From Candidatus Saccharimonadota bacterium (lineage in GTDB: Bacteria > Patescibacteriota > Saccharimonadia > Saccharimonadales > Saccharimonadaceae): a stretch of 61,124 nucleotides of DNA. Within the stretch, counting starts at the first letter, position 1. Each line of letters opens with the position of its first letter. Shown in pieces: positions 1 to 61,124 of the stretch. The translations under genes and the position numbers were made by a program. Location: positions 1-61,124 of the forward strand of contig JAFRWP010000011.1 in the NCBI GenBank assembly GCA_017437945.1, read 5' to 3'. The notes below the pieces were generated by a model. It did no database searches, was not told the DNA's origin, and was given only the letters and a program-made list of their open reading frames with translations.

Positions 1-16
1 CCACCAGAACAAAAAG

Positions 17-41
17 ATGACCCAAGTGGGTCATATTTTTG
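17..41. terminator. Bidirectional intrinsic terminator
   Basis: A 7-bp perfect stem (ATGACCC / GGGTCAT, loop AAGT) is flanked by A-rich sequence on the left and ATTTTTG on the right, so it can end transcripts from either side. The upstream gene lies outside the window. Confidence 0.6.
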
Positions 42-53
42 TCCTATTTGGAC

Positions 54-167
54 GGGACGAGAACCCGCAGGGTTCGTGCGAGCAAGGAGCCGAGGCAAGC
101 AAAAATGCTAGCATTTTTATTTGCGAGGCGACGCCGCGAACCAAGGCCTCGAAGAGGCCACTGTCCC
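54..167. repeat. Branched set of inverted repeats, no gene
   Basis: This gene-free stretch holds several nested complementary arms: GGGAC at 54-58 with GTCCC at 163-167; GGTTCG at 71-76 with CGAACC at 137-142; the palindrome AAAAATGCTAGCATTTTT at 101-118; and the hairpin GGCCTC-GAA-GAGGCC at 145-159. An alternative hairpin is GAACCC-GCA-GGGTTC at 61-75. Short reading frames here are not convincing. It may be a structured RNA or a palindromic extragenic element. Its function is unknown. Confidence 0.45.
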
Positions 168-182
168 ATCTTGCCCACCATA

Positions 183-208
183 AAAAAAGACGCCCCGTTA
201 GGGACGCT
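183..208 (-). terminator. Terminator of the 428-1105 / 226-411 unit
   Basis: Read on the minus strand, GCGTCCC - TAAC - GGGGCGT forms a stem with G-U wobbles followed by seven T. On the plus strand the stem has mismatches, so it is oriented for the minus-strand genes just upstream of it. Confidence 0.6.
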
Positions 209-225
209 TTTTGTTGAATAGGATT

Positions 226-411
226 TCATGGACCATTGACGAACATTGCGACGTGCATTGCCACGAGATACTCCACGTCGGTGGTAGGATCATATTCCCT
301 ATCATCTTCGCTTTCGTCGCCCATATATACGCGGTCGGAGTCATTATCGTCTTCATCGTCCGCATAGGCATCATCGTCTTCGTTATAGATGTCGAGATCA
401 TTTTCAGGCAT
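226..411 (-). CDS. Small, strongly acidic protein of unknown function
   Basis: A 61-residue product in which about 23 residues are Asp or Glu, concentrated in the first 47 residues; only the last 14 or so are hydrophobic or neutral. I recognise no family. The start is supported by a very strong Shine-Dalgarno (AAGGAGGGAAGATT before ATG). It lies 16 bases downstream of a gene for a basic protein and is followed by its own terminator, so the two probably share a transcript. An acidic partner could neutralise the basic N-terminus of the upstream product; this is inference. It could also be a free-standing nucleic-acid mimic or a chaperone-like peptide. Confidence 0.7.
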   Translation of the reverse strand: MPENDLDIYNEDDDAYADDEDDNDSDRVYMGDESEDDREYDPTTDVEYLVAMHVAMFVNGP

Positions 412-427
412 AATCTTCCCTCCTTTT

Positions 428-1105
428 TCAGAAATCGCCCCACGCTACCATTTTTCCAGCCAATTCCCGATACATAATGATTCGGACAAAGGTATCGTGA
501 TGGGCGTTGAGTTTTGAGATGTCGCCATTGATAGCCAGATATTCGTTAAGCATGGCGCCAGAATACATCCTGCGCCCCCGCAGGCCGTGATGGTTAACCG
601 ATAATATTGGATCGTAATCGTAATACTTAACTGTCAAAACTACGTAGTCCGGTTTCCGCTCAAGAATCTTGCATCCTTTCAGGATGACCAATTCATTCGT
701 TTCGAAAACTTGGTTCGCCTCGACGCCAAATTCTACTTTAATGCAGTCGATAATAGCCTTCCCGCGGTCCTGCTCGGCACTGAAGTACGGCTCAATCATG
801 CCGTCGTTGATTACTGGTAAATCTAAGAGAATTGCACTCTCTCCGACGTGATTGATTTTGAAAAGAATCGTATCCGTGCGCTCCGTCTCGCGGGTGACAA
901 TAATGATACTCTTGTTAGTTTTATCGTCACGCTCCTTTAAGATTTGGTGATACTGGCGACTGATACTAGTCCTGCTCTGCCTAGAAGCGTTCTTGGATTC
1001 GTGCTGCCTTTTGGCAACTTTCTTTTTCCGTTGCTGTTCGACGTATTGTTTCTGGTTGGTTTTTCGCCGTCTGGGCTTGGTTTTGCCATTATTTTGAACG
1101 CCCAT
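428..1105 (-). CDS. Hypothetical protein with a very basic N-terminus
   Basis: A 225-residue protein of unknown family. The first 60 residues or so are dominated by Lys, Arg and Gln (for example KPRRRKTNQKQ and QQRKKKVAKRQ), which suggests binding to RNA, DNA or another polyanion. The rest looks like a compact alpha/beta domain with no motif I recognise. ATG 1105 is preceded by AAGGAGGGTAATCT, a strong ribosome site. It is transcribed away from the methyltransferase gene at 1196 and sits just upstream of the acidic 61-residue protein. No signal peptide or membrane segment is visible. Confidence 0.75.
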   Translation of the reverse strand: MGVQNNGKTKPRRRKTNQKQYVEQQRKKKVAKRQHESKNASRQSRTSISRQYHQILKERDDKTNKSIIIVTRETERTDTILFKINHVGESAILLDLPVINDGMIEPYFSAEQDRGKAIIDCIKVEFGVEANQVFETNELVILKGCKILERKPDYVVLTVKYYDYDPILSVNHHGLRGRRMYSGAMLNEYLAINGDISKLNAHHDTFVRIIMYRELAGKMVAWGDF

Positions 1106-1183
1106 AGATTACCCTCCTTAATCTATTCGAAATCCTATTCTAAAGGTACGCTTGGTAAGATATATAAAATATATCACATACGG

Positions 1184-1189
1184 TATAAT
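1184..1189 (+). promoter_or_regulatory. -10 box 6 bases before the methyltransferase start
   Basis: TATAAT ends 6 bases before ATG 1196, so the expected transcription start is the A of ATG: a leaderless arrangement. Confidence 0.65.
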
Positions 1190-1195
1190 TACGGT

Positions 1196-1711
1196 ATGGA
1201 ATGGGTAGTTTTAGCCACCATATTCTTTGCAATGATGATTCTGCTGATTTTTCTACTGCCCGGAATCATCGGTGCGCCATATGTACCGAGCGAACAAAAA
1301 GATCTCGAGACGGCATTCACTAAACTGCGCAAGATTGGCAAGAAAGACTTCGTTGTTGACCTAGGTGCAGGCGACGGCATCGTCTTGAAAGCGGCGGCGG
1401 CGCACGGCGCAAAGGCATTAGGTGTAGAAATTAATCCAATTTTGACTATCTGGACGCGTTTTCAGCTCCGAAAGATAGAAAATGCCCAGATTAAGTGCGG
1501 CGACATGTATAAATTCGAGCTACCGTCGGAGACAACCATTGTATATGCCTACGCGAATAACTTTACAATTCCACGGCTTTTTAAGCGAACACAAGATGAG
1601 GCTAAACGGCTAGGCAAAACCCTATATCTGATTTCGAATGCTTTTGATCAAAAGGATATTAAGCCGAAAAAGCACATCGACCCCTATTATTTGTATGAGA
1701 TAAAGCCGTAA
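1196..1711 (+). CDS. Membrane-anchored class I SAM-dependent methyltransferase
   Basis: A 171-residue protein. Residues 2-24 form one hydrophobic segment, followed by a Rossmann-type methyltransferase domain with motif I DLGAGDG (about residues 61-67), an acidic residue ending strand 2 (GVEIN) and a motif IV-like region near GDMYKF. The domain is short and lacks an obvious substrate-specificity region, so the methylated substrate cannot be named. The reading frame is open from 944, but I place the start at 1196 because a TATAAT box lies at 1184-1189 and the upstream part overlaps the opposite gene. No Shine-Dalgarno is present, in keeping with leaderless translation. Confidence 0.75.
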   Translation: MEWVVLATIFFAMMILLIFLLPGIIGAPYVPSEQKDLETAFTKLRKIGKKDFVVDLGAGDGIVLKAAAAHGAKALGVEINPILTIWTRFQLRKIENAQIKCGDMYKFELPSETTIVYAYANNFTIPRLFKRTQDEAKRLGKTLYLISNAFDQKDIKPKKHIDPYYLYEIKP

Positions 1712-1714
1712 TAC

Positions 1715-1743
1715 TTGACTTTTTGAGCGAATAGTGCTATAAT
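1715..1743 (+). promoter_or_regulatory. Consensus sigma-70 type promoter
   Basis: TTGACT (1715-1720), a 17-base spacer and TATAAT (1738-1743) with an extended TGC before the -10. It drives the gene at 1777 with a leader of about 27 bases. Confidence 0.8.
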
Positions 1744-1776
1744 AATAGTATAGTTCTTTGAAAGGGGGTGATCTCA

Positions 1777-1992
1777 GTGGAGAAATACGTTTGCTTGGTC
1801 GAAAAGGTTACCGAAAGCATGGCCGGCTGTAATGTTCAGATTGTCGCAAAATTTGGCAGCAATAAGGCTGAACTGAACGGGTGGGCCAAGAATCATTTCC
1901 CCGGACGCCAGAGCATCATACTGGAAAATACGCGGGAAATCAATAAATTCTTCGAGACGTCGTCCCTCCTGGGCGAGCTCTACAGTGATTGA
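1777..1992 (+). CDS. Small protein of unknown function
   Basis: A 71-residue protein of unknown family. The GTG at 1777 is the likely start because AAAGGGGGTGATC sits at the right distance; the earlier GTG at 1768 lies inside that Shine-Dalgarno. The sequence has two Cys in its first third (near EKYVCLVEK and MAGCNVQ), no membrane segment and a plain mixed composition. It is a single-gene cassette: its own consensus promoter, strong ribosome site and terminator. The same architecture recurs at 5718, 50159 and 50927. Confidence 0.65.
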   Translation: MEKYVCLVEKVTESMAGCNVQIVAKFGSNKAELNGWAKNHFPGRQSIILENTREINKFFETSSLLGELYSD

Positions 1993-2013
1993 TGACCGCA
2001 AAAAATTCATTCG

Positions 2014-2035
2014 CCACCCTACGGGGTGGTTTTTT
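2014..2035 (+). terminator. Terminator of the small gene at 1777
   Basis: Stem CCACCC / GGGTGG with a 4-base loop TACG and six T directly after. It lies just beyond the 3' end of the opposing uppS gene. The minus-strand T-run is too distant to make it clearly bidirectional. Confidence 0.75.
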
Positions 2036-2040
2036 CTTGC

Positions 2041-2751
2041 CTAAGCCTTGGCGTTGCCGAAACGACGGTCGCGCGAAGTATATTCAACGATAGCCTGGTC
2101 GAAGTCGGCCTCATGGAAGTCTGGAAACTTCACCTTCGGGAAATAAAACTCGGCATAAGAATTCTGCCAGAGCATAAAGTTACTGAGGCGAAGCTCGCCG
2201 CTGGTGCGAATCATTAAATCCACATCCGGCAGGTCTTGATACAAATAGTTGTGGAAAACTTCCTCGGTAATACTGTCCGGATCCTCGCCAGCACGGATGA
2301 TTTTCTTTACGGCGTCGACTATTTCGGCGCGACCGCCATAGTTCATGCAAAAATTTACAACACAGCCGGTGTTATTAGCGGTAGCAGCCACCATTTCTTC
2401 ACGGGCCTTAATTACTTTTTCTGGTAGAGGATCGTCGCGGCCAGAAAAGACCACTTTGACGTTGTTCTCCATAAACTCCGGAATTAAGCGCTTCCCCATT
2501 ACAGCAAATAAGCTCATCAAGTGGCCAACTTCGTCAGCGGCACGCTTAAAGTTTTCGGTCGAAAAAATATATAAACTGAGGTATTTGACGCCGCGAGACT
2601 GAATATAGAGGGCAATTTTACGCATGTTCTCAAAACCGGCGTCATGCCCCTGGAGGCGAGTCAGACCACGTTCTTTGGCCCAACGGCCGTTACCATCGAC
2701 AATAATACCTACGTGCGTAGGGATTTTTAGTTTCGAATAATCAATATCCAT
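2041..2751 (-). CDS. uppS: Isoprenyl transferase (undecaprenyl diphosphate synthase)
   Basis: This cis-prenyltransferase condenses isopentenyl diphosphate units onto farnesyl diphosphate to make the C55 lipid carrier used in peptidoglycan and wall-polymer synthesis. The 236-residue length is typical. The diphosphate-binding loop is visible near residue 19 (VDGNGRWAKERG, catalytic Asp19), as are FSTENFKR and the C-terminal signature RTSGELRLSNF. It stands alone on the minus strand. ATG 2751 follows TAGAAT by 6 bases and has no Shine-Dalgarno, so the mRNA is probably leaderless. It is cytosolic and acts at the membrane face. Confidence 0.95.
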   Translation of the reverse strand: MDIDYSKLKIPTHVGIIVDGNGRWAKERGLTRLQGHDAGFENMRKIALYIQSRGVKYLSLYIFSTENFKRAADEVGHLMSLFAVMGKRLIPEFMENNVKVVFSGRDDPLPEKVIKAREEMVAATANNTGCVVNFCMNYGGRAEIVDAVKKIIRAGEDPDSITEEVFHNYLYQDLPDVDLMIRTSGELRLSNFMLWQNSYAEFYFPKVKFPDFHEADFDQAIVEYTSRDRRFGNAKA

Positions 2752-2757
2752 GCATCT

Positions 2758-2763
2758 ATTCTA
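2758..2763 (-). promoter_or_regulatory. -10 box abutting uppS
   Basis: On the minus strand TGA-TAGAAT ends 6 bases before the uppS ATG: extended -10, leaderless spacing. Confidence 0.6.
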
Positions 2764-2778
2764 TCACTGCAGATAAAG

Positions 2779-2872
2779 AAAAATACCACCTCCCAGTGGT
2801 ATTTTAAAAGCCACACTCACGAACATCGATTCAGACCGCTCCGGCGATCTCTCAACTTCGCCCGAACGTTCT
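2779..2872 (-). ncRNA. Candidate small RNA, about 94 nt
   Basis: A TTGACA/TAAAAT promoter (2879-2906) points into this gene-free stretch, and a strong terminator (ATACCAC / GTGGTAT, followed by TTTTT on the minus strand, stem 2783-2802) ends it. The predicted RNA has pairing ends (GAACGTT with GATGTTC) and an internal hairpin GATCGC-CGGA-GCGGTC. Part of it (GCCGGAGCGGTCTGAA) resembles the D-arm half of a serine tRNA, but the rest of a tRNA is absent. The size fits a small SRP RNA, but the conserved GGAA-loop motif is not there. Identity unknown. Confidence 0.5.
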
Positions 2873-2878
2873 ACTTTC

Positions 2879-2906
2879 ATTTTAGCGCAAGCAGAATGTA
2901 TGTCAA
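2879..2906 (-). promoter_or_regulatory. Promoter of the small RNA candidate
   Basis: On the minus strand TTGACA (2901-2906), a 16-base spacer and TAAAAT (2879-2884), with the predicted start near 2872. Confidence 0.65.
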
Positions 2907-3039
2907 CATTGATTTTTAGAAAATTAATGTTTTAATTTTTACAGAATTAACAGGGGTAGAATCGCAAAATCTATTGACTTTGAAAAATTTCATTGTGAAA
3001 TAATTATCTTTCTTATGGCTACATTTTTCCTCCCCGGTA

Positions 3040-3048
3040 TGGTAAGAT
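3040..3048 (+). promoter_or_regulatory. Extended -10 promoter of the redox operon
   Basis: TGG-TAAGAT at 3040-3048 precedes a short leader that contains TAAGGAGG, the ribosome site for ATG 3069. The 160 bases upstream (2907-3039) are AT-rich and hold nothing else I can support apart from a weaker TTGACT at 2974. Confidence 0.6.
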
Positions 3049-3068
3049 AGAAATATCTAAGGAGGTTT

Positions 3069-3461
3069 ATGTACAAAGAAGGTATTAAATTCTATCGCTG
3101 TAATACTTGCGGTAACTTATTCCTAGTCATGATCGATCCGTCTGTTCGCCCAAGTTGCTGTGGCTCAGAGATGGAAGTTCTTGATAGCGAACATCATACA
3201 CATGAAGGCAGCGAGAAACACTTGCCAATTATCGAATTAAATGAAGATCATACACTCGTAAAGGTAGGCATTCAGCTTCATCCAATGAGCGCACAGCATC
3301 GTATTGAATGGATTGCTTTGACTGACGGCGAAAGCGTCGAAGTGCGCAAGCTTGGTCTCACTACCCCACCAGTGGTCAGATTCTCTAAGATGAGAAGCGA
3401 TGGCAAGATTCACGCTTATGCATTCTGTAATGTCCACGGCTTATGGGAAAGCGAAAAGTAA
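3069..3461 (+). CDS. dfx: Desulfoferrodoxin-type superoxide reductase
   Basis: It reduces superoxide to hydrogen peroxide without releasing oxygen, a defence typical of anaerobes and microaerophiles. The 130-residue protein has the N-terminal desulforedoxin rubredoxin-like iron site (Cys11, Cys14, Cys30, Cys31) and the catalytic neelaredoxin domain with its His4Cys iron ligands (His51, His71, His77, Cys120, His123; motifs EKHLP, HPMSAQHRIEW, CNVHGLW). Both centres are intact, so this is a 2Fe-SOR. ATG 3069 has a perfect Shine-Dalgarno, AAGGAGG. It leads an operon with a CPTC membrane protein and a DsbA-like protein, which suggests a redox-stress unit. Confidence 0.95.
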   Translation: MYKEGIKFYRCNTCGNLFLVMIDPSVRPSCCGSEMEVLDSEHHTHEGSEKHLPIIELNEDHTLVKVGIQLHPMSAQHRIEWIALTDGESVEVRKLGLTTPPVVRFSKMRSDGKIHAYAFCNVHGLWESEK

Positions 3462-4084
3462 ATAAATTTCAGCATAAGCTGAAAAACCTCTTTGAGACTT
3501 TTGTCGACCGCTGTAAATTCGCAGTGGTCGGCTTTAAGTATCTACTGACCCGACGACGCTATGTTATTGCGCTGGTGATTAGTATTTTGGTCTTCCTATA
3601 TATCTTGTCGCAGCTGCAGAATAACGGCGCAAACTGGCAGTTATTATGGTCGGGACTCGATTTTGGCAGCAAGATGCAGGTCCTTGGCAGAAGCTTCCGT
3701 TCGATGCTTGATAACTTTACGAGCTTCCAAGGCATCCTAATCGTCCTTTTGGCGCTAATGCAGGCTCTCTGTGTGGCAGGAATCGTATTTGCGATTCGTC
3801 ATCGCCAAAAAGATGACGCCATCAATGGGGCCAGTGCGGGCAGTATTGCCTCGATTTTGGCTTTCGTTACCCTAGGCTGCCCGACCTGCGGCATGACCTT
3901 ACTGACCCCCCTTCTGACCATGATCGCTGGTACGAGCGCAGTTGCATTAGCAGAAAAACTCGGCATCGTCTTATCGATAGTGGCATTCGTGCTACTATTT
4001 GCTACTCTGGTTCATCTTGGTTATCTAATATTCGTTAATGTAAGCGCAGAACGCGCAAAGGAGAAACATGCAAAAAGCAATTAG
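3443..4084 (+). CDS. Polytopic membrane protein with a CPTC motif
   Basis: A 213-residue protein with a basic N-terminal tail and about four or five hydrophobic segments (roughly residues 38-57, 88-113, 128-150, 153-172 and 175-197). A conserved-looking GCPTCGMTLLTP sequence lies in a membrane segment or loop. CxxC in this setting suggests thiol relay or metal binding. The family is not one I can name with certainty. The gene overlaps the end of dfx by 19 bases and the start of the DsbA-like gene by 17 bases. By analogy with DsbB or VKOR it could pass electrons to the DsbA-like protein; this is inference, since neither family's fold is evident. Confidence 0.75.
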   Translation: MGKRKVNKFQHKLKNLFETFVDRCKFAVVGFKYLLTRRRYVIALVISILVFLYILSQLQNNGANWQLLWSGLDFGSKMQVLGRSFRSMLDNFTSFQGILIVLLALMQALCVAGIVFAIRHRQKDDAINGASAGSIASILAFVTLGCPTCGMTLLTPLLTMIAGTSAVALAEKLGIVLSIVAFVLLFATLVHLGYLIFVNVSAERAKEKHAKSN

Positions 4085-4805
4085 AATAATTGCCGTAGTA
4101 CTAGTATTGGGCTTCCTGGGCTACCTGATTGTGGCGGGCGCGATTAGCAACGAAAAGGCACAGAAGGAGCCGTGGGTACCAGCAATGACGCTTGGCAACC
4201 GCGAAACAGCCGAACATGTATTTTATGACTACACCGATATCATGTGCCCATTCTGCAACAAGTTCGCTATTGCGATGGCAGTACATATCGATGATTTCCA
4301 GAAGGATTACGTTGAGGGTAAAAAGGTTTATTACGAGCTACGCCTAACCGACCTACTCGCAAAATTCCACCCAGAGAGCGAATCAACGGTTAATAACAGC
4401 CATCTTTCGGCACGTGCGGGCTATTGTGCTGCTGATAAGGGCAAATTCTGGGATTGGTACGATTGGATTCTAGCAAAGCTCATGACGGATTATTATCAGT
4501 ACGATATCGGTACAGCTCCAGGCAAGGAATCAATTCCAAAACTAGATCCAGAATACTTCACCAAGGTTGACGATATGATTGATGGGCTAGACAACGAATA
4601 TATGGCTAGCTGCATCAATTCCGACGAGATTGTGGCCAAGGTAAATAAGTATACCAAGAAGGCCTCCAGCACCGTACGCGGCGGTTTGCCTTATTATTCC
4701 TTCAATAACCAGACCTTCACTGGTTTTGATGGCAACTGGGACGTAGAACACGACTGGACGCAGGCAAAGTTAATGTTTGACGCCGGTATCGCTGGTAAAA
4801 AGTAA
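4068..4805 (+). CDS. DsbA-like thiol-disulfide oxidoreductase, membrane-anchored
   Basis: A 245-residue extracytoplasmic thioredoxin-fold protein with one N-terminal membrane anchor (about residues 5-27), active site CPFC (DIMCPFCNKF, about residues 60-63), a long helical insert and the cis-Pro loop GGLPYY near residue 206. It resembles the DsbA/BdbD group that forms disulfides in exported proteins. Several exported proteins in this window contain paired Cys. ATG 4068 is preceded by AAAGGAGAAAC inside the previous gene, which shows tight translational coupling. A shared bidirectional terminator follows. Confidence 0.85.
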   Translation: MQKAIRIIAVVLVLGFLGYLIVAGAISNEKAQKEPWVPAMTLGNRETAEHVFYDYTDIMCPFCNKFAIAMAVHIDDFQKDYVEGKKVYYELRLTDLLAKFHPESESTVNNSHLSARAGYCAADKGKFWDWYDWILAKLMTDYYQYDIGTAPGKESIPKLDPEYFTKVDDMIDGLDNEYMASCINSDEIVAKVNKYTKKASSTVRGGLPYYSFNNQTFTGFDGNWDVEHDWTQAKLMFDAGIAGKK

Positions 4806-4820
4806 AAAGATTCGAACAAC

Positions 4821-4850
4821 AAAAAACCACCCCTTCACGGGGTGGTTTTT
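4821..4850. terminator. Bidirectional terminator between convergent genes
   Basis: Perfect stem CCACCCC (4827-4833) / GGGGTGG (4839-4845) with A6 on one side and T5 on the other. It serves both the redox operon and the SPFH gene. Confidence 0.85.
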
Positions 4851-4853
4851 AGA

Positions 4854-5615
4854 TTAGTGAGTGAACCTTGCGGCGATATCTTTGAAATCGCTTGGGAGCA
4901 TAATCACAGTCTTCTGGGATGGATCAGTAGAGATCTTCTCGAGAGTTTGAAGAGTACGAATCTGCAAACCACCAGGAGTCTTAGCGAGGAGGTTGGCAGC
5001 CTCAGAGACGGCCTGAGCGGACGCTTTTTCACCATCGGCGGCGATAATTGCAGCACGGCGTTCACGTTCAGCCTCAGCTTGCTTTGCCATAGCGCGTTTC
5101 ATGTCGCTTGGGAGCTCAATGTTTTGGAGCTTAACGTTCTCAATATCGATACCCCACTTATCGGTTTCCTTGTCGACGATTTCCTTAATCTGAGCGGAGA
5201 TTTCGTCACGCTTGCTGAGAAGCTCATCGAGCTCAAAGTTACCGGTAATATCGCGAAGGGCAGCCTGGGCGAAGTTGGTGGTAGCGTAAACATAGTTTGT
5301 GGTTTCGAGTAAGGCCTTGGATGGGTCAAGTACGCGGAAGTAGACGATAGCATCAACGTTCACGGTGACGTTATCCTTAGTAATAACCTCCTGTTTTGGC
5401 ACATCGATAGGCGTAGAACGCACATCGACGTTCTTGATGGTCTGGAAGAATGGCACGATAAGCTGTGGGCCAGCGTTGCGCATGCCGGCATACTTACCAA
5501 GTGTAAACACGACGCCGCGCTCAGATTGCGGAATAACGCGAAAACCTTTGGCGATAATCCAGATAACTAATACTATTATGATAATTCCAATAAAAATTGG
5601 TGCTGATGGGTCCAT
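4854..5615 (-). CDS. SPFH/Band 7 (stomatin-like) membrane protein
   Basis: A 253-residue slipin-type protein: a short N-terminal membrane segment (about residues 7-24), the SPFH domain (FRVIPQSERGVVFTLGKYAG onward) and a C-terminal helical part rich in Ala and Glu (AKQAEAERERRAAI). Such proteins oligomerise in membrane microdomains and often accompany NfeD-type proteases, but none is adjacent here. The frame is open to 5669, yet ATG 5615 is the start because AGGAGAAAT precedes it and a TATAAT lies further upstream. Sure of family, unsure of role. Confidence 0.9.
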   Translation of the reverse strand: MDPSAPIFIGIIIIVLVIWIIAKGFRVIPQSERGVVFTLGKYAGMRNAGPQLIVPFFQTIKNVDVRSTPIDVPKQEVITKDNVTVNVDAIVYFRVLDPSKALLETTNYVYATTNFAQAALRDITGNFELDELLSKRDEISAQIKEIVDKETDKWGIDIENVKLQNIELPSDMKRAMAKQAEAERERRAAIIAADGEKASAQAVSEAANLLAKTPGGLQIRTLQTLEKISTDPSQKTVIMLPSDFKDIAARFTH

Positions 5616-5670
5616 ATTTCTCCTATTTTGCTTTAGCTTTATTATAGAATATTGTGATTTTTCAGACAAG

Positions 5671-5697
5671 AAAAAGCCACCGCTTTGCGGCGGTGGC
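5671..5697 (-). terminator. Terminator of the gene at 5718-6287
   Basis: Perfect 8-bp stem GCCACCGC / GCGGTGGC followed on the minus strand by TTTTTC. Confidence 0.8.
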
Positions 5698-5717
5698 TGG
5701 CATAGGGGGGTGCGACG

Positions 5718-6287
5718 TCAGGCATTCTGACGATCGACCCGAGGCCGGCGATGAGGCCAGGGGTCCTCTTCGTCAGCTTCTTCTTCGGGATCGGGAGCGG
5801 CGGGTTCTTCCGTGGCAGGTTCGACCGGCGCATCGTCGTTATTGCTCAGGATGTTCTTGATTTTCTTCAGGATATCCACTGCAAAATCATGATCGAACTT
5901 CTGTACGGTCCAGAATGCGCGGGCGCGGGTGCTGTCATTTTCGACGCAGAAACCACAGATACCGAAGCGTCCGGCCATCAGATTATTTGCCAGGATAAAC
6001 GCGCGCTCATTGTTGCCGATGAACATAATAGCATCTTCAGCGACGATCAGGATGTCGGCCACTGATGGACGCTCGTCCATCATAAAGGTATCGTTCACCG
6101 ATTTCAGGCCGACGCAGTAGACACCGGCGTCCTTACTCAGGGACGCCATCGGGGGCATTTTAACCCCTTTCTTGACAGTAATCAGCTTGTTGCCGGAAAA
6201 CTCCACTGCGGGTTCCTTGACCATGTTCAGGCCACTCATTATCTCCATGGCGTTCGTGACAAAGACACTGTTTCTCGATTCAACCAT
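5718..6287 (-). CDS. Hypothetical protein with acidic, Pro-rich tail
   Basis: A 189-residue protein of unknown family. Residues 1-145 look like a globular alpha/beta domain (MVESRNSVFVTN, DILIVAEDAIMFIG, GRFGICGFCVEND). The last 40 residues are a Pro/Glu/Asp-rich tail ending in Arg-rich RRPRVDR. No membrane segment. It has GAGGAGGG before ATG 6287, a consensus promoter and its own terminator, so it is a single-gene cassette. Its codons are richer in G and C at third positions (CTG, GTC, ATC, GGC) than those of the housekeeping neighbours, by eye. Confidence 0.75.
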   Translation of the reverse strand: MVESRNSVFVTNAMEIMSGLNMVKEPAVEFSGNKLITVKKGVKMPPMASLSKDAGVYCVGLKSVNDTFMMDERPSVADILIVAEDAIMFIGNNERAFILANNLMAGRFGICGFCVENDSTRARAFWTVQKFDHDFAVDILKKIKNILSNNDDAPVEPATEEPAAPDPEEEADEEDPWPHRRPRVDRQNA

Positions 6288-6362
6288 TTTTTACCCTCCT
6301 CGTAAAGATCAACCACTCTGATAAGCGGTCAGGATATGGCAGTCGGTGGTTCGACTAATCCG
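6288..6362 (-). promoter_or_regulatory. Leader of the 5718-6287 gene, hairpin-forming
   Basis: The predicted leader of about 75 nt contains AACCAC and GTGGTT arms enclosing smaller CTG/CAG pairs, then the GAGGAGGG ribosome site. A structured leader is possible, but no known riboswitch is recognised. Confidence 0.35.
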
Positions 6363-6368
6363 TTTACT

Positions 6369-6397
6369 ATTATATCAATCTTTTGCTTATTTGTCAA
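6369..6397 (-). promoter_or_regulatory. Perfect consensus promoter of the 5718-6287 gene
   Basis: On the minus strand TTGACA (6392-6397), 17 bases, TATAAT (6369-6374), with TGA extending the -10. Confidence 0.85.
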
Positions 6398-6427
6398 TAT
6401 TATCGCCTCATTATGGCGGTAATGTGC

Positions 6428-6433
6428 TAAGAT
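6428..6433 (+). promoter_or_regulatory. -10 box near the start of the PPDK-like gene
   Basis: TGC-TAAGAT ends 8 bases before ATG 6442: extended -10 with near-leaderless spacing and no Shine-Dalgarno. Confidence 0.55.
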
Positions 6434-6441
6434 AGAAATAG

Positions 6442-7137
6442 ATGAGTAAGACGTTAGCCATCGATGCCAGTATAGATATAAATATAGTCGGTAACCTGGG
6501 CCATTATTTGGCACTGTTAAAGCGCGCCGGCTTCAGAATCGTTGATGGTTTCGTCGTACCAGTAAATACTGACATTTCGGATGGGCTCAGCAATGAAGTG
6601 TTGCGCCGTTTTGACGCGCTGGGCGTAAAATCTGTCACTTTGCGCGCTTCCCCGCTCGAGATGAACATTTTCTCGAGTGAAACGATTCGCAACGTGAAAC
6701 GCGATGATCTCGTCGGCACGCTTGATTATTTACAGAATAACTCGATTCGCCGTGGTCATAAGATTGCCGTAGTTATTCAAAAAGACATCAACGCTGAATT
6801 TGCTGGCACCATTCACGCCTATAACCCTGTTACTTTGGACCAAAATGAGATTTTAATTGAGGCAAATCTCTGGATGAACGACACGGTGCTGACCGGCGAG
6901 AACGATTCGGACATGATCCTCGTCAAGAAGAGTACGGGCGCCATGATTCTCGAGAGTGAAGAAGAAGATGAGATTTGTCTGACGCCGGGACAGATTCAGG
7001 AATTATATAGTTTGATTAGGAGAATTGAGAAGACTTTAGGCGAACCAATCACGGTAGATTGGGCCTACGACCATGGCCGACTCTATATTTTGCGTGCAAG
7101 ACCGTTTACGGATAAAACATTTAGGAGGTATCAGTAA
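6442..7137 (+). CDS. Lone PEP/pyruvate-binding (PPDK N-terminal) domain protein
   Basis: A 231-residue protein that matches only the ATP-binding N-terminal domain of pyruvate phosphate dikinase or PEP synthase. Recognisable blocks are the degenerate RASPLEMNIFSSE (usually RSSA..ED..SFAG), VVIQKDINAEFAGTIHAYNP, ILIEAN and the final DWAYDHGRLYILRARPFT. The swivelling phospho-His domain and the PEP-binding barrel are absent, so it cannot carry out the full reaction by itself. It may be a regulator, a phosphotransfer partner or a decaying remnant. It leads an operon with the double Nudix gene, whose ATG overlaps its stop codon. Confidence 0.75.
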   Translation: MSKTLAIDASIDINIVGNLGHYLALLKRAGFRIVDGFVVPVNTDISDGLSNEVLRRFDALGVKSVTLRASPLEMNIFSSETIRNVKRDDLVGTLDYLQNNSIRRGHKIAVVIQKDINAEFAGTIHAYNPVTLDQNEILIEANLWMNDTVLTGENDSDMILVKKSTGAMILESEEEDEICLTPGQIQELYSLIRRIEKTLGEPITVDWAYDHGRLYILRARPFTDKTFRRYQ

Positions 7138-8138
7138 TGCTACATACAACTTTGATGTTGCTTAAGAAAGATGGCAAGATTTTGCTCGGTTTAAAAAAGC
7201 GTGGCTTTGGCCTAGGTAAGCTGAACGGCGTGGGCGGCAAGCTCGAGAAAGATGAAACTATCGACGAATGCGTGGTACGGGAAACTTTTGAGGAGATTGG
7301 CGTACACGTAACCGAGATGGAACATATGGCCGATATCGTATTTGACGACCTTTATTACAAGGGTGTACCAGAGCGCAATATTATGCATGTCTATATCGGC
7401 ACAAAATGGACCGGAAAACCAGCCGAGACAGATGAAATTAAGCCAGAGTGGGTGCCGATTTCGAATATTCCATACAACAAAATGTGGTGCGATGACCCGA
7501 TTTGGCTACCAGAAATCTTGCGTGGCCGCCACATTAACGCCTGGTTCCACTTTAATGAGAAAAATGAGTTTACCGACCACTGGGTAGCGGATATCCCGCA
7601 GAAGTGTATTTCCGATATCAACGATAAACGCGTGGGGCTGAAAGATACCGGCGAAGATCCAGCCAACTTCTCTGTTAAGGAAGGTGCACGAGCGGTGCTA
7701 ATGAATAAGAAGGGCCAAGTTGCGCTCATTCACTCGGTTAACCGTGGCTGGTATAAGCTTCCGGGTGGCGGACGCGAAGATGGTGAGTTGATCCTAGAAA
7801 ACCTGCGCCGCGAAGTGCTTGAGGAAACTGGATATACGGTCAAAAATATTCAGGAGCTAGGCTACGGCGTGAACATTCGCAGTCAATGGCAAATGATTGG
7901 TAAGGCTTACATTTACCTCTGCCAAACGGATAAGTTTGTGGGCAAAGAACAGATGCCGGACGAGATTGAAGACGGCGATACCTTAGAGTGGTTCGATACG
8001 ATCGATGAAGCCCTAGTGGCGCTTCGAAGTGTCGATCTAAAGAAAATTAATTTCTACGGCGCATATTTCTTTACGCAACGCGAAATCGATACGCTTGAAT
8101 ATGTTAAGAAGTTTCTAAAGGAGAAACATGGACGCTAG
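7137..8138 (+). CDS. Tandem Nudix protein (MTH1-like plus second Nudix domain)
   Basis: A 333-residue fusion of two Nudix hydrolase domains. Domain 1 (about 1-150) is MTH1/MutT-like: KRGFGLGKLNGVGGKLEKDE leading into a complete Nudix box with RETFEEIG. Domain 2 (about 175-333) has a second complete box, from LPGGGREDGE to LRREVLEETGY. Both keep the catalytic REXXEE Glu residues. Domain 1 probably cleans oxidised purine nucleotides; the substrate of domain 2 is unknown. ATG 7137 overlaps the previous stop (TAATG) and follows TTAGGAGG. The gene overlaps rarA by 11 bases, so a genome-maintenance operon is likely. Confidence 0.88.
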   Translation: MLHTTLMLLKKDGKILLGLKKRGFGLGKLNGVGGKLEKDETIDECVVRETFEEIGVHVTEMEHMADIVFDDLYYKGVPERNIMHVYIGTKWTGKPAETDEIKPEWVPISNIPYNKMWCDDPIWLPEILRGRHINAWFHFNEKNEFTDHWVADIPQKCISDINDKRVGLKDTGEDPANFSVKEGARAVLMNKKGQVALIHSVNRGWYKLPGGGREDGELILENLRREVLEETGYTVKNIQELGYGVNIRSQWQMIGKAYIYLCQTDKFVGKEQMPDEIEDGDTLEWFDTIDEALVALRSVDLKKINFYGAYFFTQREIDTLEYVKKFLKEKHGR

Positions 8139-9309
8139 AATACCTCTAGCTGAGCGGATGCGACCGCAAAAACTCAGCGAAGTGGTGGGCCAAGATGACA
8201 TTATCGGTGAGGGCAAGATTCTCACGGAGATTGTGCGCAAGCAGGAACCGGTGAATATTATTTTCTGGGGCCCGCCAGGGACCGGTAAGACGACCCTTGC
8301 GCGCATTATTGCGAAGGAGTTCAAGGCAGATTTTATTGAGATCTCGGCTGTGACCTCTGGCAAGAAGGATGTCGAGAAGATTGTCGAACACGCCAAGCAG
8401 AACTGGAATCTGAAGATTCGCACGGTGTTGTTCGTGGATGAGATTCATCGCTTTAATAAGGCGCAGCAAGATGCGTTTTTGCCGCACGTCGAGAGTGGAT
8501 TGATTACATTGATTGGTGCTACGACTGAGAACCCGAGTTTTGAAGTGATTTCCCCGCTACTCTCACGCAGTCGCGTGGTGATTGTGAAGCATTTGTCGAA
8601 AGCAGATATTATAGAGGTGATTAAGCGCGCGCTGAAGGCCGAGAAGGCCACCAAGCGTGTAACGAAGGCCGCGATCGATTATCTGGCAGAGCTCTCGGGT
8701 GGCGATGCCCGTTCGGCGCTGGGCGATTTGGAGTTGGCGCTGAGCTTGTCGCCAAAAGTCGACGTTGACCAGGTACGCGAGGCGGCCGGCCGCAAGGTGC
8801 CGGGCTACGATAAGAAAGGCGATGCGCACTACGATAATATTTCCGCGTTTATTAAATCGATGCGCGGCAGTGATGCCGATGCGGCACTTTATTATCTGGC
8901 ACGCATGCTGAATGCTGGCGAAGATCCAAAGTTTGTGGCGCGCCGCATGGTGATTTTTGCTTCAGAGGATATCGGCTTGGCTGGAAATGGTGCTCTTGGG
9001 CTCGCCCTGAACGCTTTTATGGCGGTTGAGCGCATCGGTATGCCAGAGAGTGGCTTAATCCTAGCACATGTCGTAACGGCGCTCGCGAAGTCAAAGAAAT
9101 CCCGCGTAACGGCGGATGCTTGGTACGAGGCGCAACGTGTCGCTAACCAGACAATGGATCTTCCGGTGCCAATTTGGCTCCGCAATGCTCCGACTAAACT
9201 AATGAAAGATTTAGGATTTGGTGCGGGTCAAAAATGGGAGGCCGGATTCCATCTTGATAAAAACTATCTCCCAGACGAAATTAAAGATACGAAAATACTA
9301 AAAGCGTAA
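8128..9309 (+). CDS. rarA: Replication-associated recombination protein A (AAA+ ATPase)
   Basis: RarA/MgsA (Mgs1/WRNIP1 family) acts at stalled replication forks. The 393-residue length is normal. Visible features are the N-terminal PLAERMRPQ, Walker A GPPGTGKT, Walker [10 protein letters not shown], sensor GATTENPSF, and the C-terminal MgsA tetramerisation part (EDIGLAGN through [11 protein letters not shown]). ATG 8128 is inside the previous gene with AAAGGAGAAAC in front, so translation is coupled to the tandem Nudix protein. It is convergent with the Nudix gene ending at 9311, with no terminator visible between them. Confidence 0.97.
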
Positions 9310-9310
9310 A

Positions 9311-9748
9311 CTAACTTCTTGTCTTAATGGCAACCGCAATAATCTGGTCACCGGCTTTGCCGTATTTCAGATATTTGTTGGCATCCTTAGCTGGAACATA
9401 GATGCGCTCGTAGGTTTGGCCATTATCCGGATCGGGGCGAGATGAGCCGAATTCGGCGACATGCGCGGAATAGCGTAGCTGAGCATACGGTTCACCATCG
9501 CCATGCACCGCCTGATAGCCAAGATATTGGAGTTCGTCGATTTTACAATTCACTTCCTCGTCGACTTCACGATGTAGGGTTTCTTCGCGTGTTTCATTAC
9601 CTTCAGGATGTCCGCCGGCGAGACCATATACCCCGTTTTTATCTTTGCGAAGAAGGATTTCGTTCTTGTCATTAAAAAGAATGCCAGCGACCTGCGTCAC
9701 GCGCATGTTTTTTGGTACTGGACCTTCATGCCAGATATACTCTACCAT
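9311..9748 (-). CDS. Nudix hydrolase
   Basis: A 145-residue single-domain Nudix protein. The box is complete, running from AGGHPEGNET to LHREVDEEVNCKI, so it should hydrolyse a nucleoside diphosphate-linked substrate that cannot be named from sequence. It overlaps the end of the DUF167 gene by 7 bases and is the last member of a minus-strand series gpmI, membrane protein, galU, DUF167, Nudix. Confidence 0.9.
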   Translation of the reverse strand: MVEYIWHEGPVPKNMRVTQVAGILFNDKNEILLRKDKNGVYGLAGGHPEGNETREETLHREVDEEVNCKIDELQYLGYQAVHGDGEPYAQLRYSAHVAEFGSSRPDPDNGQTYERIYVPAKDANKYLKYGKAGDQIIAVAIKTRS

Positions 9749-9960
9749 TCCAACACTTTCTGACGGGATTTTGCGCCCGACACGATGGTTATTTGCGTTT
9801 TCGCGATATGAAATTCATCAGAGATAAGCTCGAGCAAGGCAGCGTTCGCTTCCCCGTCATGTGCGCGCGCATGCAAAAAGGCGACAAACTCACCGTCTTC
9901 TTGCTGTTCAAGACGCGTCTTGCCCTTGGTGCCAGGTTTGACGCGTACGGAAATTCTCAT
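9742..9960 (-). CDS. DUF167/YggU family protein
   Basis: A 72-residue protein with the family pattern MRISVRVKPGTKG, then HARAHDGEANAALLELISDEF and a terminal strand ITIVSGAKSRQKVLEW. The family is small, cytosolic and of unknown biochemical role. Its ATG follows the galU stop codon directly, and its end overlaps the Nudix gene, so the three are co-translated. Confidence 0.9.
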   Translation of the reverse strand: MRISVRVKPGTKGKTRLEQQEDGEFVAFLHARAHDGEANAALLELISDEFHIAKTQITIVSGAKSRQKVLEW

Positions 9961-10797
9961 TTACTCTCCGCAAACTACGTTATTTGCGTGGAGCCAACCT
10001 TCCATGGAGCCGCCATCGAGGTATTGACCATTGATTGGGAGCACGTGGATTTTGCCACCGGCCTTAATGTGGTCGATGATTGGATCGGTAATCAGATATT
10101 CTTGGTCTTGTGGGCCGAAATCGTTTTCGTCGCAATATTTTACGATGCGCTGGAGTAACTCAGCCGACATGATGTACTTAGAAATGTTGATGAGATTGCT
10201 TGGTGCATCTTCTTTCTTTGGCTTTTCGTAAATGCCGGAAAGAAGGCCGTCTTCAACCTTGAGCACACCGTAACGCTCGACGTCTTCGAGTGGGATTTCG
10301 GTGGCAAGCATTGCGGAATCGGTTTCGTCTTCAATTGTTTCCATGAGGCGAACGAGGTCAGAAGAACCATCGGCGTTATAGACAAAGTCATCGCCCATGA
10401 GGATTACGCATGGCTCGTCAATGTTATATTCGCGCACGACCTGAGCAACTGGCTCAGCGCTGCCATAGCGGTTATCAACATCTTTCTGAGCATAGAAATG
10501 AATCGTAAGGCCTTCGCGAGAAGTATCGGTAAGAGAAAGCTTGTCGCTTTTACCGCGCGCGATTAGATAATTATTGAGTTTGGCGTTCTCTTCGTAGTAG
10601 GCCTTAATCTGAGAGAAAGGCTTTTCGTCGATAACGAGATAGACTTCCTTGATGCCAGCTTTGGCGCAATCTTCAACTACATAGTCAACGAGTGGACGGT
10701 TGCCAATTGGAAGCATGGCCTTTTCGATTACCTTGGTAATCGGTAAACGGCGGGTGCCCCAGCCAGCTACAGGAATAATTGCTTTATTGATTTGCAT
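9961..10797 (-). CDS. galU: UTP-glucose-1-phosphate uridylyltransferase
   Basis: It makes UDP-glucose from UTP and glucose-1-phosphate for glycolipid and surface polysaccharide synthesis. The 278-residue length fits bacterial GalU. The nucleotide-binding motif near the start is AGWGTRRLPITKVIEKAMLP (GalU usually has AGLGTRFLPATK), followed by VILMGDDFVYN, a metal-site region, and DPIIDHI near the end. An extended -10 (TGA-TAAAAT, 10828-10833) lies right after the upstream gene's stop, with a leader of about 24 bases and only a weak Shine-Dalgarno. Confidence 0.93.
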   Translation of the reverse strand: MQINKAIIPVAGWGTRRLPITKVIEKAMLPIGNRPLVDYVVEDCAKAGIKEVYLVIDEKPFSQIKAYYEENAKLNNYLIARGKSDKLSLTDTSREGLTIHFYAQKDVDNRYGSAEPVAQVVREYNIDEPCVILMGDDFVYNADGSSDLVRLMETIEDETDSAMLATEIPLEDVERYGVLKVEDGLLSGIYEKPKKEDAPSNLINISKYIMSAELLQRIVKYCDENDFGPQDQEYLITDPIIDHIKAGGKIHVLPINGQYLDGGSMEGWLHANNVVCGE

Positions 10798-10833
10798 AGA
10801 AAAAATTCCGTAATTTCTTAGTTTGGTATTTTA

Positions 10834-11505
10834 TCATTTCTTGAGACTCTTCGCAAGGAAGTAGGCATGGAAGGCTGAGTGGTAAGCGAGGTAGCCGCAG
10901 GTGATGGAAATCAAAATCGCATCCTGGGCGACACTGCGCGAGCATAAGAAAGTAATTCCGAACGAAACGAGCGGAATGAGAGCGAGTGGGACGGCAATAT
11001 CGGCCATGACTTTGCCACGCGACCACTCGTCTTTGTAGCGGTAAATCAGCGCCACCTTCTCCTTGATGAGGAATAGCGCGATAGCGGTGATAGCCATCAT
11101 TGAGAAGCTAGAGCCCATCGCGACACTACAACCGACTGCGATGGCGGTAATTATGCCGCCCAGCAAATCAAGCGTAAAAGGCCCACCGAATGAGAGACTT
11201 TTCTCTTCGCTATGCTTCGAGACGTGATCGTTAATGATTGAGAAAGCGAAACCGAAAATCATCATCACGATGGCCGAAATCATCATTACGCCCATTGGGC
11301 CAGTCAGATCGGTTTCTGCTTCAATAGTTGGCCGGGCGCAAACTAAAATGGCGACCAGCGAAATGATGATGCCGGCCGGGATGGCGCCATGGCGAAGAAT
11401 TGGCACAAAGGCGCTGCTGATATCGTAGAGTTTAATGCCGCAATAGACGGCAAAAATCATGGCGATTGATGCAATTAATGTAAAAATCACCAAATTTGGA
11501 TTCAT
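10834..11505 (-). CDS. Polytopic membrane protein of unknown function
   Basis: A 223-residue protein with about six or seven membrane segments (about residues 5-25, 40-58, 72-95, 107-128, 130-147, 168-187 and 192-212). I recognise no transporter signature. Polar positions include HGAIPAG and a conserved-looking GGIITAIAVGCSVAMG segment. The start is supported by GAGGAGGAATAATG, where the ATG overlaps the gpmI stop. It sits between gpmI and galU, suggesting co-expression with carbohydrate metabolism. Confidence 0.75.
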   Translation of the reverse strand: MNPNLVIFTLIASIAMIFAVYCGIKLYDISSAFVPILRHGAIPAGIIISLVAILVCARPTIEAETDLTGPMGVMMISAIVMMIFGFAFSIINDHVSKHSEEKSLSFGGPFTLDLLGGIITAIAVGCSVAMGSSFSMMAITAIALFLIKEKVALIYRYKDEWSRGKVMADIAVPLALIPLVSFGITFLCSRSVAQDAILISITCGYLAYHSAFHAYFLAKSLKK

Positions 11506-13082
11506 TATTCCTCCTCAATAATTGGCGGCAGCCACGATTCGTGCGGTTCCTGACCAAGCAGAATTGCGATAGTCGAGGCGAGATTCGCTAGCCCGCGATC
11601 ACCAAGGCTGAGACGATATTTATTGGCATTCTCGGTGTCATCAACAAAAATACAAGGGACGCGATTAGTCGTATGGGCGGTTTTTGGTGCGCCGTTTTCG
11701 TCGATTAATTCCTCAGCGTTGCCGTGGTCAGCGGTGATAACTGTGACACCACCGAGCTTATTGACGGCGTCGATGATACGCTTCAGCGATATATCGATAG
11801 ATTCCATAGCGGTAATAGTTGGCTCTAATTCACCAAAGTGACCAACCATATCGCCGCCCGGGTAATTGACGCGGAGGAAATCGTATTGTTCAGACTCGAT
11901 AGCTTCGACAAGTTTATCTGTAATTTCGGCGCACTTCATCCATGGGCGGGTATTGAATGGCTCAGTGTAGGATGGAACTTCGACATCTACTTCCCCATCT
12001 GGAACATGATAGCTATTACCGTTAAAGTAATAGGTGATGTGACCGAATTTAACGGTCTCGGAAATGGCATATTGTTTGATACCTTTGGCTGCCAGATACT
12101 CAGTTAAAGTCATGCCAAATACCGGAGTACCTACGAGTACGTGAGCTGGTATGTGAAGATCCTCGTCATATTCGTTCATTCCGGCGAAATAGACATCTGG
12201 GCGACGGATGCGGTCGAATTTATCAAAATCATCAAAAGTGAACGCCTTCGACATCTCAATGGCACGATCGGCGCGGAAGTCGATATAGATAACCGCGTCA
12301 CCATCGTTGATGGTGCCAATTGGCTGACCGTCTTTAGCGATAACAAATGGTGGCAGATATTGATCCTGGACGCTTGGATCTTCGCGACGATAAGTCTCGA
12401 CGGCCTCGGTAGCATTCTCAAATTGGCGACCTTCACCAAGCACGCAGGTATGCCAGCCCTTTTCAATCATACCCCAGTCGTTTTCATAGCGATCACAGGA
12501 GATAACCATGCGGCCACCGCCAGAGGCGATTTTGTAGTCCGGGTCACCGAGGTTATGAATATAATCTTCGAGACGATGAATGAATTTTGGTTCGCTCTGA
12601 GGTGGAACATCGCGGCCATCGGTCCAAATATGGATACGGACGCGTTCGACGCCTTCTTCATGGGCTTGAGCAAGCATTTTTTCAAGATGAGCTATGTTGG
12701 AATGAACATTGCCATCGCTGAAAATACCCATGAAATGAAGCGTGGAATTACGTTCGTGAATGCGAGAAATAATATCTTTCCAAGTGTCAGTGTTGAAGAT
12801 TTCGCCAGTCGCAACATTGTTTTCGACGGCGGCAGAACGCTGGAGGACAATCTGTCCAGCTCCCATAGCATTATGACCAACTTCGGAATTGCCCATATCG
12901 TCTTTTGGCACGCCGACATACTCACCGGCAGCACCAAGTTTGGCGGTCGGGTATTTTTCCATTAAATAGTTTAAGGTTTCGAGGTGTGCCTGTTTGACGG
13001 CGTTACCCTCAGTTTGATCACGCAAGCCAACTCCGTCCATCACGACGAGGACGACGGGCCCACTAAAATTCAACTTGCTCAT
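11505..13082 (-). CDS. gpmI: 2,3-bisphosphoglycerate-independent phosphoglycerate mutase
   Basis: It interconverts 3- and 2-phosphoglycerate in glycolysis using two Mn ions. The 525-residue product has the alkaline-phosphatase-like metal motifs VVMDGVG at the start, the phosphoserine loop NSEVGHNAMGAGQI, GRDVPP, FRADRAIEMSKA and ITADHGNAEE. The frame is open to 13238, but ATG 13082 gives the normal N-terminus, and a TATAAT at 13089-13094 ends 6 bases before it, so the longer start is rejected. Its promoter lies within the last codons of the upstream gene. Confidence 0.96.
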   Translation of the reverse strand: MSKLNFSGPVVLVVMDGVGLRDQTEGNAVKQAHLETLNYLMEKYPTAKLGAAGEYVGVPKDDMGNSEVGHNAMGAGQIVLQRSAAVENNVATGEIFNTDTWKDIISRIHERNSTLHFMGIFSDGNVHSNIAHLEKMLAQAHEEGVERVRIHIWTDGRDVPPQSEPKFIHRLEDYIHNLGDPDYKIASGGGRMVISCDRYENDWGMIEKGWHTCVLGEGRQFENATEAVETYRREDPSVQDQYLPPFVIAKDGQPIGTINDGDAVIYIDFRADRAIEMSKAFTFDDFDKFDRIRRPDVYFAGMNEYDEDLHIPAHVLVGTPVFGMTLTEYLAAKGIKQYAISETVKFGHITYYFNGNSYHVPDGEVDVEVPSYTEPFNTRPWMKCAEITDKLVEAIESEQYDFLRVNYPGGDMVGHFGELEPTITAMESIDISLKRIIDAVNKLGGVTVITADHGNAEELIDENGAPKTAHTTNRVPCIFVDDTENANKYRLSLGDRGLANLASTIAILLGQEPHESWLPPIIEEE

Positions 13083-13088
13083 GCTTTT

Positions 13089-13094
13089 ATTATA
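13089..13094 (-). promoter_or_regulatory. -10 box abutting gpmI
   Basis: TATAAT on the minus strand ends 6 bases before the gpmI ATG at 13082, which is leaderless spacing. Confidence 0.65.
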
Positions 13095-14376
13095 AGATGG
13101 TTCCACCCCATTCGACAAGCGTAAAGCCCTTGCGAATTGGCGTCTCAGGAAGAATCTGGGTTTTAACTTCAATCGGCTCTTCGAGTGCCTTGAGCTCCAT
13201 GTTAATGCGGATGACCGTGGTTGGAGCCGGCGTGACATTTAGTGGCATATTCTTGGAGATTTCAGCTGCGCTAGCGAAGTAAATATAGTTGTAAGCGTTC
13301 TTTTTGAGCTGTGGGAGCCAGTAGATGATAAACTCTTGCGCTTCGCGTTCGGTTAGGCCGAGCTGGGCGAGTTTCTCTTCGAGGAATTTCTCCGAATCGC
13401 TGCCTTTGACGACAAAACCTACACTACGAATACCCTTAGTGGAGGTATATTCGGTTTCGTAGTAGAGCGAGTAGAGCTTGCGACCGGTCGTACGGTCAAC
13501 GAGTGAGCCGTCCGGATTCGCAGTGACACGCCAAGCATCAGAGTATTTTGGATAGGAGACGGTGAGCTTTTCCGGCGCGCCAAGTTTAACGTCGACGTCG
13601 GTAGTTGAGGTTGGATAGAGATAAATGACCGGTTTCTTTTCGACATAAGGATCGCAGACTTCAGATGAAGTTTCGTCATACATGATGTCGCCAACGCTGT
13701 CGATAGGCGCATCCTTATCCATTTGGACTAGATAGATGCTCATGTCGTCTGCGCAGACGCCACAAGAGTATTTAGTCTGGACGTTAGCGTAACCAACATT
13801 TCCTTTGCGACTAGAGATATAAACACGGCCAAGCGGCGAGCAAGTATCATTGTGGATTACAAGAACTGCGACTTTGTGTTCTTGGAAAAAAGAACCGCCA
13901 TAGAGCGAATTAGCCCGCTTGAATAGCTCAATAAATTCCCGCTCACTAGTGAGGATTTTACCTTGGAAATCTTCCTCGTCACCAACGATAGCATTCAGCT
14001 TGATGCAGCGTGAGCTGGTCTGTTCATCTACTTCGCCGTCTACGCTCGAATAGCAATCCCTAACAGGGGCATAAATAGGCTCGTCAAGCACTTCTTCTTC
14101 GTCTTCGTCTTCATAGTCGTAATGGAGCGAGGAGCGCTTAGTAAATTTGGCATAAAATACGCCATCTTCTCCGATTTGGCCATAGATATACTCAGGATCT
14201 TCTTGCTGGCTAGTGCCACCACCGGAATTGCTGCCGCGATGCTTCTTGAAGTAAATCGCGGTCGGAACAGCTATGATTACCGCTAGAGTAATAATAATCA
14301 AAAATATAAAAAGACCGAAACTGCGCCTAGTAATGACAATAGTGTCGCTCTTGGTCTTTTTCTCCTTATTGGCCAT
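13090..14376 (-). CDS. Membrane-anchored extracytoplasmic protein, function unknown
   Basis: A 428-residue protein with a basic N-terminus, a single membrane segment (about residues 19-43) and a large outer part. The outer part has an acidic linker, a middle domain with paired Cys (TSSRCIKL, DTCSPLG, YSCGVCADD) that could form disulfides, and a C-terminal beta-rich domain starting KKPVIYLYPTSTTDVDVKL. I recall this IYLYP-type domain in uncharacterised exported proteins of many bacteria. No enzyme motif is visible. ATG 14376 has AAGGAGATAT and an upstream TATAAT. The DsbA-like protein at 4068 could oxidise its cysteines; this is inference. Confidence 0.8.
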   Translation of the reverse strand: MANKEKKTKSDTIVITRRSFGLFIFLIIITLAVIIAVPTAIYFKKHRGSNSGGGTSQQEDPEYIYGQIGEDGVFYAKFTKRSSLHYDYEDEDEEEVLDEPIYAPVRDCYSSVDGEVDEQTSSRCIKLNAIVGDEEDFQGKILTSEREFIELFKRANSLYGGSFFQEHKVAVLVIHNDTCSPLGRVYISSRKGNVGYANVQTKYSCGVCADDMSIYLVQMDKDAPIDSVGDIMYDETSSEVCDPYVEKKPVIYLYPTSTTDVDVKLGAPEKLTVSYPKYSDAWRVTANPDGSLVDRTTGRKLYSLYYETEYTSTKGIRSVGFVVKGSDSEKFLEEKLAQLGLTEREAQEFIIYWLPQLKKNAYNYIYFASAAEISKNMPLNVTPAPTTVIRINMELKALEEPIEVKTQILPETPIRKGFTLVEWGGTIL

Positions 14377-14469
14377 ATATCTCCTTGTAGTCCTTATGAT
14401 TAAATTATATCACTACTTGGATGGCGGTAAAAAAGTGTTGTTGGTATTGACTTTTTTCGCAAAGTGTGG

Positions 14470-14475
14470 TATAAT
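14470..14475 (+). promoter_or_regulatory. -10 box before tsaC
   Basis: TGG-TATAAT ends 9 bases before ATG 14485, predicting a leader of only 2-3 bases. Confidence 0.6.
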
Positions 14476-14484
14476 GAAAGTATT

Positions 14485-15075
14485 ATGAAGTATGTATCCG
14501 AGGATGACAGACAGATAGCCGTTGAAGCCCTGAATAAGGGTGCTATTTTGGGCGTCCCGACCGAGACCGTTTATGGTTTAGCCGTAAAGGCCGACAATAC
14601 TGAAGCTATTAATAAGCTTTTGAACCTCAAGGAGCGTCCGCTTGGTAGCGGCAAAGTCCTCACGATGATGGTGGCCGACGTAGATGAAATGTTCAAATAC
14701 GCCAAGATGAATCGTCGCATGACCAATTTTGCACGCCATTACTTCCCTGGCGAATTAACGATGATTTTACCAAAGAGTGAGACGTTCTCGCATCCATATT
14801 TCGACAAAGTTCAAACGATTGGTATTCGCATTCCACAGCATAAATACATGCTTGATTTACTCCGTGAGACCGGTCCGCTTCTAGTGACGAGCGCCAACCC
14901 ACGCGGCGAAAGACCATGTTTTACTGGTAAGGAAGTTGCAAAACGCATGCCGAGCGTCGATATGGTAGTCGACAGCAAGGCTGGCGGTAGCATCCCATCG
15001 ACAATTATTGATTTTACGCAAGACGATCCGTATCCGGTTCGCCAAGGCGGACTTTTAATCGTCCGTTACGCCTAA
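14485..15075 (+). CDS. tsaC: Threonylcarbamoyl-AMP synthase (Sua5/YrdC/TsaC)
   Basis: It makes threonylcarbamoyl-AMP from Thr, bicarbonate and ATP for the t6A37 tRNA modification. The 196-residue YrdC domain shows the lead-in GAILGVPTETVYGLAVKA, the KERPLGSGK basic loop, FPGELTMIL, IGIRIPQH and LLVTSANPRGE. The frame extends to 14464, but that start overlaps the -10 box, so ATG 14485 is chosen. The partner genes tsaB, tsaD and tsaE are not in this window. Confidence 0.95.
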   Translation: MKYVSEDDRQIAVEALNKGAILGVPTETVYGLAVKADNTEAINKLLNLKERPLGSGKVLTMMVADVDEMFKYAKMNRRMTNFARHYFPGELTMILPKSETFSHPYFDKVQTIGIRIPQHKYMLDLLRETGPLLVTSANPRGERPCFTGKEVAKRMPSVDMVVDSKAGGSIPSTIIDFTQDDPYPVRQGGLLIVRYA

Positions 15076-15107
15076 TAAAAATACGCCAGCGTCCTGGCGT
15101 ATTTTTT
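15076..15107. terminator. Bidirectional terminator (tsaC and the RNA at 15114-15234)
   Basis: A perfect 9-bp stem ATACGCCAG (15081-15089) / CTGGCGTAT (15094-15102) with AAAA before and TTTTT after, suitable for both strands. Confidence 0.85.
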
Positions 15108-15234
15108 GTTTTTGCTGTTACGCGCCCACCCTTGGGGCACAAATAGGTTTGTTTTAATCCGCTGTTTATTTTTGTTTCTAGTCTCCACACTTTCCACTTG
15201 TAATCAGTGGAACCCCTGTGAAGCGTACCAGCTT
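15077..15234 (-). ncRNA. Candidate structured RNA, about 155 nt
   Basis: The 229 bases between tsaC and obgE hold a minus-strand promoter (15241-15269), a predicted RNA and a strong terminator. The RNA is closed by a 10-bp stem with one mismatch (15223-15232 with 15114-15123). Inside is a two-part hairpin (15183-15223): 7 bp CTTCACA/TGTGGAG, an internal loop, then 7 bp TTCCACT/AGTGGAA around a 7-base loop. Smaller hairpins follow (CAAA-CCTA-TTTG; GCCC..GGGC). The closed end pairing recalls housekeeping RNAs such as 6S, but I cannot assign a family. The TTG-started frame in it is not credible. Confidence 0.55.
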
Positions 15235-15240
15235 GTTTAT

Positions 15241-15269
15241 ATTTAACCAAAAATAAGCATAAACGTCAA
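15241..15269 (-). promoter_or_regulatory. Promoter of the structured RNA candidate
   Basis: On the minus strand TTGACG (15264-15269), a 17-base spacer and TTAAAT (15241-15246). Confidence 0.55.
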
Positions 15270-15304
15270 GAGGGTTTTCGCATTTTTATGTTGTAATATT
15301 TACC

Positions 15305-16462
15305 TTATTCGTCAATTTCGAAATCGTCGCTGTCGGCGTCGAGCTCTTGAATAGCATTGCGTTCGCCAAGCTGATATTTCTGGTGGTGGGCACGACGCTT
15401 TTGTTCTTTTTGATCGAGCGTAATTACCGGAAGTTCGTCCTGGGCGTCCTCGGCTTTTTCTTCGACTGGAGCTTCCTTTTGCGCCTCCTCAATCATGAGG
15501 CGAAGCTCGCGGAGTACTTCCTGGGTGCCCTGATGAGCGGAAGACGACATGGCCATTACTTTGGCGTCTGGATTCTGATCAAGAATGGCCGCCATTTGCA
15601 TTTTGATGATATCTTCATCAACGCCTTCAACCTTCGTGAGGGCTACTAATTCTGGGCGAGCAGCAAGATCGGCGGAATACTTCTCGAGTTCTTTGCGGAT
15701 ATCAGCGTAGGCCTTGCCGGCGTCGTCGCTATATACATCAACAAGGTGCAAAAGTACTTTAGTGCGCTCGACATGACGAAGGAATTGGTCGCCAAGGCCC
15801 TTCCCTTCGGAAGCGCCCTCAATGAGGCCTGGAATATCGGCGATTAAGATGCTGCGGTCATCAACTTTGGCGACGCCAAGATTTGGCGTAATAGTCGTGA
15901 ATGGATAATCGGCAATTTCTGGAGTAGCGTTACTGACAACGGAGAGGAAAGTGGATTTGCCGGCATTTGGAAAGCCCACTAAGCCAACATCGGCGATGAG
16001 CTTAAGCTCAAGCTCGGCGTCATAAGTTTCACCCGGGTTGCCAAGCTCGGCAATGCGTGGAGTTTGGCGAGTGCTGGAACGAAAATGCCAGTTGCCATAA
16101 CCACCGTCGCCACCATGAGCCACGATTGCACGCTCTTCGTCGTGCGTTAAGTCGGCCACGATTTCGCCGTTGCGTTTTACGACGGTGCCAACTGGAACTT
16201 CGACGATTAAATCTTTACCGGATTTGCCGGAAGATTTTTGGCCAGTACCCGGTTTGCCATCTTCGGCGATGAGTTTTGGCTGAAAACGAAAATCAATTAA
16301 AGTATCACAGTCCTTCGATGCAACAAAAACCACGTCACCACCTTTACCGCCGTCGCCACCATCTGGGCCGCCTTTAGGGATGTAAATTTCGCGACGGAAA
16401 GAAATGGCGCCATTGCCACCTTTGCCGGCTTTAATAAAAACATTTGCTGTATCTACGAACAT
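15305..16462 (-). CDS. obgE: Obg/CgtA family ribosome-assembly GTPase
   Basis: Obg binds the 50S subunit and links ribosome assembly to stress state. The 385-residue protein has the Gly-rich Obg fold (1-158; MFVDTANVFIKAGKGGNG, GGDGGKGG) and the G domain with G1 GFPNAGKST, switch II DIPGLIEG and G5 SSSAH. The C-terminal tail is charged and lacks a clear OCT domain. The G4 guanine-specificity motif, normally NKxD, reads TKVE (LVALTKVEGVD). TAAAAT at 16472-16477 ends 9 bases before ATG 16462, and there is no Shine-Dalgarno. Confidence 0.95.
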   Translation of the reverse strand: MFVDTANVFIKAGKGGNGAISFRREIYIPKGGPDGGDGGKGGDVVFVASKDCDTLIDFRFQPKLIAEDGKPGTGQKSSGKSGKDLIVEVPVGTVVKRNGEIVADLTHDEERAIVAHGGDGGYGNWHFRSSTRQTPRIAELGNPGETYDAELELKLIADVGLVGFPNAGKSTFLSVVSNATPEIADYPFTTITPNLGVAKVDDRSILIADIPGLIEGASEGKGLGDQFLRHVERTKVLLHLVDVYSDDAGKAYADIRKELEKYSADLAARPELVALTKVEGVDEDIIKMQMAAILDQNPDAKVMAMSSSAHQGTQEVLRELRLMIEEAQKEAPVEEKAEDAQDELPVITLDQKEQKRRAHHQKYQLGERNAIQELDADSDDFEIDE

Positions 16463-16471
16463 ATCAAAAAT

Positions 16472-16477
16472 ATTTTA
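16472..16477 (-). promoter_or_regulatory. -10 box before obgE
   Basis: TAAAAT (minus strand) 9 bases before the obgE ATG; near-leaderless. Confidence 0.5.
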
Positions 16478-16512
16478 ACATATTTTACGGCGTAAGTAAA
16501 ACGGCCGTTAGT

Positions 16513-17655
16513 CTATTTGTGAGCGTAAATGTAGTTGTACTTAATCGCATCTTCCCAGGTGATAGTCGACTGGAAAACGCGGTTAAAGCCAGCATAGTTC
16601 ATTTCTTGAATCGTGACGGATTGGCCCTGGTTGACACCTACTACGATTGCCACGTGGCCATAGCGACCGCTAGTAGACTGCATAATGGCGCCGTAGGCCG
16701 GAGTGCGGCCAGTATAGTAGCTACCACTCAGCGAAGAGACCCAAGTACGAGCGTTACCAATAGCACCGGTTGGAAGCCAATACTCGCCACTCATCTTGTT
16801 GCGGCGCCAATACCAGGCGAACCAAGTGCAGTTACCAAAGGCGCCTGGATTGTGCTGCCATTTCGTGTCGTTGTAAACTTGGCGCCAGTAATTGTAGTTA
16901 CCAATTTCGGTGCGGCCATGGCGATCAGCTATGTCGCTAACATAAGAATAGGTGTACGTAGAATAATTTGGACGTGGACGTGGCGGAACATACTCTGGGC
17001 GCTCTTTTTCTGGCAATGTACCATTCGGTAGTAGTAAAAGCTGATCGACGGAGATGTCTTTACCCTCGAGGTCGTTGCGGGCAATGACTTCTTCTTTATT
17101 GGCACCGGTTTTCTTGACGATACTATCAAGCGAGTCGCCACTTTTAACCTTATAGACGATACCAGGGACGCTTGGGATATAAAGCGTACTGCCAGTAGTA
17201 AGGGTTTCCGTCTTGAGACCATTACTCCAGCGGATTTGATCCTTGGACGCGCCATGGCGATCAATAGTATTAAGAGAGTCGGTTTCTTTAACTACGTAAG
17301 TAATAATGCCGCGAGATAGATTCGATGTATCAATAATGGTCGGCTTCTCGACGACCGGCAAAGATGAAGTATTGGTCGTACCGGTGGCTTCATAGATAGC
17401 GCTAACGGTAACGTAGTTCTCGCTAATTTTAGAAGTTGAAGGTAGCGACAATGAGCTTGCAATATTGGCGACGGTGTACGATTCAGAAATCTGATCGGCC
17501 GTGACGGTGAAATTACTATCGTCGAAATTTGCCGCAATCGGCGTCTTGATAGCGCCGTCGTCGTTCGAAGAACCAAAAATCATCAACGCCAAGGCCGCCA
17601 AAAAGACGGCGACATACGGGAAGAATTTGGTTATTAATAGTTGGAATCGTTTCAT
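16513..17655 (-). CDS. LysM-CHAP cell-wall hydrolase, membrane-anchored
   Basis: A 380-residue exported peptidoglycan hydrolase. Residues 10-28 are a membrane anchor or uncleaved signal. Two LysM repeats follow (about 118-162 and 166-212) and bind glycan strands. A Pro-rich linker (EYVPPRPRPN) leads to a CHAP amidase/endopeptidase domain (about 255-380) with Cys276 (GNCTWFAW), His334 (YGHVAIVV) and Glu351/Asn353. The catalytic set appears complete. Likely roles are growth, division or attack on neighbouring cells. It has a leader of about 60 nt, unlike most genes here. Neighbouring mltG is another wall enzyme. Confidence 0.9.
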   Translation of the reverse strand: MKRFQLLITKFFPYVAVFLAALALMIFGSSNDDGAIKTPIAANFDDSNFTVTADQISESYTVANIASSLSLPSTSKISENYVTVSAIYEATGTTNTSSLPVVEKPTIIDTSNLSRGIITYVVKETDSLNTIDRHGASKDQIRWSNGLKTETLTTGSTLYIPSVPGIVYKVKSGDSLDSIVKKTGANKEEVIARNDLEGKDISVDQLLLLPNGTLPEKERPEYVPPRPRPNYSTYTYSYVSDIADRHGRTEIGNYNYWRQVYNDTKWQHNPGAFGNCTWFAWYWRRNKMSGEYWLPTGAIGNARTWVSSLSGSYYTGRTPAYGAIMQSTSGRYGHVAIVVGVNQGQSVTIQEMNYAGFNRVFQSTITWEDAIKYNYIYAHK

Positions 17656-17716
17656 ATTTGAAAAGCGCTATTTCCCACTCGAAATAGTGAGGACTTCCCC
17701 CTGATAATCCTTTTTT
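17656..17716 (-). promoter_or_regulatory. Structured leader of the LysM-CHAP gene
   Basis: The leader downstream of the -10 contains a GGGGG tract and the hairpin CTATTTC-GAGTGG-GAAATAG. No known riboswitch is recognised, and no good Shine-Dalgarno lies next to ATG 17655. Confidence 0.35.
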
Positions 17717-17717
17717 T

Positions 17718-17723
17718 ATTATA
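17718..17723 (-). promoter_or_regulatory. Extended -10 of the LysM-CHAP gene
   Basis: TGC-TATAAT on the minus strand, lying just beyond the mltG stop codon. Confidence 0.6.
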
Positions 17724-17738
17724 GCATAACAGTGATTG

Positions 17739-18830
17739 TTAGAAAACTTGGCAGCGCGTCTTGCAATAGTTGCGCGTATTGGCACGATGTTCAGCTTCGG
17801 TATGAGCGAAGTGCGTCATACCATCATCACCCGTCACAAAGTACAGATAATCACCTTCGGCTGGCTCAGCAACAGCTAATAAAGCGTTTTTGCCCGGATG
17901 AGAAATTGGGCTTGGCGGAAGACCGGCGCATTTACGTGAATTCCATGGGCAAGGAATAGTGTTGAAATATGACATATCAGATTTGTTGCGATCAGGATTA
18001 ATCTGGTCGGCACGGTAACCAACTACGGCATCAGAACCAAGCACAATACCGCGCTTGAGACGTAGTAGGAATACCTGAGCTATCTGCTTCTGCTCCTGTA
18101 AATTGCCCGACGCTTCGCGTTGGACAATAGAAGCCAGCGTAATTCCCTCGTAGAGCGACAAGCCTTGAGCTTTGAACTTCTCTTCTAGCTTGTTTTCCTT
18201 AACAACTTTGAGCATTTCGTCAAAAGTGCGAGTCAGAACATCTTCAACCGTGGCGCCTTCGTAAAACTCATAGGTTTCACCATAAATGTAACCCTCGAGC
18301 GTGGCGTCGGCTGGTTTGCTTTTTAGAAGCTCGTGATCATACACTTTCGTGAAAGCTGCGGTAATATCTTCATCTTTGTAGCCGGCATTCTGTAAACGTT
18401 CGCGCGTGGCCATTAAAGTGTCGCCTGGCAAGAAAGTCAGGCGGAAAGTTTTAGCAACAACACCTTCGTTTAAGAAGCGAATAATCTGCGCGACGGTCAT
18501 GTTCTTTTTGAATTGATAGTCGCCAGGTTTCAAATTGCGATTATCAGCTTCGAGCTTGAGATATATGCGGAAAGCAAGACTGGAGCGGATTAGGCCGGCC
18601 TTTTCCAAATCTTCGGCGATTTTGGAGCCGCCAGTATTTTCGTCAACGGTGAAGCTAATCTCTTCACAATTATCGCCGCAATCAGGATCGACCGCCATGA
18701 GAGCCTGCTTATACCACAGAAAAGCTGCGCCGACGGCGATGACAATTAATAGTAATAACGCTACAAATGTAATAACAAAAATCTTAACCGTTTTATGTTT
18801 TTTAGGCTTGCCGAAACTTCTATCGTCCAT
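17739..18830 (-). CDS. mltG: Endolytic murein transglycosylase MltG
   Basis: MltG cleaves nascent glycan strands at the membrane and sets their length. The 363-residue protein has an N-terminal membrane segment (about 17-39), a LysM-like subdomain, and the YceG catalytic domain with LEGYIYGETYEF, the catalytic Glu in ASIVQREASG, YFNTIPCPW, GLPPSPISHPGKNAL and YLYFVTG. Four Cys lie in the exported part (PDCGDNC near the start, CPWNSRKC). The start ATG 18830 overlaps ruvX by 11 bases and has AGGAGCT in front. Confidence 0.95.
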   Translation of the reverse strand: MDDRSFGKPKKHKTVKIFVITFVALLLLIVIAVGAAFLWYKQALMAVDPDCGDNCEEISFTVDENTGGSKIAEDLEKAGLIRSSLAFRIYLKLEADNRNLKPGDYQFKKNMTVAQIIRFLNEGVVAKTFRLTFLPGDTLMATRERLQNAGYKDEDITAAFTKVYDHELLKSKPADATLEGYIYGETYEFYEGATVEDVLTRTFDEMLKVVKENKLEEKFKAQGLSLYEGITLASIVQREASGNLQEQKQIAQVFLLRLKRGIVLGSDAVVGYRADQINPDRNKSDMSYFNTIPCPWNSRKCAGLPPSPISHPGKNALLAVAEPAEGDYLYFVTGDDGMTHFAHTEAEHRANTRNYCKTRCQVF

Positions 18831-19287
18831 GTTTTAGCTCCTGCTCCAATTCATTAAGGTTAACACTCTCTAGGAAATCTTGCAAAATTATAGCCGCGGC
18901 TTCGGAATCAAGGATGCCCGTAGCGCGATCTTTGCGCGAAAATTCATGTGTGTTGGCGGTGAGGTATTGTTCGGCTTCAACGGAAGTTAGCGTTTCGTCC
19001 TGGAATTTGATTAGCGGTTGCTTCTGCTCATGCTCTTCAAAATACTGCGCCAGTTTATCAATGAATTCGCGTACAACTGCCGTCTGGGCGGTTTCTTCAC
19101 CCTGGTTATTGCGCGGCAAGCCGGAAACAACCACCTCGGCACTTTCAAGACGGAACTGTTTGGCAATTTCCGCAAACTCATTGCCGTCAACCGGAATCAT
19201 CGCGCGCGGAACAGCAATTCGAACGGAGGCGTCCGCAAAGGCGACGCCGATTCGCTTGGTGCCTACATCTAGTGCAATAATGCGCAT
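18820..19287 (-). CDS. ruvX: Putative pre-16S rRNA nuclease / Holliday junction resolvase-like YqgF
   Basis: A 155-residue RNase H-fold protein. The first strand MRIIALDVGTKRIGVAFAD carries the catalytic Asp, with VSGLPRN, FQDETLTSVEAE and the final LDSEAAAIILQDFL acidic motif. YqgF is the likely nuclease for 16S rRNA 5' maturation. It overlaps both neighbours (1 base with 19287, 11 bases with mltG), so the three genes form one transcript. Confidence 0.95.
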   Translation of the reverse strand: MRIIALDVGTKRIGVAFADASVRIAVPRAMIPVDGNEFAEIAKQFRLESAEVVVSGLPRNNQGEETAQTAVVREFIDKLAQYFEEHEQKQPLIKFQDETLTSVEAEQYLTANTHEFSRKDRATGILDSEAAAIILQDFLESVNLNELEQELKHGR

Positions 19288-21095
19288 CAGTCGTCTACCG
19301 TTATCTTGATTTCAACTTTGTTTTCGTCTTCCGGAACGGTGGTTACGAAGAAGTATGAAGTATCAACTCTTGCATCAAGTACGCCTTTGATTGAGCGAAG
19401 ATTAGACTGAACGCGACCGACCTTTTCGCCGAGCGATTTTTCTTTAACCATATCCTCGGTAATGCGTGGGCCAGTCTTGGAAGTACTCTTGAGTTTTGCG
19501 ACCATGTTGCCGTTATCATTCTTGAAGGACTCGAAGAAAGCTTTATTCTCCTCGTCGGCATTCATTGCAACGCCAGAGCTATAAACAATTTGAGTATCAT
19601 CACCGATCTTCGATGCAACAACGGTTCGGATATAAGTATCAATCTCGGTTTTATTGACGGCATAGATGACGTATTTGTTCTCTTTAATAATCTTTGGCTT
19701 AACACCATCGGTAACCTCTTCGTTTGCAGCTGGCGAAGTGGTAATTTTGCTACTCTCCGTAGCAAAGCTGCTGGTAATGAGAATGTAATCACTACTGAAC
19801 TGGCGAGACAGCTCTTCGCGCGCCTCGTTGTCGATATCGTTAGAGATGCCAAGTGCTGCCTTGTCGACGTCTTCGGTGGAAACAACTTTTACAATCTTGC
19901 TAGTGCCACCAGTGATATCGGAAGCACCTTTTTCTGGATCTACTGTAATTGGCTCAATCGGAAAAGACCAACCAGTTTTACTGGCAGCAAAATTATATGA
20001 TTCTCCGGTAGCCTCGGCAACCAGTTGAACTGTCTTAGAGACATCGGCATCGGTTTTTAAATCGCAAGATTCTGTTCCTGCACTTATCCTATGGCATGTC
20101 AGAAGATTAATATCATCGCTATCTACAGTTATCGATGCAGCAGTTGAGCTAATATATTTTTTTCCGGCGGCGTTTGTAAATACCGTACCTGCAGGGACTG
20201 AGAAAACAGCGGAAGTTGCGCCAGCCTTTATCGCAATAGGAGACTTAACCCTTATGGTAATCGAACCGGTAGCTTTCGTGCCTTTATCAACTTCGCCGGT
20301 GGCTTCGAAATCGTCCGTAGCCTGTTTCGTGACGGACTTTTGTTCGGCGTAGAAAATACCTTTTTCGGGATTGGATTTTGTTTGATCCGTGACGAAACTG
20401 ACCGTCTCGTTAAAGTTGGCTGCGGTAGTCTTAACTTTGACAATAATCTTAGCAGCTGGAGCAATATTGTTCATCCAGTAGCTCAAAGCGATAATGCCCG
20501 CAATGAGAACCACGCCAATCAAAATTGGCCAGCGGAACTTCTTAAAGTTTGGGATATGAATTTTCTTTTTCTTGGATTTTTTCTTGTCGTCTTCGGCTTC
20601 TTCATCTTTATCGGCGTCGTCGATTTCCATGTCGATGTCGGATTTTTTCTTTGCGCCAGCGGCAAGAGCGGCTTTTTTAGCAGGCTTTTTCTCTGATTCT
20701 TCTGGTTCTTCGTCTTCGGGATTTTCCTCGGCCTCTTCTTCTGGTTCTTCTTCGGTTTTTTCTTCTTCGTCCTGCTCTTCCTCGTCGTCGTTTTCGCCAA
20801 ATTCTTCAGCATCGTCTATTTCAGGAAGTTTTGGCTTGCTTTGAAGAGATTTTGCGGTCGGCATTTTAACATTATTCGCTAAACGCAAAAGCGATTCGTC
20901 CGATGTAATGAGGACAACGGTCTTTCCATTTTTGGCAGCAGTTTTAGCAATCAACTTGAAGTTTACGGCGCTATGCAAAACACCGGCTTTTTTGGGTGGA
21001 ACTAAGGCAATAATCTTATTTTTCGCACCTTTTATGTTCACCAGAATATCAGTAATATCATCTTCTGGCTCAATATAGACGACGTCTTTATTCAT
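19287..21095 (-). CDS. Large membrane-anchored protein with acidic linker (baseplate-J-like)
   Basis: A 602-residue protein. Residues 1-95 resemble a Rossmann-like cytoplasmic domain (IIALVPPKKAGVLHSAVNFK, TVVLITSDESLL). A Glu/Asp-rich and then Lys-rich linker follows (about 95-185), then one membrane segment (WPILIGVVLIAGIIALSYWM, near 190) and an outer beta-rich region of about 390 residues ending in a small alpha/beta domain. I recall this layout in CPR proteins labelled baseplate-J-like, but no enzyme motif is visible. The large outer part suggests a surface or secretion scaffold. TATAAT ends 6 bases before ATG 21095. Confidence 0.8.
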   Translation of the reverse strand: MNKDVVYIEPEDDITDILVNIKGAKNKIIALVPPKKAGVLHSAVNFKLIAKTAAKNGKTVVLITSDESLLRLANNVKMPTAKSLQSKPKLPEIDDAEEFGENDDEEEQDEEEKTEEEPEEEAEENPEDEEPEESEKKPAKKAALAAGAKKKSDIDMEIDDADKDEEAEDDKKKSKKKKIHIPNFKKFRWPILIGVVLIAGIIALSYWMNNIAPAAKIIVKVKTTAANFNETVSFVTDQTKSNPEKGIFYAEQKSVTKQATDDFEATGEVDKGTKATGSITIRVKSPIAIKAGATSAVFSVPAGTVFTNAAGKKYISSTAASITVDSDDINLLTCHRISAGTESCDLKTDADVSKTVQLVAEATGESYNFAASKTGWSFPIEPITVDPEKGASDITGGTSKIVKVVSTEDVDKAALGISNDIDNEAREELSRQFSSDYILITSSFATESSKITTSPAANEEVTDGVKPKIIKENKYVIYAVNKTEIDTYIRTVVASKIGDDTQIVYSSGVAMNADEENKAFFESFKNDNGNMVAKLKSTSKTGPRITEDMVKEKSLGEKVGRVQSNLRSIKGVLDARVDTSYFFVTTVPEDENKVEIKITVDD

Positions 21096-21101
21096 AAGCT
21101 A

Positions 21102-21107
21102 ATTATA
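21102..21107 (-). promoter_or_regulatory. -10 box abutting the gene at 21095
   Basis: TGC-TATAAT on the minus strand, 6 bases before ATG: extended -10, leaderless spacing. It lies back to back with the kinase promoter at 21147. Confidence 0.65.
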
Positions 21108-21146
21108 GCATACGAGAAAAATTTCACGACGGCTAAAAGCTTGTGC

Positions 21147-21152
21147 TAAAAT
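21147..21152 (+). promoter_or_regulatory. -10 box before the histidine kinase gene
   Basis: TGC-TAAAAT ends 7 bases before ATG 21160: extended -10, essentially leaderless. Confidence 0.65.
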
Positions 21153-21159
21153 AGAGTGG

Positions 21160-22428
21160 ATGGGCCTATTTGGTATCAAAAAACCTAAAGAAACAGAAGA
21201 CAACACCGAAGAAAAAGGCGGTGAAGCTGTTGAGCAAGCACCGGCATCTGTAGAAAATACCAGGCACGGCTTAAACGAATTGGTACTTCAGGCTATTCAC
21301 GAAGGTGTCTTGATTATTGGTAGTGAAGGTAATATACGCCTCGCAAATCCGGCCGCATGTAGATTAATCGGGCGCAGCCAAGAAGAGATTCTCGATGTGT
21401 ATTTTGACTCTATTATTAATTTGCTAGATAAGACTGGAAATCGCATTACGGAAGCACGCAATCCGATTTGGACCGCATGGAAAGGCCGCGAATTTAAAGA
21501 AGAAACGCGCGATCTCGATATTGTAGCTTCGGATAGTGGCCGCAATACTCCAGTTTCGATTATTATCAGCAAAACCGTCGACGCAAACGATAAGCCAATT
21601 TTGGTTGTCACGATGCGTGATATCGATCAAGAATTGAAGGAAGAGCACGAACGCAGCGAATTCATCTCGACTGCTAGCCATGAGATGCGTACACCAGTGG
21701 CGAGCATTGAGGGTTATTTGGGCTTGGCATTAAACCCTGCCACAGCCACGATTGATGACCGCGCAAAGGGCTACCTAGAAAAAGCGCATGAGAATTCTAA
21801 GCATTTAGGTCGCCTATTCCAAGATTTGCTCGACACTACGAAGCTTGATGATGGCCAAATTACGCCACATATGCAGCCAGTCGAAATTGTCGAGCTCGTT
21901 AAGCAAATTTCCGATGCGCAAATTCCGAACATCAAGAAGAAAGGTCTCGATTATCAGTTTGGCAGCGGCGCCGTAGATCAGCAGCTTGGTGGCGGCAAGC
22001 ATATTGAGCAAGTCATCTATGCCAGTGTCGACCCAGATTTTATTCGCGAAGTCATCAATAATATTATCGAGAACGCCATTAAATACACCCCGAATGGTTG
22101 GGTGACCGTAAACGTGCGCGCCGATAACTATAATGTCCAAATCGTCATCCAGGATACCGGTATTGGTATTGCCCGCGACGAGATATCGCACATCTTCCAA
22201 AAGTTTTACCGCGTCGATAACCGCGATACGCGTGAGATTGGTGGTACTGGTCTCGGTCTTTATCTCGTAAAGCAACGCGTCGAAGCGATGAATGGTCGCA
22301 TTTGGGCTGAATCAGAGGTCGGTAAAGGCACGCGCTTTATCATACTTTTGCCACGAATTAGTCAAGAACAATACAATCAACAAAAATTCTTACTAGACAA
22401 CCAAGAATCCCAGAGTAAAATGATGTAG
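21160..22428 (+). CDS. Cytoplasmic PAS-domain sensor histidine kinase
   Basis: A 422-residue two-component kinase with no membrane segment. Domains: charged N-terminus (1-35), PAS (about 38-158), HisKA with H-box FISTASHEMRTPVASIEGYL (phospho-His174), and HATPase_c with N-box NIIENAIKYTP, G1 DTGIGIA and G2 GGTGLGLYLV. It must sense an internal signal or work with a partner. The response regulator starts 46 bases downstream. The short C-terminal tail is Gln-rich. Confidence 0.95.
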   Translation: MGLFGIKKPKETEDNTEEKGGEAVEQAPASVENTRHGLNELVLQAIHEGVLIIGSEGNIRLANPAACRLIGRSQEEILDVYFDSIINLLDKTGNRITEARNPIWTAWKGREFKEETRDLDIVASDSGRNTPVSIIISKTVDANDKPILVVTMRDIDQELKEEHERSEFISTASHEMRTPVASIEGYLGLALNPATATIDDRAKGYLEKAHENSKHLGRLFQDLLDTTKLDDGQITPHMQPVEIVELVKQISDAQIPNIKKKGLDYQFGSGAVDQQLGGGKHIEQVIYASVDPDFIREVINNIIENAIKYTPNGWVTVNVRADNYNVQIVIQDTGIGIARDEISHIFQKFYRVDNRDTREIGGTGLGLYLVKQRVEAMNGRIWAESEVGKGTRFIILLPRISQEQYNQQKFLLDNQESQSKMM

Positions 22429-22458
22429 TTTTTTGTAGATTTTTATCTCAAAATATCT

Positions 22459-22464
22459 TATAAT
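22459..22464 (+). promoter_or_regulatory. -10 box before the response regulator
   Basis: TATAAT ends 10 bases before ATG 22475, so the regulator can be transcribed apart from the kinase with a leader of about 4 bases. Confidence 0.5.
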
Positions 22465-22474
22465 CATAAGCAGT

Positions 22475-23095
22475 ATGGCCACTAAGATTATGTTAGTCGA
22501 GGACGATAAGTCCTTGCGAGAAATATATAGCATCAGGTTGGTCGCAGAGGGATACGATATTATCTCTGCTGGTGATGGCGAGGAAGCACTCGCTTTTGCC
22601 GTGCAGTACAAACCAGAATTAATCATCGCTGACGTGATGATGCCTAAAATTTCCGGTTTCGATATGCTCGATATTCTTCGTTCTCAACCTGAAACCAATA
22701 AAATTAAAGTTATCATGATGACCGCGCTCTCGAGCGACGATCAGCGCCAACGCGGCGAATCGCTCGGCGCCGAACGCTACCTCGTGAAGTCGCAAGTCGG
22801 TATCGAGGATGTCATCGCAACCGTACATGAAGTACTGGGTGATGCGCCAAATTACAGCGCACAAGCCAATCTTGATACAGCCGCCGCTATGCCAGCCGTA
22901 GAAGCCGCTATGAAAGAAGCTTCCGGTGAGAGCAATGCCGCTCCAGCACCTGAACCGGTCACTAATGAACAGGTTGTCCCAGACACGCCTCCAGCTCCAG
23001 CTCCGGCGCCTACACCTGCTCCTGCTCCAGCGCCTGAACCAGATACGGAATTGAGCACTTTGGCTGACCCAACTAGTTTGCCAACTAATTTTTAA
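22475..23095 (+). CDS. Response regulator with REC domain and Pro/Ala tail, no output domain
   Basis: A 206-residue protein. Residues 1-125 are a complete receiver domain: acidic pair Asp10/Asp11, phospho-acceptor Asp53 (IIADVMMPK), switch Thr/Ser (MMTALSS) and Lys (YLVKSQ). After it there is no DNA-binding or enzymatic domain, only about 80 residues rich in Ala, Pro and Glu (PAPAPAPTPAPAPAPEPD). It therefore probably acts by protein contacts. The next gene encodes a similarly low-complexity protein and could be its partner; this is inference. Confidence 0.92.
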   Translation: MATKIMLVEDDKSLREIYSIRLVAEGYDIISAGDGEEALAFAVQYKPELIIADVMMPKISGFDMLDILRSQPETNKIKVIMMTALSSDDQRQRGESLGAERYLVKSQVGIEDVIATVHEVLGDAPNYSAQANLDTAAAMPAVEAAMKEASGESNAAPAPEPVTNEQVVPDTPPAPAPAPTPAPAPAPEPDTELSTLADPTSLPTNF

Positions 23096-23110
23096 TTCGG
23101 TAGTATTCAG

Positions 23111-25261
23111 ATGCCGGTTCCTGACGAAACTAACAATTTTGCCACACATGGTAAAGCGCCGATACCGTCGGACGCTAATGGTAGTTTTGTCATTCCTCGA
23201 GATAAAGAGGTTGGGCCAAAAGACGATAATACGACAAGTTCACCACCGACGCCTATCGCGGTGGCACCTCCAGTGGTCACGGTGCCTCCAGCGACAAATC
23301 CGGTGGGCATAGCAGCTCCTCCGGCAGGAGCGGCTTTTGTATCTGCACCTTCTCCGTCGGCAACAATGACGCCGAATAATGCCCCAGCTCCTACTTTAGG
23401 AGTATCACCATTTGCGGCTCAGCCAATGGCTCCACAGATTCCGCTCGCTATTTCCGCCCAGCAACTTCCGATGATGCCTCAACAGCCACAAGTAGCGCAA
23501 CAAATTATTCCGTCACAACCGCAAGAATTAATGCAAGTACAACAATCAGCGGTACCGATACCGATGCCGGCACCACAACCTGATCCTGCGCAACTACAAC
23601 AGATTCAGCAAATGCAACATATGCAGCATATGCAGCAGCAAATGCAAGAGATTCAACAAGAAATGCAACAAATGCAGCAGCAGATGCCGATGATGCAGGC
23701 GATGCCGCAACAAATGCCAATGCAACCAATGCAGCAAGCCCCTGTGCAGATGCAGCAGGTTCCAGTGCAGCAGGTTCCAGTGCAGCAAATGCCAGCACCA
23801 ATTACTGCACCGCCAGAGTCAGCAATTATGTCTGCAGCGCCAGCAGTAGCGCTACCAGCCGAAATGACTCCGTCCAGAGTAGCACAGATGCAGGCTCAGA
23901 TTTTAGCTAACGCACTTCTCGCCTCACAAAACGCCTCACGAGTAAGAAGAAAACAGACCTATCAAAAAGCCGAACCGGAAGTAGACGAAAACGACCAAGA
24001 CTTCGAAAATGAGCCAACACAGCGAGATATTCGCGACGAGAAACCGCCAGAACATGCACCGTCAAACATCACCCATGGCGAACGTATTATTTTGCCAATT
24101 CATGACATGACACTCGAAAAGCATCGCGAAGATATGAGCCGACGCATGACTGAGTTGCTCGGGGATACTGATCTTGAGCCGGAAGCGATTAGCACAAAGA
24201 GCATGAAGAAGAAGCTTAAAGAATCTGCCAAGATGAGAGTGCGCAATGCTACACAGGCTAGCGAAGACATTGAGATGACGGAGGAGCAGATTCAGCAGGC
24301 CGAAGCTCAAGCACAAGCCGCCGCACAACAAGCACAGAATGGTGCCAGACAAGTTACTCCGGCCGAGCAATTCCCTACCTACACCCTGTCCGGCGAAGCA
24401 ATCGCGCCACAAGATCCAATTATCGATCCACTTAATCGCCCGCAAAGAGCAGCCGTTCCACCAATTCAACCTCAACCAGCGTTGCAGCCGCAGATATATA
24501 CGCTCGAGACACAAGTACGGACGCCAAATTCGAATACCGAACAGCAGCAAAACTACGTTGAACAAGAATACCAGCCGAAGACGCCAAGCAATTCGAGTGA
24601 TATTACTTCGCAGATGCAGGCAGTTCAGATTCAGGCCCCTACGGCAGAACAACTTCAGTCAATGGACCCCCGCATTGCCGCGTTGCAACAACAACGATTA
24701 ATGATTGCTGAGCAGCGCAAACTCGAACAACAACAGTTGGATGAACAAGCGCGAGCTTTAGCCGCTGCACGCCGATTGCAGGCTCAACAACTTGAAGACG
24801 CGCGCGCCGTATTACCAAGAGTCCAAGCAAACTCCGGTAGGCTGAATCCGAATCGTAAGAGTATTCGCGTCAACGCCGACGTCGTAAAGAAAGCCGCTCT
24901 CGCCTCAATCATTAAACATCCGGAGCCAGAACCTGAACCAGAACCGGTGGCGGCAATTCGACCAGCATACGTAACAGAGCTCGAGGAGCAGTTGGCTGGT
25001 GACATGAAGAAGAAAGACGAGAGTGAGATGAGTGCATTAATGGCCGCAGAGTTGGCCGATGATGAAATTACTCAGAACGCGCAACAGCGAGAAGTCGAAA
25101 TTCTAAAAGAAGATGCCAAGAAGGCCGCGACAGAGACAAAAGTTGCGATGCCGGATGAGATTTTGCAGGCACTCGAAAATGTCAGTCCAGTAAGTAACAG
25201 TGACAATCCAAATATCGGAAACCCTAATATCCAGAACCCAAATATTAGCAATGCAGAATAG
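23111..25261 (+). CDS. Large Gln/Met/Pro/Ala-rich low-complexity protein
   Basis: A 716-residue protein without a recognisable enzyme domain. Residues about 45-265 are Pro/Ala/Gln/Met-rich with tandem HMQ and MQQ runs. Residues about 275-420 are charged and probably helical (ILPIHDMTLEKHREDMSRRM). Later parts contain Gln-rich coiled-coil-like stretches (QQQRLMIAEQRKLEQQQLDE) and a C-terminal run of NPNI repeats. There is no signal peptide or membrane segment. It is directly downstream of the kinase/regulator pair and overlaps the pseudouridine synthase start by 11 bases. The start ATG 23111 is the first in frame; no clear Shine-Dalgarno precedes it. Confidence 0.8.
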   Translation: MPVPDETNNFATHGKAPIPSDANGSFVIPRDKEVGPKDDNTTSSPPTPIAVAPPVVTVPPATNPVGIAAPPAGAAFVSAPSPSATMTPNNAPAPTLGVSPFAAQPMAPQIPLAISAQQLPMMPQQPQVAQQIIPSQPQELMQVQQSAVPIPMPAPQPDPAQLQQIQQMQHMQHMQQQMQEIQQEMQQMQQQMPMMQAMPQQMPMQPMQQAPVQMQQVPVQQVPVQQMPAPITAPPESAIMSAAPAVALPAEMTPSRVAQMQAQILANALLASQNASRVRRKQTYQKAEPEVDENDQDFENEPTQRDIRDEKPPEHAPSNITHGERIILPIHDMTLEKHREDMSRRMTELLGDTDLEPEAISTKSMKKKLKESAKMRVRNATQASEDIEMTEEQIQQAEAQAQAAAQQAQNGARQVTPAEQFPTYTLSGEAIAPQDPIIDPLNRPQRAAVPPIQPQPALQPQIYTLETQVRTPNSNTEQQQNYVEQEYQPKTPSNSSDITSQMQAVQIQAPTAEQLQSMDPRIAALQQQRLMIAEQRKLEQQQLDEQARALAAARRLQAQQLEDARAVLPRVQANSGRLNPNRKSIRVNADVVKKAALASIIKHPEPEPEPEPVAAIRPAYVTELEEQLAGDMKKKDESEMSALMAAELADDEITQNAQQREVEILKEDAKKAATETKVAMPDEILQALENVSPVSNSDNPNIGNPNIQNPNISNAE
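23596..23812 (+). repeat. Short tandem codon repeats (CAG/ATG-rich)
   Basis: Imperfect tandem copies of CAR-ATG and CAG-GTT-CCA-GTG units encode HMQHMQ, MQQ and VQQVP repeats. Such tracts are prone to length change. Confidence 0.7.
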
Positions 25262-25937
25262 TGAAACTCGTTTAAACAAATTTATAGCCACAAATTACGG
25301 TGTATCGCGACGCGAAGCCGATGATTTAATTGCTTCCGGCGTCGTTCTCGTTAATGGTGAGGTGGCAAGTATTGGAGCGCGCGTAAAGGCAGACGACACC
25401 GTTACGGTAAGTGGTCACGATATTTTGACACAAGATTTAATCTATCTAGCATTGCACAAGCCAATTGGATACGTCTGCAGCCGTAAGGCCCAAGGCGACG
25501 CGCCGACTATTTACGAATTACTGCCGAAAAAATATCAGAATCTCAAAAGCGTCGGGCGACTCGATAAGGATTCTTCTGGTCTAATTCTGTTAACTAATGA
25601 TGGCGATTTCGCTTTCCAGATGACACATCCGAAATTCGCAAAAATTAAAAACTATACCGTAGAGCTTGATCGCGAATTGGCGCCGCTACATCAACAGATG
25701 ATTTCTGATTTCGGCGTGCAACTGCCAGACGGCAATAGTAAACTTGGCTTAGTGCGAGTTGGCGAGAGCCGTAAGAAATGGGACGTCACGATTAGCGAGG
25801 GGCGCAATCGCCAGATACGCCGTACTTTTGAGGCGCTTGGCTATAAAGTAATTACTCTGCATCGCTATAAATTTGGCGCATACGAATTAAGTGGCCTTCA
25901 AGCCGGCGAATTCACCGAAGTTAGAAAAGCTAATTAA
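25251..25937 (+). CDS. Pseudouridine synthase, RsuA/RluB/RluE/RluF group
   Basis: It isomerises uridine in rRNA. The 228-residue product has an N-terminal S4 RNA-binding domain (RLNKFIATNYGVSRREADDL, about 6-60), the catalytic motif GRLDKDSSGLILLTNDG with the active-site Asp, and the C-terminal ISEGRNRQIRRTFEALGY. The frame opens at 25200, but ATG 25251 inside the end of the previous gene gives the normal N-terminus. 16S or 23S target cannot be decided. It is convergent with the FtsA-like gene, overlapping by 4 bases. Confidence 0.93.
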   Translation: MQNSETRLNKFIATNYGVSRREADDLIASGVVLVNGEVASIGARVKADDTVTVSGHDILTQDLIYLALHKPIGYVCSRKAQGDAPTIYELLPKKYQNLKSVGRLDKDSSGLILLTNDGDFAFQMTHPKFAKIKNYTVELDRELAPLHQQMISDFGVQLPDGNSKLGLVRVGESRKKWDVTISEGRNRQIRRTFEALGYKVITLHRYKFGAYELSGLQAGEFTEVRKAN

Positions 25938-27214
25938 TTTTTGAGAATTCTGGCAACAAGGTTGCGGACGGAGTTGTTATTTCCTGTGCCAATTAATGTA
26001 TCAACGCCAACACGGAGAAGCCCCATAGCGGTCACGAAAGTATGATCGAGCTCACGGTCGGTCTCGTTTACAATGCCAGGAATATCGTCTGGCTCAATAA
26101 GACTGATAACTGGGCGACGCGAGAATGGCAATTCTTTGTACCAATCGCTAGTAGCGAGAGTCTCTGGTATCTCGGATAAGCTGGCGCCACCGCCACAAAG
26201 GAGAACCTGGTTCGGCAATGATTCGACATGCTCAAATTCTTCGATTGCGATCTGAACGCCCGCTTCCCACGCTTCAAGATTGCGGCTAATTGCTTCCTCG
26301 AGCTTCTTGCGTACGGCCGGTTTCATGTCTGGGTTATCGGCAAGAAGTTTAAGTTTCTCGGCGTCTTCGAATTCGAGCCCACAACGTTCGGCAATTTGAT
26401 GCGTAAAGCTGCGTCCACCAATGGAAAACATTTTTGTGCCTTCTACCCCGCCATCGTCGACAATGGCAATATCCGTGGTGCCACCACCGATGTCCATGAC
26501 TATACCCGAGAAATTTGAATCGAGATCATCACCGAGGCAGGCGCGACAAACGGCGTATGGCTCAACGGCCACCGTTACGAGATCAAGCTGTAATTCGTCG
26601 CAAACACGCTCAATTGCTGAAATATGTACTAATGGTGCAAATGCTGTATATAATTGCACAATTACTTCGCTACCTTTAAAACCAATTGGGTTGGCAACTT
26701 TATGGCCATCGATACGGAGAGAAACGAGTGCGGAATTAATCAGACGCACCTCTACGTCTGGATTATTTGTTTCAAGAGCAACCTCGGCGCGTGCTTTTTC
26801 GCCTGATTTAGCTTGAACTTTCTTGATAATCTTATGCATTTCATCGTCGGTGATTGGCTTAGATGAATCCGTGCGACGATATTTAATTGATACGGTATTG
26901 CCTTTGATCAGTTCCCCCGCAATACCAACCACGACATCGCGCGAGCGGACGCCGGCCATCTCTTCGGCTTTAACGAGAGCTTCTTCGCAAGTTTTAGCTA
27001 CGCCCTGAATATCGGCGATGGCGCCATTAAACATATTTGTAGCGGCTTCACGTGCCTTACCAACGCCAACAATCTTGAGTTGATTTTTGCTCTTTTTTAC
27101 AATTAAAGCTTTAACATATTCTGTCCCAATGTCAAGTGCAAGCAGATAATCGTCTGGGTTTTTGACGGGTTTTTTAGACTTTTCGGATGCTTTTTTACCG
27201 GAGAATATGCTCAT
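25934..27214 (-). CDS. FtsA/PilM-like actin-fold ATPase
   Basis: A 426-residue protein of the FtsA/PilM/MreB superfamily. Phosphate-1 motif LLALDIGTEYVKALI, an SHS2-type insert, GIVMDIGGGTTDIAIV (phosphate 2), and adenosine motif VLLCGGGASLSEIPE. FtsA anchors FtsZ at the division site, while PilM recruits PilN of type IV pili; the sequence fits either. A Lys/Ser-rich N-terminal tail precedes the fold. No C-terminal amphipathic helix is obvious beyond RNLVARILKN. No pil genes are adjacent. TATAAT ends 7 bases before ATG 27214. Confidence 0.85.
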   Translation of the reverse strand: MSIFSGKKASEKSKKPVKNPDDYLLALDIGTEYVKALIVKKSKNQLKIVGVGKAREAATNMFNGAIADIQGVAKTCEEALVKAEEMAGVRSRDVVVGIAGELIKGNTVSIKYRRTDSSKPITDDEMHKIIKKVQAKSGEKARAEVALETNNPDVEVRLINSALVSLRIDGHKVANPIGFKGSEVIVQLYTAFAPLVHISAIERVCDELQLDLVTVAVEPYAVCRACLGDDLDSNFSGIVMDIGGGTTDIAIVDDGGVEGTKMFSIGGRSFTHQIAERCGLEFEDAEKLKLLADNPDMKPAVRKKLEEAISRNLEAWEAGVQIAIEEFEHVESLPNQVLLCGGGASLSEIPETLATSDWYKELPFSRRPVISLIEPDDIPGIVNETDRELDHTFVTAMGLLRVGVDTLIGTGNNNSVRNLVARILKN

Positions 27215-27221
27215 GGTTTAT

Positions 27222-27227
27222 ATTATA
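27222..27227 (-). promoter_or_regulatory. -10 box abutting the FtsA-like gene
   Basis: TGA-TATAAT on the minus strand, 7 bases before ATG 27214. The alaS terminator (27233-27257) occupies the -35 region, so promoter and terminator are packed together. Confidence 0.65.
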
Positions 27228-27232
27228 TCACC

Positions 27233-27257
27233 AAAAACCACCCCGTTGATGGGGTGG
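27233..27257 (-). terminator. alaS terminator
   Basis: Stem CCACCCC / GGGGTGG (27238-27244 with 27251-27257) followed on the minus strand by TTTTTGG. Confidence 0.8.
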
Positions 27258-27264
27258 CTCTGAA

Positions 27265-29139
27265 TTATTCGATTACAGCCTTGATGCGGCGGACGCCAGC
27301 GGAACTGGATTCTTCTTTCTTAATCATGAAGTGTCCAATTACGCCAGTGTGTTCGACATGTGGGCCGCCACATACTTCGCGCGAGACCGGATTATCGAAA
27401 TCGCCAATCGTATAGACCGTAAGTTTCTCTGGATATTTATCCCAGAATTGACCGTGCGCCTTGAGTGTATCGCGAGCGTAAGCCTTGTCGTATTCATCAT
27501 GAACGACTGGAAGGTCGGCCTTAATCCACTCGTTAACTTGATCCTCGACTTGCTGCTTCTCTTCTGGGGTAAGTTTGCGATCGAGGTTAAAGTCGAAGCG
27601 GAGACGTTCGGCGGTAATATTAGAACCTTGCTGACCAATGCCTGGGTCAATAAGCTTTTGAAGTGCGGCCAACATTAAGTGAGTTGCCGTGTGATACTTC
27701 GTAGTCTGTTCACCATGATCTTCAAGGCCGCCTTTAAACATGCCCTTGCTGGCAGTCTTAGAGCGTTCACGCTGCTCTTCTAGAGCGGCATCAAATTCAG
27801 CACGCCAGTTCTCGGTAAGTGGAATGTCTTGGCGATATGCTTCCTCGACTGAAAGCTCAAGTGGGAAGCCATAGGTATCCTGAAGCATAAATAATTCTTT
27901 GCCAGTGAGGCCGTCTTTTTGGAAACGAGCAAGCTCTTTCATGCCACGACGAAGGGTCTTGCGGAAGGCCTGTTCCTCATGACTAAGAACATCGAGCACC
28001 TGCTCGCGCGTAGTAAGGATACTATCTGGGAGATCCTTATAGTTTTCGGAAATAAGCGGCAAAACTTCAGCGAGAAAATCTTGTTCAATGCCGAGGTTGA
28101 GTGCTTTGAGAATCGCGCGACGAATAATGCGGCGGAGGGCGTAACCTTGTTGTTTGTTGGACGGCTTGAGGCCTTGTGCGGTCAGCAAATAGGCGCCACG
28201 GAGATGGTCAGCAATAACACGCATATCAGCAGTATTTGCTTCGTAACTCTTGCCGGAGAGCTCAACGAGCTTGTCGACAATTGGTTTCAAAAGTGAAATC
28301 TTGAAGACGTCATAAGAATCCATGGACGCGGCCGTAATACGCTCGAGGCCAGCACCGAAGTCGACGTTTTTGTGTTCAAGTTCTTCGAAGCTACCGTCCT
28401 CTTTGCGGCGATACTGCATGAAGACTTGGTTGCCGATTTCCATGAAGCGAGCGCCATCGGAAGCTGGGTGGGCTTTGCCATATTTCTCAACATCCTGATG
28501 CTCTTCGCCAAAGTCGTAGAATACTTCGGAATCTGGACCACACGGGTCGCCAATTGGCGTGGTTTCGATGCCACCACCGCGAGACCACCAGTTTTCTTTG
28601 TCGTTATAGAAGAAAATGCGTTCTTTGCCTTGAATGCCACGCTTGTCGCCATTTTCAGCGGTATCAATTTCGGCAATCTCCGCATCGATACCAGCTTCTT
28701 TGAATACGGTCTGCCAAATATGGGCCGCCTCATCATCGCGAGGGATGCCATATTTTTCGCTACCTATAAAACAAGTGACGTAAATTTTGGATGGATCAAG
28801 CCCAACTTCTTTGGTTAGAAAAGTAAAGAAGTTACGAATTTGCTCTTCTTTAAAGTAATCGCCAAGTGACCAGTTGCCAAGCATCTCAAAGACGGTCGTA
28901 TGGCGCGGGTCGCCAACATCGTCGATGTCCTGGAGACGTAGGCATGGCTGAGAATCTGTTAAGCGCTTGCCTTCTTTGTGTGGTTGACCGAGTAGGTATG
29001 GCAATAGCGGCTGCATACCGGAGCCGGTAAATAATGTCGTTGGATCGTTTTCGAGCACGAGTGGCGCTGGTTCAATCACTACATGCCCTTTCGACTTCAT
29101 AAAGTCGAGATATTTTTGGCGTACTTCACTTGCATTCAT
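27265..29139 (-). CDS. alaS: Alanyl-tRNA synthetase, short form
   Basis: It charges tRNA-Ala and edits mischarged Ser/Gly. The 624 residues cover the class II catalytic domain (VRQKYLDFMKSKGH, TLFTGSGMQPLLPYLLG, DVGDPRHTTVFEMLGNWS), the tRNA-recognition helices and the editing domain with zinc ligands HTATH and C..H in EVCGGPHVEHTG. Bacterial AlaRS is usually about 870 residues; the C-terminal oligomerisation (C-Ala) region is missing. The protein ends cleanly right after the editing domain and a terminator follows, so this is a natural short form, not a truncation. -10 TATAAT lies 8 bases before ATG. Confidence 0.96.
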   Translation of the reverse strand: MNASEVRQKYLDFMKSKGHVVIEPAPLVLENDPTTLFTGSGMQPLLPYLLGQPHKEGKRLTDSQPCLRLQDIDDVGDPRHTTVFEMLGNWSLGDYFKEEQIRNFFTFLTKEVGLDPSKIYVTCFIGSEKYGIPRDDEAAHIWQTVFKEAGIDAEIAEIDTAENGDKRGIQGKERIFFYNDKENWWSRGGGIETTPIGDPCGPDSEVFYDFGEEHQDVEKYGKAHPASDGARFMEIGNQVFMQYRRKEDGSFEELEHKNVDFGAGLERITAASMDSYDVFKISLLKPIVDKLVELSGKSYEANTADMRVIADHLRGAYLLTAQGLKPSNKQQGYALRRIIRRAILKALNLGIEQDFLAEVLPLISENYKDLPDSILTTREQVLDVLSHEEQAFRKTLRRGMKELARFQKDGLTGKELFMLQDTYGFPLELSVEEAYRQDIPLTENWRAEFDAALEEQRERSKTASKGMFKGGLEDHGEQTTKYHTATHLMLAALQKLIDPGIGQQGSNITAERLRFDFNLDRKLTPEEKQQVEDQVNEWIKADLPVVHDEYDKAYARDTLKAHGQFWDKYPEKLTVYTIGDFDNPVSREVCGGPHVEHTGVIGHFMIKKEESSSAGVRRIKAVIE

Positions 29140-29147
29140 ATCTGATG

Positions 29148-29153
29148 ATTATA
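29148..29153 (-). promoter_or_regulatory. -10 box before alaS
   Basis: TATAAT (minus strand) 8 bases before ATG 29139, overlapping the last codons of mnmA. Confidence 0.5.
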
Positions 29154-30168
29154 CAATGATACCGCCGCCAAGGCAAACCTCGTCTCGATAGAAAACGATG
29201 GATTGGCCAGGAGTAAGCGACTTCTGTTCGTCTTTGAATGTGAGTGTTCCGTTTTCGTAATCTGCATCCACGAGCGGAGCGCGGTGGCGAATGCGTACTT
29301 TAATGTGGCGACCATCATCGCCATGACGTAAGATTACATCTTTCAACTGGACTGTGTTGGTCCATAATTTAAGCGAATTTAAATTCTGGGACACATAAAC
29401 GATATTCTTTTCCATATCTTTCTTGACAACATAATGCGGGAGGCCGAGGCCAATATTTAGACCATGCCTCTGGCCCAGCGTATAAAAGATTGCGCCATCA
29501 TGGACGCCGAGTTTTTCACCCGTATCAATATCGATGATGTCGCCAGGCTTGGTATCTACAAATTCCGCGAGAAAATCGCGCATATTTGCATCACCAACGA
29601 AACAAACCCCCATTGATTCCGGTTTCTTTGCAACTGAAAGGCCGATTTTTTCGGCAAGCGCCTTTACGGCCGGTTTGTCCATTTCGCCAACTGGAAAAAT
29701 CACCTTAGGGATAATGTTTTCGGAAATGCGATAGAGGAAGTAGGTTTGATCCTTATTCTCATCAAAGGCGCGAAGTAGAGATTTGCCATCAGTACGAGCA
29801 TAATGACCGGTCGCAATCATTTCTGCGCCTTGCTCGAAGGCGGTATCGGCGAATAATTTGAATTTAATTTCTTGGTTACACATGATGTCGGGGTTAGGAG
29901 TGTTACCCTTCTGGTATTCCGCCAGCATATAATCTACAACTTTTTGTTTATACTCCTGCTCAAAATCGAAAACCCGAAAATCAATGCCAAGTTTAACGGC
30001 TACTCGTTTCGCATCAGCCAAATCTTCCGCCCATGGGCATTTCATGCCGGGTAGATTTTTACTCCAGTTCTTCATATAGACACCGACAACGTCATAACCG
30101 CGTTGCTGCAAAAGGTAGGCCGAGACAGCCGAATCAACGCCACCAGACATTCCTAAGAAAACTTTCAT
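29149..30168 (-). CDS. mnmA: tRNA-specific 2-thiouridylase MnmA
   Basis: It thiolates U34 of Glu, Gln and Lys tRNAs using persulfide sulfur. The 339-residue product has the PP-loop GMSGGVDSAVSAYLL, the catalytic Cys in NPDIMCNQEIKF and the persulfide Cys in ESMGVCFVGD, then the beta-barrel domain (TLGQRHGLNIGL, the C-terminal SLTPGQSIVFYRDE). The frame opens at 30195, but ATG 30168 gives the canonical MKVFLGMSGG start and follows TATAAT by 7 bases. The sulfur donor is presumably the cysteine desulfurase at 36136. Confidence 0.97.
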   Translation of the reverse strand: MKVFLGMSGGVDSAVSAYLLQQRGYDVVGVYMKNWSKNLPGMKCPWAEDLADAKRVAVKLGIDFRVFDFEQEYKQKVVDYMLAEYQKGNTPNPDIMCNQEIKFKLFADTAFEQGAEMIATGHYARTDGKSLLRAFDENKDQTYFLYRISENIIPKVIFPVGEMDKPAVKALAEKIGLSVAKKPESMGVCFVGDANMRDFLAEFVDTKPGDIIDIDTGEKLGVHDGAIFYTLGQRHGLNIGLGLPHYVVKKDMEKNIVYVSQNLNSLKLWTNTVQLKDVILRHGDDGRHIKVRIRHRAPLVDADYENGTLTFKDEQKSLTPGQSIVFYRDEVCLGGGIIV

Positions 30169-30175
30169 TAAAAAC

Positions 30176-30181
30176 ATTATA
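30176..30181 (-). promoter_or_regulatory. -10 box abutting mnmA
   Basis: TGA-TATAAT on the minus strand, 7 bases before ATG 30168. Confidence 0.65.
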
Positions 30182-30217
30182 TCACTAAAAATCAAGAGAT
30201 GCGCCGAGATACGTTTA

Positions 30218-30226
30218 TGCTAAAAT
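30218..30226 (+). promoter_or_regulatory. Extended -10 promoter of the Bat operon
   Basis: TGC-TAAAAT at 30218-30226, then a leader of about 25 bases with the ribosome site GGAGGTGGG before ATG 30259. Confidence 0.6.
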
Positions 30227-30258
30227 AAAAGTAAATATAAACTGCGAATGGAGGTGGG

Positions 30259-30918
30259 ATGTTCTATCCTAATCGACAAGCTTTGGGCGACCAGCTTGCA
30301 TTGAGGCTAACTCAATACAAGAACACTGAGTCTATCATTTTTTGCCTCAAGAAATCCTCCCTGCTCGCCTGCATTGAGCTCGCGGCACACTTGCATGCAT
30401 ATATTTATATATTGCAATATTCCGAAATTGCCGATCCTTACGATATTACGCGCAACTTAGGCGCTATCACCTCAAAAGGTGAATTCGTGCTTAACCCAGA
30501 AATATCTCAGTCAGAATACGAATACATTAATAGCGACTTCATGAGCATTATTGAGGAGCGCAAGCGTGAGGCTTTCTCGCGCATCAACGCCGAACCGGAT
30601 CCGAATCCGAATTTTAATTTGGCCGCCTTTAATAACCGCAATATCTTATTGTTTGCCGATGTTCTTAAGACCACATTCCAGATTCAGGTCGCACTTAATC
30701 TCTTAAAGTCATACAGACCAACTCTCATCGCCGGCACTTGCGGCAATATTACTTCGCAGATTTCAGATAAATTCCAAATTGAAGCAGATGGCTGTACCTA
30801 TATGGACATTCTGCCAAATACTTTCTTCGACGACGACCATTATTTCGATCAACCGGATACCTATACCGAGGAACAAAAAATAAGCATGGCTAACAATATT
30901 AGCCTTTATTGGGCATAA
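30259..30918 (+). CDS. Phosphoribosyltransferase-like protein
   Basis: A 219-residue protein that resembles a divergent type I phosphoribosyltransferase. The N-terminal FYPNRQALGDQLALRL recalls the F.DR..AG..LA opening of PRTase-like proteins, and ILLFADVLKTTFQIQVALNLL followed by PTLIAGTCGNI occupies the place of the PRPP loop. The usual acidic pair and Thr-Gly loop (DD..TG.T) are not conserved, so catalysis is doubtful. It is the first gene of the Bat-type operon and has a good ribosome site. Its role there is unknown. Confidence 0.65.
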   Translation: MFYPNRQALGDQLALRLTQYKNTESIIFCLKKSSLLACIELAAHLHAYIYILQYSEIADPYDITRNLGAITSKGEFVLNPEISQSEYEYINSDFMSIIEERKREAFSRINAEPDPNPNFNLAAFNNRNILLFADVLKTTFQIQVALNLLKSYRPTLIAGTCGNITSQISDKFQIEADGCTYMDILPNTFFDDDHYFDQPDTYTEEQKISMANNISLYWA

Positions 30919-30932
30919 AAAAGGAGCAAGAA

Positions 30933-31949
30933 ATGAACCCAGAAAAGCCAAATACCAACCCTAACGCGCTATCCGAGACTGAAGCCAAAGAAGCGCACGA
31001 TATTATCGATAAAATCACCAAGGCTTACAGCAAAAAGGTGGTCGGGCAGGAAGAGTTGCGACTATGTATGGTCGTGGCCTTAATTGCTGGTGGACACGTT
31101 TTGCTCGAGTCTGTACCTGGCCTCGCCAAGACATTGGCTGCTAAGACAATTGCCGAAGCTTCCAATGGTAGTTTTAGCCGCATTCAATGTACGCCTGATT
31201 TGCTCCCAAGCGATATTATTGGTACGCAGATTTTTAACTACAACTCCAGTGATTTCGAAACAAAGATTGGTCCGGTTCATGCCAACTTTGTGCTCCTCGA
31301 TGAGATTAACCGCTCTAGCGCAAAAACCCAGTCCGCTATGCTTGAGGCTATGCAAGAGCATCAGGTTTCCGTCGGCGGCGTAATGTACAAAATGCCAGAG
31401 CCGTTTGTCGTGCTCGCAACCCAGAACCCGATTGAACAAGAAGGTACTTATGAGTTACCAGAGGCTCAGCTTGACCGCTTCCTTTTGAAGGAAGTTGTTA
31501 ACTATCCTAGCCGCGACGAAGAAATGCAGATTCTAAATTATACTTTGCGTGGCCAAACCACTGCCCCGCTCACTGATGCGGATAAGGTTTCAATCGACGA
31601 AGTAAAGAAACTCCAGAAATTAGCAAAGAAAGTTGCCGTCGATGATTCAATCAAGAATTACATCGTGAGCATTATTACCGCCTCCCGCAACCCACGCGAG
31701 TTGATTGACGCATCACTAGCCCGTTACGTCGAATACGGCGTCTCTCCACGTGGCGCCATCGCATTGATGCGTGTCGCTCAGGCCTTAGCCTTAATTGACG
31801 GCCGCGCCTACGTCACTCCAGATGACGTCAAGCGCCTCCGCTATGCCGCACTTCGCCATCGCATTATCTTGAACTTCGAGGCAGCCGCCGATGAGGTTCA
31901 TTCCGAAGCGATTATCGACGCAATCTTTAATAAAATTCAAACTCCATAG
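30933..31949 (+). CDS. MoxR-family AAA+ ATPase
   Basis: A 338-residue MoxR ATPase, a chaperone-like protein that works with VWA-domain partners. Visible are the Walker A variant ESVPGLAKTLAAKT, Walker B LLDEINRSSAKTQSAMLEAM, the sensor ATQNPIEQEGTYELPEAQLDRF and the C-terminal lid RAIALMRVAQALAL..YVTPDDVK. ATG 30933 is chosen because AAAAGGAGCAAGA precedes it; the upstream GTG- or ATG-type starts overlap the previous gene. The operon order MoxR, DUF58, VWA, VWA is classical for Bat loci. Confidence 0.94.
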   Translation: MNPEKPNTNPNALSETEAKEAHDIIDKITKAYSKKVVGQEELRLCMVVALIAGGHVLLESVPGLAKTLAAKTIAEASNGSFSRIQCTPDLLPSDIIGTQIFNYNSSDFETKIGPVHANFVLLDEINRSSAKTQSAMLEAMQEHQVSVGGVMYKMPEPFVVLATQNPIEQEGTYELPEAQLDRFLLKEVVNYPSRDEEMQILNYTLRGQTTAPLTDADKVSIDEVKKLQKLAKKVAVDDSIKNYIVSIITASRNPRELIDASLARYVEYGVSPRGAIALMRVAQALALIDGRAYVTPDDVKRLRYAALRHRIILNFEAAADEVHSEAIIDAIFNKIQTP

Positions 31950-31958
31950 TTAAGAAAA

Positions 31959-32849
31959 ATGCCAGGTTATCTAGTCAAAGTTAGAAAGAGGATGGACATC
32001 TACGCGCAACGCCGCGTAAGGAATGTTCTTGCCGGAAATTACGGTTCCGTATTTAAGGGTCGTAGTATGGATTTTGATGACCTGCGCGAATATAGCTATG
32101 GCGATGACGTAAAGGATATCGACTGGAAAGCGACCGCACGTTCGCGCACAATCATGATTCGTCGCTACATTGCCGTCCGAAAGCACAATATTATGATTGT
32201 GGCCGATAGCGGGAATTCGATGGCCGGCCTCGCACCTAGCGGTGAGAAAAAGAGTGAAGTAGCTACCTTCTGCGCCGGCGTCGTCTCTTATGTAGCACAG
32301 AAACACGGCGATTTAGTTGGCATGGTTTATGGTAATCAGTCCGAGAATAAGCGCTATGCGATGAAGGAAGATACGCCATATATTGAAAACTTTCTCAAAA
32401 AATACGAGCAAGCAGTTGACGTAGATGGACCGAATAGTGACATCAATGCCCTGCTGACTTATATCTCGAAATCTTTCCGCGAACGAATGTTCTTGATAAT
32501 TATTACTGACCCAACCAGTGCTGCAACTTTGGATCGCGAATTAGTGCGCCGCCTAAATGTGCGCCACGAGCAAATGTTTATTTTGGTAGAGGATTCGCCA
32601 GTTACCAATAAAATGCTGCTTGGTGGTGATGCGAGCGATATTAACGAGCATATTCGTTTACCACATTACTTCCGTGCTAATAAAAAGATTGCCAAAGCCG
32701 AAGATGATTTCCGTCGCGTGCTAACTTCGAAAATTCAGAAGGGGCTTTATCGCCTGGGTGTAGTTAGTACGACAGTCGATAGTTCGGAACGTGCCGTGCC
32801 GCAGATTTTTAAAATGCTTGAGGAGCAGAAACATGCCAGACATAAGTAA
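31959..32849 (+). CDS. DUF58 domain protein
   Basis: A 296-residue protein with the DUF58 signature YSYGDDVKDIDWKATARS (about residues 43-60) followed by a VWA-like fold with IMIVADSGNSMAG. No membrane segment, unlike many DUF58 proteins. It is the standard partner of MoxR and Bat proteins and may bridge them. No Shine-Dalgarno precedes ATG 31959, 9 bases after the moxR stop. It overlaps the next gene by 17 bases. Confidence 0.92.
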   Translation: MPGYLVKVRKRMDIYAQRRVRNVLAGNYGSVFKGRSMDFDDLREYSYGDDVKDIDWKATARSRTIMIRRYIAVRKHNIMIVADSGNSMAGLAPSGEKKSEVATFCAGVVSYVAQKHGDLVGMVYGNQSENKRYAMKEDTPYIENFLKKYEQAVDVDGPNSDINALLTYISKSFRERMFLIIITDPTSAATLDRELVRRLNVRHEQMFILVEDSPVTNKMLLGGDASDINEHIRLPHYFRANKKIAKAEDDFRRVLTSKIQKGLYRLGVVSTTVDSSERAVPQIFKMLEEQKHARHK

Positions 32850-33312
32850 TCTGATGTATGGTCCTATCTACTATGATGTTTCTTGGCTTTTGCTGGGTCT
32901 ACTTTTACTTCTGATCGCCATCGCCATTATAGTAATAATTCTCTATTTAACCCGAAAGAAAGAGGTTAAAACGCTGAAATCGCTGAAGGTAACCCCGGCA
33001 AGAACAGTTGATATGGAGGCATTGAAGAAAAAGTATATTGGCTTAATCGACCAAGCGGAGCGCGACTTTAATAACCATAGAATTAAGGCATCTGTTGCGC
33101 ATCAGCACTTTAGTCTAATCGTGCGCCTATTTTATGCCGAGGGACTTGGCTTCCACGCAGACATTTTGACATTAACCGATTTAAAGAAAACTAATTACAC
33201 AATGTTGATAGATACGATTGAAGGATTATATCCAGACGAATTCGATACGCTCGAAAAAGGCAGCGTGGCGACTGCGGCCGAAAATGCACGCCGGTTAGTG
33301 AGGAACCAATGA
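32833..33312 (+). CDS. Single-pass membrane protein (DUF4381-like)
   Basis: A 159-residue protein: a short exported N-terminus (MPDISNLMYGPIYYDVSW), one membrane segment (about 18-42) and a cytoplasmic helical domain. It occupies the place where Bat operons often carry a DUF4381-type protein. Sequence similarity is weak, so the family call is tentative. ATG 32833 follows GAGGAGCAGAAAC and lies inside the end of the DUF58 gene. Confidence 0.7.
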   Translation: MPDISNLMYGPIYYDVSWLLLGLLLLLIAIAIIVIILYLTRKKEVKTLKSLKVTPARTVDMEALKKKYIGLIDQAERDFNNHRIKASVAHQHFSLIVRLFYAEGLGFHADILTLTDLKKTNYTMLIDTIEGLYPDEFDTLEKGSVATAAENARRLVRNQ

Positions 33313-34349
33313 CAAGATACGGTTGGTTATTCTGGTTCCCGCTCGTGGCATTAATTATCATAATCGCCTATCAGATTTTGCTGTTCCGCAAAAATAAATT
33401 GATCAGAAGGCGCAAGAAAAAAGATACGGCTGCGCAGATAGCCCACACGAGATATATCCGTAATTTACCGGAATATAAGAAGGCACGCAAACGTTATAAC
33501 TTATTGATTGTGCTATCAGCTATATTGTATGTTGCCGCGATTTCATCATTAACATTCCTGTCAGCAAGACCAATATCGGTTACTGAGTCTAAGGAAGAAA
33601 AAGAAAATCGTGATATTATGCTCTGCTTAGACGTCAGCGGGTCTATGTATAACTATATCGAGGATCTCTCATTAGCCTTCATGGATTTGGTTAAAAAAAT
33701 GGAGGGCGAACGTTTTGGCATAACGATATTTGACGGTGATTATGCAACCATGTCTCCGTTAAGCGATGATTATGTTTCACTGCTATCATTCCTCGAAGAG
33801 CTAAAAGATCCGAGCGACTTAAGTAAATATAGCGGCTCTTTAAACTACTCTATTGGCATATCAAATGGATATAGCTCAGAGGTCGGTGCAGGCTTAATAG
33901 GATGCGCAGATAGCTTCGATCGAATTGATGAGCTCGAACGTTCACGAATTATTATTCTAGCAACTGACAATAGAGCTCCAGATAGTCCTATCGTCTCACT
34001 GGAACAGGCGGCGTATTATGTTAGGGATAAGAATATCACTCTCTATGGTCTAAATATAGCCGATTACGCTAAACAAGAAGATATCGATAGTGGTACGGCG
34101 CGTTATCGTGGCAAGGAAGAGATTGAATTCCAAAACGCCACAGCTATAACTGGCGGTTCATATTATGCCATAAACTCAACTACGGGCGTAGTCCCACAGA
34201 AGATTATTACACAAATCATGACGCAAGAAGCGGCCCGCTACGAAGGAGCCGGACAGTTAATCCGAAGCGATGTCCCTGAAAAGGCCGCAATAGTTTCCGC
34301 GATCATACTAATCGTCTTAATGGTTATTGTTTGGAGGCTGTACTTGTAA
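33309..34349 (+). CDS. BatA-like von Willebrand factor A membrane protein
   Basis: A 346-residue protein with membrane segments near the N-terminus (about 6-24 and 58-80) and at the C-terminus (about 325-344), holding a VWA domain between them. The MIDAS metal site is intact: DVSGSM (about residue 110) and later ILATDNRAP. It matches the BatA layout of the aerotolerance operon. It overlaps the previous gene by 4 bases and the next by 1 base (TAATG). Confidence 0.9.
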   Translation: MTRYGWLFWFPLVALIIIIAYQILLFRKNKLIRRRKKKDTAAQIAHTRYIRNLPEYKKARKRYNLLIVLSAILYVAAISSLTFLSARPISVTESKEEKENRDIMLCLDVSGSMYNYIEDLSLAFMDLVKKMEGERFGITIFDGDYATMSPLSDDYVSLLSFLEELKDPSDLSKYSGSLNYSIGISNGYSSEVGAGLIGCADSFDRIDELERSRIIILATDNRAPDSPIVSLEQAAYYVRDKNITLYGLNIADYAKQEDIDSGTARYRGKEEIEFQNATAITGGSYYAINSTTGVVPQKIITQIMTQEAARYEGAGQLIRSDVPEKAAIVSAIILIVLMVIVWRLYL

Positions 34350-35386
34350 TGCGTTTTTATCCTATCGTACCAATCTATATAATCGCGCCGCTAGCAACTA
34401 TAGCCATCGCATTGCTCGTCATTTGCCTAGCCAAGAAAAAACAGCGCAATAAAAAGAACATCCGCAGAATAGCTATGCTTCTGTTGATGACAATTATCTT
34501 GACGCGCCCAGTTTTTATTGGCGCGCAGGCACAGAGCGAATACAATAACCTGAACTTCTTCTTTGTTGTCGATGCGACAACAAGTATGAGTGCAAGAGAT
34601 GTTAATGGCGGAAACCGCTATACTAAAGTAGCGAAAGACATATACGATATTGTAAAAGAATTCCCTGGATCGAGATATTCTGTAACGGTCGAAGATAGCC
34701 TTATCTATACGGCTGTGCCAATGACTACGAGTATGGATTTTATTAGCAGTATTTGGAATGAAAAGTCTGCGAGCGACAGTTCCTTTGGTTTAGTATCTCC
34801 TAAGTTGATGAGTAGAAGTAATGGCACCAATCTGAATGAATTGCTCGATTATTCGGAAAAACGAGTCGTAGACTACGCCAAAAAATACCCAAACCGAAAA
34901 AATATTTATTTCTTTATGAGCGACGGCGAGAACTCGCTCGGCAATACAATTACCGGCTATTCCTCACTTCGTTTAGTCATTGATGGTGGCGCCGTATTAG
35001 GTTATGGAAGCAAGGACGGGAGCCCTATGTATGACGTCGGCAATGCCTACCGGTCAGTAGATAAATGCATTTCGCCAATTATTTCGAGATCAACTTTCGA
35101 GCTCGACGAAAATGGCTGTATTGTTTCGAGATTGAATGAGAAGATTCTCAACAATATTGCTGATATTCTCTCAATAGATTATTACCATCGAGAAACGGGC
35201 GGAGTGCCATCCGCATTAATTAATAAAATTAATGCTTTGATGAGTTATTCCGTGGCGGACGAATCAGCCGATTCATTTGCAGACACCTATTGGCTATTTG
35301 GTATGATATTAATCGCTTTATTATTGTGGGATTTCCGTGACGTGCTAGATAGCGTAATGCGAGAAAGAGAGTATAAACATGCTTAA
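34349..35386 (+). CDS. BatB-like von Willebrand factor A membrane protein
   Basis: A 345-residue protein with two N-terminal membrane segments (about 3-24 and 32-50), a VWA domain and a C-terminal membrane segment (about 310-328). The MIDAS motif is altered to DATTSMS (DxTxS in place of DxSxS), but FMSDGENS retains the second acidic site. It starts at the ATG that overlaps the upstream stop. Together with the previous gene it forms the VWA pair typical of Bat loci. Confidence 0.88.
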   Translation: MRFYPIVPIYIIAPLATIAIALLVICLAKKKQRNKKNIRRIAMLLLMTIILTRPVFIGAQAQSEYNNLNFFFVVDATTSMSARDVNGGNRYTKVAKDIYDIVKEFPGSRYSVTVEDSLIYTAVPMTTSMDFISSIWNEKSASDSSFGLVSPKLMSRSNGTNLNELLDYSEKRVVDYAKKYPNRKNIYFFMSDGENSLGNTITGYSSLRLVIDGGAVLGYGSKDGSPMYDVGNAYRSVDKCISPIISRSTFELDENGCIVSRLNEKILNNIADILSIDYYHRETGGVPSALINKINALMSYSVADESADSFADTYWLFGMILIALLLWDFRDVLDSVMREREYKHA

Positions 35387-36134
35387 TCTAAATCCAGAAT
35401 TAGTAGACCAAGACAAAATTCGCAAGATTAGACGCAGGCGGATGCTAAAATATGCATCCCTGCCATGTTTGTTGTTGCTTCTAGGTAGCGCTTTCGTGTT
35501 CCGAATTGGATTTTTCAATGTCGCCTACAGTGTTTCTTATGAGAATAAAAACTTCGAAATCGCCGATTCGTTAACCGCGGCGCAAGGAGTCGGTAATGTT
35601 ATCATGCCATACGTCAGATATTATGATGGCGGCGTAGCGAAACTTAGACAGCAAAACATCAAAGGCGCAGAAAATGATTTCCGCTCCAGCCTGAAAGAAA
35701 ATCCGCCAGAAGAAGTATTGTGCAATATTTACGTTAATCTATCGTTAAGCATCGAACTTCAGGCCGATGACAAATACAATGAGGGCGAATACGATGAAGC
35801 GCTAGTGTTGTATGCGAAAGCGCAATCTACGCTATATTCTAACGGATGTGCGGGGCGTGAAGAAGATGCCGGAACAAATGAGATGGCAAAAAACGCTAAA
35901 TTACGCCTCGATGGAAAAATGGCAAAGACTATGAATAAGATAAACGCCGTAGCAGATGAAGGTGACGAAGGTAATCCGCAACCAGTTTCTGAAAAACAAC
36001 TTACTAATACCCAGAAGGACCGCCTCGAAAAACGCCGCGAGTCTCAGAATGAGGTGGTATGGCGAATCCGCTCCGACGCTGGATTTAGTATTGGCAAAAA
36101 CTGTGATCCGTCCTCTGGCGATATTTGTTGGTAA
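35379..36134 (+). CDS. Membrane-anchored TPR-like protein (BatC position)
   Basis: A 251-residue protein with a basic N-terminus, one membrane segment (about 24-46) and an outer domain with TPR-like helix pairs (GAENDFRSSLKENP, ECNIYV-type turn, YNEGEYDEALVLYAKAQSTL). The tail (about 195-251) is charged, with Cys near the end. TPR proteins occupy the same place as BatC/BatE in Bat operons and probably scaffold the complex. It overlaps the previous gene by 8 bases. It is convergent with the cysteine desulfurase with only one base between stops. Confidence 0.82.
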   Translation: MLNLNPELVDQDKIRKIRRRRMLKYASLPCLLLLLGSAFVFRIGFFNVAYSVSYENKNFEIADSLTAAQGVGNVIMPYVRYYDGGVAKLRQQNIKGAENDFRSSLKENPPEEVLCNIYVNLSLSIELQADDKYNEGEYDEALVLYAKAQSTLYSNGCAGREEDAGTNEMAKNAKLRLDGKMAKTMNKINAVADEGDEGNPQPVSEKQLTNTQKDRLEKRRESQNEVVWRIRSDAGFSIGKNCDPSSGDICW

Positions 36135-36135
36135 A

Positions 36136-37290
36136 TTATTTCGCTAAGCGAGCTTGTTCAGCCGCAATAATTTCGTGTAGGTTAGAGCTAAATTCTCGAA
36201 TATCTTCTTCGGTGTTGAGCTTACCCATTGTGATACGAAGTGAGCCGGCAATTTCCGCTTCGTTCAGACCAATGGCGCGAAGAGTCGGAGATTTAATGCC
36301 TTTACTAGCGGCGCATGCGGCACCAGTAGAAACGCAAATTCCGCGATCCTCAAGTGCAAAAATGAGACGCTCAGCGTCGAAACCGGGCAAACTAATCGGT
36401 AAAAAGCCAGCAAGCTGCGTCTTTGGGTTTCCTAAGAATTTTATATTCGGTAAATCCTCAAGCATACTACGAAGTTGACGCTTTAGATCTTGAAGACGCT
36501 TGCGTTCGTAAGTTAAGTGCTTCTCTGCTTCCGTGATTGCCGCTGCAAATCCAATTGTGGCCGGTACATTTTCGGTACCACTGCGCAGTCCCATTTCTTG
36601 GCCACCGCCCACTGAAAGTGGTTTTAGTTTTACGTTGTGTCCAACATAAAGAACGCCTATACCTTTCGGGCCATACACCTTGGCGGCATTCAGTGTGAGC
36701 AAATCAACATTCAGGCGATTCAATTTTACTTCCATTACGCCAAGGCCCTGAGATGCGTCGCAGTGGAAGTAAATCGGCGTGGTCTCACCGGCAAGAGCGC
36801 GGCGCGTACGCTCGGCTCTAATTAACTCGGCTATCTCCGAAATTGGCTGAATTGTGCCAAGTTCACCACTGGCTAGACAGATTGATACGAAGAGAGTTTT
36901 TGGTGATAATTTCGACTTAAAATCTTCTATATTTATACGGCCATTATGATCGACGTCGATAATTTTATAATTACCAACACGCTTGGCGTTCTCGAGTACA
37001 GCAGCGTGCTCAACGGCGGAAATAAGCACTTCCGAATCTGAGTTAGTTGGAACCAATGAGAAAGCCAGGTTAATAGATTCAGTTGCGCCAGAAGTCATCA
37101 CTAAATCAGCACCTTTAGCCCCGATTACATGGGCAATTTCGTCTTTAGCGTGTTCATAAGCATGACGGACCTCTACGGCCGGCAAATAGGCGGCTGAAGG
37201 GTTAAAAAAATCATCCGTAAAATACGGTAACATCGCATCAAGTGCTTTTTTGGATACCGGCGTAGCGGCGGCGTGATCAAGATAAATCAT
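36136..37290 (-). CDS. Cysteine desulfurase (NifS/IscS family), unusual PLP pocket
   Basis: A 384-residue aminotransferase class V protein that should release sulfur from Cys as a persulfide for tRNA thiolation or Fe-S clusters. It keeps the PLP Lys204 (NAAKVYGPKG), His95 (SAVEHAAV), Asp178 (HCDASQ) and the catalytic Cys326 (STGAACAASKG). Three usually fixed positions differ: the SxHK motif reads NAAK, and NNExG reads SGELG. No IscU or SufU gene is adjacent, which suggests a role with MnmA. TATAAT ends 7 bases before ATG. Confidence 0.92.
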   Translation of the reverse strand: MIYLDHAAATPVSKKALDAMLPYFTDDFFNPSAAYLPAVEVRHAYEHAKDEIAHVIGAKGADLVMTSGATESINLAFSLVPTNSDSEVLISAVEHAAVLENAKRVGNYKIIDVDHNGRINIEDFKSKLSPKTLFVSICLASGELGTIQPISEIAELIRAERTRRALAGETTPIYFHCDASQGLGVMEVKLNRLNVDLLTLNAAKVYGPKGIGVLYVGHNVKLKPLSVGGGQEMGLRSGTENVPATIGFAAAITEAEKHLTYERKRLQDLKRQLRSMLEDLPNIKFLGNPKTQLAGFLPISLPGFDAERLIFALEDRGICVSTGAACAASKGIKSPTLRAIGLNEAEIAGSLRITMGKLNTEEDIREFSSNLHEIIAAEQARLAK

Positions 37291-37297
37291 ATCTTAT

Positions 37298-37303
37298 ATT
37301 ATA
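37298..37303 (-). promoter_or_regulatory. -10 box abutting the cysteine desulfurase gene
   Basis: TGA-TATAAT on the minus strand, 7 bases before ATG 37290 and touching the upstream gene's stop codon. Confidence 0.65.
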
Positions 37304-38521
37304 TCAGTTATAGCGATGCTCTTTTGGTATAACCATGGTTAACCATGGTAAAAGCGCAAGCGTTTCTAGGAACGCAAGCCACATCATTTGCTCTTTGGCG
37401 CCCACCATCACAATGCTGAGTAAGATTGTTAGGCCAATAATGCGCCCCATAGTCAACATCATTTCACCATAGCACTCAATTTCGGTGAGATAAGATTTAT
37501 CTTTTAAGTGCGTGCTGAGGAGCCCCTGAATGCGCGTACCGGTTGCAGCGCTATCATATAGACTGTCGGCAATACTAAACATTGCGACATAGAAGCAGAT
37601 TGAGACTACCAAATTATTTGGGAAGAAAATAAGCAAAACCGGCAAAGCGATAAGCATTGGAATAAACATCGCTAAGAATCCTTGCTGCATTATACGATTC
37701 TTGATGCGGCGATAAATTAAGACACTAATAATTGCGATGACGGCGGAGACAGACGTAATGATGCCGAGTGTCACGCTTGAACTGATATTGTTATAAAGGT
37801 TGATTTGCGCAACTACGAGGCAGGCCGCGCCACAAGTGACAATACCGCGAATAAACTGCAGACTCATTACTTCGCGTAAGCCCTTATGCCGACGAATCAT
37901 ATCGTAAACTTCGTTCGGTTTATGAAGGCCACCTTCTTCTCTGCCGCCATTAGCCGGATAAAAACAGAACGATAGCAATAATTGCATTAAGGAAATACCA
38001 AGAATGATGAGTGCGGCGCGCGTGTACCCAGTGGAGCCGATTACGACCCCGAGTACGATTGGCATGATAATTTTCATAACCTGAGTCCAGATTGCAATAG
38101 TGCCTTTGAATTTTAGACGGCGCTCATCTGGGACTTCCATAATATCAAAGTAGGTCTTAGTGCGCCAATAGAGTGAGCTCTCGCATGCGGAACAAATGGC
38201 AAGTATATACGGAAAATATGGAGCCGAAGAGTCAAGAAATATCACGCAGAGTATTTCTATAACCGAGAAAAACATACTCATGCGCCATATGGTAAGCGTA
38301 TGTTTTTTGATAAGCGGTATTAAAGCGATAGCGAGAAAGCCCATCAATGCATAACGAACAATGTTATAAACGATGAAAGTGACTGGGGAGTTAGACACGG
38401 AAATACTAATCATGAATGCCATCAAAAAGACGCCCATAAAAGAGCCCTTGCTACAAAGAAGGACGTCTACAGCGATAAGCACATTCTCGTTAGTGCGCAA
38501 AGTGCGCAACTTATTAAGCAT
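37304..38521 (-). CDS. MFS-like membrane transporter
   Basis: A 405-residue, very hydrophobic protein with about 11-12 membrane segments in two halves separated by a charged loop (FYPANGGREEGGLHKPNEVY, near residue 195). The layout is that of the major facilitator superfamily; the substrate is unknown. The frame starts at 38548, but a TATAAT lies in codons 5-7 of that longer version and ends 6 bases before ATG 38521, so the shorter start is chosen. Confidence 0.8.
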   Translation of the reverse strand: MLNKLRTLRTNENVLIAVDVLLCSKGSFMGVFLMAFMISISVSNSPVTFIVYNIVRYALMGFLAIALIPLIKKHTLTIWRMSMFFSVIEILCVIFLDSSAPYFPYILAICSACESSLYWRTKTYFDIMEVPDERRLKFKGTIAIWTQVMKIIMPIVLGVVIGSTGYTRAALIILGISLMQLLLSFCFYPANGGREEGGLHKPNEVYDMIRRHKGLREVMSLQFIRGIVTCGAACLVVAQINLYNNISSSVTLGIITSVSAVIAIISVLIYRRIKNRIMQQGFLAMFIPMLIALPVLLIFFPNNLVVSICFYVAMFSIADSLYDSAATGTRIQGLLSTHLKDKSYLTEIECYGEMMLTMGRIIGLTILLSIVMVGAKEQMMWLAFLETLALLPWLTMVIPKEHRYN

Positions 38522-38527
38522 AAGCAT

Positions 38528-38533
38528 ATTATA
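38528..38533 (-). promoter_or_regulatory. -10 box abutting the MFS-like gene
   Basis: TATAAT on the minus strand, 6 bases before ATG 38521, which decides the start codon. Confidence 0.6.
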
Positions 38534-38548
38534 CTCTATTTTCGCCAT

Positions 38549-38572
38549 AAAAAAACCGCCCGTTTGGGGCGA
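38549..38572 (-). terminator. Terminator of the gene at 38578
   Basis: On the minus strand CGCCC-CAAA(C)-GGGCG followed by GTTTTTTT. Confidence 0.7.
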
Positions 38573-38577
38573 GCAGT

Positions 38578-38973
38578 TTATTTATAGATACTTTGTTTAA
38601 TAAGTCTTAGGTAAGCCTTCGTGGCGTTCTTGAAATTTTCAAGCTCTTCGCCTGTTACCTTAGTATATCTTTCTTCTTCGTTCACGCGCTTATAGACGCC
38701 ATTTTTGCGAATTTCATAGCGCATCGTATATCCATCTTCATACCAAATCCAGACATTCTTCTTAAGGAGAAAGAACTCACGTTGATGACCGGGCATAATT
38801 GGTCCAAACACGGTGCGGCCAAGCGTAGATTCGGCATTAATAAGGTTACCCTCAACAGATTGTACGCGCTTAAGATGATTAGGCGCTTCTGGTTCGGCCA
38901 AGATGCGTTTTTTGAGTTTCTTGGCGTTATCGCGAGTTTCTAATAGATGTTGCTTAAGACTGAATTGCGACAT
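38578..38973 (-). CDS. Hypothetical protein
   Basis: A 131-residue protein of unknown family, soluble, with a helical basic N-terminal half and a C-terminal half rich in Tyr and Lys (FLLKKNVWIWYEDGYTMRYE, then a helical end). GAGGTAATCAA precedes ATG 38973. It overlaps the small gene upstream by 34 bases in another frame, a sizeable overlap, and is closed by its own terminator. Confidence 0.7.
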   Translation of the reverse strand: MSQFSLKQHLLETRDNAKKLKKRILAEPEAPNHLKRVQSVEGNLINAESTLGRTVFGPIMPGHQREFFLLKKNVWIWYEDGYTMRYEIRKNGVYKRVNEEERYTKVTGEELENFKNATKAYLRLIKQSIYK

Positions 38974-39176
38974 TTGATTACCTCATCTGATACGGCTGAA
39001 AGTTCATTATACAGATCAAGCTCTGGGGCATTCGAAGAATAGGAAGGAAACGCCTTCTCGATTACGACTGGCGTAACGGGCGTTATTGTTTGTTCGGTGA
39101 TTGCGGCCTTTTTGGCTTCAAGTACGAGCGTGGAGACCGGAATATGGAACATTGAGTCATCTTCTTGGTTGTTCAT
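38940..39176 (-). CDS. Small hypothetical protein
   Basis: A 78-residue protein of unknown family. ATG 39176 is chosen for the GGGAGGACTC ribosome site; a longer frame reaches into tatD. The composition is mixed, with a Thr/Pro/Val segment (ITEQTITPVTPVV) and an acidic helical end with one Cys. It overlaps the next gene by 34 bases, so the two are probably co-translated. Confidence 0.6.
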   Translation of the reverse strand: MNNQEDDSMFHIPVSTLVLEAKKAAITEQTITPVTPVVIEKAFPSYSSNAPELDLYNELSAVSDEVIKCRNSVLSNIY

Positions 39177-39189
39177 GAGTCCTCCCTGA

Positions 39190-39939
39190 CTAGATCTTAA
39201 AGATTTTGGCAGCGTTCTCAGTGGTAATTTTTGAGACAGCTTCAAAATCTTGCTGATAATAACCAGCTGCCCACTCGGCTATGTTCTTCACATAACCAGG
39301 CTTATTAATTGTACCACGAAATGGCTTCGGTGTCAAGAAGGGAGCGTCAGTTTCGAACAAAATCCTCTCGAGTGGAGGATGCGCAACGTCCGCGAAGGTA
39401 CTGAGACCATTAACGCCAAAATAGAGACCTTTTTCGAGACCAATCTTGAGGTTTTTCTTGGAATCTGAATAAGAATGAAGAACAGAGGTAGGAAGGCGGA
39501 AATTGTCGTAAATTGGCCAGAAATCATCGAAGGCCTCGCGAATATGGAAACTTACTGGCAATTGATGATCCTGAGCAATTTGGAGCATATTCTCTAGGAG
39601 ATAGCATTGGAATTCTTTATTATATCCGTCAAAATGGTAATCTAGGCCAATTTCCCCGATTGCAACCAGGCGTTTATCGTCCAGAAGCGATTTGCTGGCG
39701 GCCAAATCGGCCTCGAGTTTAGCTTTGCCGCCATTATAATCGTTCGGATGGTAGCCAAACGTCCACCAGACTTCACTATGTTCATTGGCATATTTGCACG
39801 CATTTGCCGAATCTTCCGGATCGGTGCCAATCGTAATACACTTCTCTACACCGTTTTCGTGCATGTGGGCAAGAATTTCGTCAGTTGGGCCGGCAAAAAA
39901 CTGCTTGTCGTGAATGTGGCAGTGCGTGTCGACTAACAT
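39190..39939 (-). CDS. tatD: TatD family metal-dependent hydrolase
   Basis: A 249-residue TIM-barrel DNase-type protein. Metal ligands are visible in VDTHCHIHD, GEIGLDYH, VSFHIRE, VLHSYS and FETDAPFLTP. TatD proteins act as 3'-5' nucleases in DNA repair or RNA turnover. It begins 1 base after the stop of the KwaB-like gene (TAAT-ATG), so the two genes are coupled. Confidence 0.94.
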   Translation of the reverse strand: MLVDTHCHIHDKQFFAGPTDEILAHMHENGVEKCITIGTDPEDSANACKYANEHSEVWWTFGYHPNDYNGGKAKLEADLAASKSLLDDKRLVAIGEIGLDYHFDGYNKEFQCYLLENMLQIAQDHQLPVSFHIREAFDDFWPIYDNFRLPTSVLHSYSDSKKNLKIGLEKGLYFGVNGLSTFADVAHPPLERILFETDAPFLTPKPFRGTINKPGYVKNIAEWAAGYYQQDFEAVSKITTENAAKIFKI

Positions 39940-39940
39940 A

Positions 39941-40921
39941 TTAGCCTCGTGGCGGCTCGCCTTCAGGCTCGTCGAGGAGTTTCTTGCTCTTGATTTCGTA
40001 GCGGCGGCCGTTTACTGGGGAGACAAAGTAATCTTCGCTGAGGAGATTTATGAACATACCGAGATCTTTATCATCCATGATGATGATTTTACCGTCATCA
40101 TCGGTCATAAGCTCAAGTTGCATTTCGTCGGCATAATCAAGAAGTTGATCTTGCTTCATTTCGCCAACGGTAATGTTTTGGAGCTTCTTGATGAGAGGTT
40201 TCTTATCTTCGAGGAGAGAGTTGAGCGTTAGGCCTTCTGGGAAGCTCAGGCTATAAGCATCCTGGAGCTCTTTGGCTTTTTGCTCGGAAATAACTTGCGA
40301 TTTGTAATCGTACTGGAAAAGCTTTTCGAACTTCGGCTGGTTAAAGATTACGATTTGGCCATCGACGATCGCGGTTTCGTTACCTTCTGGGACCTTGATG
40401 GCGACATCGGCCGTGAGTGGTTCAAAGCTCTCGCCATTTAATTCCCAACCGAGCTTGCCCTTTAATGCGGAGCTAGCCGCAAGATTCTTGGCAATATAGA
40501 AGGTTTTTTGGCCATCATCACCAGGATAGGTAAACTTCGCGACAATGCCCTTAATACGCTTAAATTCATATTCGTCATCAGTAAAGAAGGCAATATCTTT
40601 ATATTCGTGTTCAATTAGGTGAATCAAAGTTTCGGCGCGACCGACTTTTTCGAGTTCGATGCGGTAAACGACTTTATCTTCTCCGTCGGATAGCTCATAC
40701 TCGCGACATTCGAGACCCTTATCTGCCTCTTTGATGATATATTCAACCGCCTCAAGCATGAAGAGCGACTTGATCGTTTGCATGAGTGCATCACTATAGC
40801 GCACTTTATATGGCGTATAATTCTTGTTAAATAAGAATAGTTCTACTGAAACGTTATTTTTGACTTCATCGACGGAGTTTGCCCACTGAAACACATCGAA
40901 TTCTGAACTGTTTTGGTCCAT
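39941..40921 (-). CDS. DUF4868 / KwaB-like protein
   Basis: A 326-residue soluble protein that resembles the DUF4868 family, which includes KwaB of the Kiwa anti-phage system. The cue is the pattern in the middle: a LKGKLGWELNGESFEPL segment, DVAIKVPEGNETAIVDGQIV, then the characteristic IFNQPKFEKLFQYD, followed by helices. KwaB binds DNA and works with the membrane protein KwaA, but no KwaA candidate is adjacent. Its neighbours are ctpA and tatD. AAGGAGGAGAAA precedes ATG 40921. Family call from memory, moderate certainty. Confidence 0.65.
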   Translation of the reverse strand: MDQNSSEFDVFQWANSVDEVKNNVSVELFLFNKNYTPYKVRYSDALMQTIKSLFMLEAVEYIIKEADKGLECREYELSDGEDKVVYRIELEKVGRAETLIHLIEHEYKDIAFFTDDEYEFKRIKGIVAKFTYPGDDGQKTFYIAKNLAASSALKGKLGWELNGESFEPLTADVAIKVPEGNETAIVDGQIVIFNQPKFEKLFQYDYKSQVISEQKAKELQDAYSLSFPEGLTLNSLLEDKKPLIKKLQNITVGEMKQDQLLDYADEMQLELMTDDDGKIIIMDDKDLGMFINLLSEDYFVSPVNGRRYEIKSKKLLDEPEGEPPRG

Positions 40922-40954
40922 TTTCTCCTCCTTGTACTTATCTATTTTAACAGA

Positions 40955-42196
40955 TTATTGATTTAATGCGGCCTCGAGTTGTGGGTCGATTTCTTTATTG
41001 ATCTGTTCGAAGGTGCGTTCAACTTCTACGTCTGGCTTAATACCTTCGCCGTTAATATTCTTTCCTTTAGGGGTGTACCATTTAGCAATCGTGACACGGA
41101 GAAGCTCGCCTTGACCGATTTCTTCGAGGGCCTGGACGCTACCTTTGCCGTAGGTGGTCTCACCAACTAGGGTTGCTTTGCCATAATCTTTGAGGGCGCC
41201 GGCGACAATTTCGGAAGCAGATGCCGTCGAGCCATTGATGAGGATGATCGTCTTCATGTTGGCTAGGATATTGTCGCCATTATTGGCAAGAGTTTTCTCG
41301 GAATAGATACCATTATTGGAGCGCTGCTCAACAATTACGTCGCCGCTGAGCCATAGCGAAGCTACCTCTTTGGCGGCCGAAACATAACCACCACCGTTGC
41401 CACGCAAATCGACGATGACTTTTTTAACCCCACGATTGATTGCTTCTTGGGCTAGGTTCTTTGCGAGTCCGCCAGTATCAAGATCAAAACGCGAAATAGT
41501 TAGAATAGCCGTATCGCCTTTATATTCGATATAAGCAGAAACATTGTTGATAGTCTCACGAACGAGAGTGAAATCGAGTTCTTCGCCATTGCGTACGACC
41601 GTAAGTGTCACAGAAGTACCGGCTTCGCCGCGGAGCTTTTTGGCAATGTCGTCAACCTTGAGCTCGGAAATATCTTCGCCATTGGCTTTGTAGATAATAT
41701 CGCCCGCGAGGACGCCCGCACGACGCGCAGGATTATCTGGAGTAGTGCGAAGCACTTTGACGTAGCCATCACGCTCGCCAATCTCAACGCCGATGCCGGC
41801 ACCAACATCGCCGTTTAAGTCTTTTTTGAATTCTCTAGCTTCGGATGCGGTCATATAATATGTGTATTTATCGCCAGCTGCGTTTACGAGGCCACGCTTA
41901 GCCTCTTCAATCACCTTCGAAGCATCAAGGTCGCCATCAAAACTATATGAAAGTTGGTCGTATACTTCTTGGAGTTCGTTAAAGTTGAGAGTCGCAGTTT
42001 CTTTGCCGCCAATGTAGGTTTTAAAGCCACTAGAAATACCCTTCCAATTGACGCCCACAAAGAAACCGATGACAAGAGTAATAAAACCAGCAATGACTGC
42101 GGTTGAGACATTAATTTTTTTCTCGGTAGAAGCCGGGTTTTGACGATATAATTCTTTTGTTTCGTTGGATGAATTAGATTTGCTTCGATTAGTCAT
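40955..42196 (-). CDS. ctpA: C-terminal processing peptidase (S41 family)
   Basis: A 413-residue exported serine protease. Domains: cytoplasmic tail and membrane segment (about 27-49), an N-terminal helical part, PDZ (GAGIGVEIGE to TSVTLTVVRNG, about 125-205), and the S41 domain with the catalytic Ser in NGSTASASEIVAGALKD and Lys in TYGKGSVQ. CtpA-type proteases control wall hydrolases in many bacteria. The PcsB-like CHAP hydrolase gene lies next to it and is a natural candidate substrate (inference). TAAAAT ends 6 bases before ATG. Confidence 0.95.
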   Translation of the reverse strand: MTNRSKSNSSNETKELYRQNPASTEKKINVSTAVIAGFITLVIGFFVGVNWKGISSGFKTYIGGKETATLNFNELQEVYDQLSYSFDGDLDASKVIEEAKRGLVNAAGDKYTYYMTASEAREFKKDLNGDVGAGIGVEIGERDGYVKVLRTTPDNPARRAGVLAGDIIYKANGEDISELKVDDIAKKLRGEAGTSVTLTVVRNGEELDFTLVRETINNVSAYIEYKGDTAILTISRFDLDTGGLAKNLAQEAINRGVKKVIVDLRGNGGGYVSAAKEVASLWLSGDVIVEQRSNNGIYSEKTLANNGDNILANMKTIILINGSTASASEIVAGALKDYGKATLVGETTYGKGSVQALEEIGQGELLRVTIAKWYTPKGKNINGEGIKPDVEVERTFEQINKEIDPQLEAALNQ

Positions 42197-42202
42197 ATGA
42201 CT

Positions 42203-42208
42203 ATTTTA
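42203..42208 (-). promoter_or_regulatory. -10 box abutting ctpA
   Basis: TGG-TAAAAT on the minus strand, 6 bases before ATG 42196. Confidence 0.6.
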
Positions 42209-42237
42209 CCACGAAGCTTATGTCTAGAATGTGGTTT

Positions 42238-43365
42238 CTAGCCGCCAAAATAGATATACTGGAACATACCTTTATGGACGGTCATCTCAGAATATTCACC
42301 ACGAGTCCAGTTATACTGAGAGACATGGACATAGTCGCCAGAAACGTATTCAACCCAAACCGCATGGCCATAAGGACCACTCATCGAAATACCGACGGCC
42401 CCAGGCTTTGGCACGCTAGTCACGGTGTAGCCAGCAGCGCGCGCATTGGCTAGCCAGCGATTTGCGTTACCGCGACCGCCCCAATATGGCATATAGCCGT
42501 AGGTCTGATAAACTTTCCAAGCCGTATAGCTTACACATTCGCAAATATACATACCCCAGCGATCAGCGTAGGCATCTTTTTGCTTTGGACAAACGCCACT
42601 ATATGGATAACCACCTTTGTTTGGATCGCCAGCCGAAAGACCACTAACTCCATACTGGCGGGCGAGATCAGCCAAAATGGCGCTCTGCTGAGCCTCAAGG
42701 AGCGACTTTTCATTAGCGGCAGTAGCTTTAAGCTTGCGATATTCGGATTCACTATTGCGAGTTTCGGCAAGAAGCTGAGCCTGCTCAAGTTCGTTCGCGG
42801 CCAATTGGGCTTTTTGTGCGCTCAAATCCTGAATGATGAGCTCGGCATTTTTCTTCTTGATAGTTAGTTCTTCTTTGAGATTTTTGTTCTCTTCAATAAT
42901 GTCAGACAAAGTATCGGAAATACTGCCGAGACGCACTTCTTCGTCAACGAACGACGAGAAGCTGTCGGAGGAAGCAATGCGCTCAATGGTCGAAACGCTA
43001 TCATTGTAATAATACTGAGCAATAATGTAGCCAATGGTTTCAGAGTTATCATTAATACGTTGCTGAACGGTTTCGATTTCGATTACGAGCTGATCGTGTT
43101 CAGCCTGCTTGAGGTCAATTTGGGCTTTTAGGGTAGCCTGCTGATTTTGCAGGGCGGCAATTTTAGTCGCGATAGTATCAGCTTTTTTGGCGAGTGCACT
43201 AGCCTCGTCTTCATACTCTTTAATTTGATCGCGCAAATCGCGAATTTTACTATTTACTTCATTAAGATCTTCCTGAGTGTAAGCAGCGACTCTGGAGGAA
43301 GATACACAAGAAAATACTACTACAACAGCGATTATCAGACAGAATAGATTACGCCATCTTTTCAT
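42238..43365 (-). CDS. PcsB-like CHAP peptidoglycan hydrolase with coiled coil
   Basis: A 375-residue secreted protein: signal peptide (about 1-28, ending SRVAAYT), a long coiled coil (about 30-230) and a CHAP domain (about 255-375) with Cys277 (CECVSYTAW), His334 (YGHAVWVE) and a following polar residue near HVSQYN. This is the architecture of PcsB/CwlO-type hydrolases, which are held inactive until the FtsEX complex activates them through the coiled coil. ftsX and ftsE lie directly upstream, which supports that role. It has its own -10 (TGC-TATGAT) 7 bases before ATG. Confidence 0.92.
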   Translation of the reverse strand: MKRWRNLFCLIIAVVVVFSCVSSSRVAAYTQEDLNEVNSKIRDLRDQIKEYEDEASALAKKADTIATKIAALQNQQATLKAQIDLKQAEHDQLVIEIETVQQRINDNSETIGYIIAQYYYNDSVSTIERIASSDSFSSFVDEEVRLGSISDTLSDIIEENKNLKEELTIKKKNAELIIQDLSAQKAQLAANELEQAQLLAETRNSESEYRKLKATAANEKSLLEAQQSAILADLARQYGVSGLSAGDPNKGGYPYSGVCPKQKDAYADRWGMYICECVSYTAWKVYQTYGYMPYWGGRGNANRWLANARAAGYTVTSVPKPGAVGISMSGPYGHAVWVEYVSGDYVHVSQYNWTRGEYSEMTVHKGMFQYIYFGG

Positions 43366-43372
43366 GACTTAT

Positions 43373-43378
43373 ATCATA
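43373..43378 (-). promoter_or_regulatory. -10 box abutting the PcsB-like gene
   Basis: TGC-TATGAT on the minus strand, 7 bases before ATG 43365. Confidence 0.55.
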
Positions 43379-43404
43379 GCATAAGCAAATTGTTTTGGCA
43401 AGTT

Positions 43405-44448
43405 CTACTTGGTTTTTGTTTTGATATATTTACGAGAAGCTAACAATGCCGATATTATACCAATTAGAATACCAACAATCAAGAGAGCGGCGCCGACAAA
43501 GTACCAATACTTCACCATCAAATCAACGGTCGGCTCGATAGTAGCGCCAAGACTGCCTTTGAGCGCAAATACGGTTGCATAAACTGCGCCAACGGCAATA
43601 ATGGCTGCCACGATACCATAGAAACTGGCCTCGACGAGGAACGGCCCCATAATGAAGCCACGGCTCGCGCCCACGAGATTCATCATATAGATTTCTTCCT
43701 TACGGCTAAAGATGGCCATGCGAATAGTATTGAACACCACAAGAATAGCAATAACGGCGAATACGGCAGCAGCGCCTAAGCCGAAGATTTCGACGCGCCC
43801 CATGATGCCAGCAATGCGATCGATCGTGTCGCGGTGGCTAGTGGCATAGCTAGGCGGACGAGCGTCCAGCATATTCTTCATTGATTCGTCATTGTTTACG
43901 AAGTTTTCGAGTTCACTAGTATCGTTTAGGTCTTTCAATTTGACATTAATTGTCCAAGGGATTTTGTTCGGCGCCTCATAAAGCGCGTCAATATAAGCCT
44001 GGTCGGTAATATTGTTTTCTTTGATGAGCTTCTGGATAGATTCGCGGTTTGCGTCCTCTGGCGAGGTTGCACTGACGGACGTAATGGAATCGAGTTGACT
44101 GAGTTTATTTGTAATAATATCGATTTGGCTCCAAATTGCATCCTGGCGGATATAGACAGACATGTCGACTTGCGATTCGACCATATGAATCATGGTGTTC
44201 ATGGCATGTGTGGCGACGAGCGTAGCGGACAAGACAATCAAGGTAATTGCCATAATAGCAATTGCGGCGACACTCAACCAGGTATTGCGCACGAAACTCT
44301 TGGCACCATATTTCATAACGCGAGCACCAGTGCGAAGGTGATGCTTGCGCGTCTTGGTGATGCGCTTCAGGCGCTCGCGGCTGATCTCGGCGGTCTTTTT
44401 CGCCTCGAGCTTCTCTTTCTTAGTCATTTTTTTCGTCTTTGTAACCAT
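43405..44448 (-). CDS. ftsX: Cell division protein FtsX
   Basis: A 347-residue permease-like partner of FtsE. A basic cytoplasmic tail (1-50) leads to membrane segment 1 (about 56-80), the outer loop domain (about 85-215) and three more segments (about 228-250, 275-297, 315-337) with the FtsX fold region near RKEEIYMMNLVGAS. It transmits ATP hydrolysis by FtsE to the outer hydrolase. The ATG lies one base after the ftsE stop. AGGAGG sits about 13 bases upstream, somewhat far. Confidence 0.93.
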   Translation of the reverse strand: MVTKTKKMTKKEKLEAKKTAEISRERLKRITKTRKHHLRTGARVMKYGAKSFVRNTWLSVAAIAIMAITLIVLSATLVATHAMNTMIHMVESQVDMSVYIRQDAIWSQIDIITNKLSQLDSITSVSATSPEDANRESIQKLIKENNITDQAYIDALYEAPNKIPWTINVKLKDLNDTSELENFVNNDESMKNMLDARPPSYATSHRDTIDRIAGIMGRVEIFGLGAAAVFAVIAILVVFNTIRMAIFSRKEEIYMMNLVGASRGFIMGPFLVEASFYGIVAAIIAVGAVYATVFALKGSLGATIEPTVDLMVKYWYFVGAALLIVGILIGIISALLASRKYIKTKTK

Positions 44449-44449
44449 A

Positions 44450-45343
44450 CTAGTTTATAAACCTCCTTTTTGGAGCGCGCGGCTTAGGCTCAGCGGCTGG
44501 CGTAGGAGTTTTCGGAGTGGCAACGCGGACACGATTAGAGGAAGCATGTATTATCGGCTGCTCTTCTTTTGGCTCCTCGGTTGGTTGCGGAGTGCCAGTC
44601 GCAAGGTGTGAGGTTGAATTTGCAAGCGGACGTTTAATGATTTTGCTGCGGAAACCATCAAGGTCATAATGACCATTATTCTTTTGGTCACCAACTATTT
44701 CGCCGTGCCTCAAAGTAACAACACGTTTGCGAAGTTGGTTGACGATATTTTCATCATGAGTAGTAACAAGGATAGTGGTGCCGAAATTATTTATTTCTTC
44801 CAGAAGATGCACAATACCCTGAGATGTTTCAACGTCGAGGTTTCCAGTAGGCTCATCGGCGATCAAAATCTTTGGCTGACGGGCCATCGAACGCGCAATC
44901 GCAACACGCTGGCGTTCGCCACCGGATAGTTCAGATGGGAATTTATGGCCCTTATCGGCGAGGCCGACTAGTTCTAGGACTTTTGGCACGGTTCGGCGAA
45001 TTTCAGCATTAGAAACACCAACGATTTCGAGAGCAAAAGCAACGTTTTCATAGGCGGTACGATTCGGCAGAAGTTTATAATCCTGAAAGACCACACCGAG
45101 ACGACGGCGAAGATGTGGAATATGACGACGTTTCATGTATTCGTAGTCAATGCCGCCCACCATAATTCTGCCGGAAGTTGGAACTTCCTCGCGCGTGAGC
45201 ATCTTGATGAGGGTGGATTTACCCGCACCAGATTGACCTACTAGAAATACGAATTCCTTCGGCTGAATATGCAAAGAAACATGTTTAAGCGCCGGCTCTT
45301 TATCGCCGGGATAATACTTGACGACGTCATCGAGTAATATCAT
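44450..45343 (-). CDS. ftsE: Cell division ATP-binding protein FtsE with C-terminal extension
   Basis: A 297-residue ABC ATPase: Walker A GQSGAGKS, signature LSGGERQRVAIARS, Walker B ILIADEPTGNLD and His switch VTTHD. FtsE is normally about 220-230 residues; here about 70 extra residues rich in Pro, Lys and Arg follow (TPAAEPKPRAPKRR), possibly an anchoring or regulatory tail. TGT-TAATAT ends 6 bases before ATG 45343. Confidence 0.95.
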   Translation of the reverse strand: MILLDDVVKYYPGDKEPALKHVSLHIQPKEFVFLVGQSGAGKSTLIKMLTREEVPTSGRIMVGGIDYEYMKRRHIPHLRRRLGVVFQDYKLLPNRTAYENVAFALEIVGVSNAEIRRTVPKVLELVGLADKGHKFPSELSGGERQRVAIARSMARQPKILIADEPTGNLDVETSQGIVHLLEEINNFGTTILVTTHDENIVNQLRKRVVTLRHGEIVGDQKNNGHYDLDGFRSKIIKRPLANSTSHLATGTPQPTEEPKEEQPIIHASSNRVRVATPKTPTPAAEPKPRAPKRRFIN

Positions 45344-45349
45344 ATGGGT

Positions 45350-45355
45350 ATATTA
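45350..45355 (-). promoter_or_regulatory. -10 box abutting ftsE
   Basis: TGT-TAATAT on the minus strand, 6 bases before ATG 45343. Confidence 0.5.
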
Positions 45356-45367
45356 ACATAAGCGATA

Positions 45368-46438
45368 CTAGTTGTCCAGGTATGCAGAGATGAAATTGTC
45401 GATTTCGCCGTCCAGAACAGCATCGGCATCAGTTTCTTCGTATTTTGTACGAGTATCTTTAACGAGTTTATATGGATGCAATACGTAGTTGCGAATTTGT
45501 TGCCCCCAACTAGCGGATTCGCCGGCGCGAAGTTTATCGACTGATTCAGCATTTTGTTCCTGCATCATTTGTTGAAGCTTGCCGCGTAGAATTTCCATGG
45601 CTTTTTCTTTGTTCTGCAACTGACTGCGTTCGTTTTGAATCGCTACGACCGTATTAGTTGGAATATGCGTAATGCGTACGGCCGAATTAGTTGTGTTAAC
45701 GGACTGGCCACCATGTCCACCAGAATGATAAACGTCAATACGGAGATCTTTTGGATCAATTTGCACTTCGGAATCGTCTTTGATAACTGGTAGAACTTCG
45801 ACTAGCGCAAACGAGGTCTGGCGCAAATGATCAGCATTAAATGGACTAAGACGGACAAGACGATGTGTGCCATGCTCGGATTTGAGCTGGCCGTAAATAT
45901 TATGGCCGGAAAGTTCCATTACGACAGTTTTTACGCCAGCTTCTTCCCCGGCGACACGGTCCAATAATTGAATTTTAACATTGTGGCGCTCAGCCCAACG
46001 CAAATACATACGTTCGAGCATACTCGACCAATCCATAGCCTCAGTGCCGCCCGTACCAGCAGTAATGCGCAAAATTGCATCATTGTGGTCATATTTGCCA
46101 GTGAAACGAAGTGCCTGGCGAAGATTCGCGAAAGTTTCTTCCATAGCGTCAAGCTGACCAGAAAACTCATCAATTAATGATTCGTCACCCATGGCCATTA
46201 ATTCGGAGATATCGTTGATCTGTGTTTTCAGCAAAGTCCAAGGATCAAGCTCGTCGTGCATATTGGCAACTTGGGTGGTTTTTTCGCGGGCATTGTCGGG
46301 ATTATTCCAAATTTCGGGAACAGCAACCTCTTCCTCGAGTGCTGCCAACTCTTGAAGTTTTTTATCTATGTCGAGTTTTTGCCATACGTTTTCAAATTCG
46401 GTTTTTAGCGAATCAAGACGCTTCTGAAGATCGAACAT
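45368..46438 (-). CDS. prfB: Peptide chain release factor 2
   Basis: It terminates translation at UGA and UAA. The 356-residue product has the anticodon-like SPF motif (RLVRLSPFNADH) and the catalytic GGQ in HSGGHGGQSVNTT. The frame is continuous: the programmed +1 frameshift found near codon 25 in many bacterial RF2 genes is absent. UGA is therefore a stop codon in this organism, unlike in Gracilibacteria and Absconditabacteria. TAAAAT ends 6 bases before ATG 46438. Confidence 0.96.
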   Translation of the reverse strand: MFDLQKRLDSLKTEFENVWQKLDIDKKLQELAALEEEVAVPEIWNNPDNAREKTTQVANMHDELDPWTLLKTQINDISELMAMGDESLIDEFSGQLDAMEETFANLRQALRFTGKYDHNDAILRITAGTGGTEAMDWSSMLERMYLRWAERHNVKIQLLDRVAGEEAGVKTVVMELSGHNIYGQLKSEHGTHRLVRLSPFNADHLRQTSFALVEVLPVIKDDSEVQIDPKDLRIDVYHSGGHGGQSVNTTNSAVRITHIPTNTVVAIQNERSQLQNKEKAMEILRGKLQQMMQEQNAESVDKLRAGESASWGQQIRNYVLHPYKLVKDTRTKYEETDADAVLDGEIDNFISAYLDN

Positions 46439-46444
46439 ATCTAT

Positions 46445-46450
46445 ATTTTA
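46445..46450 (-). promoter_or_regulatory. -10 box abutting prfB
   Basis: TAAAAT on the minus strand, 6 bases before ATG 46438, just beyond the truB stop codon. Confidence 0.55.
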
Positions 46451-46456
46451 CTATAT

Positions 46457-47107
46457 TTACTCTGGCAATTTAAAAAGTGGCAATTTGGAAATATCGTAAT
46501 CGGCGATTTTGGTGCGACGAAGCTCGGTCGTATATGCTCCGCAGCCAAGCGCATCACCCATATCTTCGGCAAGCGTGCGGATATACGTACCGCTGCCAAC
46601 GTGCGTGCGAATTTTGAGGAATGGCGCTTCATATTCAATGATGTCGATACTAAAAATTTGCACTTTGCGTTTTGGCATTTCAACTTCTTTGCCGGCGCGC
46701 GCAAGTTTGTAGGCGCGTTGCCCGTTGATTTTAATGGCCGAAAAAGCTGGTGGGGTTTGTTCGATTTCGCCAATAAAATTTTGCAGCGTTTCCTCAATTT
46801 GCGCACGCGAAATGTCCGGATTTTCGTTCAAGATTTCGATTTCGCCTTCAGGATCGCCAGTGCTAGATTTTGCACCAAGACGAATGGTGGCTTCGTATAC
46901 TTTATCCAACTTAGTAAGTTCGGGAGCTTTTTTTGTAGCTTTACCCGCAAGTAATATCAAAAGGCCAGTCGCAAATGGATCTAGCGTACCAGTATGGCCA
47001 ACTTTAACGCGATGGCCTTCGCGTTCGGATAGTAAGCGACGCACGCGCGCAACGGCACCAAAAGAACTAATGCCCGCAGGCTTATCGACAAAAATAATTT
47101 CTTCCAT
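46457..47107 (-). CDS. truB: tRNA pseudouridine-55 synthase
   Basis: It forms pseudouridine 55 in the tRNA T-loop. The 216-residue protein has the DKPAGISSFGAV opening and the catalytic Asp in GHTGTLDPFATGLL, then IEQTPPAFSAIKINGQRAYKLAR and HVGSGTYIRTLAEDMG. It is shorter than E. coli TruB (314) and lacks the C-terminal PUA domain. TGT-TATAAT ends 6 bases before ATG. Confidence 0.96.
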   Translation of the reverse strand: MEEIIFVDKPAGISSFGAVARVRRLLSEREGHRVKVGHTGTLDPFATGLLILLAGKATKKAPELTKLDKVYEATIRLGAKSSTGDPEGEIEILNENPDISRAQIEETLQNFIGEIEQTPPAFSAIKINGQRAYKLARAGKEVEMPKRKVQIFSIDIIEYEAPFLKIRTHVGSGTYIRTLAEDMGDALGCGAYTTELRRTKIADYDISKLPLFKLPE

Positions 47108-47113
47108 GCTCTT

Positions 47114-47119
47114 ATTATA
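47114..47119 (-). promoter_or_regulatory. -10 box abutting truB
   Basis: TGT-TATAAT on the minus strand, 6 bases before ATG 47107. Confidence 0.65.
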
Positions 47120-47125
47120 ACAGGG

Positions 47126-47716
47126 CTATTTTTTGTATTTAGCTAGAAAGGCGGAAACGGCAAGGTCGCCATTAGTTTCATCGAGGCGATCATAAATATA
47201 GCCATTTCGGACGTAAAGGAAAACTGGACCATCATCGTCCGCAACGATGCCTTTATAGGCGAACTCGTCGAAGTCAGTAGGCTGACTTGGGTAGACGTAT
47301 TTATAGACTTGCCCGAACGCGCCCTGCTCTTTGATTATGGCCGACAAGTTTTCTTCAAAACTACTACACTTAATACAGTTGACCGGGGCGGAATATATGA
47401 AGCCAGTATGATCGCTGCCAAAGAAATCAATTGCGCCGGATGCGCTCAGCGAAATAATTGGGTCGGCGGTTTTAGCTTCAAATTCTTTAACAAATTGACC
47501 ACGAGAGCGATAAGTAAAATCGTTCTGTACGCGATAGGAAATATTGGCAGTAATGCCGATAGCAAAGCATAGTGAGACAAGCGCGGCCGTCATCATGCAG
47601 GCCAAGAAACATACCGGAAAAACACTGCTTTTAGAGCAGCATGGACAATTTTCTCCACATTTACACTGCGTTTTATCCACATTCTTCTCTTTTATCGAAG
47701 ATTTCTTGCTTTGCAT
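47126..47716 (-). CDS. Cys-rich membrane protein with thioredoxin-like outer domain
   Basis: A 196-residue protein. The cytoplasmic N-terminus carries a dense Cys cluster (CKCGENCPCCSK, about 18-29) suited to metal or Fe-S binding. A membrane segment follows (about 33-56), then an outer domain with CxxC in SAPVNCIKCSSFEENL and a thioredoxin-like ending (GPVFLYVRNGYIYDRLDE). Family uncertain. ATG 47716 is chosen over the longer 47773 frame because TAAAAT (47742-47747) lies within the latter and AGGA precedes the shorter start. Confidence 0.7.
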   Translation of the reverse strand: MQSKKSSIKEKNVDKTQCKCGENCPCCSKSSVFPVCFLACMMTAALVSLCFAIGITANISYRVQNDFTYRSRGQFVKEFEAKTADPIISLSASGAIDFFGSDHTGFIYSAPVNCIKCSSFEENLSAIIKEQGAFGQVYKYVYPSQPTDFDEFAYKGIVADDDGPVFLYVRNGYIYDRLDETNGDLAVSAFLAKYKK

Positions 47717-47771
47717 AATTATTCCTATTTCGTTTAAGTTTATTTTAACATGAGGCCAGTAAACTATAATC

Positions 47772-47799
47772 AAAAATCCCCCTTCTGGGGGATTTTTTT
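47772..47799. terminator. Terminator of rnj
   Basis: Perfect stem AATCCCCC / GGGGGATT with loop TTCT; TTTTT follows on the minus strand and T7 on the plus strand. It lies just after the rnj stop and before the promoter of the gene at 47716. Confidence 0.8.
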
Positions 47800-49972
47800 A
47801 GACTTTATTGATGACTGGAATCACAATTGGCGTATGGCCAGTTGCATCGTAGAGAATGTGCGTGACATCTTCCTTGATTTCTTCTTTGAGCGTCTTGATG
47901 TCCTCGTCGCTCGAAACCGTGTGGTCAGTTTTGGCGCGAAGATAATGGCGAATTTTGCCGATTAGCTCTTCGGAATTATCCAGGTAAATGAAGGCGCGCG
48001 AAACGATGTCCGGCGTCTTAATGAGGCGACCAGTCTTTTTGCTGAGCGTAAGAATGACGACAAAAATACCTTCGCGTGAGATATGAATGCGATCCTTCAC
48101 GACGGCTTCGTTAACTTGGCGGTCGGCATCGTCATATAGCTTGTTCCCTACCGGAATGCGGCCATTTTTGTGAATGGTCTGGTCTGGCATTAACTCCACA
48201 ATATCGCCATCATCAGCCACAATAATGTTATCGTGTGGAATACCAACGACATTTTCGGCCATCTCGGCATTATGTTCGAGCATATAGAATTCGCCGTGAT
48301 ACGGCATGTAGTTCTTTGGATGCATGTCGGTCACAAATTTAACGTGATCTTCATAATAGGCGTGGCCAGAAAGATGAAGTGGGCCAATATTGGTCAGATG
48401 TGTGCGGCCATTCTGAATGACCTGAGCGCCTTCGCGAAGCAAACCATCAACTGTGCCCATAACCTTTGGCTCGTTACCCGGAATTGGGTTGGAGCTAAAG
48501 ACAATCGTATCGGTAGATTTGATTTTGATGTGGCGATGCGCACCAGTGACCATGCGGTTCAAAACGGCGTTCATTTCGCCTTGCGAACCAGTACAAACGA
48601 TGGTGATTTTATCATCCGGAAGTTTGATGATGTCCTCCATCTTCATGATGGTGTCTTTTGGCACCTTGATGGAATGCGCACGCAGCGCAACTTCGACGTT
48701 GTTAATCATTGAGAAGCCCGAGAACGCGACCTTGCGACCACGTGCAGCAGCCTCTTTAAGAACGAGCTCAATGCGTTTGACCTGCGATGAGAAACAGGAG
48801 ATAATTACGCGACCGTTAGCATAGTGATCCATGACGCGGCCCATGTTGTCGCCGACGTCAAATTCGGAATGTGGATGTGTTCCTGGAGTATCAATGTTGG
48901 TCGATTCGTTGAGAAGTAACGCGATGCCCTCTTTTTGGCTGATTTCAAGCAAACGATCATAGTCGGCCGGAATATCCATTGGATTATTTTCGAAACGCCA
49001 GTCGCCCGAAAGCATAATGTTGCCATTTGGCGTACGTACGATAATCGAAGTGTTGCCCGGAATAGAGTGCAAAGTGTGGACGAATTCGCAAGAAAGATGC
49101 TCAGAAAGCTTAATATTTTCATGCTTGAGCGGTTCGACTTCGTGGTAGTTCATGTCTGGAACTTCAGAAAGCTCAGACATCTGCTTTTTAATCATGCCAA
49201 TTGTGAACGGCGTGGCATAAATTGGTACGAGCGGACCGAAGTATGGGAGAAGATGGCGGCAAGCACCAATATGATCAAGGTGAGCGTGTGTAAAGAGGAT
49301 GGCTTTGACTTTGTCACGATTGTCGTCAAGCCATTTAGAATCCGGCACCATATAATTTACGCCAGGATAATCTTCGCTCGCAAATAGAGTGCCCATATCA
49401 ATCAGGACAATTTCGCCCTGATATTCAATGGCGGTCATATTTTTGCCGATACCGAACTCGCCGAGGCCACCAATTGGAATGATGCGAACAGCATCTTTGT
49501 GTGGACGAGCAGAACGGATTTGATTAATCGTTAACTGCGCACCTTTGAAGCCGTTATAGCGAGATTTGTTGACTGGAATACCGATAATATGCTGCGTAGC
49601 TTGGGCATTAACGTCCTGACTGAGCATGCGCTGATGATGCACCATTTCGCCTTTGCGGGTCGAAACGAGCAAACTAACATCACGCTTCTTGTCGGTAGCA
49701 GCTACCTTTGTGGTTTTGCCAGTTTTCGTAGCTTTAGCTGATTTCTTAGCGGTAGTTTTTGCGGCCGCTTTTTTGATTGCGGCTGGTTTCATATTCTTGG
49801 CGGCTTTCTTCGGACGAACAAGTTTCTCATCTTTTCCGCCTGGAGCAAAGTTGGCATTGAAATTGCGTTTCTGATTTTCTTCGAATGCCTTCTTTATATC
49901 TGGCAGACGCTCGGCGCGCATCTTTAATAATTTCGCGCGGCGCTCAGCTTCTGCTTGGCTTTTTTCGTTCAT
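47798..49972 (-). CDS. rnj: Ribonuclease J with Lys/Ala-rich N-terminal extension
   Basis: RNase J is the metallo-beta-lactamase 5'-3' exo/endonuclease for mRNA decay and rRNA maturation. The 724-residue protein has the catalytic motif THAHLDHIGA, the GGLGEFGIGKNM opening, LSGDWRFENNP, the beta-CASP domain (CTGSQGEMNAVL, GHAYYEDH) and a C-terminal domain. About 160 extra N-terminal residues are Lys/Ala-rich (KKAAAKTTAKKSAKATK) and probably bind RNA. AAGGAAATA precedes ATG 49972. The leader of about 108 nt could allow autoregulation. Confidence 0.95.
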   Translation of the reverse strand: MNEKSQAEAERRAKLLKMRAERLPDIKKAFEENQKRNFNANFAPGGKDEKLVRPKKAAKNMKPAAIKKAAAKTTAKKSAKATKTGKTTKVAATDKKRDVSLLVSTRKGEMVHHQRMLSQDVNAQATQHIIGIPVNKSRYNGFKGAQLTINQIRSARPHKDAVRIIPIGGLGEFGIGKNMTAIEYQGEIVLIDMGTLFASEDYPGVNYMVPDSKWLDDNRDKVKAILFTHAHLDHIGACRHLLPYFGPLVPIYATPFTIGMIKKQMSELSEVPDMNYHEVEPLKHENIKLSEHLSCEFVHTLHSIPGNTSIIVRTPNGNIMLSGDWRFENNPMDIPADYDRLLEISQKEGIALLLNESTNIDTPGTHPHSEFDVGDNMGRVMDHYANGRVIISCFSSQVKRIELVLKEAAARGRKVAFSGFSMINNVEVALRAHSIKVPKDTIMKMEDIIKLPDDKITIVCTGSQGEMNAVLNRMVTGAHRHIKIKSTDTIVFSSNPIPGNEPKVMGTVDGLLREGAQVIQNGRTHLTNIGPLHLSGHAYYEDHVKFVTDMHPKNYMPYHGEFYMLEHNAEMAENVVGIPHDNIIVADDGDIVELMPDQTIHKNGRIPVGNKLYDDADRQVNEAVVKDRIHISREGIFVVILTLSKKTGRLIKTPDIVSRAFIYLDNSEELIGKIRHYLRAKTDHTVSSDEDIKTLKEEIKEDVTHILYDATGHTPIVIPVINKV

Positions 49973-50081
49973 TATTTCCTTTTGTTAATTATTATTGATT
50001 CCCACACTTCATGGCGCCATATTACTCCCATAAAAAGAGGTAATTACAGGGGATTGTTGCGCTAAAAAGTAATAACTTAGT
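49973..50081 (-). promoter_or_regulatory. Long structured leader of rnj
   Basis: The predicted untranslated leader is about 108 nt and contains the palindrome ATGGCGCCAT and an ATTACCTC/GGGAGTAAT hairpin with one mismatch. Such long leaders are exceptional in this window. Confidence 0.5.
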
Positions 50082-50087
50082 GATTTC

Positions 50088-50116
50088 ATTTTAGCAAAAC
50101 TGGAAAAGATTGTCAA
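50088..50116 (-). promoter_or_regulatory. Consensus promoter of rnj
   Basis: On the minus strand TTGACA (50111-50116), 17 bases, TGC-TAAAAT (50088-50093). Confidence 0.75.
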
Positions 50117-50121
50117 AAAGT

Positions 50122-50148
50122 AAAACCCCGCCTTTTCGGGCGGGGTTT
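50122..50148 (-). terminator. Terminator of the gene at 50159
   Basis: Perfect stem CCCCGCC / GGCGGGG followed on the minus strand by TTTT. It sits directly against the -35 box of rnj. Confidence 0.8.
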
Positions 50149-50158
50149 GATGTTGTGT

Positions 50159-50755
50159 TCACTGGTGGTTCTTGGCGGCCCTTCTCTTGGCGGCCCGCTC
50201 AGGCTTAGCCTGATACCAGACGATCAGCTTGCGCGGAGTTTCCACATAGATCGGCTTCGGTTCCCGGATCTTCTTCTTGCTGGTGCTGACACCGGACGCG
50301 CGTTTGGCCATCTCTTCGGAATAGGCCTTACGCCGTCCGATTTCCTTTTCGCACTTGTCCTTGCAACTCGCAACATGTGCGCGCAAGCTCTTCCGAAAAT
50401 CGGATTCGTTATTGCGGGCGCGGGTCATGGAGCGGAATTCGCGCAGAACTTGTTCTGGCTGTTTCAGCCCCAATTCATTCAGAGACTCGATGATCTTGTT
50501 CCATCTGTGCTCGATGTCAGCATCGGCCTTGTCGCAGGCATCATAGACCCTCTTCGGGTCATTCCCGTACTTGTCATGGAAGACATCGCGAACTTCTGGC
50601 CGCATCCAGTCGCCATTCTTCAGTGACTCATATAGCGGCTGAATTTCGTTGAAGGTGCCAACAGCATCGAAAAATGCGATGACACGATCATAGTATAAAC
50701 TGACCGACGAAAGCGGCTTCCTTCCACCTTCGAATACCTTGCTCTTCACTGCCAT
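50159..50755 (-). CDS. Basic hypothetical protein (orphan cassette)
   Basis: A 198-residue soluble protein of unknown family, rich in Lys and Arg, probably mostly helical (SVSLYYDRVIAFFDAVGTF, IIESLNELGLKQPEQVLREF), with two nearby Cys (ASCKDKCEKE) and a basic tail (RAAKRRAAKNHQ). The composition suggests nucleic-acid binding. It is a single-gene cassette with a consensus promoter, a leader of about 40 nt, an AAGGGGGG ribosome site and its own terminator, and its codons are visibly richer in G/C than those of rnj. Confidence 0.75.
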   Translation of the reverse strand: MAVKSKVFEGGRKPLSSVSLYYDRVIAFFDAVGTFNEIQPLYESLKNGDWMRPEVRDVFHDKYGNDPKRVYDACDKADADIEHRWNKIIESLNELGLKQPEQVLREFRSMTRARNNESDFRKSLRAHVASCKDKCEKEIGRRKAYSEEMAKRASGVSTSKKKIREPKPIYVETPRKLIVWYQAKPERAAKRRAAKNHQ

Positions 50756-50802
50756 AGTAATCCCCCCTTACCTGTCGTGTGCAGTAAAATAACAACTTTA
50801 TA

Positions 50803-50831
50803 ATTATAGCACGGATTGGCCTTAAAGTCAA
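50803..50831 (-). promoter_or_regulatory. Consensus promoter of the gene at 50159
   Basis: On the minus strand TTGACT (50826-50831), 17 bases, TGC-TATAAT (50803-50808). It is divergent to the promoter at 50849, with 17 bases between the two -35 boxes. Confidence 0.8.
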
Positions 50832-50848
50832 GAATGGTTGTGTTTATA

Positions 50849-50877
50849 TTGACTTTTTAGCTTAAGTGTGATATAAT
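50849..50877 (+). promoter_or_regulatory. Consensus promoter of the gene at 50927
   Basis: TTGACT (50849-50854), 17 bases, TGA-TATAAT (50872-50877), followed by a leader of about 43 nt with CAGGGGGG. Confidence 0.8.
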
Positions 50878-50926
50878 AATAATTGTTGGGTGTTTTCACC
50901 AATGTACCTAAACAGGGGGGTTGAAA

Positions 50927-51310
50927 ATGGAAGAAAGAAACACTAGGCGCAGCAATCACGAATATGAAGAGCGCAGGAGGGGTGGATTCTTCGACGGATT
51001 CATCTTTTCCAATGCGGAAAACATCCGCGCGCACTTCGGAGACTTAAAACGGTATTTGACGCCCAAAGAAAGGGCGCAGAAACCGCAGATGGCCATCGTG
51101 GCATTCAGCATCGTCGCCGGCATCATCTGGGGAATCGCTGAGGTATTCAAACTGGTATTCAAGACTGGATTCCTCGGCGGGTTCCTGAGCGTAATCAGTA
51201 CGCTCGCGATGTGGGCGTTCGGCATCGGATTGGTCATATTCGTCCTGCTGCTTGCAGCCACGTTCTTCTTCTGGCTCTGGGAATGGCTCTCAAACCGTTT
51301 CTACCGTTGA
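50927..51310 (+). CDS. Small two-pass membrane protein (orphan cassette)
   Basis: A 127-residue protein of unknown family. The basic and acidic N-terminal 55 residues (EERNTRRSNHEYEERRRGGF, then FSNAENIRAHFGDLKRYLTP) are cytoplasmic, followed by two membrane segments (about 61-82 and 87-117) and a short basic end. ATG 50927 follows AGGGGGG by 6 bases; the TTG at 50921 is too close to that site. It has its own consensus promoter and terminator, like its divergent neighbour. Confidence 0.75.
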   Translation: MEERNTRRSNHEYEERRRGGFFDGFIFSNAENIRAHFGDLKRYLTPKERAQKPQMAIVAFSIVAGIIWGIAEVFKLVFKTGFLGGFLSVISTLAMWAFGIGLVIFVLLLAATFFFWLWEWLSNRFYR

Positions 51311-51316
51311 GCCCGG

Positions 51317-51338
51317 GCCCCGCAAGGGGCTCTTTTTT
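51317..51338 (+). terminator. Terminator of the gene at 50927
   Basis: Stem GCCCC-GCAA-GGGGC followed by TCTTTTTT. It overlaps the stop codon of the convergent Ca-ATPase gene by 2 bases. Confidence 0.8.
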
Positions 51339-53988
51339 ATTGCCTGACGCGACGATCACTGATGGCGTTGGCGATTTGCTTATAAAGCTCCATCACTACA
51401 AGGATGATAAGCGAAGCGCCAAAGAGGCCAAGAATTTGAAGTGGCGGAATGGAAGTAGTCTGAAGGATACCCGACAAGAACGGTACTTCCATCACGATTA
51501 TTTGCAATAAGATAGTTCCGGCGATACCAAAGAGCATAATTGGGTTGCTAGTAATTGGCACCGAGAAAGCTGAGCGACGTTCACTGCGACAGTTGAAGAC
51601 ATGAACGTTCTGGATAAAGACCATCAAGCACATCGCATAGCTGCGAGCCTGAACTACATCCATATGGAATATGTTCAAAAATGCCCACCAAGCCGCAAAG
51701 ACCAAGCCAGCAATAACGAGTGACGATACGATGATTTCGCGGATTAAGGCACCGTTAAAGAGGGATTCTTTCGGATCGCGTGGCTTCTCGGTCAAGATGC
51801 CTTTTTCGGCTCTTTCGAAGGACATGGCGAAGTCTTGGATGCCATCCGTTACGACGTTGAGCCAGAGCAACTGGACAGCGACGAGTGGCATTGGCATATT
51901 GGCCGCAATGGCAGCACAGAAGAAGATGGCTTCCGCAATGCCGCAGGAAATAAGGAAGAAGATGATTTTGCGAATATTCGAGTAGGCAACGCGCCCTTCC
52001 TTGATGCCGGCTACGATGGACTTGAAATTGTCGTCAACAATAATCATATCAGCAGTCTCGCGCGAAATATCTGTGCCTGAACCCATCGCGACACCAATAT
52101 TGGCCGCTTTGAGGGCCGGCGCATCGTTAACGCCATCGCCCGTCACGGCTACGAATTCGCCCTGGCGCTTCAAGGAATTTACGATATTAAGCTTCTGGAG
52201 TGGCGTGACGCGAGCATAGATAATATGATCGGAAACGAATTTATCAAACTCATCCTCTCCGCGCGCAAAGGCTTCTTCGACCTCGACGGAAGTGGCAACT
52301 TTGGCGTAATCTTCGACAAGTTTGAGGTCGCGACCAATCTTAAAGGCCGTGAGTGGATGATCGCCAGTAACCATTAAGACCTTGATGCCGGCCACATGGC
52401 ATTCGCGGATAGACGCAACGACTTCTTTGCGAATTGGATCAATGAAGCCGACCATGCCCATGAAAGTTAGATTCTTGATGTCTTTAGCATCGTAATGATC
52501 TTTGCGGGCAACTTTGCCATTGGCAAGTGCAATTACGCGATAGCCGTCGCGGGCCAAATCATCGTTTTGCTGGCTGAGGTTAGTAAAGTCTTTAGCTTTG
52601 CCATGGGAAAAATTAATCTCATGACTGAAGCCCTCAATAACTTCAAGTGAGCCTTTTGCGGTACAATACACTTCCCCGTCCTTCTCGTAGAAAACGGCGG
52701 AATATTTATTTTCGGATTCGTATGGAATAGTTTCAAGGATTTTAATGCCATGAGTTTTGACGTCGAGTTTTTTGCCGAGCACGAGGAATGCAATATCGAT
52801 CGAGTCGCCAATGAGCTGGCCGTCGTCAATGTTGGCCTCATTATTTAATACACCGAGCAGGCCGATTTCTTCTGCATATTTTAGAGCGGCGCCCGTGACT
52901 TTACCTTTCAGCTCATAGCCGGTACCACTAACTTCATATCGCTGGCCATTTGGCAAAGCAATGATTTTTGCGGTTTGCTGGTTGACCGTGAGAGTGCCGG
53001 TTTTATCGGACGCAATGACCGTACAAGAACCAAGCGATTCGGCAGCATTCAATTTGCGAACAATCACGTTTTTCTTCGCCATACGGTTGGAGGCAATTGT
53101 GAGCGCCATGGTTAGCGCCAGCGGTAGACCTTCCGGCATTGCGGAAAGTGAGAATGCGACCACCGTGAGGAAGATCTCCGTATACGGTACGCGTTTTAAC
53201 ACGAGGATAGTGGTAATGACGGCCGCCACGAGCAGAACAAGCACCGTAATTTGCTTCGAAAAACGCTCAACGCGAATGGTGAGCGGGGATTTTTCGACCA
53301 CGGTTTCATTGAGGCTATCTGCAATTTTGCCAAGCTCGGTCTGAAGACCAATTTTCACGACGATACCCTGGGCGCGGCCAGAAACAACCGTTGTGCCCGA
53401 GAAGGCGATATTGTTCTGATCGCCGAGCGATGGTTTTTTCTTGGTAACAATTTCTGCAGATTTGACGGATTGAACGGATTCGCCAGTCAGGATGGATTCG
53501 TCGACGGTAAAATTATGGGTTTCGACCAGACGAATATCGGCGGAAATTTTATCACCGGATTCGAGCAAAACATAGTCACCAATGGTTAAATCTTCGATTT
53601 CGATTTGCTCTTCCTTACCATCGCGAATTACGCGCGCATGCGTGGCCACCATATTCGCAAGAGCGGCGGCGGTATTGTTAGCTTTATTTTCTTGATAGGT
53701 GCCCATGATTGCATCAACCAGAATAATAAATGCAATCACGCAAGCATCAAGTACTTCATTAACAATCGCCGAAGCGATGATTGCCACCAAGAGCAAGAGA
53801 ACCATCGGGTCACGGAATTCATTTAGGAAAATCTTAAAGATGCTGTCTTTTTTCTTTTTTGGCAGAGCATTCGGACCATACTGCTGTTTGCGACGGTTAG
53901 CCTCAGCGTGGCTTAGACCGTTCTTACTAGTTCCCAGCTCAATCGCGATATCTTCAGCACTGCGGTTATAATATTCTTCTGGTTTCAT
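51337..53988 (-). CDS. P-type cation ATPase, Ca2+-ATPase-like (PMCA/SERCA type)
   Basis: An 883-residue P2-type pump that likely exports Ca2+. Visible features are the N-terminal cation ATPase domain, TGES actuator loop, membrane motif SAMPEGLPLALT, phosphorylation site SDKTGTLTVNQ, hinge TGDGVNDAPALKAANIG and a C-terminal four-segment domain. Length and the PEGLP motif fit calcium pumps. Of the two in-frame ATGs, 53988 is chosen because TATAAT ends 8 bases before it, but only 2 bases before the ATG at 53994. Confidence 0.94.
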   Translation of the reverse strand: MKPEEYYNRSAEDIAIELGTSKNGLSHAEANRRKQQYGPNALPKKKKDSIFKIFLNEFRDPMVLLLLVAIIASAIVNEVLDACVIAFIILVDAIMGTYQENKANNTAAALANMVATHARVIRDGKEEQIEIEDLTIGDYVLLESGDKISADIRLVETHNFTVDESILTGESVQSVKSAEIVTKKKPSLGDQNNIAFSGTTVVSGRAQGIVVKIGLQTELGKIADSLNETVVEKSPLTIRVERFSKQITVLVLLVAAVITTILVLKRVPYTEIFLTVVAFSLSAMPEGLPLALTMALTIASNRMAKKNVIVRKLNAAESLGSCTVIASDKTGTLTVNQQTAKIIALPNGQRYEVSGTGYELKGKVTGAALKYAEEIGLLGVLNNEANIDDGQLIGDSIDIAFLVLGKKLDVKTHGIKILETIPYESENKYSAVFYEKDGEVYCTAKGSLEVIEGFSHEINFSHGKAKDFTNLSQQNDDLARDGYRVIALANGKVARKDHYDAKDIKNLTFMGMVGFIDPIRKEVVASIRECHVAGIKVLMVTGDHPLTAFKIGRDLKLVEDYAKVATSVEVEEAFARGEDEFDKFVSDHIIYARVTPLQKLNIVNSLKRQGEFVAVTGDGVNDAPALKAANIGVAMGSGTDISRETADMIIVDDNFKSIVAGIKEGRVAYSNIRKIIFFLISCGIAEAIFFCAAIAANMPMPLVAVQLLWLNVVTDGIQDFAMSFERAEKGILTEKPRDPKESLFNGALIREIIVSSLVIAGLVFAAWWAFLNIFHMDVVQARSYAMCLMVFIQNVHVFNCRSERRSAFSVPITSNPIMLFGIAGTILLQIIVMEVPFLSGILQTTSIPPLQILGLFGASLIILVVMELYKQIANAISDRRVRQ

Positions 53989-53996
53989 ACTCATAT

Positions 53997-54002
53997 ATTA
54001 TA
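53997..54002 (-). promoter_or_regulatory. -10 box before the Ca-ATPase gene
   Basis: TATAAT on the minus strand, 8 bases before ATG 53988. Confidence 0.6.
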
Positions 54003-54033
54003 CAAAAATTTTTATGCTTTTCTTAGACTTCTA

Positions 54034-54063
54034 TTGACTGCTAGCTTTTGAAATTAATATAAT
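54034..54063 (+). promoter_or_regulatory. Promoter of the surface-protein locus
   Basis: TTGACT (54034-54039), 18 bases, TATAAT (54058-54063), then a leader with GGAGGTG before ATG 54090. Confidence 0.7.
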
Positions 54064-54089
54064 TAGCATAAGAGATTTGGAGGTGTGTT

Positions 54090-54239
54090 ATGAGAAAGTT
54101 AAAATTCTTGATGGTTGGAGCGATTTTTTGTTTGCCCATTATTTTATGCGAGAACACATCCGCAGTTTCCGCTGAAATGCAGGCGCTCGAAAACGATTTA
54201 GTAGAAAACGAATTAATAATTGCGAAAAACAGTAGATAA
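54090..54239 (+). CDS. Small secreted protein, truncated paralog of the next gene
   Basis: A 49-residue product: signal peptide (MRKLKFLMVGAIFCLPIILC, cleavage likely after AVSA) and a mature part of only about 21 residues containing ALENDLVENELIIAK. The next gene has the same plan, with a signal peptide followed closely by EIEKDLVDGALIVKA, so this looks like a duplicated 5' part of that gene. It has a good GGAGGTGTGTT ribosome site and the locus promoter in front, so it may still be translated. A stop codon ends it cleanly and no frame continues the similarity. Short peptide or remnant: undecided. Confidence 0.55.
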   Translation: MRKLKFLMVGAIFCLPIILCENTSAVSAEMQALENDLVENELIIAKNSR

Positions 54240-54253
54240 TAAAAGGAGAATTC

Positions 54254-55765
54254 ATGAGTAAAAAAATACTACTAATCGGAATATGCGCCATCTTATCTCT
54301 AACACTGCGTAGCGGCGGCGCATTCGCTGAAGAAAACTACTTTACGGAAATCGAGAAAGACTTGGTAGATGGAGCATTAATAGTAAAAGCGGATGGCCCA
54401 GAAGTCGATCCAAATATCTTCGAAGTTGTCTATGGAAATATCTATTATAAATATGGTTACGACATCGAATGGGACTGGGAGGTAAAAGATTACCACCATA
54501 TAACACTTGTAAAATACGGAGAGGCACATGAGGTAACCACTACGGCGCCAGACGGAAGTTGGTCGTCTACGGATTTGGTCAGAGAAAAACTTGCCGAGAA
54601 AACAATTGAAATTAAATATACAGGCGTAGACTCGGCGAAAAAATCAGTAGTCAATAGTCTAATTACGCCGATTGCCGCGAAGAATAGCTGGAATTCGGAT
54701 GACTGGAACGATATCAAGAGATATATTGTCGATGATTTGTCATTCGTGAATTTCTTTGTTGCCGGCTATCATCGCGATGCTAGTTTAAATAGCAACGAAC
54801 TTAAACTCATAGCCGACAGAATGGCTAATTTTTCGCCACAATACAAAAAAGATTTCGATAATAAAAACGTTCAGCTCGTAATCGATAATCGCGCCGGCGA
54901 TGGCGGCCCATTCCTAGAGGAAACAATGGGTTTCGCCTCTGTCGTGTCTGAAGGTTATATATATGATGTAATCCCAGCCGTAGGTGCACGAACAATTCGC
55001 GAAATCTTTATTCCAAGTTCGATAGAGGACACGAAAGAGGCCTATGTTGCCGCCGTACAAAAACGCATTGACGACTACTACGAAGGAACTTCGTTGGCAG
55101 GAAAAGTAAGGGTAAGTTATGGTGGCCCGATCTGTGATATTGTATGCGATTTCGAAGAAGACGGCCTAATGGCTGATCCAGATTTCCGCGGCGACTCATA
55201 CTTTTTATTGAGCTACGAAGGATCGGAGGTGGATTTTATTATTCAAAAAAATGACGACAGAATTACTACTCCGTCTTTTGCGACTGGTGATATAACCACA
55301 AATGTCGCCGTAACTTCAGATGATCCTACTATTCCGCTTGATACTATTGTTGTCGTAAATAAAATCAATAAAAAAGATCGTGCCGATACGATAAATAAAC
55401 TAGGATTAGCGGAGGCGGATATTTATGATATCAATCTGCACTCCGATGCGGCAAATCGCGATATCACCAAGTTGCCAAACGGAAAGTTTCTCGTACGTGT
55501 TCCGGTAGATTCAAAATATGAAGGTAAAGAATTAGCCGTATATTATATAGATGTGAACGGAAAAGTCGAACAATTCGAGGTTACCGTAAACGATGGTTAT
55601 GCTGAATTCGTCACTAACCATTTCAGTGAATATATTTTAGGCACAAGCGAGGGAACGCAGGCAAATCCTGGAACTCTTGATGTGATTCAATACGCTCTAC
55701 TTATAGCCATAGGCTGCGGTTTCATAATTGCAACTAATCTAAAAAATAGTGCAAGACGAAGATAA
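54254..55765 (+). CDS. Secreted surface protein with C-terminal sorting-like signal
   Basis: A 503-residue exported protein: signal peptide (about 1-25, SGGAFAEEN), a large outer region without a family I recognise, a small beta domain near the end (about 375-460), then NPGTLD, a hydrophobic segment (about 474-493) and the basic tail SARRR. This end resembles sortase substrates, with an NPxTxD-type motif in place of LPxTG. Paired Cys lie near GGPICDIVCDFEEDG. AAAGGAGAATTC precedes ATG. It shares a transcript with the small paralog. Confidence 0.78.
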   Translation: MSKKILLIGICAILSLTLRSGGAFAEENYFTEIEKDLVDGALIVKADGPEVDPNIFEVVYGNIYYKYGYDIEWDWEVKDYHHITLVKYGEAHEVTTTAPDGSWSSTDLVREKLAEKTIEIKYTGVDSAKKSVVNSLITPIAAKNSWNSDDWNDIKRYIVDDLSFVNFFVAGYHRDASLNSNELKLIADRMANFSPQYKKDFDNKNVQLVIDNRAGDGGPFLEETMGFASVVSEGYIYDVIPAVGARTIREIFIPSSIEDTKEAYVAAVQKRIDDYYEGTSLAGKVRVSYGGPICDIVCDFEEDGLMADPDFRGDSYFLLSYEGSEVDFIIQKNDDRITTPSFATGDITTNVAVTSDDPTIPLDTIVVVNKINKKDRADTINKLGLAEADIYDINLHSDAANRDITKLPNGKFLVRVPVDSKYEGKELAVYYIDVNGKVEQFEVTVNDGYAEFVTNHFSEYILGTSEGTQANPGTLDVIQYALLIAIGCGFIIATNLKNSARRR

Positions 55766-55778
55766 ATAACAGATAAAG

Positions 55779-55805
55779 GAGCGGGTGAAAAACTCGCTCT
55801 TTTTT
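55779..55805 (+). terminator. Terminator of the surface-protein locus
   Basis: 8-bp stem GAGCGGGT / ACTCGCTC (one G-U) followed by TTTTTT. The T-run leads directly into the -10 region of the next gene. Confidence 0.75.
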
Positions 55806-55807
55806 GT

Positions 55808-55813
55808 TAAAAT
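55808..55813 (+). promoter_or_regulatory. -10 box before the second P-type ATPase
   Basis: TGT-TAAAAT ends 8 bases before ATG 55822, overlapping the tail of the upstream terminator. Confidence 0.55.
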
Positions 55814-55821
55814 AAAAGCAT

Positions 55822-58275
55822 ATGCCAAAAATACAAATTCCAGGTTATCACGCAATCGTTGTGGACAAGATTAAAGTTGACCCGAAAAAGGGCCTAAACG
55901 CCGAGCAAGTGCGCAAGATGAAGCGCGCGGGCGCGATTAATGAATCCGTCAAACCGCCGAGCAAATCGGTTGCCGAAATCGTCCGCAGCAATGTACTGAC
56001 ATATTTTAACTTCGTGTTTTTGGTAATCACAATTATTTTGATTTGCGTACAAAGCTGGCGTGATATTACTTTTCTGCCGCTGATTATCGCGAATACGTTG
56101 ATTGGTATTTTCCAAGAAATCCGCGCAAAGGCCGTGCTAGATAAATTGACGATGCTGAATGCGCCAACTGCACGCGTAATTCGTGACGGCAAAGAGCAAG
56201 AAATTGTCGCCGAAAAGCTCGTGCAAAATGATGTTGTGGTGTTCCGCGCGGGCAATCAGATCCCGGCGGATGCGGTTATTTTGACTGGCGAAGTGGCCGT
56301 GAATGAGGCGCTCCTGACTGGTGAAGCTGACGAAATTCGCAAAGACAAGGATAAAGAATTGATGTCTGGTAGCTTTATTGTTTCCGGCGAGTGCATAGCG
56401 CAATTAACGAAAGTTGGCGCTGCATCATATATATCTCAGCTCACGTTGCAGGCAAAAAAAGTTAAAAATAAAGAACAATCAGAGATTATACGCTCGCTAA
56501 ACAAAATTGTTACGATTGCCGGTTTCTTAATTATCCCAATTGGCGGGATTTTGTTCTATCAAAGCCATTTCGTGAATAATCTCGACATGAAGTCGAGCGT
56601 ACAAAGCGCAGTCGCATCCGTGCTCGGCATGATTCCGGAAGGTTTATTCCTATTGTCCACCATCGCATTAGCGGTGAGCTCGATGAAGCTTGCACAGAAA
56701 AAGGTATTGCTACATGACATGAAGTCGATTGAAACCTTGGCGCGCGTAAACGTGCTTTGCGTCGATAAAACTGGCACGATTACCGAAAACACCATGGCCG
56801 TAAGCGACTATGAGCCAATCGGCAAAATGAAGAAAGCTGATCTGAATGGTCTACTTAGTGATTTCGTGGGCGCGCAGGCCGCAGATAATGCTACGATGGG
56901 AGCTTTGAAAGCGCACTTCTCTGAACCGGACGGGCGTAAAATTGTGTCAGTTTCTGGATTTTCTAGCCAATATAAATATAGTGGTGTGAACTTTGACGGC
57001 GAAAGCTACGTTTTGGGCGCTCCGGAATTTATTCTCGGCAAGGATTACGATAAATATCAAGAACGCATTGAGGGTTATAACCGTAAAGGTTACCGTGTGC
57101 TAATTTTCGGCCAATATGAAGGCACCGTGGAGGGCAAAAAGCTTGATCATGTATTTACGCCGATGGGGCTAATTATGCTAAGCAACCCAATTCGTCCGAA
57201 TGCAGTAGAGACATTTGAGTTTTTCAATAAACAAGGTGTAGACATTAAGGTGATTTCTGGTGATAATCCCGTCACCGTATCTGAAGTAGCACAAAAAGCA
57301 AAGATTAAGGGCGCCGAAAAATACGTCGACGCGTCAACCTTGCAGACCGACGAATCCATTGCGAAAGCAATGCGCGAATACACTGTATTTGGCCGCGTTA
57401 CGCCAGAACAGAAACGAAAGTTTGTTAAAGCCATGCAACGCGACGGTAAAATCGTGGCCATGACCGGCGATGGCGTAAACGACGTGCTCGCACTACGCGA
57501 CGCGGATTGTTCCGTGGCAATGGCGAGTGGTAGCGAAGCGGCAGCCCAAGCGGCTCAACTAGTATTGCTTGAATCGGATTTCGCGCGTATGCCAGACGTA
57601 GTTGCTGAAGGTCGCCAGGTCGTCAACAACCTCGAGCGTTCCGGCAGCTTATTCCTCGTAAAGAATGTTTTCTCGCTTATCACTTCCCTTATCGTAATAT
57701 TGTTTGCAATTACCTATCCATTAATTCCAGCTCAAATATCTCTTATTAGCATGTTTACGATTGGTATACCGGGATTCTTGCTGTCGCAAGCGCCAAACCA
57801 CGATTTAATTCGCGGTAGCTTCGTGAGTAACATTTTGAAGCGGGCGACGCCTGGCGGCCTGACGGATGTTATCCTAGTGGCCTTGATGGTGATATTGGGC
57901 AAGATCTTTGTTTTGCCAGATAATGATATTTCGACCGCCTGCACGGTCTTAATCGCTGCCGTTGGTATGCTGATGGTCTGGAGAGCTTCGCGCCCAGTTG
58001 ATTGGTATAAGAAAGCCTGCTTCATTGCCTGTTTAATTGGCCTGGTTTTCTGCTACATCTTCCTCAGCGATTTCTTCGGTATGAGCCATATTTCGCTTCA
58101 GACCGCCATTATTACGGGTGGCTTAATATTAGCTGCATTCCCGTTATTGCAAGCTATGCACAAGTTTATCGATTGGTTCTGGAAAGTTGGTGGAAGATTC
58201 ATTATCCGCGTACGTGATTATACACACGCTAACGAAATTCAAAATCCGTTCTCGAAGATCGACGAAGAGAATTAA
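55822..58275 (+). CDS. P-type cation ATPase, CtpE/YfgQ-like
   Basis: An 817-residue P-type pump. TGEAD actuator loop, membrane motif GMIPEGLFLLSTIAL, phosphorylation site CVDKTGTITENT, hinge TGDGVNDVLALRDADCSVAMASG and a long C-terminal membrane part. PEGLF without a second Pro is a feature I associate with the CtpE/YfgQ group, for which calcium uptake has been reported; the ion here is not proved. It ends two bases from the convergent fusion gene. Near-leaderless start, no Shine-Dalgarno. Confidence 0.88.
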   Translation: MPKIQIPGYHAIVVDKIKVDPKKGLNAEQVRKMKRAGAINESVKPPSKSVAEIVRSNVLTYFNFVFLVITIILICVQSWRDITFLPLIIANTLIGIFQEIRAKAVLDKLTMLNAPTARVIRDGKEQEIVAEKLVQNDVVVFRAGNQIPADAVILTGEVAVNEALLTGEADEIRKDKDKELMSGSFIVSGECIAQLTKVGAASYISQLTLQAKKVKNKEQSEIIRSLNKIVTIAGFLIIPIGGILFYQSHFVNNLDMKSSVQSAVASVLGMIPEGLFLLSTIALAVSSMKLAQKKVLLHDMKSIETLARVNVLCVDKTGTITENTMAVSDYEPIGKMKKADLNGLLSDFVGAQAADNATMGALKAHFSEPDGRKIVSVSGFSSQYKYSGVNFDGESYVLGAPEFILGKDYDKYQERIEGYNRKGYRVLIFGQYEGTVEGKKLDHVFTPMGLIMLSNPIRPNAVETFEFFNKQGVDIKVISGDNPVTVSEVAQKAKIKGAEKYVDASTLQTDESIAKAMREYTVFGRVTPEQKRKFVKAMQRDGKIVAMTGDGVNDVLALRDADCSVAMASGSEAAAQAAQLVLLESDFARMPDVVAEGRQVVNNLERSGSLFLVKNVFSLITSLIVILFAITYPLIPAQISLISMFTIGIPGFLLSQAPNHDLIRGSFVSNILKRATPGGLTDVILVALMVILGKIFVLPDNDISTACTVLIAAVGMLMVWRASRPVDWYKKACFIACLIGLVFCYIFLSDFFGMSHISLQTAIITGGLILAAFPLLQAMHKFIDWFWKVGGRFIIRVRDYTHANEIQNPFSKIDEEN

Positions 58276-58276
58276 A

Positions 58277-60265
58277 TTATTTATTCTCGTTAATAAACCA
58301 GTTAAATACTTCTGAGTCGAAGTTAATGTTTTTGAGCATGTTTTCGTGAAGCGAATTTTTAACGATTAAATCCCCGCCGATGGTATTTAGGAAGTTCTGC
58401 ATGCTAGTGCGATTTCTCTCACCCTCGCCGACAAAACCTTTAACTTTCGTATGAGTGAAGTTTGAAGCTTTTGGCTCTGCGCCAGCTACGCAACCGTTTT
58501 GGACATTCATGCTAATTACAGAAGCTGCCTTAAAGAATTGTGGATATTGATTGACCATGCACCACGTATGAGCTCCACCAAGACTATATCCGTAAATATA
58601 GATACGGTTTTTGTCTATACTATATTTACCAACAGTCGCATCGATTAAGGCCTTAATATTAGCAAATAATGAGCCGCCATTATAAGCATTATTATTAATA
58701 ACTGGCGAAATAGCGACTATCTTATTAGCATAGGTAGATGAATTATTCATTTGCTGAATAGGGGGCATATTTAGCATAGTCCTCTTTAAAGATTCAACGT
58801 TAAGCGCATTCTTACCCTCGCACGGATTAGATTGGCAGACTGTACCACGGAGGAAGACTAACAATGGCATGTTCGTCGTGGCATTATTTGGCACATGCAC
58901 GATTGCGCCCTTGACCGAACCTTGATCGCCCGCACCCAACTCGGAAGCGGTCATATATACATTGCTCTTAGCCTCAAAATTCGCCGGCTGCTGCCCCTGC
59001 ACAGAGCTATTATTGCCATTACTGCCATTGCTGTTATTGCTGCCTTTGGTGCCATCCGCGCCAATATCGCCGCCAGTTCTTGGCTTCCAAGAGCCGCCCT
59101 CATTCTTAAAGAAGTATTTCCATGGGTTTCCAACATCGCTGCCTTTACCAGTATAGCGGTAGATATGATATGGCTGTTTTTTGTTGCAGGCACAATATTG
59201 ACCGATACCTTTGCAATAATAAGAACCGGAAAGGAACTCTGTTAATCGCGGATAGCGACCACCAGAGGACGCCTCGGCAAGATTATAAGTTTTACCACCA
59301 TCCGTATAGCCGTAGCTACCAACATAGATAGCAACGTGACCATAAGTTTCACCGACTTGATCGGCCTGGAAAATGTCGCCCGGCATAAGAGTCGTACTGG
59401 TACCTTTGTTTTCAATCTCGGTCCAGTCTGGACTATTTCTGAACCACCTACCCATGCCCGTAGGTCCAGTCCGCGGGAATTTATTGCCGGCACTATCAAC
59501 GTTGAGCTTCAGTGAATGTAGAACGGTAGAAACGAAGCGGTCGCAGCTAGCGTAGGCATTTCCGGCCGTAAATGCACCATTTGGCACGATATTAAAGATA
59601 TCATAAGTAATGCGACCCCTGACGGCTCCACCCGTCTTCGTGTTGGCGCAAAGATGTTTTTTGCTAGCGCTCTTTACTTGAGTAATCCATTGGCTACCGC
59701 CCTGCCACCAACATTTCCCAATCGTGGTAGCTCCACCATATGACCTTTGCGAACGAGAACCATAAGATACTTTGCCGGAACCGTCTGCGGAAGTATCGAA
59801 GAATGGATCGAAACCTTCCTGCCAACTCTGAATTGGCCAAGACATCGTCGCAGCGGTTTTTGCGATAATATCGGTCATTGTTGCGCTACTCTCCGGATCA
59901 GTAGTAGGATCGCCAGTGCCGCTCGGTGGCAAATTAGCCACTTCTGGACAGATGCCGGAGTTCTGAGAATTATTCGCTACGCCACCAGGTAGGAGGAAAT
60001 CGGCGATTAAGGACATCCCGGCAAACACAACTATGCCAATAATAACCTCGACGAGCCGCTTCTTGGCTTTAGCCAACTGCTGGGCATTGTCTTTCGAGGT
60101 TAGAATCATAATTCCGGCGATAATTACGCCGATAGTTGCCAAAAGGATTATTCCGCCCGTAAGGAAGCTAACAACGTGGCCAACCATCTGAAAAATAGCG
60201 CTGCCATGACAATCATCGCAGACCTGGCCAAATAAAAGCGTGTCAATACATTGAGTAGCTGCCAT
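58277..60265 (-). CDS. Triple fusion: T4SS pilin-like / NlpC-P60-like / esterase
   Basis: A 662-residue protein. Residues 1-96 contain two membrane segments (about 31-54 and 71-92) with the spacing and TSKDNAQQLAKAKK linker of the small T4SS pilin-like family common in CPR genomes. Residues about 125-372 form an NlpC/P60- or CHAP-like domain with Cys241 (YASCDRF), His310 (YGHVAIYVG) and Glu331. A Ser/Asn/Gly linker (about 395-425) leads to an alpha/beta hydrolase (430-662) with nucleophile Ser561 (GYSLGG) and His640 (SLHEN). The frame is open to 60517, but that part is translated terminator repeats; TGG-TATAAT ends 7 bases before ATG 60265. Confidence 0.82.
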   Translation of the reverse strand: MAATQCIDTLLFGQVCDDCHGSAIFQMVGHVVSFLTGGIILLATIGVIIAGIMILTSKDNAQQLAKAKKRLVEVIIGIVVFAGMSLIADFLLPGGVANNSQNSGICPEVANLPPSGTGDPTTDPESSATMTDIIAKTAATMSWPIQSWQEGFDPFFDTSADGSGKVSYGSRSQRSYGGATTIGKCWWQGGSQWITQVKSASKKHLCANTKTGGAVRGRITYDIFNIVPNGAFTAGNAYASCDRFVSTVLHSLKLNVDSAGNKFPRTGPTGMGRWFRNSPDWTEIENKGTSTTLMPGDIFQADQVGETYGHVAIYVGSYGYTDGGKTYNLAEASSGGRYPRLTEFLSGSYYCKGIGQYCACNKKQPYHIYRYTGKGSDVGNPWKYFFKNEGGSWKPRTGGDIGADGTKGSNNSNGSNGNNSSVQGQQPANFEAKSNVYMTASELGAGDQGSVKGAIVHVPNNATTNMPLLVFLRGTVCQSNPCEGKNALNVESLKRTMLNMPPIQQMNNSSTYANKIVAISPVINNNAYNGGSLFANIKALIDATVGKYSIDKNRIYIYGYSLGGAHTWCMVNQYPQFFKAASVISMNVQNGCVAGAEPKASNFTHTKVKGFVGEGERNRTSMQNFLNTIGGDLIVKNSLHENMLKNINFDSEVFNWFINENK

Positions 60266-60272
60266 AAGCATT

Positions 60273-60278
60273 ATTATA
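60273..60278 (-). promoter_or_regulatory. -10 box abutting the triple-fusion gene
   Basis: TGG-TATAAT on the minus strand, 7 bases before ATG 60265; decides the start codon. Confidence 0.65.
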
Positions 60279-60301
60279 CCATTAAACGCGGCGCCACAAA
60301 C

Positions 60302-60364
60302 AGCCACCCATCGGTGGCTTTCATTCTTGCAAGCAAATGAAAGGCCACCCGTTGGGGTGGCCAT
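60302..60364 (-). repeat. 63-bp repeat, copy A: double hairpin terminator
   Basis: It contains two hairpins, GCCACC / GGTGGC and GGCCACCC / GGGTGGCC, joined by CATTCTTGCAAGCAAATG. It differs from copy B at 2 of 63 positions. It lies downstream of the 5S rRNA and upstream of the fusion gene. Confidence 0.85.
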
Positions 60365-60417
60365 AATAATATATATAATGCTCCCGAGACTGAGGCGCTC
60401 GGTCGTTATATGAAATG

Positions 60418-60439
60418 ATGCGCCGATGGCGCATTTTTT
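60418..60439. terminator. Additional hairpin in the rRNA terminator array
   Basis: Perfect 7-bp stem ATGCGCC / GGCGCAT with T6 on the plus strand. On the minus strand only a short CATTT follows. Confidence 0.5.
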
Positions 60440-60454
60440 GCGCTGAACGCAAAA

Positions 60455-60517
60455 AGCCACCCACTGGTGGCTTTCATTCTTGCAAGCAAATGAAAGGCCA
60501 CCCGTTGGGGTGGCCAT
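60455..60517 (-). repeat. 63-bp repeat, copy B: double hairpin rRNA terminator
   Basis: Second copy of the double hairpin, 11 bases past the 5S 3' end. On the minus strand GGCCACCC-CAAC-GGGTGGCC is followed by TTTCATTT, and the second hairpin by TTTTTG, fitting tandem terminators of the rRNA operon. Confidence 0.85.
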
Positions 60518-60527
60518 TTCATATAAT

Positions 60528-60632
60528 TCGGCATCTTGCTAGTTTCCCGCAAAGCAGTATAATCGCCGCGACCAGGCTTGACTTCTGTGTTCGGGATGAG
60601 AACAGGTATTTCCCTGGCGCTATGGACACCGA
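60528..60632 (-). rRNA. rrf: 5S ribosomal RNA
   Basis: About 105 nt. The ends pair over 8 bp (TCGGTGTC with GATGCCGA, two G-U). The conserved loop segments CATCCCGAACACAGAAGTCAA and the GCGGCGATTATACTGC region are present. Ends are set by the terminal stem and may be off by one or two bases. Confidence 0.93.
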
Positions 60633-60805
60633 GAAAAGACACTAAGGGCGAACCGAAAATCCAAATGGTTCTGTTTTAGTATCTTATCTCGATGTAAGAT
60701 GCATGAAATTTTAACTGACTTTGGTGTTTTTGAACACCAATTACTAGCTAAGTCTACTCCTTCTATCGACATTATGCAAGCATAAAATCAATAGAAGTGA
60801 CATAA
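60633..60805 (-). other. 23S-5S spacer with processing hairpins
   Basis: The transcribed spacer holds no tRNA. It contains a long imperfect hairpin at about 60757-60796 (CTTCTAT ... ATAGAAG arms, loop near TTGC) and a perfect TTGGTGTT / AACACCAA hairpin at about 60720-60741. These are likely processing signals. Confidence 0.55.

Positions 60806-61124
<319 letters not shown>

Follow-up and report, generated by a model that had tools for sequence, protein, structure and literature searches.

The analysed window, a stretch of 61,124 nucleotides from a Candidatus Saccharimonadota bacterium, encodes a 662-residue protein that joins a VirB2-like pilin module to an NlpC/P60-like cysteine peptidase domain and an alpha/beta-hydrolase esterase domain. 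In this phylum, such enzyme-bearing pilins form a large and apparently undescribed family, to which the protein belongs. The reading that we favour, with a slightly better than even chance of being correct, is that of a cargo-bearing VirB2-like pilin holding hydrolases on the cell surface for action against the host envelope.

Gene and domain architecture

The gene occupies positions 58277..60265 of the minus strand (662 codons plus stop) and is read as one uninterrupted frame from an ATG start codon at 60265 to the stop codon at 58279-58277. The coordinates and length given in the first-pass annotation were right, the strand being minus. A longer 746-aa frame, starting farther upstream, crosses two terminator-like repeats, and therefore the 662-aa start is preferred; it is also backed by a paralog on contig C5, which starts at the equivalent position (MATEQCIDTILFGQVC). 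An rRNA operon lies upstream on the same strand (end of 23S at 60801-61124, 5S at 60526-60633), with 260 bases separating 5S from the gene, and a P-type ATPase gene ending at 58275 is convergent with it. With these neighbours the gene is solitary and lies outside the pilin array. Two direct repeats of 68 nt, 96% identical (60297-60364 and 60450-60517), each holding two terminator-like hairpins, were found between the 5S rRNA gene and the pilin-hydrolase gene. A TATAAT hexamer on the minus strand (60273..60278), 7 nt ahead of the start codon, is a possible -10 element of a near-leaderless mRNA; a good -35 element was absent, and the hexamer was missing among the predicted sites.

The pilin module, recognized by Pfam matches, an AlphaFold2 model, and a tree, comprises residues 1-97 (59975..60265, minus strand) and consists of a Cys-rich N-terminal tail (CIDTLLFGQVCDDC) and two transmembrane helices, residues 23-56 and 61-91, with a basic loop in between. 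AlphaFold2 predicted a small beta hairpin and the same two long helices with a pLDDT of about 90, i.e., the hydrophobic two-helix hairpin with a basic loop typical of such pilins. When the whole protein was searched, residues 26-90 matched TrbC/VirB2 (E=1.4e-5, 25.7 bits vs. a Pfam cut-off of 27.9) and T4SS_pilin (E=9.7e-5, 22.8 bits vs. 26.6), while in the genome search the same stretch scored over the T4SS_pilin cut-off (27.1 vs. 26.6 bits) and a 58%-identical paralog cleared it well, with 32.2 bits. The model of the N-terminal domain aligned to the Aeropyrum conjugation pilin (8dfu) with a Z score of 7.6, which is weak for a hairpin. The helices and the two family matches agree with the first-pass annotation, which had seen here two membrane segments of the T4SS pilin-like type. 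The charges of the tail, the loop, and the region following the second helix are -3, +4, and -4, respectively. Since the loop is positive and the flanks are negative, the positive-inside rule suggests that both ends of the module are outside, and the catalytic domains would likewise be located outside the cell. Several homologues have a signal-peptide-like N-terminus ahead of the same N-terminal motif.

A linker with pLDDT <50 (residues 98-232; 59570..59974, minus strand) leads to the middle domain, residues 233-384 (59114..59569, minus strand). Pfam matches to NLPC_P60 or CHAP were absent up to E=5, and therefore the domain is described as NlpC/P60-like rather than filed in that family. A profile made of 40 Saccharimonadia sequences matched the NlpC/P60 enzyme MepS/Spr in PDB (E=2e-4). 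The model of residues 233-383 aligned to Tse1 (Z 9.3, 113 residues, 3.5 A), MepS (Z 8.4, 98 residues, 2.8 A), and CHAP enzymes, with Z scores of 7.5-9.3 overall, and has a papain-like fold with Cys at the start of a helix and His on the next sheet. The 40 relatives share Cys241, Gly296, Asp297, and His310 without exception. Of the three catalytic residues proposed from a first inspection, Cys241 and His310 stand, as does the fold, but Glu331 was rejected as the catalytic acid since its column is not conserved (Glu in 6/40 and Ser in 18/40 sequences). The fold and the invariant Cys and His are common to this domain and to NlpC/P60 (C40) and Tse1/Tae1 cysteine peptidases/amidases; it differs from them in lacking a Pfam NLPC_P60 match, and the Glu331 column does not provide a conserved third catalytic residue. 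The same NlpC-like domain occurs in long secreted-looking proteins (L024, L023, and L025) in which the pilin module was absent in the part examined; in one of them it follows GH3-like and amidase_3-like sequence, as judged by eye.

A Gly/Asn/Ser-rich linker of low pLDDT (residues 385-430; 58976..59113, minus strand) separates the peptidase from the esterase domain, residues 431-662 (58280..58975, minus strand), with Ser561 (in GYSLG), Glu616, and His640. The esterase profile matched Thermotoga EstA (3doh) in PDB with E=2e-20, and the same structure was the best match of the model (Z score of 19.9, 204 residues aligned, 2.6 A), followed by feruloyl esterases. Ser561 and His640, the pair named in the first-pass annotation, are invariant in 8/8 relatives; Glu616, overlooked there, lies in a column occupied by E or D in all eight and is probably the catalytic acid. 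Judged by conservation and fold, this is an alpha/beta-hydrolase with a Ser-acid-His triad. The fold, GxSxG, His, and acid are shared with Thermotoga maritima EstA, LC-Est1, and feruloyl/CE1-type esterases. The differences from EstA are the low identity (19%), the added pilin and peptidase, and RG at residues 473-474 in place of the HG found there and in relatives, so that the esterase activity may differ. With the Ig-like domain at its N-terminus, EstA resembles the relatives that combine Big_2 with an esterase. NCBIfam PHB-depolymerase-like models matched far under their cut-offs, and the name PHA depolymerase was rejected (NF050058, 57.9 vs. 150 bits). The same esterase domain (34% identity) is present in L183 (G000:C11:101329-101898), a 367-codon frame of the same genome with one N-terminal membrane helix and without the pilin module.

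The structure was modelled as two parts, since in a full-length alignment the esterase rows were misaligned. An ordinary anchor or a domain lacking triad geometry had been named at the outset as grounds for abandoning the proposed architecture; judged by pilin homology, fold, and residue conservation, it was not refuted on these grounds, although Glu331 is not conserved.

Pilin-hydrolase fusions and the T4SS pilin array

The genome itself encodes at least four further pilin-hydrolase fusions. The pilin is joined to Phage_lysozyme2 in a 378-codon frame (E=5e-17), to the phosphodiester glycosidase NAGPA in a 453-codon frame (E=2e-13), to two Big_2 domains and an esterase in a 650-codon frame, and to a tail without Pfam match, probably a C39-like cysteine peptidase, in a 401-codon frame. 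The paralogs are 48-58% identical across the N-terminal domain. Relatives of this domain were found in 281/295 genomes of the class, and at least 58 of the matches listed are in frames of 300 aa or longer. Within and beyond the class, pilin modules are joined to more than 10 hydrolase classes; the cargo elsewhere includes VanY, NAGPA, Peptidase_C39_2, GDSL lipases, Abhydrolase/PHB esterases, Lactamase_B, Y_phosphatase3, GH114, GDPD, and CHAP, with some of these Pfam matches scoring under gathering thresholds. Big_2 spacers separate the pilin and cargo in some fusions. The number of genes per genome is high, and the fusion content varies among relatives. A domain of the tyrosine-phosphatase family (PF13350, E=1e-30) following the pilin in L156:425-1522 would not be expected as the cargo of a surface protein. 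No relatives of the protein were found in viral contigs.

Several relatives carry an NlpC-like domain of the same profile downstream of the pilin. In L128 (G199), the C-terminal region following the pilin and esterase has no Pfam match but, by eye, looks similar to the NAGPA protein L094. Outside the class, L238 encodes both pilin+SLT+GDSL, a dual murein and ester cargo, and pilin+SLT+Amidase_2. A second pilin+NlpC-like+esterase protein was not found among the relatives examined. Therefore, the three-part order, first taken to be novel, is unique among them in its exact form, but the protein is not an isolated novelty, being one of a large family.

Some fusions lie within the T4SS locus. In three related genomes (G020, G026, and G005), tandem pilin genes fill a conserved locus bounded by an Hsp20-like gene on one side and a large VirB6-like gene on the other, and one of them encodes a 538-555 aa fusion in which the pilin is followed by Big_2 and then by an SGNH-like tail (weak DUF4886). 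This fusion-bearing array adjoins the VirB6-like gene, with VirB4 just past it. G005 and G026 are near-identical at the array, so that the in-array fusions represent at least two distinct cases. At the same place in the array, two other genomes (G017 and G032) have a plain pilin of 120-139 aa from the same tree group. The labels Hsp20-like and VirB6-like were assigned from sequence and the published locus; the VirB6-like array protein had no NCBIfam match. In G034, the ATPase farther along the locus is VirB4 (NF045971, 390 vs. 325 bits).

The VirB4 query found its target in 4/4 relatives (84-85% identity). In the genome's own assembly (G000), VirB4 was not found with this good query, and TIGR00929 gave weak ATPase matches only. 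Contig C8 of this assembly ends inside an apparent array, with an Hsp20-like gene followed by a truncated pilin, and hence a complete T4SS in this genome is suggested by the relatives only. In the same assembly, the VirB6-like query gave only paralogue-like matches at 33-38% identity. Two of these, G000:C9:7-840 and G000:C10:7-885, are truncated by the start of their contig, and in G000:C5:49468-55029 the frames are as long as 1283 and 1725 aa.

A tree of 120 pilin domains (92 columns) and a second tree that includes the window's protein were used to place the module. The fusions fall into two main sets. The N-terminal domain of the window's protein, over about 92 columns, lies on the side of the first array pilin, proximal to VirB6, with a bipartition support of 0.995 in the first tree and 1.0 in the tree that includes the protein. 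This shared ancestry with pilins of VirB4/VirB6 loci identifies the N-terminus as homologous to T4SS pilins, in agreement with its earlier designation as pilin-like, rather than as an ordinary anchor. The second fusion set is nested among the sequences grouping with the third array pilin, and support within both sets is often low; according to the tree, the fusions arose from two groups of array pilins. Double pilins of 222-246 aa, with two tandem pilin domains whose halves belong to different tree groups, were observed in T4SS arrays (L195:13647-14372, L197:12767-13432, L200:7594-8259, L201:8326-9063, and L202:4307-5032). A VirB6-proximal array pilin with a long N-terminal extension was present at L200:8262-9116 (285 aa) and L201:9002-9970 (323 aa).

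Possible roles of the protein and relation to known systems

The VirB2-like pilin arrays of Patescibacteria T4SS are described in PMC12102498 and PMC12857230. The N-terminal module is homologous to these pilins, being closest to the VirB6-proximal one; however, array pilins are described there as small, while in the window's protein linkers and enzymes add about 570 residues. Hydrolase fusions are not described in the main text of PMC12102498, and among open-access main texts we found no description of pilin-hydrolase fusions, a provisional result.

In the proposed mechanism, the N-terminal helical hairpin, a homologue of T4SS pilins, would have been duplicated out of the VirB2 array, as the tree suggests. 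The hairpin would span the membrane so that, in line with its charges, its two ends face outward and the peptidase and esterase are displayed on the surface. We infer the catalytic activity of both domains and their target from sequence: the peptidase may cleave the stem peptides of murein or have amidase activity, the esterase may remove ester-linked groups on an envelope polymer or lipid, and jointly they would loosen the envelope where the cells touch. The protein may enter the T4SS as a minor pilin, as the in-array fusions of relatives hint. The cargo variety, from murein peptidases, lysozyme/transglycosylase, amidase, and esterases to phosphodiester glycosidase, glycerophosphodiesterase, and GH114, is easier to reconcile with the host envelope than with the self wall alone. 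Location on a surface structure is plausible, as is action on the host instead of the self wall. Counting against a cargo-bearing pilin are the solitary gene and the absence of VirB4 from the assembly, in which contig C8 breaks off within the apparent array. The large C-terminal domain could block pilin polymerisation, and in cryo-ET of cultured Nanosynbacter lyticus a T4SS filament was not identified (PMC12206443).

The readings weighed against this one overlap, and our probabilities for them do not sum to one. One, to which we give somewhat less than an even chance, is that the pilin module is now only a membrane anchor, and the protein never meets the T4SS and serves nutrition broadly as a surface enzyme. 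The distance of the gene from the array and the lack of VirB4 in the assembly agree with this, as does the occurrence of many fusions as scattered single genes. On the other hand, the hairpin is kept complete and recognizable in dozens of fusions rather than being swapped for a simple helix, and some fusions are encoded within the array itself.

Remodelling of the self wall is a less probable explanation, in which the hydrolases on their pilin tether would stand in for VirB1. They would open the thin wall of the cell itself to let the T4SS or further surface machines through, while the esterase would trim polymers of that wall. According to PMC12102498, monoderm VirB1, a transglycosylase with CHAP, opens the wall for the T4SS, and in Patescibacteria it is often distant from virB4, which makes this the main rival. 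Pilin fusions with lysozyme, SLT, Amidase_2, CHAP, and VanY are consistent with such a role, but other cargo extends past murein (feruloyl-type esterase, NAGPA, GDPD, GH114, and phosphatase), and many genes per genome with variable content among relatives are unlike housekeeping. The monoderm VirB1 hydrolases (lytic transglycosylase and CHAP; PrgK, TgaA, and others) offer the parallel of a murein hydrolase functionally tied to the T4SS; unlike them, the window's protein has a pilin-hairpin anchor and an added esterase, lacks a transglycosylase domain, and is encoded away from a T4SS locus, its neighbours being a P-type ATPase gene and an rRNA operon. An assembly or frame artefact joining adjacent genes is highly improbable: the exact triple order is confined to this protein among those examined, but the frame is single and unbroken, the paralogs are 48-58% identical across the N-terminal domain, and similar pilin-NlpC, pilin-esterase, and dual-cargo proteins occur in many genomes.

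A further extension of the favoured reading, a cargo-bearing pilin directed at the host, is speculative and rather doubtful: Patescibacteria may build T4SS pili or pilus bases whose minor VirB2-like pilins bear interchangeable enzymes against walls and polymers, and this conjugation-type machine would bore through the host envelope, with the window's protein as a double-enzyme subunit. The epibiont Ca. S. epibionticum cannot do without its T4SS and pilin array (PMC12102498 and PMC12857230). Enzyme-bearing pilins offer a concrete and testable idea of how the T4SS, or proteins derived from it, handles the host wall, and the fusion family supplies many defined enzymes for assay. The fusions tie a secretion-system pilin to a surface-hydrolase toolkit in a phylum with very small genomes.
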